From: Deltaproteobacteria bacterium
Lineage (GTDB): Bacteria > Desulfobacterota > WTBG01 > JAGOGO01
Length of the DNA: 41,380 nt
Reading direction: 5' to 3'
Assembly: GCA_016935335.1 (NCBI GenBank)
Contig: JAFGRE010000149.1
Coordinates: 1-41,380 of the forward strand
The stretch's first letter is position 1; the number at the start of each line of letters is the position of its first letter. This document shows, in pieces, positions 1 to 41,380 of the stretch. The notes beneath the pieces are model-generated. The model was given only the letters and a program-made list of their open reading frames with translations, searched no databases and had not been told where the DNA came from. Position numbers and translations under genes: made by a program.

Positions 1-225
1 AATGTCCGCAATATTCAGGGATCATGGGTCACGATGGGGGAGAAGGTGGGACAGCTTTCCTTGCTTTTCGGAGCAAATGATCTCGGGTCGACCATGATTG
101 AAGAAAACGTTGTGTCTGCCGCCGGCTGTACCCATACCATGAATGAAAAGGATATGATACGGTTAATTCGAGACGTCGGTTTGACGCCGTGTAAGCGGGA
201 TACCTTTTACTCTTATCAACAGTAA
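1..225 (+). CDS. mqnC: Cyclic dehypoxanthinyl futalosine synthase MqnC, C-terminal fragment
   Basis: The reading frame is open from the first base of the window, so only the last 74 residues are present. The stretch GANDLGSTMIEENVVSAAG is characteristic of the C-terminal part of the radical-SAM futalosine enzymes, best matching MqnC. MqnC cyclises dehypoxanthinyl futalosine in the futalosine route to menaquinone. The catalytic CxxxCxxC cluster would lie upstream, outside the window. The stop is TAA at 223-225, and an amidohydrolase follows 41 bp later on the same strand. The paralogue MqnE is an alternative, but the tail fits MqnC better. That the organism uses menaquinone is an inference from this one gene. 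Confidence 0.85.
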   Translation, partial: NVRNIQGSWVTMGEKVGQLSLLFGANDLGSTMIEENVVSAAGCTHTMNEKDMIRLIRDVGLTPCKRDTFYSYQQ

Positions 226-266
226 TACCTGAAAAGCGGTTCAACCTTCGAAGAATTCGGGAACCG

Positions 267-1109
267 ATGATTATTGATAGTCACGTTCACATCTTTCCTT
301 CTGAAATGCGGCACAAGCGCCATGAGTTGCTTTGTCTGGAGGAGGGATTTCGGGGTCTTTATCGACACAACAATGCTCGTATGGTCGGGGCAGATGATGT
401 TATCCGCATGCTGGATGAAGAACGGATTGACAGGGCGGTGGTCTTTGGATTCCCCTGGCAGGAAGTCGGACTTTGCAAGCAGGGAAATGATTATGTCTTG
501 GAGAGTGTGAATAAATATCCTGACCGCCTTATCGGATTTATCACGGTACCGTGGAAGAGCAGTGACGCGGTTTTAAAGGAGTGTGAACGAGGGTTGAATG
601 CCGGAGGCAAAGGCGTTGGTGAACTGGCGCTTTACCACCAAACAGTTGACGGGGCTTCATTTGATCTTTTAGAGCCCTTAGCGGAACTGCTGCAAAAGAA
701 ACAGCGCCCTCTCCTCCTGCACGTCAACGAACCGGTGGGGCATGATTATCCGGGAAAGTCGCTAACCGACTTTAAGGCTCTCTATACCTTTATCGCAGCC
801 CATCCTTATCTATCCATCATTCTGGCGCACTGGGGCGGTGGCTTTTTTTTCTACGAACTGATGCCGGAAATACGACGACTATCCCGCAACGTCTTTTATG
901 ATACTGCTGCTTCGCCCTTTTTGTATGATAAGAGTGTGTACTTCGCGGCAGTGAGCATTGTGGGGGAAGACCGCATTCTCTTCGGGAGCGACTATCCTCT
1001 CCTCTCCCCACAGCGATACTGCGAAGAACTTAACCAGACAACACTTTCGCAGGAAGTGCGGACGAAAATTCAAGGTGAGAACGCCCGAATACTACTCGGT
1101 ATCTCCTGA
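267..1109 (+). CDS. Metal-dependent amidohydrolase (amidohydrolase-2 / ACMSD-like family)
   Basis: A 280-residue TIM-barrel hydrolase. The visible metal and catalytic residues follow the family pattern: the DSHVH start (H6, H8), H152 in LLLHVNEP, H188 in ILAHWGG and D242 in LFGSDYP. Length and motif order match the short amidohydrolase-2 type (ACMSD, resorcylate decarboxylase and many uncharacterised hydrolases), not the longer cytosine-deaminase-like MqnX. It lies 41 bp downstream of mqnC and is probably co-transcribed with it. Its ribosome binding site is weak. Its last 18 bp overlap the 3' end of the convergent cstA. The substrate cannot be read from the sequence. A role in menaquinone synthesis rests only on adjacency. 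Confidence 0.85.
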   Translation: MIIDSHVHIFPSEMRHKRHELLCLEEGFRGLYRHNNARMVGADDVIRMLDEERIDRAVVFGFPWQEVGLCKQGNDYVLESVNKYPDRLIGFITVPWKSSDAVLKECERGLNAGGKGVGELALYHQTVDGASFDLLEPLAELLQKKQRPLLLHVNEPVGHDYPGKSLTDFKALYTFIAAHPYLSIILAHWGGGFFFYELMPEIRRLSRNVFYDTAASPFLYDKSVYFAAVSIVGEDRILFGSDYPLLSPQRYCEELNQTTLSQEVRTKIQGENARILLGIS

Positions 1110-2732
1110 TAGCTCCGTGGTTTCCTCTCCCTTCCTGGAAGTTCGCAGGTTCTTTAACAGTCCCCGGGCTTCACCCAAGACACAACACGCTAACACCATC
1201 AGGATGATCGCAATGATCAGCAAAAGATAATCCTTCTGGCGAATAAATTGCCATGCATTGAAACATAAAGCCCCGATGGTAGTAACAAGAACAAAAAGAG
1301 CGGGGAGGATTGTATACAAGACCGGTTTTTTTTGAACTAACAACCAACCGGATATCACTAATAACGCAAGAGCCCCGACGAGCTGATTCGAGGCGCCGAA
1401 AATAGGCCATATCTGCTGCCATTTACCGCTGAGAGCAAGTCCGCCGCTCAATAGTACAATAATCACTGTGGCTAAGTATCGGTTCTTCAGGCCGAACAGT
1501 TCTTGGGTGATGTATCGCCCGATGCGTGTCGCGGTATCAAGGGTACTTAGTATGAATGAATTTAGAATAGTTACGGCAATGATTCCTCCAAAAGAACCAA
1601 AAAAAGGTGCCGTCATCACCTGAAAACCCTGGCTGAATGCCGAAATAGGGCCGGGACCGCCTTTCCCCAGCATCTGTGCAAGAGATGTATGTTCTTTAAA
1701 TCCCGCCATAACGGCGACTAACGCCAGGATCGCCACCCCTCCCTCCACCAGCATTCCCCCATACCCTATTTTTTTTGCATAGCGTTCATTAGGTAATTGT
1801 TTGGAGCTTGTACCGCTCGCAACGAGGGAATGAAATCCGGAAATAGCACCGCATGCAATCGTAACAAATAACATCGGCCAGAGCATGCCTGACTCGCTAT
1901 TCCATGTGATATAGAAAGGAAGGTCAGTGTGAGGATGGGTTAGGATAAGCCCTCCATATCCAAAAAGCATACCGGCAGCGAGAAACAATCCGCAAAGATA
2001 ATCACGAGGTTGAAGTAATTTCTGTACCGGCATAACGGAGGCGATGGTACAGTAAATGAGTAAAACGACTATCCACACGAGCAGAGCATTCTCTCCAAGG
2101 TCGATGGGGAGATAATTGCCCAGAGCAACCAAGCCGATCATGAGTGATAAGCCAATAATCGTCGTTGCTAATTGGTTATAGCGCATGGTGTAGAGCATAT
2201 GACCGACGAGCATTGCTACAGGAATCAATCCGAAGGACGGCAGTACAACCTTTGGTTCTGCTAAATAGGTCTTGGCGGAGAAAAAAACGAAAACAGCGAT
2301 GATGAGGATTAATGTCATCCAGATAAAACTCGAGAAAATAACTCGTGTCCTTTTCCCGATAACGACTCCCCCCACTTCGGCAATTGATCCTCCCTTGTGC
2401 CTGACGGAAGCAATCAGAGCACCGAAATCATGTACCCCCCCCATAAATACACAGCCCAGTACAATCCAAATTATGGAAGGCCCCCACCCCCAGAGCGAGA
2501 CTGCAATCACCGGGCCGATAATAGGTGCCGCTCCGGCAATGCTGGCAAAGTGATGGCCGAAAAGGACAAACCAATGACGGGCGGGAACAAAATCGACACC
2601 GTCATACTGTTCTAGTGCCGGAGTTTTACGATCAGGATCTATTCCGTATAATCTTTCGATCTTGCTCCCGTAGAATCGATAGCCCAGACAAAGCAAAAAA
2701 ACCCCGATTCCCCCTAACACCAGAGTATCCAT
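1092..2732 (-). CDS. cstA: Carbon starvation protein CstA family transporter
   Basis: A 546-residue polytopic membrane protein with roughly 15 hydrophobic segments. CstA signatures are visible near the N-terminus: ARHWFVLFGHHFASIAGAAP and the GPVIAVSLWGWGPS segment, then GGVHDFGALIASVRHKGGSI. CstA proteins import peptides or pyruvate under carbon limitation; the substrate here is unknown. The length matches the shorter CstA form rather than the roughly 700-residue E. coli protein. A GGGGGC-type Shine-Dalgarno lies about 5 bases before the ATG. The gene is monocistronic by position, convergent with the amidohydrolase. A 7-bp inverted repeat lies about 45-65 bp upstream of the start. Confidence 0.92.
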   Translation of the reverse strand: MDTLVLGGIGVFLLCLGYRFYGSKIERLYGIDPDRKTPALEQYDGVDFVPARHWFVLFGHHFASIAGAAPIIGPVIAVSLWGWGPSIIWIVLGCVFMGGVHDFGALIASVRHKGGSIAEVGGVVIGKRTRVIFSSFIWMTLILIIAVFVFFSAKTYLAEPKVVLPSFGLIPVAMLVGHMLYTMRYNQLATTIIGLSLMIGLVALGNYLPIDLGENALLVWIVVLLIYCTIASVMPVQKLLQPRDYLCGLFLAAGMLFGYGGLILTHPHTDLPFYITWNSESGMLWPMLFVTIACGAISGFHSLVASGTSSKQLPNERYAKKIGYGGMLVEGGVAILALVAVMAGFKEHTSLAQMLGKGGPGPISAFSQGFQVMTAPFFGSFGGIIAVTILNSFILSTLDTATRIGRYITQELFGLKNRYLATVIIVLLSGGLALSGKWQQIWPIFGASNQLVGALALLVISGWLLVQKKPVLYTILPALFVLVTTIGALCFNAWQFIRQKDYLLLIIAIILMVLACCVLGEARGLLKNLRTSRKGEETTELSGDTE

Positions 2733-2777
2733 CTATTGCCCCCAAGGGTGTGGAGAAAATATCACCTCAATTGACTA

Positions 2778-2796
2778 AAGAGTTCTTTAAACTCTT
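2778..2796 (-). promoter_or_regulatory. Inverted repeat upstream of cstA, possible operator or leader hairpin
   Basis: The two arms AAGAGTT and AACTCTT form a perfect 7-bp inverted repeat around the 5-base centre CTTTA. It ends about 46 bp before the cstA start codon, where an operator or a 5' leader hairpin would sit. No clear -35/-10 pair was found next to it, so its role is inferred from position only. Confidence 0.35.
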
Positions 2797-3097
2797 ACTA
2801 CCAATGGTGTTGCTCTCCATCGTTAATCAATAAATTATCCGAAGCTTTCTTCTAGAAGATATACAATCTTTTTATGTCGGGTTTCCGAGCGGATCAAAAA
2901 TGAATCCGTTGCTCCTTAAGGATCCCTGATTCCGCGCTTACCACATTGCATCCGGTAAAGGATGTGTATTGCATTGGTTAATTGAGGTAACCGGCTCCTC
3001 CGGATAGAGAAAGCACCAGGTACATATATCTGCAGTTGGGCCGTGCTTTTAGCGCAAACAGGCATATCGTCAAAACCAAACCATGTTCTGGCAACGG
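2797..3097. other. Intergenic stretch between cstA and the aconitase gene
   Basis: About 300 bp with no convincing coding sequence on either strand. It should hold the end of the aconitase transcript and the cstA promoter. I saw no T-tracted hairpin and no recognisable RNA element. Confidence 0.5.
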
Positions 3098-5020
3098 CTA
3101 TTTGGCGTAATTGAGCGTACTCCCGGCTATAATACAATTGCGCTGGCGCGGGGAAACGTCCAAGATAGTAATGATTCGCTTACCATCCACGTCAACCGGG
3201 ATTTCACGGTCGCCGTCCTTCAAGCGTTGTTTGATGTCCGGAAAGACTATTTTTGAACCGCATTTACAGCGCTCGTAATCGGTAAAGTTTTTAAAGACAA
3301 GCGGCAAAATTCCGAAGTTACAGAGGTTGGCTTTATGGATACGCGCAAAGTTTTTAACAATCTTCGCCCGTACGCCAAGATAACGCGGGGCGAGCGCTGC
3401 ATGTTCCCGGCTCGAACCCTGTCCGTAGTTCTCGCCACCGATTACTACTACCGCACCTTTACTCTTCGCTTTCTGGTGAAACTCGGGAGAGATTTGAGCG
3501 TAAACGAATTTGCTGATGGCTTCTATGTTGGAGCGAAGGGGTAAAATCTGGTTTCCCGCCGGCATAATGATATCCGTAGAGATGTTGTCACCCACCGTGA
3601 GCACCACTTCGGCTTCGAGCGTCTCCGGAAGAGGGTCCAGCGAAGGGAAGGGCTTGATGTTGGGGCCCCGTTCGATTTCGATATGCCGCAGTTCGGGAGA
3701 CGGGAAGATGACCGATGCCTCATCAATAATAAAATGCTCGGGATCTTTGATGCGGGGATAGGGCATTGCCTTGCCAAGATCTCTCGGATCGGTAATTACC
3801 CCTTTCAGGGCTGCGGCCGCCGCTGTCTCAGGAGAACACAAGTAAATCTTATCATCCTTGGTTCCGGAGCGTCCCGGAAAGTTCCGGGGAAATGTTCTCA
3901 GGCTCACCTGACCGGTTCCCGGGGCCTGCCCCATCCCGATGCATCCCAGACATCCTGATTGGTGAATGCGGGCGCCTGCCTTCAATAAGGCGAGCAGGCC
4001 TTCTTGAGCCGCCACGTTCTCCAGAACCTGGCGGCTGCCGGGGTTGATATGAAAAAACGTATCATGGCTGGCGATGCGGCCTTCCATGATCTTCGCCACT
4101 ACCATCAGGTCCCGAAATGACGAATTAACGCAGCTTCCTACGATAATCTGATCGACTTTGGTGCCGGCAACCTCGCGAACCGGGACCACGGATCCGGGCG
4201 ATGATGGCAGCGCAATCAGCGGCTCGAGGCTTGAAAGATCTATTTCTGCGTCTTCATCATACGGTACGCCGTCATCAGCCTCCAGTTGGACCCAGGCACT
4301 GCCGCGTCCCTGCGCTTCGAGGTACCGGAGTGTATTTTCGTCCGATGGAAATATACTGGTGGTTGCCCCCAGTTCGGTTCCCATGTTGCCGATTGTTTCC
4401 CGGTCGGTGGCACTCAGACTTCTCACACCGGGTCCGTAATACTCAACGATTTTACCTATACACCCCTTAACATCATAACGCCGCAGCATCTCCAGGATGA
4501 CATCCTTGGCGCTCACCCACTCAGGGAGTTGCCCGACAAGCTTCACTCCCAGGACCCGTGGACAGGGGAAAAAATAGGGCTGTCCGGCCATCGCCAAGGC
4601 GACATCAAGGCCACCTGCTCCGATGGCCAGCATGGAGATACCCGCCGCCCCGGGTGTGTGACTGTCGGAGCCGACCATGGTCTTCCCCGGCACGCCGAAA
4701 CGTTCCATGTGAACCTGATGACAGATGCCGTTACCGGGACGACTGAAATGAATGCCGTACCGCCCGCACGCGGTTTGAAGGAAACGGTGGTCGTCGGCGT
4801 TTTTGTTGTCTGTCTGCAACAGGTTGTGGTCTACGTACTGGGCAGAAAGCTCTGCCCTGGTTTGCTCGATTCCCATTGCTTCAAATTCAAGCATCGCCAT
4901 GGTTCCGGTGGCATCCTGCAACAATGTATGATCGATTTTAATGCCGATCTCTTCGCCAGGGACCAGCTGTCCCTCCATGAGGTGGGCCTCCAAGATTTTG
5001 TAGGTGAGATTCTTCGCCAT
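3098..5020 (-). CDS. acn: Aconitate hydratase (short, putative/Aquifex-type aconitase)
   Basis: A 640-residue [4Fe-4S] aconitase that interconverts citrate and isocitrate. The three cluster ligands are visible as C297 (IIVGSCVNSS), C357 and C360 (SGCLGCIGMGQ). The SREHAALAPRYLG swivel-domain motif is present in the C-terminal part. The length is well below E. coli AcnA (about 890) and matches the compact two-part aconitases of Desulfobacterota, Aquificota and archaea. A good AAAGGAG ribosome binding site precedes the ATG by 4 bases. A strong sigma70-type promoter lies about 75 bp upstream. It is flanked by cstA and the molybdoenzyme operon on the same strand, but the gaps suggest separate transcription units. 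3-Isopropylmalate dehydratase is unlikely because large and small domains are fused. Confidence 0.95.
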   Translation of the reverse strand: MAKNLTYKILEAHLMEGQLVPGEEIGIKIDHTLLQDATGTMAMLEFEAMGIEQTRAELSAQYVDHNLLQTDNKNADDHRFLQTACGRYGIHFSRPGNGICHQVHMERFGVPGKTMVGSDSHTPGAAGISMLAIGAGGLDVALAMAGQPYFFPCPRVLGVKLVGQLPEWVSAKDVILEMLRRYDVKGCIGKIVEYYGPGVRSLSATDRETIGNMGTELGATTSIFPSDENTLRYLEAQGRGSAWVQLEADDGVPYDEDAEIDLSSLEPLIALPSSPGSVVPVREVAGTKVDQIIVGSCVNSSFRDLMVVAKIMEGRIASHDTFFHINPGSRQVLENVAAQEGLLALLKAGARIHQSGCLGCIGMGQAPGTGQVSLRTFPRNFPGRSGTKDDKIYLCSPETAAAAALKGVITDPRDLGKAMPYPRIKDPEHFIIDEASVIFPSPELRHIEIERGPNIKPFPSLDPLPETLEAEVVLTVGDNISTDIIMPAGNQILPLRSNIEAISKFVYAQISPEFHQKAKSKGAVVVIGGENYGQGSSREHAALAPRYLGVRAKIVKNFARIHKANLCNFGILPLVFKNFTDYERCKCGSKIVFPDIKQRLKDGDREIPVDVDGKRIITILDVSPRQRNCIIAGSTLNYAK

Positions 5021-5093
5021 TATGCTCCTTTGTTATCGAACCGTTGTCGTATCATTGATCGGGGTCTCTTCTTCGGTTTTTTGTCGAACTCCA

Positions 5094-5123
5094 ACTATAT
5101 CGAAAGGGCAAATTGCGTGTCAA
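5094..5123 (-). promoter_or_regulatory. Sigma70-type promoter for the aconitase gene
   Basis: Read on the minus strand: TTGACA (complement of 5118-5123), an 18-base spacer and TATAGT (complement of 5094-5099). This is a perfect -35 and a 5/6 -10. It would give a leader of about 65 bases before the aconitase ATG. Confidence 0.65.
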
Positions 5124-5637
5124 GGTCAAATTTCGGCACCGTTTTTGCCGCACTTTCTCTGGAGGGCTGCTCCAGAGCATTCCTACCCGGATCGAAGGTA
5201 ATAATCTGGAGATGTTTATGATTTTGACCTTGGCGAATCACCAGAACAGGAGTTCCGAGATGAGCGGCAACGCATTGCACATGCAAAATGCTTAACAGAG
5301 TCACCTTTGGAAAGGGGGGCTGTGGAGGGGACGTTCAGTATGCGCTCTGTTGTCTCTTGTCTTGGCAAAAATGAAAGAGGTGGTCATTGCTGGGCCAAGA
5401 GGATCCGGACATTCCCTGAGCCGGAAGGAAAAAGGGAAAGGATAAACCGTGCAAGGACCGACGTGGATTTCAGCCAAGGGAGCGAGAGGGGAATAGGCGG
5501 GACACTCCCCGGTTGCCGACGATGAATGTATCAAGAAACCTCTCTTGCTTAAAAGGCTGACAAGGAAGAAAAAAACAGAAGGCGTTTCCTCGAAGGAAGC
5601 AGGGCAAGGTTGCCGGCGTTTGATTTTCTCAGTGATA
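5124..5637. other. Intergenic stretch between aconitase and the ferredoxin gene
   Basis: About 510 bp. Open frames of up to about 125 codons exist on both strands, but they resemble no known protein, overlap each other and lack good ribosome binding sites. I saw no terminator with a T-tract after the ferredoxin gene and no RNA motif. Confidence 0.45.
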
Positions 5638-6168
5638 TTAGCTGCCGCAGCTGTCGGTCTGAAGGACCGAGCGTACAAGCTTTACAGCGGTTTTTATTCC
5701 CACTTGCATTCCCAGTTCATTCACGGAACCGAATTTCAAGGCCCCTGTAGGGCAAATGCGCACACAGGCAGGTTCTAATCCCTCGGCCACTCGTTCTGAG
5801 CACAGCGTGCATTTTTGCATTTTACCTTCATTATTAAAACGAGGCACACCGAAGGGACAAGCGGTAAGACAAATGCGGCAACCGATACATAATGCTGGGT
5901 TTACCGATACCGTACCGGTTTCTTTTTTGCCGATGGCTCCTGTGGGGCAGGCAATTGAACAGGGGGCATCCTGGCAGTGCATGCAAGCAAGGGAAACATA
6001 CATTACGCGTGCTTCAGGATATATTCCTTCTTCAACGCTGAAAACATGCCGCCACGACGGTTCCTGGTTTTCAACAGCAAGGTCATTTTGATCCATACAG
6101 GCTCCAACACAAGCCTGGCAACCGGTACAACGCTTAATATCAATATAAATTCCATAGTCCATGGTCAT
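5638..6168 (-). CDS. Four-cluster [4Fe-4S] ferredoxin subunit (DmsB/PhsB/NrfC type)
   Basis: A 176-residue electron-transfer protein with the ligand pattern of the DMSO-reductase-family beta subunits: CTGCQACVGAC, CMHCQDAPCSIACP, CIGCRICLTACPFG and CTLC followed by ACVRICPTGA. This supports four [4Fe-4S] clusters. It has no Tat signal and no membrane segment. It starts 31 bp after the molybdoenzyme gene, so the two almost certainly form a catalytic-plus-electron-transfer pair. No membrane-anchor subunit follows. Two ATGs are possible (6168 or 6162); the AGGGGA element is better spaced for 6162. Confidence 0.9.
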   Translation of the reverse strand: MTMDYGIYIDIKRCTGCQACVGACMDQNDLAVENQEPSWRHVFSVEEGIYPEARVMYVSLACMHCQDAPCSIACPTGAIGKKETGTVSVNPALCIGCRICLTACPFGVPRFNNEGKMQKCTLCSERVAEGLEPACVRICPTGALKFGSVNELGMQVGIKTAVKLVRSVLQTDSCGS

Positions 6169-6199
6169 TCCCCTTTTATACTGTGATGTAAATTCTTAT

Positions 6200-8368
6200 T
6201 CATTTCTTTTTATCATTTTTGTCATTAGTTTTCTCAACCTTGCACAGCAGAGCTTTGTAGCCGGGGAAACCGGAAATCGGATCAAGATAGTCAGCCTCGA
6301 TCAAGGCGTTGACCTTGACGTCTATGTACGCCGGAGAAACGTGCACAACCCCCGGCTGCACCTGGTTGGTAAGATTTGCCTTTACTGTGATGGAGCCTTT
6401 CGCGGTTGAGACTGCAACATCATCACCTTGTTTAATCCCTAAACGCCGGCAGTCATCCGGATTGAGATCAACGAACGGCTCAGGCCGGAGATTTCGCATC
6501 CAGGGCAAACGGTAGGTTTGAGACCCGATGAACATCGGCAAACGGGTACCGGTATTGAGAATAAAGGGATAGTCTTTCGCCAGTTCCGGGGTTGTCTCCC
6601 GGCTGTATTTGGGCGGCCGGTAGACCGGCAACGCATCATATCCGAAGGATTTCGAATATTTTTCTAAGAGCATGGATTTAAATTCCATTTTACCTGACGG
6701 CGTCACGAAACCTTGTTGGAGGTACTTCTTCTCCGGAAACGTTATCGGGTTTGGCACCGGCATGCCGGCCGGATGTTTTTTCAATTCATTAATGGTTATG
6801 CCGCTTGGCTCAAGGATCCAATCCAAACAGGCTTCAAACCCTTGAGAGAGCAAGGAGTCATCAAGTGCTAGGCGCTTCGCCAACTCGAAGATAATCTCCA
6901 CATCCGGCCGGGATTCATAGAGCGGTTTTATCGCGGGTTGCGTGTAAATGACATATCGTTCCGGATAACACCGAAACTCGCTACGTTCAACCGACGTACA
7001 GGCCGGGAGAACAATATCGGCAAACCTTCGGCAGCTTTCCGTCATAAAAAGATCGGAAATGGCAATGAAGTCTAATTTCTCGAGACTTTCCGCCATAAAA
7101 TCGGGATCAGGCCACATGCGGTAGTTGATACCGAAGGCAAGTATTGCTTTAATCGGATAGGGCGTGCCTGATTGGATCTGAAACGGCAAATGAACGGCGT
7201 GGCCCTCATCATAGAGCAGAGACCAAAGAGGAAAACGGTCATCCCCAATGGGTGGAGGCATCTCGTTCCGTTTTTTGGCGTGTTTGAATTCTGTCTCCCG
7301 GGTAATAAACCCTCCCGGCTCAAAAATATAGCTTAACGGTTCCACAAAATTGCCGCCGGCGACATCATAATTGCCGGTGAGGCCGACTAAGGCAAAAGCC
7401 GCCCGGTGATTCTGGAGACCGTTGGTATTATGGACAACCGGCGAGGATCCGGGCATCAGAGCAGCCGGTTTAGCGTCGGCAAAAAGACGAGCCGCCATTC
7501 TTATTTTCTCCGCCGGAACACCGGTAAGCGCTTCCCCCCTTTCCGGGGTAAATTCCTGAACGTATTCCCGATATTCATCAAATCCGTGTGTGTAATTTTG
7601 AATGAAATCGTGATCAAATAGACCTTCATTGATGATAATATTGGCCATTGCCAACGCGAGAGCCCCATCCGTGCCCGGCCGCAACTGGAGATGGATATCA
7701 GCCTGAGCGGCCATCGGCGAACAGCGGGGGTCAACCGCGATAATCTTAAGACCCCTTTCTTTCGCATCCAGTATATGACGGGCGATGCCGGTTCTGGTGT
7801 GGAAAGGGTTGGTACCCCATACCAGGAGACACTTGGCATTGCGTATATCCGGGCCTCCCGGTAAACCAAGGGTGAGTATCTGGGAAAAGATCATGCTTAG
7901 GTGGCAGACGCTGGCGTTGGTTATAATGTTGGGAGAACCAAAGAGGTAGGCCATCCTGTGAAGAACGGGTCGATACCAAAAGCTATAGCCGGAGAAAAAG
8001 ACCACCGACTCCGGACCGGATCCGGTTTTAACCTGGTTAAGATTATTGGTGATTGTCCCTAATGCTTCCTCCCATGAGACAGGTTTGAATTTTCCGGAAC
8101 CCCGGGGACCGACTCTCTGTAACGGCGTCCTAATGCGGTCTTGATGATAAACGTATTGCCGTAAGGCTGCTCCCTTAGAGCAAAGAGTCCCTTCATTATG
8201 AGGATTCTCCTTGCTTCCCTCCACCTTGATTATCTTTCCATTCTTAACGTAAAGATCGAGACCGCATTGGGAATCGGGATCACAGATTGTACAGATGGAT
8301 TTTCTTATCGCAATGCCGGTATCCGGTCCGGGTATCTTACCCCGCATCCGCTCGGTATGATCGTTCAT
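6200..8368 (-). CDS. Molybdopterin oxidoreductase, DMSO reductase superfamily, catalytic subunit
   Basis: A 722-residue bis-MGD enzyme. An N-terminal [4Fe-4S] site is visible as C26, C29, C35 and C63 (CX2CX5C then SKG); the 5-residue gap is wider than the usual 3. In the FGSPN..ITNASVCHLS segment, C155 sits where the molybdenum ligand lies, matching by eye the cysteine of acetylene hydratase and polysulfide/thiosulfate reductases. There is no twin-arginine signal, so the enzyme is probably cytoplasmic. ATG at 8368 has a GGAGGTGG ribosome binding site. It is the first gene of a two-gene operon with the ferredoxin subunit and lacks a membrane anchor. The substrate is not deducible; acetylene hydratase-like, thiosulfate/polysulfide-type or aldehyde/alcohol-type enzymes are all possible. 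Confidence 0.9.
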   Translation of the reverse strand: MNDHTERMRGKIPGPDTGIAIRKSICTICDPDSQCGLDLYVKNGKIIKVEGSKENPHNEGTLCSKGAALRQYVYHQDRIRTPLQRVGPRGSGKFKPVSWEEALGTITNNLNQVKTGSGPESVVFFSGYSFWYRPVLHRMAYLFGSPNIITNASVCHLSMIFSQILTLGLPGGPDIRNAKCLLVWGTNPFHTRTGIARHILDAKERGLKIIAVDPRCSPMAAQADIHLQLRPGTDGALALAMANIIINEGLFDHDFIQNYTHGFDEYREYVQEFTPERGEALTGVPAEKIRMAARLFADAKPAALMPGSSPVVHNTNGLQNHRAAFALVGLTGNYDVAGGNFVEPLSYIFEPGGFITRETEFKHAKKRNEMPPPIGDDRFPLWSLLYDEGHAVHLPFQIQSGTPYPIKAILAFGINYRMWPDPDFMAESLEKLDFIAISDLFMTESCRRFADIVLPACTSVERSEFRCYPERYVIYTQPAIKPLYESRPDVEIIFELAKRLALDDSLLSQGFEACLDWILEPSGITINELKKHPAGMPVPNPITFPEKKYLQQGFVTPSGKMEFKSMLLEKYSKSFGYDALPVYRPPKYSRETTPELAKDYPFILNTGTRLPMFIGSQTYRLPWMRNLRPEPFVDLNPDDCRRLGIKQGDDVAVSTAKGSITVKANLTNQVQPGVVHVSPAYIDVKVNALIEADYLDPISGFPGYKALLCKVEKTNDKNDKKK

Positions 8369-8411
8369 CAACGTCCACCTCCGTAGTCACAGGTTTTTGG
8401 AATACGTCGGG

Positions 8412-8441
8412 AATATAATACTATCCTGCATCCAATGTAAA
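8412..8441 (-). promoter_or_regulatory. Candidate promoter of the molybdoenzyme-ferredoxin operon
   Basis: On the minus strand: TTTACA (complement of 8436-8441), an 18-base spacer and TATATT (complement of 8412-8417). Each box matches the sigma70 consensus at 5 of 6 positions. It lies about 45 bp upstream of the molybdoenzyme start. Confidence 0.5.
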
Positions 8442-8557
8442 AACTAATAATGAAATTCGCCGTCACCTCATGGTGAGAAAAGGATTCGACCTAATGCCGG
8501 GATCCGATGGTATCAAAATTCCTTAAGTGGACACTGGCGACAGACCTTTATTCTGTT

Positions 8558-8591
8558 GTTTCCCTGACCAGCATTAAGTCTGGTTGGAAAC
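8558..8591. repeat. Strong bipartite hairpin downstream of lptD
   Basis: Arms GTTTCC/GGAAAC and ACCAG/CTGGT nest around the 8-base loop CATTAAGT, with a 3x1 internal mismatch: 11 base pairs over 34 bases. It lies between the end of lptD and the molybdoenzyme promoter. No T-tract follows on either strand, so it is not a canonical intrinsic terminator. It may protect or end the lptD mRNA, or be an operator. The rest of 8372-8761 shows no gene. Confidence 0.4.
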
Positions 8592-8761
8592 GGTGCGTTC
8601 TTGTTCGGTGGGCGGATTCGTAAAAATCGCGCGTCTCATTCGTGACGATTGCTTTATCGGTTAAAAGCGCTGATGGCAGTTTTACCGGAATTCCTCATCT
8701 CACGGTGCCTATGGCGCGGTACGATATCAAACCGACCCGGAAGCAATGCCTCGGAGAATCC

Positions 8762-10867
8762 TTAATCTCCTGCCCCGAATCGGCCCACCTTCCCGACGCC
8801 TTTAAGGAAAAATTCCAGCATGATTTTGGTCTCGCTGTCTCTTCCGTCAGTACTCGGCCGAATCCGGTAGGTAAGCATTGCTCCCCAACACTGAGGATGA
8901 TAATCCAATCCAATTATGGTCTCCAGCGTACGGTTTTCCTGTTGAGCCCGGCGGTTTTCGAAGAATATCCCTACAGTATCCGTAAGGCCAAAACCCAGAC
9001 TTGTATCGATCTCTTCGATTTCATCAATCGAATAGCGGTACTCAAACCGAAGATAGTTTTGTCTTTTATCTTGAAATCTGAGCATGGCATTAAAAATCTC
9101 GAGTTCATCATCATAGATATCGTATTCAAGATTTGATTTTAGGCAACAAAAAGAAGTCGGTCGGCTCCGGAATTCCAAGAAAAAATTGGAGAAGGGGTCA
9201 TGGGATGTGGCGGCATCGTAGAACTGGCCCAGCCGAAAAAACAGCAATTCCCGCTGGTGGCTTGTTTCATCCGGACGAAAGAATTTGCCTATCACCCGGT
9301 TGGTAAAGGCAACAGCGATCCGGTTCTGTTCCTTGATTCTGTCGACCTCATCATAAAACGGGAGGTCATCCTGCCCCTCATCCGGAATGTACGTGTAAGA
9401 GATCTCCGGTTCAATGGAGTGTCGGAATTTCGCAGGATGTTTCCCTTTCCGCTCATATATTTTCATAAGTTTGGTGGAAAGCTCGGTGCGAAACTGAAAG
9501 AGGCCCCGGTTGTCATCAAGACCGTCATCCTTACTGGTATCAAAGTATGCGGTTTCCCGGAAACCGATTTCCGATTGTAGGAGATAATGCTTCAGGAATC
9601 GCAGTGGAAGGGTGATCCGGGGATTTACATCAACACGGCTGCCTTCCACTCCTTTGTCGCGGTTTATATTATTGTATGCTAAATCGAAGCTGAAATAGAA
9701 CGGAGTGCGCGTGATCAATCGGGGGAGGCCGGTGAAAAAAATCTGCGGATACCGTTGCACTGTTTCCCCGTTGCTTTTCAACAGATCCTTATTGTATTCA
9801 ACATCACCCGTAAGTCCAAGCCATCCCCAGTGCTTGGTGACAAAGGCGGTAGTTTTGGTTCTCTCCGCTGTCCTGAGGCTGGTCTGACTTTGATAGTCCT
9901 TATAAAATTCCCGGTCGCTGATCAAATCCACCTTGGCGCGGGCAAAGAAATCGTCGGAAAAATCCTTTTTCCCTTCGTAAAAGAGGTTCCACCGTTCCTT
10001 TTCCCGGTCAAGCAATTGTGAATACTTTTCCTCTCGATAACTGCTGCTTTCCTCACTAAAATATCCGAAGAATCTTCCTTCGCTTGTTTCACTGGAGACA
10101 TACCGATACTCTGCTCCGATTGCCACCCCTTTTTTTGAGGCTAGATCCAGGTAGAAGGTAGCATCTTGCTGGGGTGAGAGTGCCCAGTAATAAGCATTAT
10201 TGAATGTCACTCCTTCGGTGCTGGAACTGCCGATTGAGGGCATCAGCAACCCACTCTGTCGTTTCGCCTTGGCGGGGAAGACGAAATACGGGAAATAGAG
10301 AAAAGGGATATTCTTTACCCGAAACGTTGCTCCCCGTACCTTTGCTAATCCCTCGACGGTAACGTCAGCCTTTTTACAGGTGAAGTTCCACGTTGGCCGC
10401 TTGCCATCACATGTAGTGAAGTTACCCTCTTCAATCCGATAGTGATTCTCACCGAGCTTTTCGAGGTGGGTTCCTCGGATATAAAAATTCTCTTTATCAT
10501 AATAAAGCTCGCCGTGCTCTACATAACCGGATTTACTTTCCAAGTTGATTTCCAGGAAGTCACATTCCAACCTATCATTATCTTCGGTGTAGACCACGCT
10601 TCCTTTTGCTCGGGCCGTCTGGGTCAGCTGGTTATACTCGACCACATCCGCCGTCAGCGTCTGATTTCGTTGGTGAATTATTACATTTCCCTCCCCCCGA
10701 AACACCTCTCGCTGGCGATCGTAACTCATGAAATCAGCAGTCAGTTCAACAGGAACTGTTTCACTCTTCGCCTCCGAGCCGGGCGAGAAAGCAGCCTCGG
10801 CACTGGTTTGTGGCATAAGAAGAAGGAGAAAAAGGGCAACAGCCCGAAAGAAAACAGTTATTTTCAT
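8762..10867 (-). CDS. lptD: LPS-assembly outer-membrane protein LptD
   Basis: LptD inserts lipopolysaccharide into the outer leaflet of the outer membrane. From the ATG at 10867 the product is 701 residues. It has an N-terminal signal peptide (MKITVFFRAVALFLLLLMP, cut near AEA), then an OstA/LptA-like beta-jellyroll (about residues 40-150, with FRGEGNVIIHQ), then a long aromatic- and charge-rich beta-barrel region ending in a short tail. PYFVFPAKAKRQSGLLMP is typical of LptD. An upstream ATG at 10888 would put seven residues before the signal peptide and overlap folC, so I prefer 10867, one base after the folC stop. folC and lptD are therefore probably translationally coupled. Confidence 0.93.
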   Translation of the reverse strand: MKITVFFRAVALFLLLLMPQTSAEAAFSPGSEAKSETVPVELTADFMSYDRQREVFRGEGNVIIHQRNQTLTADVVEYNQLTQTARAKGSVVYTEDNDRLECDFLEINLESKSGYVEHGELYYDKENFYIRGTHLEKLGENHYRIEEGNFTTCDGKRPTWNFTCKKADVTVEGLAKVRGATFRVKNIPFLYFPYFVFPAKAKRQSGLLMPSIGSSSTEGVTFNNAYYWALSPQQDATFYLDLASKKGVAIGAEYRYVSSETSEGRFFGYFSEESSSYREEKYSQLLDREKERWNLFYEGKKDFSDDFFARAKVDLISDREFYKDYQSQTSLRTAERTKTTAFVTKHWGWLGLTGDVEYNKDLLKSNGETVQRYPQIFFTGLPRLITRTPFYFSFDLAYNNINRDKGVEGSRVDVNPRITLPLRFLKHYLLQSEIGFRETAYFDTSKDDGLDDNRGLFQFRTELSTKLMKIYERKGKHPAKFRHSIEPEISYTYIPDEGQDDLPFYDEVDRIKEQNRIAVAFTNRVIGKFFRPDETSHQRELLFFRLGQFYDAATSHDPFSNFFLEFRSRPTSFCCLKSNLEYDIYDDELEIFNAMLRFQDKRQNYLRFEYRYSIDEIEEIDTSLGFGLTDTVGIFFENRRAQQENRTLETIIGLDYHPQCWGAMLTYRIRPSTDGRDSETKIMLEFFLKGVGKVGRFGAGD

Positions 10868-10868
10868 G

Positions 10869-12257
10869 TTACACGTCCACCCGATCATAGAATAACTCCC
10901 GCGCTTCTCCTACGGTAAATAAGGAACCGGTTACGCAAACCAAATCATCCTGGTTCGCCCATGATAGTGCTTTGCGAACCGCCTCTTTGACATCATCCAC
11001 AATCTCCATGGTTGATGCAAACTCCCGCGCAACTTTAAAGAGCGCTGACAACGAGGCCGCCCGCTCCAAGCGGGGACGTGTAAGAATGACATGGTCGGCC
11101 AAGGGAACGATCCGCCTGAGCATCGCGCGAATCGGTTTATCCTTCATTATTCCGATAACAACGCAGAGTCTGCGATACCGCAGAGACGTTTTCAGTTCTT
11201 TGGCGAGTTGTTTTACGGCATCCAGATTATGTGCTCCGTCCAACAAAACCAGCGGTTGGTGATTCACTATTTCCATCCTGCCCGGCCATTTTGTGTTTCT
11301 TAGTCCCTCCCTGACCGCCTCCCCAGGGATATCATATCCGCAGGTTCTCAATATTTCTATTATGCCGACCGCCAGCGCGGCATTAGTCACCTGATACTCC
11401 CCCATCATGCTGATTCTAAGCTGATGATAGAAACTGAAGATTCCCCGGTAATCAAAAATCGCCTCACCGGTTCGCGCGACGCGGATATCTTTTCCGAGGC
11501 AATACATGGTGTTCCGCGTCTCCTTTGCTCGGGAACGAATTGCCGCCAACACCTGCGGCTGGGTGGCTCCGGTGATCACAACCCCGTCGGGTTTGAGAAT
11601 CGCCGCTTTCTCTCGAGCGATCTCCGCAAGGGTTTTTCCGAGAAACTGCCGATGCTCTCCGGTAATGGTAGTGATCGCCGAGACAACCGGCGTAAGCACA
11701 TTGGTAGCATCCAGTCTTCCCCCCATCCCCGCTTCCACAACGGCGAGGTCAACCTGCTTTTGGACAAAGTGCAGGAAGGCCATGAGGGTAGTAAATTCGA
11801 AAAAAGTCATGGCGGTTACACAGGAAGACCTTTCCGCCAGGCCATTGTCGGCAGCCACCTCGTGCTGCTTGCTTCTGATACGACGGGTAAGCTGAACCAC
11901 GTCATCCCAGGCTATGCTTTTTCCGCTGATTCGGATCCGCTCGGAAAAGTCAGAGAGATGGGGAGACGTGTACAACCCGGTGCGATAACCGGCGGTGCGG
12001 AGTATGGTTGTCACGAATGCGGCAACCGAGCCCTTCCCGTTTGATCCGGCAATGTGTACGCTTCGAAAATTGTGGTGAGGGTTTCCAAAAGCCCGGAGCA
12101 TCAGCCGCATCGTTTCTAAGCCGAGTTTGATTCCGAACCGTTGCAACCCGAAAAGGTAATTAATGGTATCATGATACTGCTCCGCTGGGTACGTCTCAAG
12201 CAGTGATTTTGAAGGGGAACCAGGGGGCAGATTGTTTACCACGTTGGTACTAAGCAT
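10869..12257 (-). CDS. folC: Bifunctional folylpolyglutamate / dihydrofolate synthase
   Basis: A 462-residue Mur-ligase-family enzyme that adds glutamate to dihydropteroate and folates. The ATP loop GSNGKGSVAAFV and the GMGGRLDATNV motif typical of FolC are visible, followed by TGEHRQFLGKTLAEIAREKA. The C-terminal Rossmann-like domain carries LLDGAHN. Length is normal, with a slightly long N-terminus before the ETYPAEQYHDTINYLFGLQ start region. The ribosome binding site before ATG 12257 is poor. The gene lies directly upstream of lptD with one base between stop and start. In many bacteria folC follows accD; here it leads the unit behind its own promoter. Confidence 0.95.
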   Translation of the reverse strand: MLSTNVVNNLPPGSPSKSLLETYPAEQYHDTINYLFGLQRFGIKLGLETMRLMLRAFGNPHHNFRSVHIAGSNGKGSVAAFVTTILRTAGYRTGLYTSPHLSDFSERIRISGKSIAWDDVVQLTRRIRSKQHEVAADNGLAERSSCVTAMTFFEFTTLMAFLHFVQKQVDLAVVEAGMGGRLDATNVLTPVVSAITTITGEHRQFLGKTLAEIAREKAAILKPDGVVITGATQPQVLAAIRSRAKETRNTMYCLGKDIRVARTGEAIFDYRGIFSFYHQLRISMMGEYQVTNAALAVGIIEILRTCGYDIPGEAVREGLRNTKWPGRMEIVNHQPLVLLDGAHNLDAVKQLAKELKTSLRYRRLCVVIGIMKDKPIRAMLRRIVPLADHVILTRPRLERAASLSALFKVAREFASTMEIVDDVKEAVRKALSWANQDDLVCVTGSLFTVGEARELFYDRVDV

Positions 12258-12397
12258 TCAAAAAAACGCACCTTTTTGCTTGCTCACCGCCTCCTCCCAT
12301 CGGCAGGAAACGCTTGTTCCCCCGGCTTCCGAGAGGCTCAGTCTTGATTGTTGCGCGGCGATGAACCGGTTCAGCCTGATACATGCGAGATTATAGC

Positions 12398-12427
12398 AAT
12401 ATATGAAAATAACTGAATTTTTGTCAA
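12398..12427 (-). promoter_or_regulatory. Sigma70-type promoter for folC-lptD
   Basis: On the minus strand: TTGACA (complement of 12422-12427), an 18-base spacer and TATATT (complement of 12398-12403). A second -10-like TATAAT lies just downstream (complement of 12390-12395). The leader would be about 130 bases. Confidence 0.5.
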
Positions 12428-12576
12428 GGACAAAAGGGCGTCTCTTTAGCAATTCAAACGCCGGCGGACACAAAATAGTTGCCTCGCGAAGCCGGGATAT
12501 GATAGAACCTGTTACACTGCCACGCTGCCAGGTGAGAGAGCGGCAAAACTATTTTTAGAGGATTCAGGAGGGTGTA

Positions 12577-13542
12577 ATGGAAATAAAAGAAATAACCCGG
12601 GAAGGCCTATTGATGGAAGATTTTATTCAACAGAAATCGCAGGAGGTTTCCTCGCTCGTTGGCGATGGCCTGGCAGTCAATGCGCTGTCAGGAGGGGTTG
12701 ATTCTTCAGTGGTTACCATGCTCGGCCACAAGGCGTTGGGGCGTCGGCTCAAATCATATTTTATTGACAGTGGCCTCATGAGATCTGGCGAACCGCAGCA
12801 TGTTGTCGCCTTGTTTAAGACATTAGGGGTGGAGGTGGAGATCATTGACGCGCAAAAACAATTTTTTGACGCCCTTCGGGGCAAAACCGATCCTGAAGAA
12901 AAGCGAGAAGCCATTACCCAAACTTTCTACGCCCTTGTCTTCGCACAGCTGGTAATGCAGAGTAATGCCTCCTACGTGCTGCAGGGGACGAATTATACGG
13001 ACATTGAGGAGACCGTGGCTGGAATCAAGAGACAGCACAACATTATCGAGCAGCTCGGCATCGACCCACAAAAGGAATACGGATACAAGATTATCGAACC
13101 CTTGCTCCAGCTCCGAAAACCGGCAATACGGGATCTCGGGAGAGCACTCAAACTCCCGGAAGAACTCTATCGGCGGCCGCCGTTTCCTGGTCCGGCTTTG
13201 GCGGCACGGGTTATCGGCGAAGTTACCCCGGAGCGAGTCGAAATCGTACGTCAGGCAACCGCCATTGTTGAGGATGAGCTGCAGGCTTCCGGGGCTTTCC
13301 AGTACTTCGCGATTCTCCACGAAGACAGGGTCACCGGCGTTCGCGCCGGCAGACGTGATTTTGGAATGCAGATAGAGGTTCGATGCTGGGAGAGTGACGA
13401 TGCACAAACGGGCATTCCGACGAACCTTCCCTATGATCGTCTGCTGGCTTTAGGGACCCGTATAACTTCAGAGGTTTTGGGTGTCGTCAGCGTAACGTAC
13501 AATATCACGAGAAAGCCTCCGTCTACCATCGAAGCAATCTAA
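12577..13542 (+). CDS. Stand-alone GMP-synthetase-type ATP pyrophosphatase (GuaA without glutaminase)
   Basis: A 321-residue protein equal to the C-terminal two thirds of GMP synthase. The ATP-PPase loop LSGGVDSS is at residues 37-44. The dimerisation/XMP region is clear: RRPPFPGPALAARVIGEV and the terminal KPPSTIEAI (canonical ending KPPATIEWE). No class-I glutamine amidotransferase domain is present or adjacent. The canonical IKSHHN is altered to IKRQHN. A strong AGGAGG site precedes the ATG. Archaea split GMP synthase into two subunits; here the glutaminase partner is not in the window. It may be an ammonia-dependent GMP synthase, a subunit with a distant partner, or a paralogue acting on another substrate. 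Confidence 0.88.
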   Translation: MEIKEITREGLLMEDFIQQKSQEVSSLVGDGLAVNALSGGVDSSVVTMLGHKALGRRLKSYFIDSGLMRSGEPQHVVALFKTLGVEVEIIDAQKQFFDALRGKTDPEEKREAITQTFYALVFAQLVMQSNASYVLQGTNYTDIEETVAGIKRQHNIIEQLGIDPQKEYGYKIIEPLLQLRKPAIRDLGRALKLPEELYRRPPFPGPALAARVIGEVTPERVEIVRQATAIVEDELQASGAFQYFAILHEDRVTGVRAGRRDFGMQIEVRCWESDDAQTGIPTNLPYDRLLALGTRITSEVLGVVSVTYNITRKPPSTIEAI

Positions 13543-13673
13543 GGTCTGCCCTCACTTTTTTCCGCCTCAGATGGGCTTGTCTTCACGCGGTGGAAGCGAA
13601 AATTTTCCCCATTGCTAAAAGGAGATAATTCGGACAACCCCGGTTTCGACGTTCCGGGATTGTTTCCTGCAAT

Positions 13674-13714
13674 TTGCAATTTATTTGCATTTATTTTATA
13701 TGAATAGTAATTCA
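13674..13714 (+). promoter_or_regulatory. Promoter and candidate operator of the Fur-family gene
   Basis: TTGCAA (13674-13679), a 17-base spacer and TATATG (13697-13702) form a plausible promoter. A perfect inverted repeat, TGAAT-AGTA-ATTCA (13701-13714), overlaps the end of the -10 box, as expected for a repressor site. Autoregulation by the downstream Fur-family protein is inferred. Confidence 0.45.
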
Positions 13715-13740
13715 GTAAATTATTTCCTAAGAAGTGAATT

Positions 13741-14175
13741 ATGGCCCAAGAAAAATGTAACCCCAATGAAATTCTTGCTAAAAAAGGTATTAGGGCAACC
13801 GGTAAACGGATCCTTATCTTAGAGGAGCTCATTAAAGATGGTGCGCTTATTAATGCAAATAGATTGCATAAGAAATTATCACGGTTCGCTTCTATTGATC
13901 TCGTGACGATCTATCGCGTACTAAATCTTTTTCGGGACCACGGGGTTCTCCGTTCGGTAAAAGAGGAAAACAGATCGGAACTGTTTGAACTTGCCTGCCA
14001 ACACCATCAATTACATCCGCATTTCTGTTGTAAGGAGTGCGACGAGACGATTTGTTTAGAGCCCCTTAATTTTGATGCGCTCAAGAGTCTTTTCCCCATG
14101 GCCGAGGGGTACGAAGTTGACAATTTGAAAGTCACCTTTTCCGGAACGTGTCCAACTTGCAGGAAAAATAGATGA
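13741..14175 (+). CDS. Fur-family metal-responsive transcriptional regulator (Fur/Zur/PerR)
   Basis: A 144-residue Fur-superfamily protein. The N-terminal winged helix includes SIDLVTIYRVLNLFRDHGVL. The dimerisation half carries metal-site residues H88, H89, H92 and H94 (HHQLHPHF) and two structural zinc pairs, C97/C100 and C137/C140. The HPHFxCxxC arrangement is shared by Fur, Zur and PerR, so the metal cannot be assigned from motifs alone. Its last 4 bases (ATGA) overlap the start of a histidine-rich membrane protein, arguing for a dedicated metal-homeostasis function. A palindrome over the putative -10 box suggests autoregulation. Confidence 0.92.
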   Translation: MAQEKCNPNEILAKKGIRATGKRILILEELIKDGALINANRLHKKLSRFASIDLVTIYRVLNLFRDHGVLRSVKEENRSELFELACQHHQLHPHFCCKECDETICLEPLNFDALKSLFPMAEGYEVDNLKVTFSGTCPTCRKNR

Positions 14176-14810
14176 TAAAAGAGATTATTCACGAACTGAA
14201 AAATCATTCACCCTTTACCATCTTCGGGGCGGTTACCGGGATCGTAATCATGCTCTTTTTTCATAACCTTCCGCACGATGTTTCCTATAAGATTTTTTAT
14301 GTGCTTCATCCTGCCCATGTCCTGCTGAGTGCCCTGGTTACCGCCTCAATGTACAGTTTGCATATGCGGAAGAAATACAGACTCTGGGTATTGTTTGTCA
14401 TCGGCTATGTGGGTTCCATCGGTATTGCCACGTTAAGCGACTCAATTATTCCCTTTATGGGAGAAGTGCTTCTCGACCTGCCTAACAAAGAAATTCACAT
14501 CGGATTTATTGAAAAATGGTGGCTTATCAACCCGCTCGCATTTCTCGGCACCACTGTGGCATGCGTTCGACCAACCACAAAATTTCCCCATTCGGGGCAT
14601 GTCCTCCTCAGCACCTGGGCATCTCTTTTTCATATTATCATGGCGCTGCAAGGTGAATTGAATCTTTTCGTGTCGATAGTCATCTTCATATTTTTGTTTT
14701 TCTCGGTTTGGCTGCCATGCTGTATAAGCGATATTGTATTTCCCCTTCTGTTTGTCAAGGGTGAAAATTGCCATCATCAACCAAGGCAAAGTCGCATCAG
14801 TACTCGGTAA
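14172..14810 (+). CDS. Unrecognised histidine-rich membrane protein coupled to the Fur-family gene
   Basis: A 212-residue protein with about five hydrophobic segments (roughly residues 14-34, 43-62, 71-88, 121-132/143-160 and 165-192). I do not recognise the family. The motif HxxHVLLS occurs twice, at H46-S53 (HPAHVLLS) and H140-S147 (HSGHVLLS), each at the start of a hydrophobic segment, suggesting an internal repeat. Further H31, H35, H64, C183, C184, D187 and a CHH tail could bind metal. It overlaps the Fur-family stop by 4 bases, so the two are translationally coupled. A metal transporter, sensor or chaperone role is inferred from context only. Confidence 0.8.
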   Translation: MIKEIIHELKNHSPFTIFGAVTGIVIMLFFHNLPHDVSYKIFYVLHPAHVLLSALVTASMYSLHMRKKYRLWVLFVIGYVGSIGIATLSDSIIPFMGEVLLDLPNKEIHIGFIEKWWLINPLAFLGTTVACVRPTTKFPHSGHVLLSTWASLFHIIMALQGELNLFVSIVIFIFLFFSVWLPCCISDIVFPLLFVKGENCHHQPRQSRISTR

Positions 14811-14950
14811 CACGCTGCAAAATGTCGAACCGGCCACCACGTTTCAATTCGACGAAAATCCTCACCATTGCAAAAAGCTGTATGATTATGTTTTTGATAA
14901 TGGCGGCGCTTATAGTATAAGAATAGCATTGGATAATTAAAGAGGGGGAA

Positions 14951-15019
14951 ATGATGCGCCTGCGCAGTATCCCGGACTCCTCCAATATCATCTCTATCCC
15001 GAACGAGGTGGGTCAATGA
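14951..15019 (+). CDS. Possible 22-residue leader peptide before the LOG-family gene
   Basis: A short open frame starts at tandem ATG codons (14951 and 14954) behind a strong AGAGGGGG site, 2-5 bases away. Its TGA stop overlaps the ATG of the next gene (ATGA at 15016-15019), the usual geometry of translational coupling. The peptide (MMRLRSIPDSSN...) resembles nothing I know. It may be a chance frame, since the next gene has its own GAGGTG site. Confidence 0.3.
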   Translation: MMRLRSIPDSSNIISIPNEVGQ

Positions 15020-15669
15020 CAGAAAGACAGTTTCTCCTCGACGCCTTGACCAAAGGCGATTCCTGGCGGATGTTTAAAATTCTGGCTGAATTTGTCGAAG
15101 GGTTTGATGCCCTCTCCGACCTGTATCCCTGTGTTACGATTTTTGGCTCCGCCCGGGCAAACCCCGGGGATGAGATTTATGAAAAGACGGTGGAGATCGC
15201 CAAAAAGCTGGCCCAAAACGGATACCATATCATCACCGGCGGTGGTCCCGGAATTATGGAGGCTGGAAATAAGGGCGCTCAGGAAGGCGGCGGCAAATCG
15301 ATCGGGTTGAATATTATTCTGCCCATGGAGCAGGCATTGAATCCTTATGTGGATGTAAATCTCGAGTTCGAATATTTCTTTGTGAGAAAGGTGATGTTTA
15401 TCAAGTATGCCCAGGCGTACATCGGCATGCCGGGGGGGTTCGGAACGCTGGATGAAATCTTTGAGGCCCTAACCCTGATTCAAACCAAGCGCATCAAGCC
15501 GTTTCCGGTCATTCTTGTAGGATCGTGGTATTGGAATTCCTTAGGAGATTGGATCAGGAACACTCTCCTGAAAAGCAACTTTATCTCTCCTGAGGATATG
15601 GACTTAGTGAATATCGTTGATCACCCGGATGAAGTCGTAAAGATTATTAAACACACGGTTGTGGTATAA
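15016..15669 (+). CDS. LOG-family nucleotide 5'-monophosphate phosphoribohydrolase (TIGR00730-like)
   Basis: A 217-residue Rossmann-fold protein. The two family motifs are present: GGGPGIMEAGNKGA, and MPGGFGTLDE (the PGGxGTxxE active-site motif). Relatives cleave the N-glycosidic bond of nucleoside or cytokinin monophosphates (LOG) or of pyrimidine/purine monophosphates (PpnN); the bacterial substrate is often unknown. Length is typical of the shorter bacterial LOG-like proteins. The N-terminal extension (about residues 1-35) before VTIFGSARA is also seen in relatives. It is convergent with the beta-CASP nuclease 17 bp downstream. Confidence 0.9.
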   Translation: MTERQFLLDALTKGDSWRMFKILAEFVEGFDALSDLYPCVTIFGSARANPGDEIYEKTVEIAKKLAQNGYHIITGGGPGIMEAGNKGAQEGGGKSIGLNIILPMEQALNPYVDVNLEFEYFFVRKVMFIKYAQAYIGMPGGFGTLDEIFEALTLIQTKRIKPFPVILVGSWYWNSLGDWIRNTLLKSNFISPEDMDLVNIVDHPDEVVKIIKHTVVV

Positions 15670-15686
15670 CGCGGGCACGGGCGCTG

Positions 15687-17078
15687 TTACTGCAACTCGA
15701 ACCCCTGCTGATGGTGCGGAATCACCACATCCCAGCCGAATCGGCTGCGAATCTTTTCCGCCAGAGAAGCAGCTGCATCGGGCTCTCCGTGGACAATAAA
15801 CGTTTTTAGCGGGGGCCGATTAAACCCCATCAACCAGGCGAGAATCTCATTGTAGTCGGCATGGGCGGAAAACCCGGAGATACTTTCAATGGTTGCCTGT
15901 ACGGGGATCTTCTGGCCGTAAATCTTGACCTCTCCCTTGCCCTCGAGGATTATTCTGCCCCGGGTCCCCTCCGCCTGATACCCGATGAAAAGCACCGTGT
16001 CCTGGGGTCGCGGCAGGCGGTATTCCAAATGATGAAGGATACGGCCTCCCGTGACCATGCCGCTCGCCGAGATAATGACGGCCCCGGATGTTTCGCGGTT
16101 GATCGCTTTTGACTGCTCCCGGTCTTTACAGATCCTCAATAGCCGCGGCTGCAATACGTGTTTTCCGTTCAACTCCAAGACCTTCGCCTTTATGTTGTAG
16201 TCTCCTTTTCGTTCCTCAAACACGGTAGTAGCATCAATCGCCATGGGAGAATCCACATAGACAGGAAGGGTAGGAATCTTTTCCTGTTCTTCCAGTTCGC
16301 GAATGCTGAAAAGCAACTCCTGTGTCCGACCCACCGCAAAGGAAGGAATGACAAGCACCCCTCCGCGCTTCACACTTTCGTTGATCACTCGCGCTAGCTC
16401 TGCTTTGGGGTCACGATCACCGTGCAGTCGATCTCCGTACGTAGATTCAAGAATCAGATAGTCTACTTCGTAAACCTGAACCGGATCCCGGAGATAGGGT
16501 CGTCCCGGTTTCCCCAGATCGCCGCTGAAGACTATCTTCCGTTTCTCTCCATTAATCGTGAGCTTGATGTCAACGAAGGACGAACCTAAAATGTGTCCGG
16601 CATCCCTGAATTTTATTCTTATATTGTCAGAAGGAAAAAGTTCCTCACCGTAGTTGACGGAATCAAAGTAGCCGAGCGCCCGTTGAGCGTCCTCAACCGT
16701 GTAAAGGGGCAGCGCCGGCTTGTGTTTGGAAAATCCCTTTTTATTTGCCCACAGTGCATCTTCCTCCTGTAGGTGAGCGCTGTCCGGGAGCATAATTTTG
16801 CAGAGGGCATGAGTAGCGATCGTGCAGTGAATTTTTCCTGAAAACCCGTCTTTACAGAATCGCGGTAAGTACCCGGAGTGGTCGATGTGGGCATGGGTTA
16901 GAAAGATGCGGTCAATTTTTGACGGGGATAGGGGAAACGGCTCCCAGTTTCTGAGTCGATTCTCCTTAAGACCTTGAAATAACCCGCAATCGATAAGAAG
17001 TTTTTGCTCATCGGCTTCCAGAAGAAAACGGGAACCCGTTACCGTCCCGGTAGCCCCTAAGAATGTCAAGCGGTGCAT
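15687..17078 (-). CDS. Metallo-beta-lactamase / beta-CASP RNA-processing nuclease
   Basis: A 463-residue CPSF/RNase J-like hydrolase. The zinc signature HAHIDH is at H62, H64, D66, H67, preceded by FLGATGTVTGS typical of the bacterial beta-CASP group. Later motifs include GHILGSS, the FSGDLG metal aspartate, ASGMVTGGR and the C-terminal SGFSAHADY and FIVHGEP. These mark an RNA endo/exonuclease rather than a lactamase. Length matches the family (about 460). It may share a unit with the SDR gene upstream, 96 bp away. No essential motif seems missing. Confidence 0.93.
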   Translation of the reverse strand: MHRLTFLGATGTVTGSRFLLEADEQKLLIDCGLFQGLKENRLRNWEPFPLSPSKIDRIFLTHAHIDHSGYLPRFCKDGFSGKIHCTIATHALCKIMLPDSAHLQEEDALWANKKGFSKHKPALPLYTVEDAQRALGYFDSVNYGEELFPSDNIRIKFRDAGHILGSSFVDIKLTINGEKRKIVFSGDLGKPGRPYLRDPVQVYEVDYLILESTYGDRLHGDRDPKAELARVINESVKRGGVLVIPSFAVGRTQELLFSIRELEEQEKIPTLPVYVDSPMAIDATTVFEERKGDYNIKAKVLELNGKHVLQPRLLRICKDREQSKAINRETSGAVIISASGMVTGGRILHHLEYRLPRPQDTVLFIGYQAEGTRGRIILEGKGEVKIYGQKIPVQATIESISGFSAHADYNEILAWLMGFNRPPLKTFIVHGEPDAAASLAEKIRSRFGWDVVIPHHQQGFELQ

Positions 17079-17174
17079 ATTTATCTCCTCGGGGAATAGA
17101 TGAATTTTCTAGCGCAGGCACGCACCTGTCGCTTCCTCCTTTGGGTGCCCGATCCGGGGGAAGAGCCCCGTCGC

Positions 17175-17930
17175 TCAGTGCATCCAACTGCCGCCAGCCA
17201 CACAGATGGTTTGCCCGGTGATATACTCTCCTTCGTCGGACATGAGAAAAAGAGCCGTATTGGCAACATCCTCCGGCACCCCTTTCCGCGGATACGGGAT
17301 GCTTTTTTGCATTCGTTCGATCTCCTCCTCCGGGTAAAGGTGAGGGATGAATTCGTTAAAGATAAACCCCGGGGCAATAGTGTTGGCGGTGATATAATAA
17401 GGTGCTGCTTCCTTGGCGAGGCATCGGGTAAAAGCTATCAACCCGGCCTTAGCCGCAGCGTAGTGGGAATGTCCGAAATCAAGCCCCATAAACGCTGCGG
17501 TGGATGCAATGTTGACGATTCGGCCAAAATTCTGTTTCATCATAACGGGAAGTACGGCTCGGCAAGAGTAGAATGCGCCCCGGAGGCAGGTGTTAACCAC
17601 CACTTCCCACACCTCATCGCTCATTTCAACAATCTTGGCAGGCCGATTCGTTCCCGCGTTGTTGAAAAGAATATCGACGCGACCATAGGTTTCAACCGTT
17701 TTCCTTACCACTGTATCCACATCGTGCCGCCTCACCACGTCGCACTCCATTCCCAAGGCCTCAACTCCATATTCGTCACGAATGCTTTGGGCAACAAGCA
17801 TCGGTCGTTGAGGATGGACATCAGTAATGACTACCGTGCCCCCTTCTCGTGCAATAGCGCGGGCGGTTGCTTGACCTATTCCCGCTCCTGCTGCCGCAGT
17901 GAGGATCGCGACGCGGCTTTCAAGTTTCAT
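17175..17930 (-). CDS. Short-chain dehydrogenase/reductase
   Basis: A 251-residue classical SDR. The start at ATG 17930 is chosen because of a perfect GAAGGAG site 8 bases upstream; the frame extends further but without support. The cofactor loop AAAGAGIG (residues 12-19) is a variant of TGxxxGIG, with alanines replacing the usual Thr-Gly. The catalytic set is intact: S143, Y157, K161, with NNAG at 90-93. The C-terminus ends with YITGQTICVAGG, also typical. D37 (ITDVH) suggests NAD rather than NADP. The substrate is unknown; 3-oxoacyl-ACP reductase-like or a sugar/alcohol dehydrogenase are both possible. It precedes the beta-CASP gene on the same strand. Confidence 0.9.
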   Translation of the reverse strand: MKLESRVAILTAAAGAGIGQATARAIAREGGTVVITDVHPQRPMLVAQSIRDEYGVEALGMECDVVRRHDVDTVVRKTVETYGRVDILFNNAGTNRPAKIVEMSDEVWEVVVNTCLRGAFYSCRAVLPVMMKQNFGRIVNIASTAAFMGLDFGHSHYAAAKAGLIAFTRCLAKEAAPYYITANTIAPGFIFNEFIPHLYPEEEIERMQKSIPYPRKGVPEDVANTALFLMSDEGEYITGQTICVAGGSWMH

Positions 17931-18137
17931 GGTACAATCTCCTTCACAAGCCAGATTTTCTGTCCGTTTTCCCCCGGCTGAATTATAGCAGGGTAACGGC
18001 CAAGGCGTGAGCATTCAATTATGCTTACGGGTAAAAAAAGCCAACGAGCAGCCGACAAGAAAAGACACTGCCAAACCGGAGAATCTTTTTATCGCATAGC
18101 AGCCGTCTTTTTTTCTCAACGCAGGAACGCCATACCC

Positions 18138-18338
18138 TTACCTGCTTTCCAAAATCGCACTCACAGTGCTTGACCCCCAGAATCTGGCCACCTTTATCAA
18201 TTGGAAAGTGTAGCAGTCGCCCAGGCTCTTTCCCTCTATGCTTTTGATCCCTTGAGTTTCCAGCAACTTAATCAAATGCGACCGTATTAACGGTTCGTGA
18301 GGGTGTACCTCACGTCGGGGTTTAGTGGGCGGTAACAT
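18138..18338 (-). CDS. Small uncharacterised protein, 66 residues
   Basis: I do not recognise this protein. The ATG at 18338 has a GGGGAG site 5 bases upstream and lies about 80 bp from a near-perfect sigma70 promoter, which makes the gene credible despite its size. The product is basic at the N-terminus (MLPPTKPRREVHPHEPLIR), followed by two likely helices separated by a glycine-rich turn, with no membrane segment. The composition could suit a nucleic-acid or protein interaction role, but this is only a guess. The neighbouring riboswitch unit is transcribed divergently. Confidence 0.55.
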   Translation of the reverse strand: MLPPTKPRREVHPHEPLIRSHLIKLLETQGIKSIEGKSLGDCYTFQLIKVARFWGSSTVSAILESR

Positions 18339-18424
18339 GTATTCTCCCCTATCATGCGTTATTCCCAATTGCGACCCCCTTTGTCTCATGTACGCAACAC
18401 CCCCTCATCCAATCTGCACAAATT

Positions 18425-18453
18425 ATTATAGCACAATATTTAGTATAAGTCAA
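18425..18453 (-). promoter_or_regulatory. Strong sigma70 promoter of the 66-residue gene
   Basis: On the minus strand: TTGACT (complement of 18448-18453), a 17-base spacer and TATAAT (complement of 18425-18430). This is a 5/6 -35, a perfect -10 and ideal spacing, and the only such pair upstream of the small gene. Confidence 0.65.
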
Positions 18454-18593
18454 ATACCAGACGACTGTATTTTGTGTGTCAAATAAACCGATCTCTTATT
18501 TTTGATTATTCCGCTCTCTGTTTTGGAGCTGATGGGGGAAAAGGGTGACTGAGACCTGAGCGGGATATTTTTGCATTCCAAAAGGCCATCCAG

Positions 18594-18617
18594 GTTTTTT
18601 TGGATGTTTTTTTGGAT
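18594..18617. repeat. Perfect 12-bp tandem duplication next to the riboswitch promoter
   Basis: GTTTTTTTGGAT occurs twice without interruption (18594-18605 and 18606-18617) and ends at the first base of the -35 box. The preceding CATCC can pair with GGATG of the repeat, so the segment could also act as a weak hairpin/T-tract terminator insulating the promoter. Confidence 0.6.
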
Positions 18618-18645
18618 TGACGAGGCAGTGTTTTTGTTTTATCCT
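18617..18645 (+). promoter_or_regulatory. Sigma70 promoter of the riboswitch transcript
   Basis: TTGACG (18617-18622), a 17-base spacer and TATCCT (18640-18645). The predicted start near 18652 falls just where the aptamer begins, which supports both calls. Confidence 0.65.
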
Positions 18646-18651
18646 TTTCCA

Positions 18652-18740
18652 AAAGGAAAAAGGCAAATTCGTCGAAAGGCGGAGACGCAAAGCCACGGGT
18701 CTAAAGCCGAAGGGCCATGATTGCCGGGTTGCCGTCCATA
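18652..18740 (+). ncRNA. GEMM-I cyclic-dinucleotide (c-di-GMP-I type) riboswitch aptamer
   Basis: The conserved core GACGCAAAGCCACGGGTCT is at 18684-18702, followed by the second arm ending GCCGGGTTGCC at 18723-18733. The P2 stem TTCGTC/GGCGGA closes on a GAAA tetraloop, as in GEMM aptamers. The 5' strand AAAGGCAAA precedes P2 as expected. Hand alignment to the Vibrio Vc2 aptamer puts a G at the position called G20, which favours c-di-GMP over the 3',3'-cGAMP-sensing variant, but this depends on an ungapped alignment. It lies between its own promoter and a terminator, upstream of a FliL-like gene. Confidence 0.9.
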
Positions 18741-18752
18741 TTCGTCCACATG

Positions 18753-18790
18753 CGCCTTGAGGTGAGACTGCCTGAAGGCGTTTTTTTTTT
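18753..18790 (+). terminator. Intrinsic terminator forming the riboswitch expression platform
   Basis: CGCCTTGAGG and CCTGAAGGCG form a 10-bp stem with one G-G mismatch around an 8-base loop, followed by ten T residues. It starts about 12 bases after the aptamer and ends 44 bases before the FliL-like ATG, so the riboswitch most likely acts by transcription attenuation. Whether ligand turns the gene on or off cannot be decided by eye. Confidence 0.85.
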
Positions 18791-18834
18791 CAAAATCATC
18801 AACGGATTAAGCCACAGCCGGTAGGCAAAACGTT

Positions 18835-19245
18835 ATGAAAAAAGATTATGTTTCCGTCTGGTTGATCAGTTTTACAATTATTCTAATACTTCTCTGCCTC
18901 TCCCTTTCATTTTACTATCGGGATGACTTCAGGCTCTCCACTTTGTCGGTAAAAAAATTCCGTGGTCAGATACAATGCAGTGTCTATGCTAATGCCACTG
19001 AAAAAAGCTGCATGTCTCTATCGCTGTCGATACCTTGTAGCAGCAAGGAGCAGTATAATGACCTTAACAACAAATTGCCTCGGTTACGGCATGAATTGCT
19101 GTTATCTCTGAGTAGGCCTGAAGTTAACGAGATCATGAGGAAAGGAAAACTGGAGGAGGCGAAGAAGCATCTTATTCAAACCATTAATCAGGTTGCAAAG
19201 GAGCCAGTGGAAGATCTCTATTTCGATTCGTTCTCCTTGTTTTGA
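18835..19245 (+). CDS. Orphan FliL-domain-like membrane protein under riboswitch control
   Basis: A 136-residue protein with one N-terminal membrane segment (about residues 8-28) and an extracytoplasmic domain. The C-terminal half follows the FliL pattern: LPRLRHELLLSLSRPEVNEI, a GKLEEAKKHLIQTIN helix and the terminal VEDLYFDSFSLF strand. FliL proteins are stomatin-like and stabilise the flagellar stator. No flagellar gene lies nearby. C48, C59 and C68 in the periplasmic part are unusual and could form a disulfide. The ribosome binding site is weak. FliL identity is from fold-level pattern only and should be checked; another small membrane-anchored domain is possible. Confidence 0.75.
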   Translation: MKKDYVSVWLISFTIILILLCLSLSFYYRDDFRLSTLSVKKFRGQIQCSVYANATEKSCMSLSLSIPCSSKEQYNDLNNKLPRLRHELLLSLSRPEVNEIMRKGKLEEAKKHLIQTINQVAKEPVEDLYFDSFSLF

Positions 19246-19563
19246 CAAGATGGATACTGACTCTGGTGGACACCTGTGACAGGTGACTATTTGGCGCGGA
19301 ATGTGATGGAAGAGTCGCTTGCGCTCTCGGCCCACGGCGCGAACGGTATTGCCGAACAACCTTCCGTTGTCTCTCGTGTGGTGGCGACGAACCGTCAAAT
19401 CAAGAACCAAGGCGATCATTGTCTTGTGGGATTTGCAGGGGATTTCAATGGTGCCCATGCCGGGTGAGGGACGATTTCTATTGACAAACCGCTGACATTG
19501 ATGTTTTCTAAAAAGCATATAGGAGATTACACGCAGACGGTGGAAGGGGTAGTGGTAATTTTG
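19246..19563 (+). other. Long 3' region of the FliL-like transcript, no recognised gene
   Basis: About 320 bp between the FliL-like stop and its terminator. It begins with the palindrome CACCTG-TGA-CAGGTG at 19271-19285. A GTG-initiated frame (19276-19467, 63 codons) and a longer antisense frame exist, but neither resembles a known protein nor has a good ribosome binding site. It could be a decayed gene or an RNA element; I cannot tell which. Confidence 0.4.
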
Positions 19564-19600
19564 GCCGCAAGGTGAAGATGATAAACCGTGCGGCTTTTTT
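19564..19600 (+). terminator. Intrinsic terminator after the FliL-like unit
   Basis: GCCGCA (19564-19569) pairs with TGCGGC (19589-19594) across a 19-base loop and is followed by six T residues. It would end the riboswitch transcript. Confidence 0.6.
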
Positions 19601-19832
19601 ATTGCGGGGGTTCTTCCGATATGAGCTTATCGTTAGAGGGAAAAAAATCTGAGAGCTCATAGCCAGCCTAAACTGAGCGGATTGAAAAGCGTTCGCAATT
19701 GAGGCATCTAGATCCCACGTTTAACCAGCCTTCTCTTCATGCAATAATGTTAAAGGACTGGAACGCAGTCACGTCCGCTGTTTTCGCAGAAACATTATCG
19801 CGGAAGAGAGCAACCCACAAAAGGAGGCTAGA

Positions 19833-20102
19833 ATGCAAGGGAATAAATTGTATGTAGGCAATCTTAATTATGCCGTAACATCCGAGCAGTTGCAGATACT
19901 GTTTTCCAAGTTCGGGGAAGTGAAGAACGCTAATGTAATCGAGTACAAAGGTTTTGGTTTCGTGGAGATGTCTAACCCTGCAGAGGCTGACAAAGCCAAG
20001 GATGCGCTGGACGGTACCGAATATGAAGGCCGCACCATCAGAGTTGCTGAAGCTCGTCCCCCGAAAAGCAGCCAACGAGGCGGTGGATATCGAAGATATT
20101 AA
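19833..20102 (+). CDS. Small RRM-type RNA-binding protein
   Basis: An 89-residue single RNA-recognition-motif protein of the bacterial/cyanobacterial Rbp type. RNP2 is LYVGNL (about residues 6-11) and RNP1 is KGFGFVEM (about 39-46), with aromatic residues in the expected RNA-contact positions. The glycine/arginine-rich tail (SSQRGGGYRRY) is typical. An AAAAGGAGG site lies 5 bases before the ATG. These proteins are often induced by cold or stress and bind single-stranded RNA, but no target is evident here. The preceding 19601-19832 shows no gene; a 7-bp inverted repeat ATGAGCT/AGCTCAT (19621-19660) lies within it. Confidence 0.95.
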   Translation: MQGNKLYVGNLNYAVTSEQLQILFSKFGEVKNANVIEYKGFGFVEMSNPAEADKAKDALDGTEYEGRTIRVAEARPPKSSQRGGGYRRY

Positions 20103-20224
20103 GAACCATTGATGCAGATGTACTTCGTATCGTTGGGTGGTGCAGTGTGAAGATTCCTCTATGACAGCAAAGGCAGAACCTTTCCGTCCCCACCCCAGTG
20201 GTCCCCACGTAAAAGGAGATAAAA

Positions 20225-20653
20225 ATGGTACAGGCAAAAAGCGGCGACACCGTAAGGGTTCATTACACCGGGAAATATGATGACGGTACCGTGTTTGATA
20301 CTTCCACCGGAAACGAACCGCTGCAGTTTACCATCGGCGAAGGTGAGATAATCAAGGGATTTGAACAGGCGATCGTCGGTATGGACGTGGGTGAATTGAA
20401 AAGCACGACGATTGTGGCGGGAGAAGCATACGGCTCTTATCACCAGGAATTGATTGTCGTTGTTGATCGCGGAGAACTTCCGTCGTATTTGAACCTTGAA
20501 GTTGGCCAGCGTTTGCAGCTGACCCCGGAAGAAGGGAGGATGATCGTGATGACCGTCACTGAAATCACTGAGGCGAGTGTGACCTTAGACGGGAATCATC
20601 CCTTGGCCGGGAAAGACCTGACGTTTGATATCGAGCTGGTGGAGGTCCTATAG
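20225..20653 (+). CDS. FKBP-type peptidyl-prolyl isomerase, SlyD-like
   Basis: A 142-residue SlyD-type FKBP: split FKBP domain with VRVHYTGKYDDGTVFDTS and FTIGEGEIIKGFEQAIVGM, then an inserted chaperone flap (about residues 70-120), then the closing strand DLTFDIELVEVL. It lacks the histidine-rich metal tail of E. coli SlyD. It assists cytoplasmic protein folding by proline isomerisation. An AAAAGGAG site lies 6 bases upstream of the ATG. It sits between the RRM gene and decayed small heat-shock genes, suggesting a stress-related island. Its 3' end is only 80 bp from the first pseudogene. Confidence 0.95.
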   Translation: MVQAKSGDTVRVHYTGKYDDGTVFDTSTGNEPLQFTIGEGEIIKGFEQAIVGMDVGELKSTTIVAGEAYGSYHQELIVVVDRGELPSYLNLEVGQRLQLTPEEGRMIVMTVTEITEASVTLDGNHPLAGKDLTFDIELVEVL

Positions 20654-20732
20654 CGGTGTCCCTGCACTGCTTATATTACGCGCGCATATTCCACGCTTAC
20701 GGTTAGTGTGCACCTGTTGGTCGTACCGGTTA

Positions 20733-20980
20733 TCAAGTTTCTTCGGTCCGCAGCTCAGGCGCGGTCATATCGCCGATCAGGGTAAGAACATCGTTCATCA
20801 GATCAATCCTGAGGTCCGTCGCCTTCACCCCGGGCATATCCGCGAGGACTGTAATTTCTTTGCCGGTTTGAAAGATATCGACCAACGGAGTAAAGACCAG
20901 TGCTGGCTTGGTTTGCTCAACCGGAGTGGCTATCTTCGGGTTTTGTTTTACCTGGATATCTTTACCTGGATTTCAGCCAT
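20733..20980 (-). pseudogene. Decayed small heat-shock protein Hsp20, second copy
   Basis: Starting from the ATG at 20980 the frame reads MAEIQVKISR then stops. In the next frame it continues as an Hsp20 (ALVFTPLVDIFQTGKEITVL, then ADMPGVKATDLRIDLMNDVL) to a stop at 20733. The break is a 14-bp tandem duplication: TTTACCTGGAT occurs at 20947-20957 and again at 20961-20971. Removing one unit restores MAEIQVKQNPKIATPVEQ, the usual Hsp20 N-terminus. The C-terminal half of the alpha-crystallin domain is missing. Two independent lesions make this a pseudogene, not a sequencing slip alone. Confidence 0.8.
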
Positions 20981-20994
20981 GATAGATCCCACCC

Positions 20995-21482
20995 TTACAT
21001 CATAATATAACATTGTTTTTCACAAGCCTTTATCGCAATTTGTTTTGGTTTGGTGGCCTCGGCCCTGGGCAATATTACGGTGAGCAAATCAGCGGCGCAC
21101 CATGCCTCTATCTTTTAAGCATCAATGGCAATCGGCAGCTTGATGGCGTAGCGAAAGGCTCCCCACACTCGTTCCCGACGATGGTACCTTACTTCTCATT
21201 TTCCGGAGCGATCTTTCGCTCCCCGGAAATCAACAAGGTGTTGCGGGTCAACGAGATATCGATGTCCTTGGCGTTGATGCCGGGAAGTTCAGCACGCAGG
21301 TGAAAATTGTCGTTGTCCTCCGTAATGTTGGTGAGCGGGAAAACCCCGGTGGGAGGTTCCCACTTCGGGACCGCGTTCAGGTCTTCAAGCATGCGCACTA
21401 ATTCCCGGCGGATACGGTCAATCCCATCGAAAGGGCTTCGCCATGCATATCGAGGCGTTCCATAATATGTCCTGATTTTCAT
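20995..21482 (-). pseudogene. Decayed small heat-shock protein Hsp20, first copy
   Basis: From ATG 21482 (AGGAGG site 9 bases upstream) the frame encodes an Hsp20 N-terminal half: VFPLTNITEDNDNFHLRAEL, PGINAKDIDISL and LLISGERK. It stops at 21189. The protein continues in another frame as RYHRRERVWGAFRYAIKLPI, meets an in-frame TAA after IDA, then continues LTVILPRAEATKPKQIAIKA to a stop at 20995. One frameshift and one nonsense codon therefore separate three recognisable parts of a roughly 145-residue protein. It lies 15 bp upstream of the second copy, so the pair was once an operon. Confidence 0.82.
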
Positions 21483-21488
21483 CGCCAA

Positions 21489-22074
21489 TACCTCCTCTTG
21501 TTATCATTGGCGGCGTGCATGTCATAGCAAACAACGCTCGCCCGCACTTGGATTGGTGCCGGACCAGGGGGACATAGCGATGTTAAAGCGCGGCAAGGAT
21601 CAGCCGGAACTGCTTGCCTTCATTGTTGAATTGAGTGAAGCTTTGATCAGGCGATAAAGGGGTTTGCCGTCTGTATGTTTTTTGTTGTTCATCGAAGGTT
21701 TCAAAAGAATACGGAAAAAGGATCAAAAAATTTAGCTCCATAGAAACCGAAAAGCCTATGGAGAACCCGTGGTATTTCACCGTTGGTTGTCTGACAGAAT
21801 TACTGTGGTCCGGATTTCCGGGCTCCCGTTTGGCATTAAGTCTGTGGCCGATGCTCTTTTTGATGCTCCGGGAGAACAAGACCTTGCAGATCGCAGCGAA
21901 GGCGCTACGGGTTTTCTTTTCTCCCTCTTAAATTCCTTTGTGGACCTCCTTAATATGAAGGCGAATAGACAAGAAGCCGGTGACGCGGCCGACGAAGAAG
22001 GGGCGGCGGGGTAACATAAATCAGCGCTCAAGGAAGAACTGGCGGCATAAAATTTCACTCTTTTTTGACTTTGT
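21489..22074. other. Intergenic stretch, unresolved
   Basis: About 590 bp. Short plus-strand frames exist (21581-21658; 21758-21934; 21769-22014) with leucine-rich helical stretches such as LLAFIVELSEALIRR and LLNSFVDLLNM, but none has a recognisable family or a good start. It could be another decayed gene. No RNA element or mobile-element end was seen. Confidence 0.35.
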
Positions 22075-22092
22075 ATGATAGATATAGATATT

Positions 22093-22440
22093 ATGTTTCG
22101 GGGACCGCGGTCTTTCCTGTTGCCCTGTTTGTGCCTGGGGATGCTCCTTGTGGGGTGTCACGGTGCTGGTGGGCCCGATGAGGATGAGTCCACCTTCATT
22201 GAGGGAAGGCTTTATCTGGTTGGCAATGAGCCATTTGCTGAGTTGGCTCTTGAGACCAGGGATGGCAAGGTTTATACATTGAGGGGAGATACGGTACCGG
22301 GGTTGCGGCGTCTGCAAGGTCAAGGTGTGAGGCTTGAAGGAAAAGTCATTACCGACCAACGATTTCGTTATTCTTCAGCCGGGTTCCTTGTTTACGAATA
22401 TCACCCCATAAGCGCGAATCGGAGTGACGATGAAACGTAG
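22093..22440 (+). CDS. Small predicted lipoprotein, possibly OB-fold
   Basis: A 115-residue exported protein. The ATG at 22093 gives a compact lipoprotein signal (MFRGPRSFLLPCLCLGMLLV then GC), so Cys22 is the likely acylated residue; an ATG at 22075 adds six residues. The mature part (EGRLYLVGNEPFAELALET, RLEGKVI) is beta-rich and resembles small OB-fold-like periplasmic proteins, but I cannot name a family. No clear ribosome binding site. Its last 11 bases overlap the start of the metalloprotease gene, so the two are probably coupled and exported together. Confidence 0.7.
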   Translation: MFRGPRSFLLPCLCLGMLLVGCHGAGGPDEDESTFIEGRLYLVGNEPFAELALETRDGKVYTLRGDTVPGLRRLQGQGVRLEGKVITDQRFRYSSAGFLVYEYHPISANRSDDET

Positions 22441-24511
22441 AATTGGCAGCATGATGCTTTTTGTCCTCGTTACCGGGGGGAGCATATTTATTCTGTGTTG
22501 CAAGGGGTATGCGGGAGATCCCTATTCCGTGGAGACGCCGGGAGTATGCGGAACGTATTTTTTCCATGAGAAAAAGCAGAAATTATACAAGCAGTACGGT
22601 GAGCCGACCAGAATTTCCTCGCAGATTTTAATGGATTCAGGAAGAGTGGATTCGCTTGGCTACCCTTTACGGGTAGTTGTGGGGCAACAGCAGGTGTTTT
22701 GGGCGTATAACTTCGAGACCGGACAGTATTATCAAATTCTTGCTACCCTCAAAAAAGTAGGGACTCACTGCTATGTATATGTGGAAAACGGATGGGTGAT
22801 ATCGGCAACGGCCATTAACAACGCGGCCAGTGAATTTGACACCACCATATATCCTACTGACACCGGTATATTCGGGACTGAGCCTGATGTTGACGGAGAT
22901 CACCGCGTGACGATTCTTCTCATGGATATACAGGACGGTTATCCGGGATCAGAGGGATGGACGGCAGGCTATTTCGATCCCACGAATGAATACTACGATG
23001 CCCACAGCAACCTCCGAGAAATGGTTTATATGGATATTTACCCCGGCGATCCGGTCACTAACCCAACGATGTTTTACGGCAATTTGGCTCATGAATTTCA
23101 GCACATGATTCATTACTCCCGCGATCCGGATGAACACTCTTGGATAGATGAGGGATGCGCAACACTGGCGGAATTTCTCTGCGGCTACGGGCACAATAGC
23201 AACGTGCGATATTTTCTCGCTGCTCCGGATAACAGTTTGACCAGCTGGGCAGGAGCATTGTCTGACTACGGACAGGTCTATTTGTTTCTGTTCTATCTTT
23301 GGGAAAATTACGGAGGCAGCCCCTTTGTCACCCACCTTACCCAAAATCCCGACAATGGAACCGCTGGTATAACGTCATCCCTTGCGGCCAAAGGGTACTT
23401 CAGTGATTTTGACACGGTCTTTGCAGAATGGACCCTGGCCAATTACCTGGACGATCCCTCGATTGGGTCTGGGAAATACGGCTATAACGGTCTCGATATA
23501 ACAGCTATCAGTCCCGGCGGTATTTCCTTGTCTGATACGTGGCCTTCCTATCCTGTAACCAGCGTTGGGAACGTGAAATACCATGCAGCGGATTATATCC
23601 AGTTCGCTAACGGCGAGAGGGTCACGTTTGTTTTTGACGGAAATAATTACGATGAATTCCGGCTGTTTTTGGTTGAAATGACCTCTACGACCCAGGTGAC
23701 TGAAATGACTCTCGATCTCTCTAATGACGGCAGCACTGGTGCCTTTGCCGGTTATTCTTCATTGGTAATGGTTCCGGTCAGGATTGCCTCTTCGGGAGGG
23801 GGGGGGTATTCTTATGAGGCTTACGATGAAGGCCTGAATGGCAGCAGCAGTCCCTATTCCTATTACCTTCCCTACTTCACCCAAACAAGCGGGTACTGGA
23901 CAGGGGTGGCGCTTTCGAACAGCAATGCTGCCTCAGCGGCCACGGTTTCGGTAACGGTGTATAGCACTGATGGGATTGTGTCTGAGAAACAGGAAAAAAA
24001 TATAGATCCGCGAGGACAGGTTTGCTATGTGATAACTACCCAGTCAATTGAAGACGGCTGGATGCAGGTCGATTCCGATCAGCCCCTTACCGGCCTCTGC
24101 TTTGTCGGAAGCGGATCCGACGCCATGGCCGACATTCCCATGGTAGCGTCGGTAGCCACCACCCTGCACGTTCCGCACGTGGCCCAAACGGAGGATTTTG
24201 ATACCGTCTTCTATATCTGTAATCCCAATGCCGACAGTACGACCGTTACGCTTACCTACGTTCAAAAAGACGGCACGGCGGATACACCGCATGCCTATAC
24301 TATTCCTGCCCGGGGGATGAAAACGATCGAGCTTCTGTCTCTTCTTAACGGGGGAGAAGGAAACGGCGGAAAGGTTGAAATAACCGCCGATCCAGCGGGG
24401 GTCGCAGCCTTTGCTTTGTATAGCACCAAAATTAAGGAGGGAGGAAGCTGGGCGGGGATAAGCGCCATCGAGGTTGGCGATGGTGTCAGATCCACGACCA
24501 TCGTCCCTTGA
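22430..24511 (+). CDS. Secreted HExxH zinc metalloprotease, M30 (hyicolysin)-like
   Basis: A roughly 693-residue exported protein starting at ATG 22430, with GTG 22424 as an alternative. A signal peptide covers about residues 1-28. The catalytic motif is LAHEFQHMIHYSRD (HEFQH at about 221-225), followed by WIDEGCATLAEF, which supplies the downstream glutamate seen in M30-type peptidases. A DVDGDHRVTILLMD segment (about 153-166) could bind calcium. The C-terminal 200 residues contain two similar beta-sandwich repeats, each beginning with an aromatic/His-P-x-x-x-Q-T pattern (YLPYFTQTSGYWT and HVPHVAQTEDFDT). The repeats may anchor the enzyme to a surface or substrate. A 9-G run lies at 23798-23806. 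The substrate is unknown. Confidence 0.82.
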   Translation: MKRRIGSMMLFVLVTGGSIFILCCKGYAGDPYSVETPGVCGTYFFHEKKQKLYKQYGEPTRISSQILMDSGRVDSLGYPLRVVVGQQQVFWAYNFETGQYYQILATLKKVGTHCYVYVENGWVISATAINNAASEFDTTIYPTDTGIFGTEPDVDGDHRVTILLMDIQDGYPGSEGWTAGYFDPTNEYYDAHSNLREMVYMDIYPGDPVTNPTMFYGNLAHEFQHMIHYSRDPDEHSWIDEGCATLAEFLCGYGHNSNVRYFLAAPDNSLTSWAGALSDYGQVYLFLFYLWENYGGSPFVTHLTQNPDNGTAGITSSLAAKGYFSDFDTVFAEWTLANYLDDPSIGSGKYGYNGLDITAISPGGISLSDTWPSYPVTSVGNVKYHAADYIQFANGERVTFVFDGNNYDEFRLFLVEMTSTTQVTEMTLDLSNDGSTGAFAGYSSLVMVPVRIASSGGGGYSYEAYDEGLNGSSSPYSYYLPYFTQTSGYWTGVALSNSNAASAATVSVTVYSTDGIVSEKQEKNIDPRGQVCYVITTQSIEDGWMQVDSDQPLTGLCFVGSGSDAMADIPMVASVATTLHVPHVAQTEDFDTVFYICNPNADSTTVTLTYVQKDGTADTPHAYTIPARGMKTIELLSLLNGGEGNGGKVEITADPAGVAAFALYSTKIKEGGSWAGISAIEVGDGVRSTTIVP

Positions 24512-24549
24512 CGAAAAACGGATCAGTTTTTGGGGACTGGTGCCAAAGA

Positions 24550-25017
24550 TCAAAGACTGAGCAGCAAGGCAACCTCATCACAGTCAGGGAACTTCGGACA
24601 CTTGAGGCAATCCGCCCATACCTTGTGAGGGAGTTCTGCCTTGTCGATACCTTCAAAGCCAATCCTCTCAAAGAAGCTCGGCTTGTAGGTCAAAACGAAG
24701 ATTTTGTAAATGCCGATGGTGACTGCTTCCGATAAGCACGCATCTACAAGTTTTGACCCGATCCCCTTGCCCTGATATTCAGGCCAGACTGCCAGAGATC
24801 GTATTTCGGCGATATCCTCCCAGCAGATGTGCATGGCACACATTCCCAAGAGTTTATACTGAGCCTCTTCATCCTCGCAGACAAAGAAATCGCGCAACTG
24901 GTCGTAGAGTTCACTCAAGGAGCGAGACAGAAGTTGATTTTCCTTGCCATACTTGGTGAGCAGGGCGTGTATCCCTTTGACATCAGCGATGCGGGCTTTT
25001 CTCACTCGAATCTTCAT
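24550..25017 (-). CDS. GNAT acetyltransferase, probable short N-acetylglutamate synthase
   Basis: A 155-residue GNAT. The acetyl-CoA loop YQGKGIGSKL is at residues 81-90, preceded by IRSLAVWPE. The C-terminal CLKCPKFPDCDE pattern matches the short stand-alone ArgA-type acetyltransferases found in deltaproteobacteria, which make N-acetylglutamate for arginine synthesis. It is the last gene of nadK-recN-acetyltransferase, starting 18 bp after the recN stop. Function is by family resemblance; another amino-acid acetyltransferase is possible. Confidence 0.8.
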   Translation of the reverse strand: MKIRVRKARIADVKGIHALLTKYGKENQLLSRSLSELYDQLRDFFVCEDEEAQYKLLGMCAMHICWEDIAEIRSLAVWPEYQGKGIGSKLVDACLSEAVTIGIYKIFVLTYKPSFFERIGFEGIDKAELPHKVWADCLKCPKFPDCDEVALLLSL

Positions 25018-25035
25018 AACTTCCTCGTTTAATAC

Positions 25036-26727
25036 TTAGCTGTTCCTGTTTATTTTTCTCGATCCAGTGACCATCTCTCGAGCTAACGTACGCGTTTTCG
25101 GTGTTATTGCAGTGCCGCCGAGCATCCGAGCGATCTCCTCTACTCGGCACTCAAAATCGAGCAGCATCACCTTGGCCTTGGTGCGACCGTCTTCGATCGT
25201 TTTGGTGATAAGGTAATGGTTGTCGCCGTAACAGGCAATTTGCGGCAGATGGGTAATGCAAATTATCTGATAGAACTTTGATATTTCATATAGTCTCTGA
25301 CCGACACTATCAGCGGTCGCCCCGCCGATACCGGAGTCAACCTCGTCGAAGACCAGCAAAGACACTTCTTCCTGCCGAGCGAAGAGGTTCTTAAACGCAA
25401 GCATAACCCGGGAGAGTTCACCGCCGGACGCAATGCGGGCCAAGGGACGCAATGCTTCCCCGGGATTGGGAGAAAGAAGAAACTCGGCCTGATCGAGTCC
25501 CTTTTCATCCAACGTGCCGGTCTGAGATTGCTTTATTGCGGTAGAGAACCGAATGTCAGGCATGCCGAGAGACTGCAACTCTTTTTCCATCGCTGACTGG
25601 AGGTTCTCTGCAGTTTTTCGCCGTTGGCGAGAAAGTTCTTGCGCCAGGAGAGCGGCTTTGTTCGATACCTGTTCGTACTGTTCCTTAAGGTCTGCAAGAT
25701 GGTCACTTCGTTGTGAAATTTGTTCCCTTTCCACTGCAATCGTTTTGTGGTATTCAACAATTCCCTCAACAGTTTTTCCGTATTTTCGTTTTAGTCGATG
25801 GAGCAAGTCAAGACGGCTTTCAATCTGTTCTATTTCTTGCGGGGCGAAGTGGATTTTTCGACTGTAATCACGGAGCGCGCCGGAGAGGTCCTCTAATTGG
25901 ACAATTACGGACTCCAACGTCTCGACATACGGTGCCACCTGAACATCTATATCCGTTAATTCCTTTAAATCCTTGGTATTTTTACTCAAAAGGGATATAA
26001 TCGCGCTGTCTCCGGCATAGATGGCCTCATAAAGCATGTGAGCCGTGGTTATCAATTTGGTTGCGTTTTGAAGAATCGTTTTTTTCGATGTCAACTCTTC
26101 TTCTTCACCGGGAACGAGGTGGGCATCTTCAATTTCGCGCTTCTGAAACAAGATGAGTTCCAACCGTTCCGCTTCTCGGGTTTTTTGGGCCTGAATAGCT
26201 TCTATTTCCTGTTTCAGCTGCTGCAGCGCCCGAAAATGGCGTTGGTATTCATTTCTAACCGGCATAAGACCGCCATACGTATCCAATACGTCAATATGGT
26301 TTTGGGGTCTGAGAAGCTCTTGATGTTCATGCTGACCGGTGATGGTGAGCAATGATTCGGTTAGATCGGTGAGCATTCCAAGGGTGACAAGATTTCCGTT
26401 GATCAGGATTTTATTTTTACCTTCACGGGAGATGGTGCGTTTGAGGAGGATAGTGGCATTTTTTTCTTTTGCCAGGTCTTTTTCAACCAGCTTCTGCTGA
26501 AAGGAGGCATCTCCCGATATATCCAAGACCGCTTCCACAATCGCTTCGGTTTCACCCGTCCGGATAAGGTCTCCGGCTGCTCGGCCTCCAAGGATCAGGT
26601 TCAATGCCCCAACGATGATGGATTTTCCGGCCCCGGTCTCTCCCGAGAGGATGGTAAGTCCCGGAGAAAAAGGAATGTGAAGGTCGTCGATAATGGCAAA
26701 ATTCTTGATTTGGAGGTCGGTCAACAT
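25036..26727 (-). CDS. recN: DNA repair ATPase RecN
   Basis: A 563-residue SMC-like protein for double-strand break repair. Walker A is GETGAGKS (residues 29-36). The middle is coiled coil, including a long heptad-rich segment about residues 155-370. The C-terminal ABC signature region has LARIASGGELSRVMLAFK, then LLVFDEVDSGIGG (Walker B). Length is normal. It starts 3 bp after the nadK stop, a pairing common in many bacteria, so the two are surely co-transcribed. RecN gathers broken ends before recombination. Confidence 0.97.
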   Translation of the reverse strand: MLTDLQIKNFAIIDDLHIPFSPGLTILSGETGAGKSIIVGALNLILGGRAAGDLIRTGETEAIVEAVLDISGDASFQQKLVEKDLAKEKNATILLKRTISREGKNKILINGNLVTLGMLTDLTESLLTITGQHEHQELLRPQNHIDVLDTYGGLMPVRNEYQRHFRALQQLKQEIEAIQAQKTREAERLELILFQKREIEDAHLVPGEEEELTSKKTILQNATKLITTAHMLYEAIYAGDSAIISLLSKNTKDLKELTDIDVQVAPYVETLESVIVQLEDLSGALRDYSRKIHFAPQEIEQIESRLDLLHRLKRKYGKTVEGIVEYHKTIAVEREQISQRSDHLADLKEQYEQVSNKAALLAQELSRQRRKTAENLQSAMEKELQSLGMPDIRFSTAIKQSQTGTLDEKGLDQAEFLLSPNPGEALRPLARIASGGELSRVMLAFKNLFARQEEVSLLVFDEVDSGIGGATADSVGQRLYEISKFYQIICITHLPQIACYGDNHYLITKTIEDGRTKAKVMLLDFECRVEEIARMLGGTAITPKTRTLAREMVTGSRKINRNS

Positions 26728-26730
26728 GGT

Positions 26731-27588
26731 CTACCGTTCGCCCCAACGAAGCTTTGTTCTGAGGAGTTCGAAATAGTCTTTGAAGGGTGACTTGATAAGC
26801 CGGATAGAGTGGTCTGCCTTTCTGACACTTACCTGATCATGAGGTTTCAGTCTCTGTCCGACCTGACCGTCAAACGTCAAAAAGACATCTTCATTGCCGG
26901 GACTGATGGTTATGTTTATCTGCGCCGAATCGGGTACCAGGATAGGGCGGTTGGTTAAAGTATGCGGGCAGATAGGGGTTACGATGATTGCGCGCAGGGA
27001 CGGGAAGACAATGGGTCCCCCCGCAGACATGGAATACGCAGTCGATCCGGTGGGGGTCGAAATTATGAGGCCGTCAGCCTTGAAACGGGTGAGATAGTAA
27101 TTATCAATAGTAGTTTCCAGATCCAAAAGGCGGGCTATGGCTGCCTTGGCAAGAACTACGTCATTGAGGATCGAATAGTCGGCCAGCACGGCGTTATTCC
27201 GAATTATGGTGCTGCTGAGCATCATTCGTTCTTCCGTTTCATAATCGTTGGAAAAGAACTTTTGCATAAACGGATAGAGTTCATCAAGGCTGAAGGCGGT
27301 AAGGAACCCCATGCCTCCCAGATTTACTCCAAGGATGGGAACATCGCTGCCACCGATCAACCGTGCGGCGCTCAGCAGGGTTCCGTCACCACCCAGCACC
27401 ACCAGGATTCCCATATCGGCTCTCGCAACGTCGGATAAAGCCCGACATCTCGCCTTAAGAATTGTCTTGAGCGTATCATCAAGGACTACTTCCACGCCGC
27501 GCGATTGAAGCCAATGAGTAAGCGTGCCTGCGGCGTTTATGGCTTCAACCTTGTTGGTTTTGGCGACAATTCCTACCATTTCAATCAT
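26731..27588 (-). CDS. nadK: NAD kinase
   Basis: A 285-residue ATP-NAD kinase producing NADP. The GGDGT motif is at residues 66-70, LNDVVL supplies the conserved NE/D motif (Asn-Asp here), and STPTGSTAYSMSAGGPI is the second conserved element. Length is standard. It is the first gene of the nadK-recN-acetyltransferase operon; its promoter should lie in 27589-27780, divergent from miaA, but I could not pick a clear one. Confidence 0.96.
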   Translation of the reverse strand: MIEMVGIVAKTNKVEAINAAGTLTHWLQSRGVEVVLDDTLKTILKARCRALSDVARADMGILVVLGGDGTLLSAARLIGGSDVPILGVNLGGMGFLTAFSLDELYPFMQKFFSNDYETEERMMLSSTIIRNNAVLADYSILNDVVLAKAAIARLLDLETTIDNYYLTRFKADGLIISTPTGSTAYSMSAGGPIVFPSLRAIIVTPICPHTLTNRPILVPDSAQINITISPGNEDVFLTFDGQVGQRLKPHDQVSVRKADHSIRLIKSPFKDYFELLRTKLRWGER

Positions 27589-27790
27589 GGCTGTATGATC
27601 TCCATATGTTCTTGTGCGGCAACCGTAGCTTTCACGTTACCTCCGAAATCCGGTCAGAACGCTGAGCGTAAAAAGACGTCTGGTCAAAGGCAGGCCGCAT
27701 GGTGAATACTGCTGATACGGGAGTGGGATGATGGTCAGGGAACTATTCAGTTTCACGGCTGTTTTTATCGATTCCTACCATAGAAAGGGG

Positions 27791-27818
27791 TTGCTGTCTA
27801 CTGAAAAAGTGGTACTAT
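27791..27818 (+). promoter_or_regulatory. Candidate promoter for miaA
   Basis: TTGCTG (27791-27796), a 16-base spacer and TACTAT (27813-27818). Both boxes are partial matches. It would place the start of transcription close to the first possible miaA ATG at 27834, favouring one of the downstream ATGs as the true start. Confidence 0.35.
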
Positions 27819-27833
27819 AAAAAGACGTTTCCG

Positions 27834-28820
27834 ATGCCTGAGAACTCGTTGATGGGAACAAGCATGTCAGAGGGCAAGATCGTTGTTATTGTGGGACCAA
27901 CAGGGGTAGGGAAAACTCCTTTTGCTTTAGAATTGGCGCAGAGGATCAACGGAGAAATTGTGGTAGCCGATTCGATGCAGGTTTACCGTTACATGGATAT
28001 CGGAACCGCCAAACCGACGGTCGAGGAGAGAGCAAAAGTAGCCCATCATCTTATCGATGTGGTCGACCCGGATGAAACGTTCAGCGCTGGCCGTTATCGG
28101 GTGTTAGCACGGAATGCCATTGTCCGCATTTGGGAAAAAGGTAAAAATGCCGTGGTGTGCGGGGGAACCGGTCTCTATATTAAGTCATTGATTAGGGGAC
28201 TTATTCCCCAATCAGAGGGGAATGAATCATTGCGACAGGGCTTTCGGGAACAAGAGGAATACCACGGGGCCGGATATCTTTATGGAAAGTTGAAACGCGT
28301 TGATCCGGTGTCTGCGAGTCACATTCATCCTCATGATACCTTCCGCACAATCAGGGCCCTGGAAATTTACCAGCTTACGGGAGTGCCTCTTTCTCTGCAC
28401 CACGCACGACATAATTTCCGAGAAGTCGGATACGAATGTCTGCAAATCGGCTTGGAGTCGGAGCGGGAAAGCCTCTACCGGCGTATTGAAGAGCGATGTG
28501 AAAAGATGGTTGCCGACGGGTTGGTAGGTGAAGTGCGCTCGTTACTTGCCCGGGGATATGACGGTGAATTAAAATCGATGCAGTCATTGGGATATCGGCA
28601 CATGTGTTCTTTTATAAACGGCCGCGCGACGCTTAAGGAAGCCCTGGAGACCATGAAGCGTGACACCAGGAGATATGCGAAGCGGCAGATAACCTGGTTT
28701 CGAGCCGATCAGAGCATCCGGTGGGTAAAGGATCCCTGGAAATCGCCAGCCTACGCTGAAGACATAGTCAGGGATTTCCTTCATGATAACCGGGGAGGCG
28801 GGATTTTATCTTGTAACTAA
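27834..28820 (+). CDS. miaA: tRNA dimethylallyltransferase MiaA
   Basis: A protein of up to 328 residues that transfers a dimethylallyl group to A37 of tRNAs. The P-loop GPTGVGKT is at residues 21-28, followed by VADSMQVYRYMDIGTAKPT, a hallmark of MiaA. Other family motifs are GGTGLYIKSL and the C-terminal SLGYRHM. Starts at 27834, 27852 and 27864 are all possible; the last gives MSEGKIVVIVG, the usual N-terminus. It is the first gene of a plus-strand run with coaBC, udg, nfeD and slipin. Confidence 0.96.
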   Translation: MPENSLMGTSMSEGKIVVIVGPTGVGKTPFALELAQRINGEIVVADSMQVYRYMDIGTAKPTVEERAKVAHHLIDVVDPDETFSAGRYRVLARNAIVRIWEKGKNAVVCGGTGLYIKSLIRGLIPQSEGNESLRQGFREQEEYHGAGYLYGKLKRVDPVSASHIHPHDTFRTIRALEIYQLTGVPLSLHHARHNFREVGYECLQIGLESERESLYRRIEERCEKMVADGLVGEVRSLLARGYDGELKSMQSLGYRHMCSFINGRATLKEALETMKRDTRRYAKRQITWFRADQSIRWVKDPWKSPAYAEDIVRDFLHDNRGGGILSCN

Positions 28821-28866
28821 AAAAAGAATCATGATATTCTCAACTATATAAAAATCCTTTGATAAA

Positions 28867-30096
28867 ATGGTTTCAAGCAGTTCGGAACAGACTATCGTGC
28901 ACAATAAGACGGTCGTTATAGGTGTCAGCGGGGGTATCGCCGCTTATAAGATCCCGGAATTAGTTCGCCGATTGCGGAAAGCCGGAGCTGAAGTTCGCGT
29001 GGTGATGACAGAACATGCTCAACATTTTGTAACGCCTCTTACCTTCCAGACGGTTTCCAATAACCCGGTGATCACCGAGATGTTTGCTCCCATGATGACG
29101 GCGGACGTCGCTCATATTTCTCTGGCGGATAAAGCAGATCTTGTGGTTGTGGCCCCTGCCACCGCCAATGTGATCGCAAAATTTGCTCACGGATTGGCTG
29201 AAGATTTCCTTTCTACCACGGTACTTGCAACCAAGGCGCCTGTGCTTCTTGCCCCCGCGATGAACGTTAATATGTACACCAACTCCGTCACTCAGGAGAA
29301 CCTCCAAACACTCAAGGCGCGCGGGTTTTATGTTGTGGGCCCGGATAAAGGAGAATTAGCCTGCGGCTGGGAAGGAACAGGACGGATGTCGGAGGTGGAG
29401 GATATCCTTCATGACATTACGATGATCATGGGGCCCAACGATTTAAAAGAGGAAAAGATACTTGTCACGGCGGGGCCGACTCAGGAGCCTATCGATCCGG
29501 TTCGTTTTGTCAGCAACCGTTCTTCGGGAAAGATGGGATATGCTCTCGCCCAGGCTGCAGCAACCCGGGGGGCGGAGGTTACCCTCATTACGGGTCCTGC
29601 GTCTCTCGATCCTCCCCAGCGGATAAAAACAATCCCGGTTTTTACCGCGACCGAGATGTACCAAGAAACCCTTAAACGATATAAAGCGATGACTACTGTG
29701 ATCATGGCGGCGGCAGTGAGTGATTATCGCCCGGCACAGCAAGCACATAACAAGATCAAAAAAGAGAATGATTCTTTTACACTTAAGCTGGTTAGGAATC
29801 CCGATATCCTATGGGAAATGGGCAGGGACAAAGGCTCTTGTTTTATCGTCGGATTTGCCGCTGAAACCGAAAATCTTCTTAAGAACGCACGCGGCAAGCT
29901 TACGGCCAAAAATGTCGATCTCATGGTAGCTAACGATGTCACCAAACCGGGAGCAGGGTTTGATAGCGAGACGAATATTGTTACCCTGCTAACTCCTGAT
30001 GGAGCTCCGGAAGAGATTGCAAAAGCGAGTAAGGAACTGATTGCGCAGCGGATTCTTGATAAGATTATGGCGATTAAAGCAAATCGCCGAGGGTAA
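28867..30096 (+). CDS. coaBC: Bifunctional phosphopantothenoylcysteine decarboxylase / phosphopantothenate-cysteine ligase
   Basis: A 409-residue CoA-biosynthesis enzyme. The N-terminal CoaC flavoprotein domain has GVSGGIAAYKIPELVRRL, the active-site H83, PAMNVNM (N133) and C166 in ELACGWEG. The CoaB domain begins near residue 198 with KILVTAGPTQEPIDPVRF, then SNRSSGKMGYALA and the VGFAAETENLL loop. All key residues are present. It ends 5 bp before the UDG gene, so they are likely one operon. Confidence 0.97.
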   Translation: MVSSSSEQTIVHNKTVVIGVSGGIAAYKIPELVRRLRKAGAEVRVVMTEHAQHFVTPLTFQTVSNNPVITEMFAPMMTADVAHISLADKADLVVVAPATANVIAKFAHGLAEDFLSTTVLATKAPVLLAPAMNVNMYTNSVTQENLQTLKARGFYVVGPDKGELACGWEGTGRMSEVEDILHDITMIMGPNDLKEEKILVTAGPTQEPIDPVRFVSNRSSGKMGYALAQAAATRGAEVTLITGPASLDPPQRIKTIPVFTATEMYQETLKRYKAMTTVIMAAAVSDYRPAQQAHNKIKKENDSFTLKLVRNPDILWEMGRDKGSCFIVGFAAETENLLKNARGKLTAKNVDLMVANDVTKPGAGFDSETNIVTLLTPDGAPEEIAKASKELIAQRILDKIMAIKANRRG

Positions 30097-30101
30097 TCGG
30101 A

Positions 30102-30836
30102 ATGGTGGGCATGAACAGCGAACACCTGAAAGAGTTAGCCGAGATCGTGAATGACCTCTCCGGATTCCTCCAAAGTCGTTGTTGTATGGGAATGGAGAGC
30201 CTTTCGTTTGCGGAAATCGAAGAAGTCGGCGAAGAGCTTGACAGGTTGATTCAAAAAGTCTCTTTGCGGGATGTAGGCACTCCCGATTCTCTCGATCGCC
30301 TGAATCGTGAAGTCCAGGGGTGCTCACGATGTGATTTGGCTGTCTCGCGAAAGGCAATCGTTTTCGGCGAGGGCAGTCCCACTGCTTCCCTTGTGTTTGT
30401 GGGTGAGGCGCCTGGCAGAGACGAAGACTTAGCCGGGCGACCCTTTGTGGGGGAGGCGGGCCAGCTGTTGACCCGAATTATACACGCGATAAATCTCAGG
30501 CGCGAGGATGTCTACATAGCTAATGTCGTCAAGTGCCGGCCTCCGCATAACCGGGATCCGAAGTCTGATGAAATTCAGGCCTGTTTTCCCTTTCTACTCA
30601 GACAGCTCGATGTCATTCGGCCCCGGGTTATCTGCGCCCTGGGTAAATTCGCAGCCCAGACGTTGTTGGGTACCACGGAGAAGATTTCCAGCCTTCGGGG
30701 TACGATCCATGAAGCTTACAACTGCACGGTTGTGCCGACCTATCATCCTGCTTCCCTACTGCGGAATCCCCAGTGGAAACGGGAGGTCTGGCAGGACATG
30801 CAACGTGTTCAGAAGTTATTAGAGGATAATGCTTGA
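30102..30836 (+). CDS. udg: Family 4 uracil-DNA glycosylase, [4Fe-4S]
   Basis: A 244-residue DNA-repair enzyme removing uracil. Cluster ligands are visible as C74 and C77 (GCSRCDL), C145 (VVKCRPPHNR) and C161. The catalytic motif GEAPGRDED is at 101-109 and the later YHPASLLRNP is the family HPA-type motif. The N-terminal 70 residues before the core are helical and variable. Start could be 30102 or ATG 30111. The TGA overlaps the nfeD ATG (TGATG). Confidence 0.94.
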   Translation: MVGMNSEHLKELAEIVNDLSGFLQSRCCMGMESLSFAEIEEVGEELDRLIQKVSLRDVGTPDSLDRLNREVQGCSRCDLAVSRKAIVFGEGSPTASLVFVGEAPGRDEDLAGRPFVGEAGQLLTRIIHAINLRREDVYIANVVKCRPPHNRDPKSDEIQACFPFLLRQLDVIRPRVICALGKFAAQTLLGTTEKISSLRGTIHEAYNCTVVPTYHPASLLRNPQWKREVWQDMQRVQKLLEDNA

Positions 30837-32143
30837 TGAATAAGAAAATTTACAAAGGGACGATACTCTTTTTTCTCTGGTTCGTACTTTTGAGTCCGGC
30901 GGCTCTCTTCGCTTTGGATCGCACGGTAAACCTTGCCCAGATCGAAGGCGTCATCAATCCGGTTGCCGCGGAATACATTGAAACCTGTATCGATACGAGT
31001 GAGAAGGAGTCAGCAGAGTGCTTGATCATTCAGCTCGATACTCCCGGCGGGTTGGATACTTCCATGAGACAAATCGTTAAACGGATTCTCAACGCAGCGG
31101 TTCCCATCATCGTCTACGTCGGTCCTGCCGGAGCGCGGGCAGCTTCTGCCGGAGTAATGATTACCATGGCCGCCCATGTAGCGGCGATGGCGCCGGGGAC
31201 GAACATCGGAGCGGCCCATCCTGTTGCCTTGGGGGGAGGGAAGATGAGCCGGGAGATGGTGGACAAGGTTGAAAATGACGCCGTCGCTTACATCCAGAGC
31301 ATTGCCACGAAAAAAAATCGTAATGTCGAGTGGGCGGAAAAGGCGGTACGGGAGAGCGTTTCCATTAAAGCGACAGAGGCGCTGGAGTTACAGGTTATTG
31401 ACCTGGTCAGCCCCAACATCGATGATCTCTTGAAGCAGGTCGACGGGCGGGAAATACAAATAAACGACAGGTCAATAATCCTGGCAACGAAAGGGGCGGA
31501 AATTCGCAGACTGGACATGAACTTTCGGGACCGGATATTGGATACTCTAAGCAATCCCAATATTGCGTATATTTTGATGATGCTGGGACTCGCCGGCCTC
31601 TATTTTGAGCTGGCTCATCCGGGGGCGATATTTCCCGGTGTTATTGGGGCAATATGTCTCATTTTAGCCTTTTATTCTTTTCAAACCCTCTCGGTAAGCT
31701 ATGCTGGCATTCTTATGATACTCCTCGCTATTGTCCTTTTTCTTGCTGAAATTAAGGTAACGAGTTACGGACTCTTGAGTATCGGCGGGACGGTTGCCCT
31801 TATTTTGGGTTCCCTCATGCTTTTTGACTCTCCGGCTCCGTATCTACGGGTATCCTTAAAGGTGTTGATTACAACAGTGGTATTCACTGCCGGTTTTTTT
31901 ATTGCCGTTGCGACGTTGGCCTTTAAGGCGTTTCTGAGAAAACCGGCGTCGGGAGCGGAAGGACTGATCGGCATGGAGGGCGTGGCTGTCAGCCGGATTG
32001 ACCCCGCCGGAAAGGCATTTGTTCACGGAGAGTACTGGGACGCAATCAGTGAAGAGGTGATCGCAGAAGGAGAAGCGATCGAAGTGATAGGAATAAAAGG
32101 ATTGAAGGTTAAGGTCAAAAAGAATACCAACAAATCTTCATAG
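30836..32143 (+). CDS. nfeD: NfeD-family membrane-bound serine protease (ClpP-class)
   Basis: A protein of about 435 residues with a signal segment (about 8-27), a ClpP-like protease domain and four to five C-terminal membrane helices plus a final OB-fold (about 375-425). Catalytic residues are visible as S104 in ARAASAGVM and K144 in MVDKVEND, 40 apart as in the PH1510 protease (S97/K138). ATG 30836 overlaps the UDG stop. It forms the conserved nfeD-slipin pair with the next gene; such proteases cleave the hydrophobic C-terminus of their slipin in archaea. Confidence 0.94.
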
Positions 32144-32157
32144 GAGGGAGGTTTATT

Positions 32158-32913
32158 ATGCCGTTACCGATTCTTGTCTTAGTGGTCTTGATAGTGATGT
32201 TTTTGGCAAGCGCCATCCGGATCTTAAACGAATACGAGCGGGGTGTCATTTTTCGGTTGGGGCGACTCATCGGGTCCAAAGGACCAGGCTTGATCATCCT
32301 TATTCCCATGATCGATAAAATGCAAAAGGTGAGTCTAAGGTTGGTGACCCTGGATATTCCTCCTCAGGATGTCATCACCAGGGACAATGTGTCCGTCAAG
32401 GTCAATGCGGTTCTTTATTTTCGGGTAATGACGCCGAATCAGGCAATCGTGGAAGTGGAAAATTTTCTTTATGCGACGTCACAACTTGCGCAGACGACGC
32501 TGCGAAGTGTCTGCGGTCAGGCGGAATTGGATGAGCTTCTGGCAGAGCGGGAGAAAATCAATGCAAGATTACAGGAGATTCTTGACAAGCAGACTGATCC
32601 CTGGGGGATAAAGGTGTCGAATGTGGAGGTAAAACACATTGATTTGCCGGATGAGATGAAACGGGCTATGGCCCGTCAGGCGGAAGCCGAGCGGGAACGG
32701 CGGGCAAAAGTGATTCACGCTGCCGGTGAATTTGAGGCTGCCGCCAAACTCGCCGAAGCCGCCGACGTAATGGCGGTGAATCCTGTGACGTTGCAGCTTC
32801 GGTATCTTCAGACCCTTCGGGAGGTAGCATCGGAGAATAACTCAACAACCTTGTTCCCGATCCCTATAGATCTAATCAAACCTTTTTTGGAGAAGATGAA
32901 GGGGGACAAATAG
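32158..32913 (+). CDS. Slipin (stomatin/SPFH-domain membrane protein)
   Basis: A 251-residue stomatin-like protein. One N-terminal hydrophobic hairpin (about residues 3-21) is followed by [13 protein letters not shown] and the SPFH domain, then [18 protein letters not shown] and a coiled-coil C-terminus with [24 protein letters not shown] lies 9 bases upstream of the ATG. It is the partner of NfeD, 14 bp upstream. Such proteins form membrane-associated oligomers that organise local lipid domains. Confidence 0.95.
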
Positions 32914-32981
32914 AATTATATAACCCCTCGCAAGGATTTCCCGGCGCGTTCCCGCTGCGCGAGCAGTGGGGGGAAAGAAGA

Positions 32982-33012
32982 AGGAGCCGGATTATGACCG
33001 GTTCCGGCTCCT
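32982..33012. terminator. Hairpin between the convergent slipin and TPR genes
   Basis: AGGAGCCGGA and TCCGGCTCCT form a perfect 10-bp stem around an 11-base loop. On the minus strand it is followed by TTCTTCTTT, so it probably ends the TPR transcript and may work in both directions. Confidence 0.65.
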
Positions 33013-33053
33013 GTGATGCAGATTTCGGCGGCAGATTACTGGTCTTCTTCGCC

Positions 33054-34850
33054 TTAGAGCTGTTGCAGCTTCTCCAATTTTTCCTTAAGTTTTTTTTTCT
33101 CGGGGTCGATCATGAGGGCTCGTTCGTATTGGATTTTTGCCTTCTCGACCATACCCGCTTCTACATAAACATCCCCCAAATGCTCGGCAATAAGAGGATC
33201 GTCCGGTGTTAGCTTTACGGCCTTTTCCAGTTCCTGGATCGCCTCTTTGATCATACCCTTTTTAAAATAAAGCCAACCCAGACTATCGGTGATATAGCCG
33301 TCATTCGGTTTTATGGCAATTGCCTTTTTGATGAACTCTTCAGCCTCGTCAAGTTTTATTCCACGATCGGCATAGGAGTAACCGATGTAATTGAGAGCAT
33401 CAGCATTGTGAGCGTCAACTTCCAGAACCTTTGTCATCGCCTGAATGGTTTCATCAAATTTATCCATTTTGTCGTAGACGGTTCCCAACTGATAGTGGAG
33501 TCTGCCGTTTTCCGGCTCGAGTTCAATGGCTTTCAGCAAAAGGCTCACTGCGGTTTCATACTGCCTTGTTTGGTCATAAAGATATGCTGCATATCGAAGC
33601 AGCGGAGGACTGTCGGTGACTTCCTGTAACGCTCCTTCGACAATTCTGATCGCCGCAGGCGCATCGTTCTGCTCCTCGCGAATGTAACCACTGCGAATAA
33701 TAGCGTCCACATAGATATCGGATTGCGGCGTAATCTTTTGGAGCTCCGCCAATGCTCTCTCGTATAGTTTCTTTTCCTGGTAGCAGAGGGCAAGATAATA
33801 ATGCGCTTTATCAAAGTGGGGATGGCTTCCCAGAATAACTTCAAATTCAGAAATGGCTTTGTCGTACTCTTCCTGTTCGAGATGGATAAGGCCGATTTTA
33901 ATAGCGGCGTCAAGACCGTTGGTGTCGAATTCTCCGATGTTTCTAAAAGCGTCGATAGCTTTATTCCAGTTTTTTTGTCTAACATAGAGATTTCCTAGGT
34001 GATTTAACACCTTGCTGTTCTCCGGGTAGTACTCCACCAATTTTTCATAAAAGGCAACTGCGTCGTCGATCCTCTCTTGCATTTCGTAAATCAGTGCAAG
34101 GTCAAGCAAAGCCGATTCAAACGCCGGGCTTACTTCCAGCGCCTTCTTATAATAGGGGATGGCTTCATCATAAGCCTTCATTTTGGCATGGACCCGCCCT
34201 AAATAATAAAGCCCCATCAGAGAATACGGATCCTGGTTTAGCAAGGACTTCAAAGTGTCAAGGGCTTTCTGGTAATCTTCCTTTTCCGTGTAAAGGTTTC
34301 CCAAATAGAAATAAATCTCCTGCTGTTCAGGTGCCAACGCGCGAAGTTTTTCATATTCGGCAATAGCAGCGTCATACTCTTTTGTAGCCAGGTAAATTCG
34401 GGCTAACAGGAAATGGGCATCCAGATAGCGAGGATTGACGGCACGGGCCTGATTGCAGAGTGTCAATGCGTCTTCAGGGCGACCCCCTCTCAAGTAAAGA
34501 GCGGCAAGTTCCGTCATGATCACTGCTGACTCAGGGTCGTATTGGAGGGCGGCGCGGTACTCTTGGGCGACCCGTTCGTAATCGTCTTCTTTTTTATACA
34601 TCTGGGCCAAAAGAAAGTGGTAGTAGGCTTTTGAGCCCATGTTTGGCAGGGTTTCCTTCAGTTCCCCCTCAGCTTCAGGGTTGGCCTGTTCTTGAGAGGT
34701 CGATGGAGGCGGAGAAGGACGTGTCGCCTGGGAAGAAGCGTCTGTGGTGCCGGGGAAAGACTGGTGGCGCAGGGGCGAACAGCCTGTAGCGTAGGCACCT
34801 CCGGCAACAATGATGAAGAAAAGAAGGTATCGAAAAAATATCGATTTCAC
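33054..34850 (-). CDS. TPR-repeat lipoprotein
   Basis: A protein of about 598 residues made almost wholly of tetratricopeptide repeats (by eye about 15 units, from about residue 75 of the long frame to the C-terminus), with recurrent A..Y..AI.YEK..E..P patterns. An N-terminal hydrophobic segment ends in the lipobox-like YATGC, so it is likely a lipoprotein. The frame is open to ATG 34904, but a promoter -10 box overlaps that ATG, so translation must start downstream: GTG 34850 (giving MKSIFFRYLLFFII) or GTG 34865. The role is probably scaffolding in envelope processes; no partner is apparent. Confidence 0.85.
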   Translation of the reverse strand: MKSIFFRYLLFFIIVAGGAYATGCSPLRHQSFPGTTDASSQATRPSPPPSTSQEQANPEAEGELKETLPNMGSKAYYHFLLAQMYKKEDDYERVAQEYRAALQYDPESAVIMTELAALYLRGGRPEDALTLCNQARAVNPRYLDAHFLLARIYLATKEYDAAIAEYEKLRALAPEQQEIYFYLGNLYTEKEDYQKALDTLKSLLNQDPYSLMGLYYLGRVHAKMKAYDEAIPYYKKALEVSPAFESALLDLALIYEMQERIDDAVAFYEKLVEYYPENSKVLNHLGNLYVRQKNWNKAIDAFRNIGEFDTNGLDAAIKIGLIHLEQEEYDKAISEFEVILGSHPHFDKAHYYLALCYQEKKLYERALAELQKITPQSDIYVDAIIRSGYIREEQNDAPAAIRIVEGALQEVTDSPPLLRYAAYLYDQTRQYETAVSLLLKAIELEPENGRLHYQLGTVYDKMDKFDETIQAMTKVLEVDAHNADALNYIGYSYADRGIKLDEAEEFIKKAIAIKPNDGYITDSLGWLYFKKGMIKEAIQELEKAVKLTPDDPLIAEHLGDVYVEAGMVEKAKIQYERALMIDPEKKKLKEKLEKLQQL

Positions 34851-34894
34851 AGCGTCTCGATTCACATTTATAAGGGACGATAAAACAAATTCAA

Positions 34895-34924
34895 ATTTTA
34901 GCATAAATAATCAAAACCGTTCAA
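34895..34924 (-). promoter_or_regulatory. Promoter of the TPR lipoprotein gene
   Basis: On the minus strand: TTGAAC (complement of 34919-34924), an 18-base spacer and TAAAAT (complement of 34895-34900). The -10 box covers the second codon of the longest frame, so that frame's ATG at 34904 cannot be in the mRNA from this promoter. Confidence 0.5.
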
Positions 34925-35036
34925 TAAGTTTCGCCACTTCTTCGCCGAAGCATAGTGGTTTTTCTGTCCCCAGCAGACCTCTTAGCATGGGAAGCTTGTC
35001 AGCGGGAAGGTTCGTAGCGATCAGTAACGAAAAGAC

Positions 35037-35065
35037 TTGACAAAACGGCGAGATTAGACAATGAT
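35037..35065 (+). promoter_or_regulatory. Weak candidate promoter for purC
   Basis: A perfect TTGACA (35037-35042) with a 17-base spacer and a poor -10 (AATGAT, 35060-35065). No purine riboswitch aptamer was seen in the 95 bases before purC. The rest of 34905-35135 holds no gene. Confidence 0.3.
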
Positions 35066-35135
35066 TCCTTTCCGTTAAGGGTAGGTCCTGGTTTCAAGGA
35101 ACAACAGCAAAAAACAAGCAGGGAGATACCTAATT

Positions 35136-36041
35136 ATGGAATTGATATACTCGGGTTCCGTCAAGGAGATCTATCAAGTTTCCGGTAAGAATGAAGTTGA
35201 GTTTCACTTTACCGATAAGATCTCGGTATTTGACAAACCAATTCCATCGCTAATCCCGCGCAAAGGAGAGACGCTTTGTCGCACTGCAGCCTACTGGTTT
35301 AAGGTGGCGGAAGAGATGGGAATCAAGACCCATTTTATTGAGCAGACTTCCCCCACAAGCATGCGTGTCAAACAGATACAGGTCATTAAAGACTATAGTC
35401 TTATTACTCCGGATACCACCCGGTATCTCATCCCGTGCGAATTCATCACCCGGTATTATGTGGCGGGCTCCCTCTTTGACCGGATTAAGAGCGGGGATTT
35501 ACAGGCGCGGGATTTGGGGGGGGGGGATGCGCGGGAGGTACGTTACGGCGATAAACTTCCCCAGCCGTTTTTTGAAACCACCACGAAGGTTGAGCGCGTG
35601 GACCGGAAGATCGACTTTGATGTGGCGATAAAGATATCGGGCATAGACGAGGGCACCCTGAAAGAGATCAGGGAGTCTATCCTCCAGCTTGATGAAAGGA
35701 TCAACAGAGATGTTCTTAAACGCGGTTTGATTCATGTCGACGGCAAAAAAGAGTTCGCCATGGATGAGGACAGAAATCTGATGATCATCGATGTGTTCGG
35801 TACTGCGGATGAAGACCGTTTTTGGGATGCCGAGAAGTATGCTCATAATGAGTGGATTGAAATGAGTAAAGAGGTGGTACGACAGTATTATCGAAAAATC
35901 GGGTATAAGGATGCACTGTATACGGCACGGGATGAAAATAGACCGGAGCCTGATATACCTCCGTTGCCTGATGATATGATCGAACGGGTTTCCGAGGTTT
36001 ACATCGATATTTTTGAGAAAATCACCGGCAAAAAGTTTTAG
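35136..36041 (+). CDS. purC: SAICAR synthetase PurC
   Basis: A 301-residue enzyme of purine synthesis joining CAIR and aspartate. Recognisable segments are YSGSVKEIYQV, DKISVFDKPIPS, PCEFITRYYVAGS and LIHVDGKKEFAMDEDRNLMI. Length is close to the longer bacterial/archaeal form. A GGGAGA site precedes the ATG. A run of 11 G bases at 35516-35526 encodes DLGGGD inside the gene; a one-base slip there would truncate the protein after about 130 residues. An aminotransferase follows 73 bp later. Confidence 0.96.
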   Translation: MELIYSGSVKEIYQVSGKNEVEFHFTDKISVFDKPIPSLIPRKGETLCRTAAYWFKVAEEMGIKTHFIEQTSPTSMRVKQIQVIKDYSLITPDTTRYLIPCEFITRYYVAGSLFDRIKSGDLQARDLGGGDAREVRYGDKLPQPFFETTTKVERVDRKIDFDVAIKISGIDEGTLKEIRESILQLDERINRDVLKRGLIHVDGKKEFAMDEDRNLMIIDVFGTADEDRFWDAEKYAHNEWIEMSKEVVRQYYRKIGYKDALYTARDENRPEPDIPPLPDDMIERVSEVYIDIFEKITGKKF

Positions 36042-36114
36042 AATGTGTTATCTGCTGGGTGCTGTAGTGAGGTTTATGAAATTTTTGAAATAGAGAAGAA
36101 AGGGAGGGTGTCTC

Positions 36115-37422
36115 ATGGATCCCCTAGCGCAAGAACTCAATGATATTATCCAAGAACAGAATCTTCCGGTTTACTTCATGCTCTCTGATTTAGGGAAATC
36201 CCTTTTTTTCCCCAAGGGGATTCTGGCTCAAGCCGCCGAAGCGAAACAGAAAGCCAAAAAATACAATGCAACCATCGGAATCGCCAAGGAAGGATCAGGC
36301 CCGATGTACCTACCCTGCATCCAGCAGTATCTTGCCGAGATCGATCCCAAGGATAGCTATCCCTATGCGCCAGCGGCAGGCAAACCGGAATTGCGGGCAA
36401 AATGGCGGGAAAAATTATTGGAAGACAATCCCCTCTTGCGAGGAAAAAGATTCGGCCTTCCCATTGTGACCAGCGGACTGACGCACGGTTTGAGTCTGGC
36501 GGGAGATCTGTTTGTCGAATCGGGTGATGTCGTTATCGTTCCCGACAAGTTCTGGGAAAACTATTCGCTTACTTACGGAACTAGACGGGGAGCCGAGTTC
36601 CGAACGTTTCCTCTGTTCACTTTCCGGAATACGTTTAATGTCGAGGGGTTTAAGGCGATTATCAGTGAGGTCGCTTCAGAGAAAGATAAGGTCACGGTAA
36701 TTCTCAACTTTCCCAACAACCCCACCGGCTACACGATTACTCCCGGCGAAGCCGAACAGATCGCGGCCGTTATCGAATCTACCGCCGATCAGGGTGTTCA
36801 TGTTGTCGCCATCATAGACGATGCCTATTTCGGTCTGTTTTATGATGATGAAATTATGCACGAATCTATCTTCGGCCTTTTGGCCAATATCCATCCGCGG
36901 GTTTTGGCGGTAAAGCTTGATGGTCCCACCAAAGAGCAGTTTGTCTGGGGCTTTAGGGTGGGCTTCATCACCTATGGACTGGGTGGAAAGGACGATGGTG
37001 AGGTTTATGCGGCGCTGGAAAAGAAGACTATGGGCGCTATCAGAAGCGGAATTTCCACCTGTTCCCATCTTGCCCAGAGCATTATTTTAAAAGGTATAAG
37101 CAGTCCTAACTACAAACGGGAAAAGAGTGAGAAGGTGGCGACCCTGCAGAGGAGGGCACAAAAAGTGCGGGAGGTGCTGAAAAACGAAAAATACAATGAC
37201 CTCTGGGACGCATATCCCTTTAATTCTGGCTATTTCATGTGCCTCAAGTTAAAGACGGTGAAGGGAGAAGATCTGCGGGTGCATTTGCTCGACAAGTATG
37301 GGATCGGAACCATTTCCATGGATACCTGGGATGTTCGGATCACCTTCTCCAGCATAGAAGAGGAAACCATCGAGGACTTTTTTGAAACCGTTGCCTGCGC
37401 GGTGAAAGAGCTAGAGAAATAA
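36115..37422 (+). CDS. Class I/II PLP-dependent aminotransferase
   Basis: A 435-residue fold-type-I aminotransferase. The cofactor lysine is most likely K273 in LDGPTKEQFVWGFR, with D235/D236 and Y238 in IIDDAYFGL and the NFPNNPTGY motif at 198-206. A good AGGGAGGG site lies 7 bases before the ATG. Family members act on aspartate, aromatic or other amino acids; the substrate is not obvious. An intrinsic terminator follows, so the gene is monocistronic or second to purC. Confidence 0.92.
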   Translation: MDPLAQELNDIIQEQNLPVYFMLSDLGKSLFFPKGILAQAAEAKQKAKKYNATIGIAKEGSGPMYLPCIQQYLAEIDPKDSYPYAPAAGKPELRAKWREKLLEDNPLLRGKRFGLPIVTSGLTHGLSLAGDLFVESGDVVIVPDKFWENYSLTYGTRRGAEFRTFPLFTFRNTFNVEGFKAIISEVASEKDKVTVILNFPNNPTGYTITPGEAEQIAAVIESTADQGVHVVAIIDDAYFGLFYDDEIMHESIFGLLANIHPRVLAVKLDGPTKEQFVWGFRVGFITYGLGGKDDGEVYAALEKKTMGAIRSGISTCSHLAQSIILKGISSPNYKREKSEKVATLQRRAQKVREVLKNEKYNDLWDAYPFNSGYFMCLKLKTVKGEDLRVHLLDKYGIGTISMDTWDVRITFSSIEEETIEDFFETVACAVKELEK

Positions 37423-37510
37423 TGCCGCTCTTCGCTCTTTTGACGAGCGATGCGGCCACGCCTGAAGAAATCTTTTTGTTTGATAACGAATAGTCTATTA
37501 CAGATACTAT

Positions 37511-37541
37511 AACCACCCCGTTGGATCGGAGTGGTTTTTTT
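37511..37541 (+). terminator. Intrinsic terminator after the aminotransferase gene
   Basis: AACCACCCCG (37511-37520) pairs with CGGAGTGGTT (37527-37536), with one C-A mismatch, around a TTGGAT loop, and is followed by a run of T. This is a classical Rho-independent terminator. Confidence 0.8.
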
Positions 37542-37859
37542 ATGGACTTGACGGACAATCAGCGGCGATGGTGAAACGGCTTTGCAGGGGACCAGGCAAG
37601 GGGCTTCGTGATTTCGGGAAACTCTCTGAGGGATTAATCTTGGGGAGGGGATCTGCAATAAAAAAGTGAGGAGCGACATTTTTTCGCGTCTTAATAAAAC
37701 AAGCAGGTCAGGAAGCCGCATCCAGAAGAGGGCGCGGTCTTTTTTTGCGCTCACTTAAGCTCCGCGCTGAGCGAATGGAGGCCGGTTGTGACCAGTGGAC
37801 ATTATGCAACAAGGCGATTTTTTTACATGGTTTTCGTACCCCCGTTGCCTAGAAATAAC
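37542..37859. other. Intergenic stretch before the DtxR-feo unit
   Basis: About 320 bp with no plausible gene. CCGC/GCGG around 37717-37739 followed by TCTTTTTTT may be a second, weak terminator. No RNA family recognised. Confidence 0.45.
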
Positions 37860-37896
37860 TTGACATTGCTAGAATTTAAAGTTAGATTCCACTAAC
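37860..37896 (+). promoter_or_regulatory. Promoter with DtxR-type operator for the iron-regulator gene
   Basis: TTGACA (37860-37865), a 17-base spacer and TAGATT (37883-37888) form the promoter. The inverted repeat GTTAG-ATTCCA-CTAAC (37881-37896) covers the -10 box and resembles the TTAGGTTAGCCTAA core of DtxR-family operators. A second TATAAT lies at 37899-37904. Autorepression by the downstream protein is inferred. Confidence 0.6.
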
Positions 37897-37938
37897 ATTA
37901 TAATATGGATAAAACATTTTTCCGGGGACAATGCCATC

Positions 37939-38451
37939 ATGAAATTGCTTACCGCGGCCATGGAAGATTATTTGGAGTTGATTCTGACCCTCAAAGAGCA
38001 AAACAAAGTCGTTCGGGTGCGCGATATTGCTAAAGGCATGAATGTGAAGATGCCCAGCGTAACGTCCATGTTAAACAACTTGGCAAAAAACAAGCTAATC
38101 AAACATGAGAAATACGAATACGTGGAATTAACACCCCAAGGAAGTAAACTGGCGAAGGAGACTGCTCGGAAGCATACAATTCTGTTTGAATTTTTGAGAG
38201 ATGTGTTGAAGGTTGATCCCCCTCAGGCGGATGCAGATGCCTGTCAGATGGAACATGCCGTTAGCCCCACAACAATTGGCAAGCTCGTGGACTTTATTGA
38301 GTTTGTTGAATTTTGTCCTCGTGCCGGGTCTGATTGGCTTGAATACTTTAAAACTTATTGCCAAGGGGAGATCTCGCCGGAGAAGTGCTCAAAGCACATG
38401 GAGAAGTTCATTGCTAAGTTTAACAACGAGATGGAAAAGGTTGATTGTTAA
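37939..38451 (+). CDS. DtxR/MntR-family iron-dependent repressor
   Basis: A 170-residue metal-responsive repressor. The winged helix carries RVRDIAKGMNVKMPSVTSML. Metal-site residues fit the family: M8, H79, then C102, E105 and H106 in DACQMEHAVS, nearly the numbering of Corynebacterium DtxR (M10, H79, C102, E105, H106). No SH3-like third domain is visible in this protein, but a FeoA protein of that fold is encoded next. It lies just upstream of feoA-feoB and behind a palindromic operator candidate, so it probably controls iron uptake. Manganese sensing is a possible alternative. Confidence 0.93.
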   Translation: MKLLTAAMEDYLELILTLKEQNKVVRVRDIAKGMNVKMPSVTSMLNNLAKNKLIKHEKYEYVELTPQGSKLAKETARKHTILFEFLRDVLKVDPPQADADACQMEHAVSPTTIGKLVDFIEFVEFCPRAGSDWLEYFKTYCQGEISPEKCSKHMEKFIAKFNNEMEKVDC

Positions 38452-38538
38452 GACAGTGTGGACGAGACATCATTTGCCTCGTAATATCAGGCGGATGGTT
38501 ATCGATCGTATCCTATCGGGAAAGAACGGATTGACTTT

Positions 38539-38808
38539 ATGGAAGCAAAGAAGATATCGAATGCCTATTCGGAGAATGATACGGGTCATCCCCTGCCTCT
38601 TACCATGACGGTACCCGGTCAATCGGTAACGATTGTTTCGATCAATGGGGGAAGAGGGATGAAGATGCGACTCTATAGCATGGGGTTGACCCCCGGGGTG
38701 CGGTTAAGGGTCTTAAGCAACGGAGCCCCCGGGCCGTTTTTGTTGGCTGTCCGGGATTTCAAAGTTGCCCTCGGATACGGGATGGCGCAAAAGATAATGG
38801 TCCGGTAA
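38539..38808 (+). CDS. feoA: Ferrous iron transport protein FeoA
   Basis: An 89-residue SH3-like small cytoplasmic protein that assists FeoB. The core VTIVSINGGRGMKMRLYSMG, LTPGVRLRVL and LGYGMAQKIMV is typical. The N-terminal 20 residues are variable, and an internal ATG would give a shorter, equally plausible FeoA. The ribosome binding site is weak. It is 87 bp after the DtxR-family gene and 56 bp before feoB. Confidence 0.95.
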   Translation: MEAKKISNAYSENDTGHPLPLTMTVPGQSVTIVSINGGRGMKMRLYSMGLTPGVRLRVLSNGAPGPFLLAVRDFKVALGYGMAQKIMVR

Positions 38809-38864
38809 ATGTCATTCGTTAACTCACCGACCAAGACTCAGAATCACTACCCACTCACTTAGAG

Positions 38865-41096
38865 ATGAACAATACAGTGCGCAAGAAACTAATCGTCGCT
38901 TTAGCCGGCAACCCCAATTGCGGCAAGACCTCCATCTTCAATAACCTGACAGGGTCGCGCCAATATGTCGGGAACTGGCCTGGTGTCACGGTGGAGAAAA
39001 AAGAGGGACCGTGCATATTCGGAGAGTATGACATCCGGGTAGTTGATTTGCCCGGCACCTATAGCTTGACCGCTTATTCCATTGATGAGACCATCGCTCG
39101 AAATTTCGTTATTCAGGAAAGACCGGATGTGGTAATCAACGTGGTTGATGCTTCCAATCTTGAAAGAAATCTTTATTTGACGACGCAAATGCTGGAAATG
39201 GAGGTTCCCCTCGTTCTCGCCCTCAATATGATTGATCGTGCTGAATCCCGGGGGTTTAAAATCGATATTGGGAAACTGTCGGAATTTCTTGGAGTGCCGG
39301 TCGTTACCACCATAGGTCACCGAAATCAGGGCACCAGGGAACTGCTTGAAGCCCTTGTATCTTTCTCCTCCGACAAAGTGAGCAGGATAAACAGCGGCGT
39401 ACATTATGGGGAGGAGATCGAGGAGGAACTTGAAAAACTGGAAACGCTCATCAAAGACGGCGATGAGTTTAAAGACTATCCCTCTCGCTGGGTCTCTCTT
39501 AAACTGCTGGAGGGAGACGAAGAGATCGGCAAGATTATGGAATCTGTGTGCGATCCTTATTCGGTCGCCAAAAAAGAAAGGATCCGGGGTCAACTCCTAA
39601 TGTCACAAGAACGTATCACTCACATACATGGTGAGGATGCGGAGACCGTGCTTGCCGAGAAGCGTTATGGGTTCATAAGCGGTATTATGAAAAAAGCTGT
39701 TACCAGACCGGTGGAAGACCGGCTTTATGTTTCCGATCGAATTGATGGAATCTTGACCAACCGGGTAATGGGGCTACCGATTTTCTTCGGAATGATATGG
39801 CTCATGTTCAAACTGACCTTTACCGCAAGCGAACCCTTTATGCTCGGGATCGAAAGCATCCAGACTTGGGTCGGTAATTCCCTAGGGAGGTTGTTTACTG
39901 AGGGAAGCATCACCCAGGGGTTGGTGGTTGACGGGATAATCGGGGGGGTCGGCAGCGTACTGGTTTTCGTCCCCATCATCTGGATTCTTTTTTTCTGTAT
40001 GGCGCTGTTGGAGGATTCGGGGTATATGGCCCGGGCCGCGTATATTATGGATGAAATGATGCAAAAAATCGGGCTTCACGGTAAATCCTTCATTCCCATG
40101 GTTCTCGGCTTTGGCTGCAATCTCCCGGGGATTATGGCAACGCGAACGATAGAAACAACAAGAGAACGCATCATCACCATCCTGATTGTCCCCTTTATGT
40201 CGTGCGGTGCGCGGCTTCCGATTTACACGCTTTTTATTGGTGCTTTTTTCGGCGCCCAAGGGGGCACGGTTCTTTTTTCTCTTTACCTTATTGGGATTCT
40301 TGCGTCCATAATTCTCGCTAAACTGGTAGGAAAGTATATGCTTCCCGGCGGACCGTCTCCGCTTCTCCTTGAACTCCCTCCGTACCGGATACCGAATTTG
40401 CGGGGCGCTCTCATTCATACGTGGCAACGCGGAAAGGTGTATCTCAAGAAGGCCGGTACCGTTATTCTCGTCGGGTGTTCGCTGGTTTGGTTTGGAAGCA
40501 ATTTTCCGTGGACCCTCTCCTATTCGAAAAACTATGATGCACTGATGAAGAAAGCCGAGACGGAATTTCTCCTGGGAGTTGAAAAACTGAAGGAAGGAAC
40601 GGCCGAGTATAGTGCTGCCGAAGATGCTTATGAAAGAGGCGTTTTTTTGTTGAAGAGTGAACGCGCTTCTGAAAAAATAGAAAAGAGTTATATCGGCACC
40701 GTGGGAAAAATCATTGAGCCCCTGGTGAAACCGCTTGGGTTTGATTGGAAGGCAGGTGTCAGCCTCATGAGCGGATTTGTTGCGAAGGAGATCGTTGTTG
40801 GTACCCTGGGAACCATCTATGCGGTCGGAGAACCAGGCGGATCATCAGATTCTTTGCGAAAAGCTTTGCAACAAGACAGATGGCCTGACGGCAGGAAGAT
40901 CTATACGCCACTTACCGCGTATACGTTTATGGTGTTTTGTCTGCTCTATATTCCCTGTGTTGCAACCATCGGGGTTATTTTTCAGGAAACCAATTCGTGG
41001 CAGTGGACGCTTTTTGCAGTGTTCTACAACGTCACGTTTGCATGGATTGTATCGTTTGGGATTTATCAGGTGGGGAGCCTATTCGGGTGGGGATAG
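38865..41096 (+). CDS. feoB: Ferrous iron transporter FeoB
   Basis: A 743-residue Fe(II) transporter. The N-terminal G domain has G1 GNPNCGKTS (15-23), G3 DLPG (61-64) and G4 NMID (121-124). After a helical guanine-dissociation-inhibitor region come two gate domains, including GYMARAAYIMDEMM and FGCNLPGIMATRTIE (cysteine-containing gate), and SGFVAKEIVVGTLG. All hallmark residues are present. An insertion rich in charged residues (about 560-610) lies between membrane helices, as in other FeoB of this group. It is likely transcribed with feoA and the following gene. Confidence 0.97.
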   Translation: MNNTVRKKLIVALAGNPNCGKTSIFNNLTGSRQYVGNWPGVTVEKKEGPCIFGEYDIRVVDLPGTYSLTAYSIDETIARNFVIQERPDVVINVVDASNLERNLYLTTQMLEMEVPLVLALNMIDRAESRGFKIDIGKLSEFLGVPVVTTIGHRNQGTRELLEALVSFSSDKVSRINSGVHYGEEIEEELEKLETLIKDGDEFKDYPSRWVSLKLLEGDEEIGKIMESVCDPYSVAKKERIRGQLLMSQERITHIHGEDAETVLAEKRYGFISGIMKKAVTRPVEDRLYVSDRIDGILTNRVMGLPIFFGMIWLMFKLTFTASEPFMLGIESIQTWVGNSLGRLFTEGSITQGLVVDGIIGGVGSVLVFVPIIWILFFCMALLEDSGYMARAAYIMDEMMQKIGLHGKSFIPMVLGFGCNLPGIMATRTIETTRERIITILIVPFMSCGARLPIYTLFIGAFFGAQGGTVLFSLYLIGILASIILAKLVGKYMLPGGPSPLLLELPPYRIPNLRGALIHTWQRGKVYLKKAGTVILVGCSLVWFGSNFPWTLSYSKNYDALMKKAETEFLLGVEKLKEGTAEYSAAEDAYERGVFLLKSERASEKIEKSYIGTVGKIIEPLVKPLGFDWKAGVSLMSGFVAKEIVVGTLGTIYAVGEPGGSSDSLRKALQQDRWPDGRKIYTPLTAYTFMVFCLLYIPCVATIGVIFQETNSWQWTLFAVFYNVTFAWIVSFGIYQVGSLFGWG

Positions 41097-41136
41097 GAAC
41101 CCGCGCGAAGTAAACTATACCCTAAGGAGAGTTGCC

Positions 41137-41380
41137 ATGGCCGAGATTAATGAAGTAGTTGACCATATTGAGGGCGACGTTGAGCGGGTTGAGGAATTGG
41201 TAGGTCACATAAAGGCCCACATCAAAAAAGCGCGGGAACTTTATGCAGCCGGTACCGTTAAGGAGCTTGCTGAAATCGGAGACCATCTGTTACAAATCGA
41301 CTCAAAGATCCACGAACTTTATCATCACATTCTCAAAAAAGAGACCGGCTACCGGCCGGAAGACGATATCACGGTAAAGA
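41137..41380 (+). CDS. Histidine-rich helical protein after feoB, partial (5' part)
   Basis: Starts at ATG 41137 behind an AAGGAG site 7 bases upstream and is still open at the window end (81 codons). I do not recognise it. The visible part is strongly helical and rich in Glu, Lys and His (DHIEGDVERVEELVGHIKAH, IGDHLLQIDSKIHELYHH), with histidines spaced as on one face of a helical bundle. It is 40 bp after feoB and probably co-transcribed. An iron-binding or FeoB-accessory role is only an inference. Confidence 0.7.
   Translation, partial: MAEINEVVDHIEGDVERVEELVGHIKAHIKKARELYAAGTVKELAEIGDHLLQIDSKIHELYHHILKKETGYRPEDDITVK

Follow-up and report, generated by a model that had tools for sequence, protein, structure and literature searches.

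A c-di-GMP-I Riboswitch Precedes an Orphan fliL Paralogue in a Deltaproteobacterium with a Flagellum

The Riboswitch, Its Terminator, and the Downstream Protein

The window considered here is the whole stretch of 41,380 nucleotides that was analyzed, from a draft assembly of a Deltaproteobacteria bacterium. On its plus strand, a sigma70-like promoter, a c-di-GMP-I (GEMM-I) riboswitch aptamer, an intrinsic terminator, and an open reading frame for a 136-residue protein follow one another. The promoter (TTGACG-17-TATCCT, 18617–18645), which a preliminary description of this DNA had already pointed out, is present with 9 of 12 matches and ends 6 nt 5′ of the aptamer. A promoter scan of the window found three sites of this kind where chance predicts 2.6, and the main argument in its favor is therefore that it lies immediately 5′ of the aptamer. 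The aptamer (18652–18736) was recovered by an Rfam covariance-model scan as a full-length match to RF01051 (model positions 1–87), scoring 83.8 bits where the gathering score is 35 (E = 3.2e-15), bearing out the earlier GEMM-I assignment well above threshold; it carries G at the position where cGAMP-type aptamers have A.

The terminator (18752–18790) comprises a stem at 18752–18781, in which seven plus four pairs flank a single G·G mismatch, followed by ten T residues; a terminator with ten T residues had also been described before. A 51-nt stretch folds at −18.1 kcal mol–1, and the stem is absent from the list produced by a simple terminator scan. It contains no aptamer base, and aptamer and terminator can coexist in one fold of −41.2 kcal mol–1. 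Within the aptamer, the bases AAGGCG (18676–18681; tetraloop and 3′ strand of the first hairpin) are the same six bases as in the 3′ arm of the terminator and are complementary to its 5′ arm, and they pair with 18753–18758 in the minimum free energy structures of transcripts ending at 18772–18778, making them a candidate antiterminator strand. The order of aptamer, separate terminator, and fliL-like reading frame supports the attenuator layout proposed previously, and control by c-di-GMP through termination is a well-founded prediction.

FliL is a flagellar stator-associated, stomatin-like protein that acts as a helper of the flagellar motor. The downstream reading frame (18835–19245) is assigned as an orphan second FliL of 136 residues on the basis of its PF03748 match, its predicted fold, and its clade. 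In a profile search, PF03748 scored 35.2 bits (E = 1.9e-8; curated cutoff 24.6), with residues 57–133 aligned to profile positions 20–100 of 103. Compared with the family, the protein lacks the first ~19 profile positions as well as the LSSKT...GK and FTEFVVQ motifs, while it shares with FliL a transmembrane anchor and a periplasmic domain. An AlphaFold2 model built from 29 alignment rows, including canonical FliLs, reached a pLDDT of 85.4 and predicts a short cytoplasmic N-terminus, a transmembrane helix at residues 6–28, and a periplasmic, stomatin-like FliL domain at residues 45–135 with a strand-strand-four helices-strand arrangement. Because the canonical rows could steer this model, a further model was computed with the six orphan sequences alone, yielding the same structural elements at a pLDDT of 79.9. 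For both models, the only PDB chains matched by Foldseek at E ≤ 0.001 were FliL chains (C. jejuni 9hmf and H. pylori 7sgn, at the top of the matches), with TM-scores on target of 0.69–0.77. PDB sequences searched with a profile made from just the five orphan rows contained no significant match, but the search by fold did yield one. Profile and predicted fold thus support identification of the protein as a FliL, and the membrane-anchored, FliL-like protein of the preliminary description is upheld by the structure prediction as well as by the PF03748 score.

A Second FliL Clade and Its Pairing with the Riboswitch

The assembly to which the window belongs (G000; 2.8 Mb, 246 contigs, 91.5% complete) contains 11 GGDEF matches and encodes flagellar proteins on two further contigs. 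Contig C135 carries FliF, FliG, FliI, FlgE, MotA, and MotB, with the motB frame extending to the contig end, and contig C29 carries FliM, FliP, and further export genes. The latter contig ends 82 bases 5′ of fliM, and these bases encode ELNGLLVEGTISNLYFVEFVIQ and a stop codon, the C-terminal 22 residues of a canonical FliL whose gene immediately precedes fliM. The canonical gene has therefore been cut by the assembly, such that a search of the genome reports the window gene only. Usually, although not by strict definition, fliL is located near motB and fliM within the flagellar locus; this is where the canonical copy lies, and the window gene is unlinked to it. Given the flagellar genes and the canonical remnant, the window gene is a second, orphan FliL, where "orphan" denotes an additional copy, unlinked to the first, in a cell that does have a flagellum, and not a FliL without one. 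Inspection by eye together with searches revealed no flagellar gene among the other reading frames of the window, in line with the earlier observation that none lies nearby. A non-flagellar FliL, considered for want of flagellar neighbors, was rejected in light of the flagellum and canonical fliL of the same genome. Elsewhere in the window (30833–32913), an NfeD protein adjoins an SPFH/Band 7 (stomatin family) protein, which is an ordinary pairing.

When 395 genomes of the phylum were queried with the window protein, clear relatives appeared in G353 (33% identity) and G389 (31%) and weaker ones in G261 and G218, so that the orphan FliL is found in 5 of the 395 sampled genomes; a sixth member (L125) comes from beyond these five, in the metagenome-assembled genome HGW-Deltaproteobacteria-15. 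No relatives were found in a first scan of contigs with the window protein alone as the query, no further strong member was found in the same 395 genomes with a profile of the first five orphans (next match E = 1.6e-7), and no orthologue was found in the sampled same-family genomes G001 and G002. Just one of the five relatives (that of G389) passes the PF03748 cutoff by itself, the other four falling below it. In a tree of the six orphans and 23 other FliLs, the six occupy one side of a branch with a support of 100/100, as a clade separated from canonical FliL by a long branch (2.23). Residues N118, P124, V125, and Y129 (window numbering) are common to all six, and the canonical FTEFVVQ end is missing from each of them. 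The genomes G353, G389, G261, and G218 each also possess a canonical FliL, at 86–97 bits.

Two other groups of unusual FliL proteins were encountered. The short orphan FliLs of G011 and G013 (L040, 1498–1938, and L041, 1339–1797) were considered as clade members and rejected, as they form a separate clade of their own on the tree and no riboswitch was found with them; they adjoin a tRNA and a radical-SAM plus hisS-like pair. Larger, divergent FliL-domain proteins of about 200–270 residues occur at L042–L046, at least three of them directly 3′ of a flagellar sigma-factor-like gene in genomes of the same class.

The pairing with a riboswitch recurs in G261 and G218, two genomes of one genus that share the phylum, and not the class, of G000. 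In these, RF01051 matches at 81.3 and 83.5 bits, respectively, about 60 nt 5′ of the orphan fliL, with a CCCGT...ACGGG-T6 terminator in between. The survey of genomes thus recovered the same order of aptamer, terminator, and orphan fliL, which places the pairing in two distant lineages, and with thousands of genes per genome, accidental linkage to the same gene clade in both would by rough reckoning be unlikely. No riboswitch was found 5′ of the orphan in G389 or HGW-Deltaproteobacteria-15, which are two of the three other members, and for the third, G353, the contig covers just 95 nt upstream of the gene. The titles and abstracts of the open-access literature, a coverage outside which most subscription papers lie, yielded no report of FliL together with a c-di-GMP riboswitch. 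The parts are known and their combination is new: a c-di-GMP riboswitch before a second-FliL clade in flagellated deltaproteobacteria. Aptamers of the c-di-GMP-I type number seven in G261, four in G218, and two in G000. The other aptamer of G000 (L003; contig C121, 1492–1569, minus strand, 59.1 bits) lies 94 nt 5′ of a 147-residue reading frame with a type IV pilin N-terminal methylation motif.

Direction of Switching

Both ON and OFF types are known among GEMM-I riboswitches for cyclic dinucleotides: in the OFF switch Cd1, located before flagellar genes in C. difficile, the terminator is formed without aptamer strands, while in the ON switch pilM it is built with them (PMC9262584). In the window, in G261, and in G218, terminator and aptamer do not overlap. 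From this parallel with Cd1, in which the terminator likewise lies outside the aptamer, we consider it probable that c-di-GMP lowers expression of the orphan fliL. The riboswitch would then control the gene by transcription attenuation: in the free RNA, the 5′ arm of the terminator would be held by aptamer sequence, and the ligand-bound aptamer would leave this arm free, such that high c-di-GMP would turn orphan fliL off. Overall complementarity between aptamer and terminator arm as strong as that observed arises in 2.8% of shuffled sequences in the case of the window, compared with 20% in G261 and 67% in G218. It thus exceeds chance modestly in the window and is not above shuffles in the latter two, which renders the antiterminator pairing suggestive only.

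The same riboswitch-fliL unit could also work with the opposite sign, with the second FliL being produced at high c-di-GMP and braking or remodeling the motor for surface life. Switches of both signs are known (PMC9262584), the N-terminal and transmembrane part of FliL is able to inhibit the motor (PMC10127578), and a PilZ gene lies beside one of the relatives. Nevertheless, an ON switch seems unlikely to us when aptamer and terminator are separate at all three loci and fit into one fold in the window, and when it is the pilM terminator, and not that of Cd1, that uses aptamer strands.

The predicted OFF switch resembles Cd1, which precedes the flgB operon of C. difficile, in its full-length RF01051 aptamer, in having the terminator strands outside the aptamer, and in a target linked to flagella. 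It differs in that the target of Cd1 is an early flagellar assembly operon, whereas that in the window is one FliL paralogue, and a single FliL paralogue as target points to motor tuning and not to assembly.

Role of the Second FliL and Identity of the Ligand

The known control of flagella by c-di-GMP proceeds via assembly operons, as with Cd1, or via protein brakes such as YcgR. If the present reading is true, a riboswitch that serves a single additional protein of the stator would add a third route, one that alters the composition of the motor. Among the relatives, the G353 orphan adjoins flgM where a flgH-flgI-flgN-flgK-flgL-fliW cluster ends, the G389 orphan has a PilZ protein close by and flgL and flgK at a distance of about 6–7 kb, and that of HGW-Deltaproteobacteria-15 is near cheR; no flagellar genes were found near the orphan in the window, G261, or G218. 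A precedent exists in V. fischeri, where the available text of the report describes FliL2 (VF_2446) as a second, monocistronic FliL paralogue outside the flagellar locus that is needed for full motility, its mutant swimming less well in soft agar (PMC3948606). It differs from the window gene in that the flagellar regulator FlrA activates fliL2, and that text makes no mention of a riboswitch (PMC3948606). Taken together, these neighbors and the V. fischeri precedent favor a flagellar role.

We regard as probable a one-gene unit in which the c-di-GMP-I riboswitch controls the second FliL by transcription attenuation. This paralogue, with its anchor in the inner membrane, would most likely act on the flagellar stator (MotA/MotB) in the manner of canonical FliL, and may join or alter the FliL ring around it, so that motor output would change with c-di-GMP independently of flagellum assembly. 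The occurrence of the riboswitch-fliL pair here and in a distant relative suggests such a motor-tuning function, in which an RNA switch would act directly on the motor and not on construction of the flagellum. More tentatively, and with some doubt on our part, the switch may set the ratio of the second to the canonical FliL in the stator ring, with torque or stator retention following c-di-GMP while assembly remains unchanged. Such a reading would make the role of FliL testable, as the response to load or the retention of stators could shift when a natural FliL variant is added or swapped.

Alternatively, the orphan may have left the flagellum for another envelope machine, such as type IV pili, secretion, or a stomatin-like ion channel, which would agree with the absence of flagellar genes around three of the loci, with the pilin-like reading frame behind the second riboswitch of G000, and with the length of the branch from canonical FliL. 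We deem this quite improbable, since three relatives have flagellar or chemotaxis neighbors, every checked sampled genome with an orphan has a canonical fliL, and none of the six loci read has a visible pilus or secretion gene as its neighbor. The suggestion in the preliminary description that the protein may serve another machine likewise finds no support in view of these neighbors and of the flagellum and canonical fliL of G000.

Assignment of the ligand turns on a single base. In an alignment, the window aptamer reads AAAAAGGCAAA, whereas A-type aptamers, which are expected to bind cGAMP and occur in same-class genomes at L012, L013, L019, L021, and L029, read AAAAGAGCAAA. The window aptamer thus has G in place of the A of cGAMP-type GEMM-Ib at the specificity position, which we take to be G20 from the alignment and Vc2 numbering, and we infer from this that its ligand is c-di-GMP. 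That it instead senses 3′,3′-cGAMP, as in Geobacter, is very improbable: users of GEMM-Ib do include Deltaproteobacteria (PMC8835794), and the A-type aptamers above come from the same class, but cGAMP binding goes with the G20A change (PMC6274999), and the window aptamer retains G. Least credible of all is a decaying fliL duplicate with an accidentally linked riboswitch, which the rarity of the gene in the phylum and the lack of an orthologue in the two same-family genomes might suggest, but against which stand an intact reading frame, a confidently predicted FliL fold, clade residues conserved across families, and the reappearance of the riboswitch-terminator-gene order in G261 and G218.
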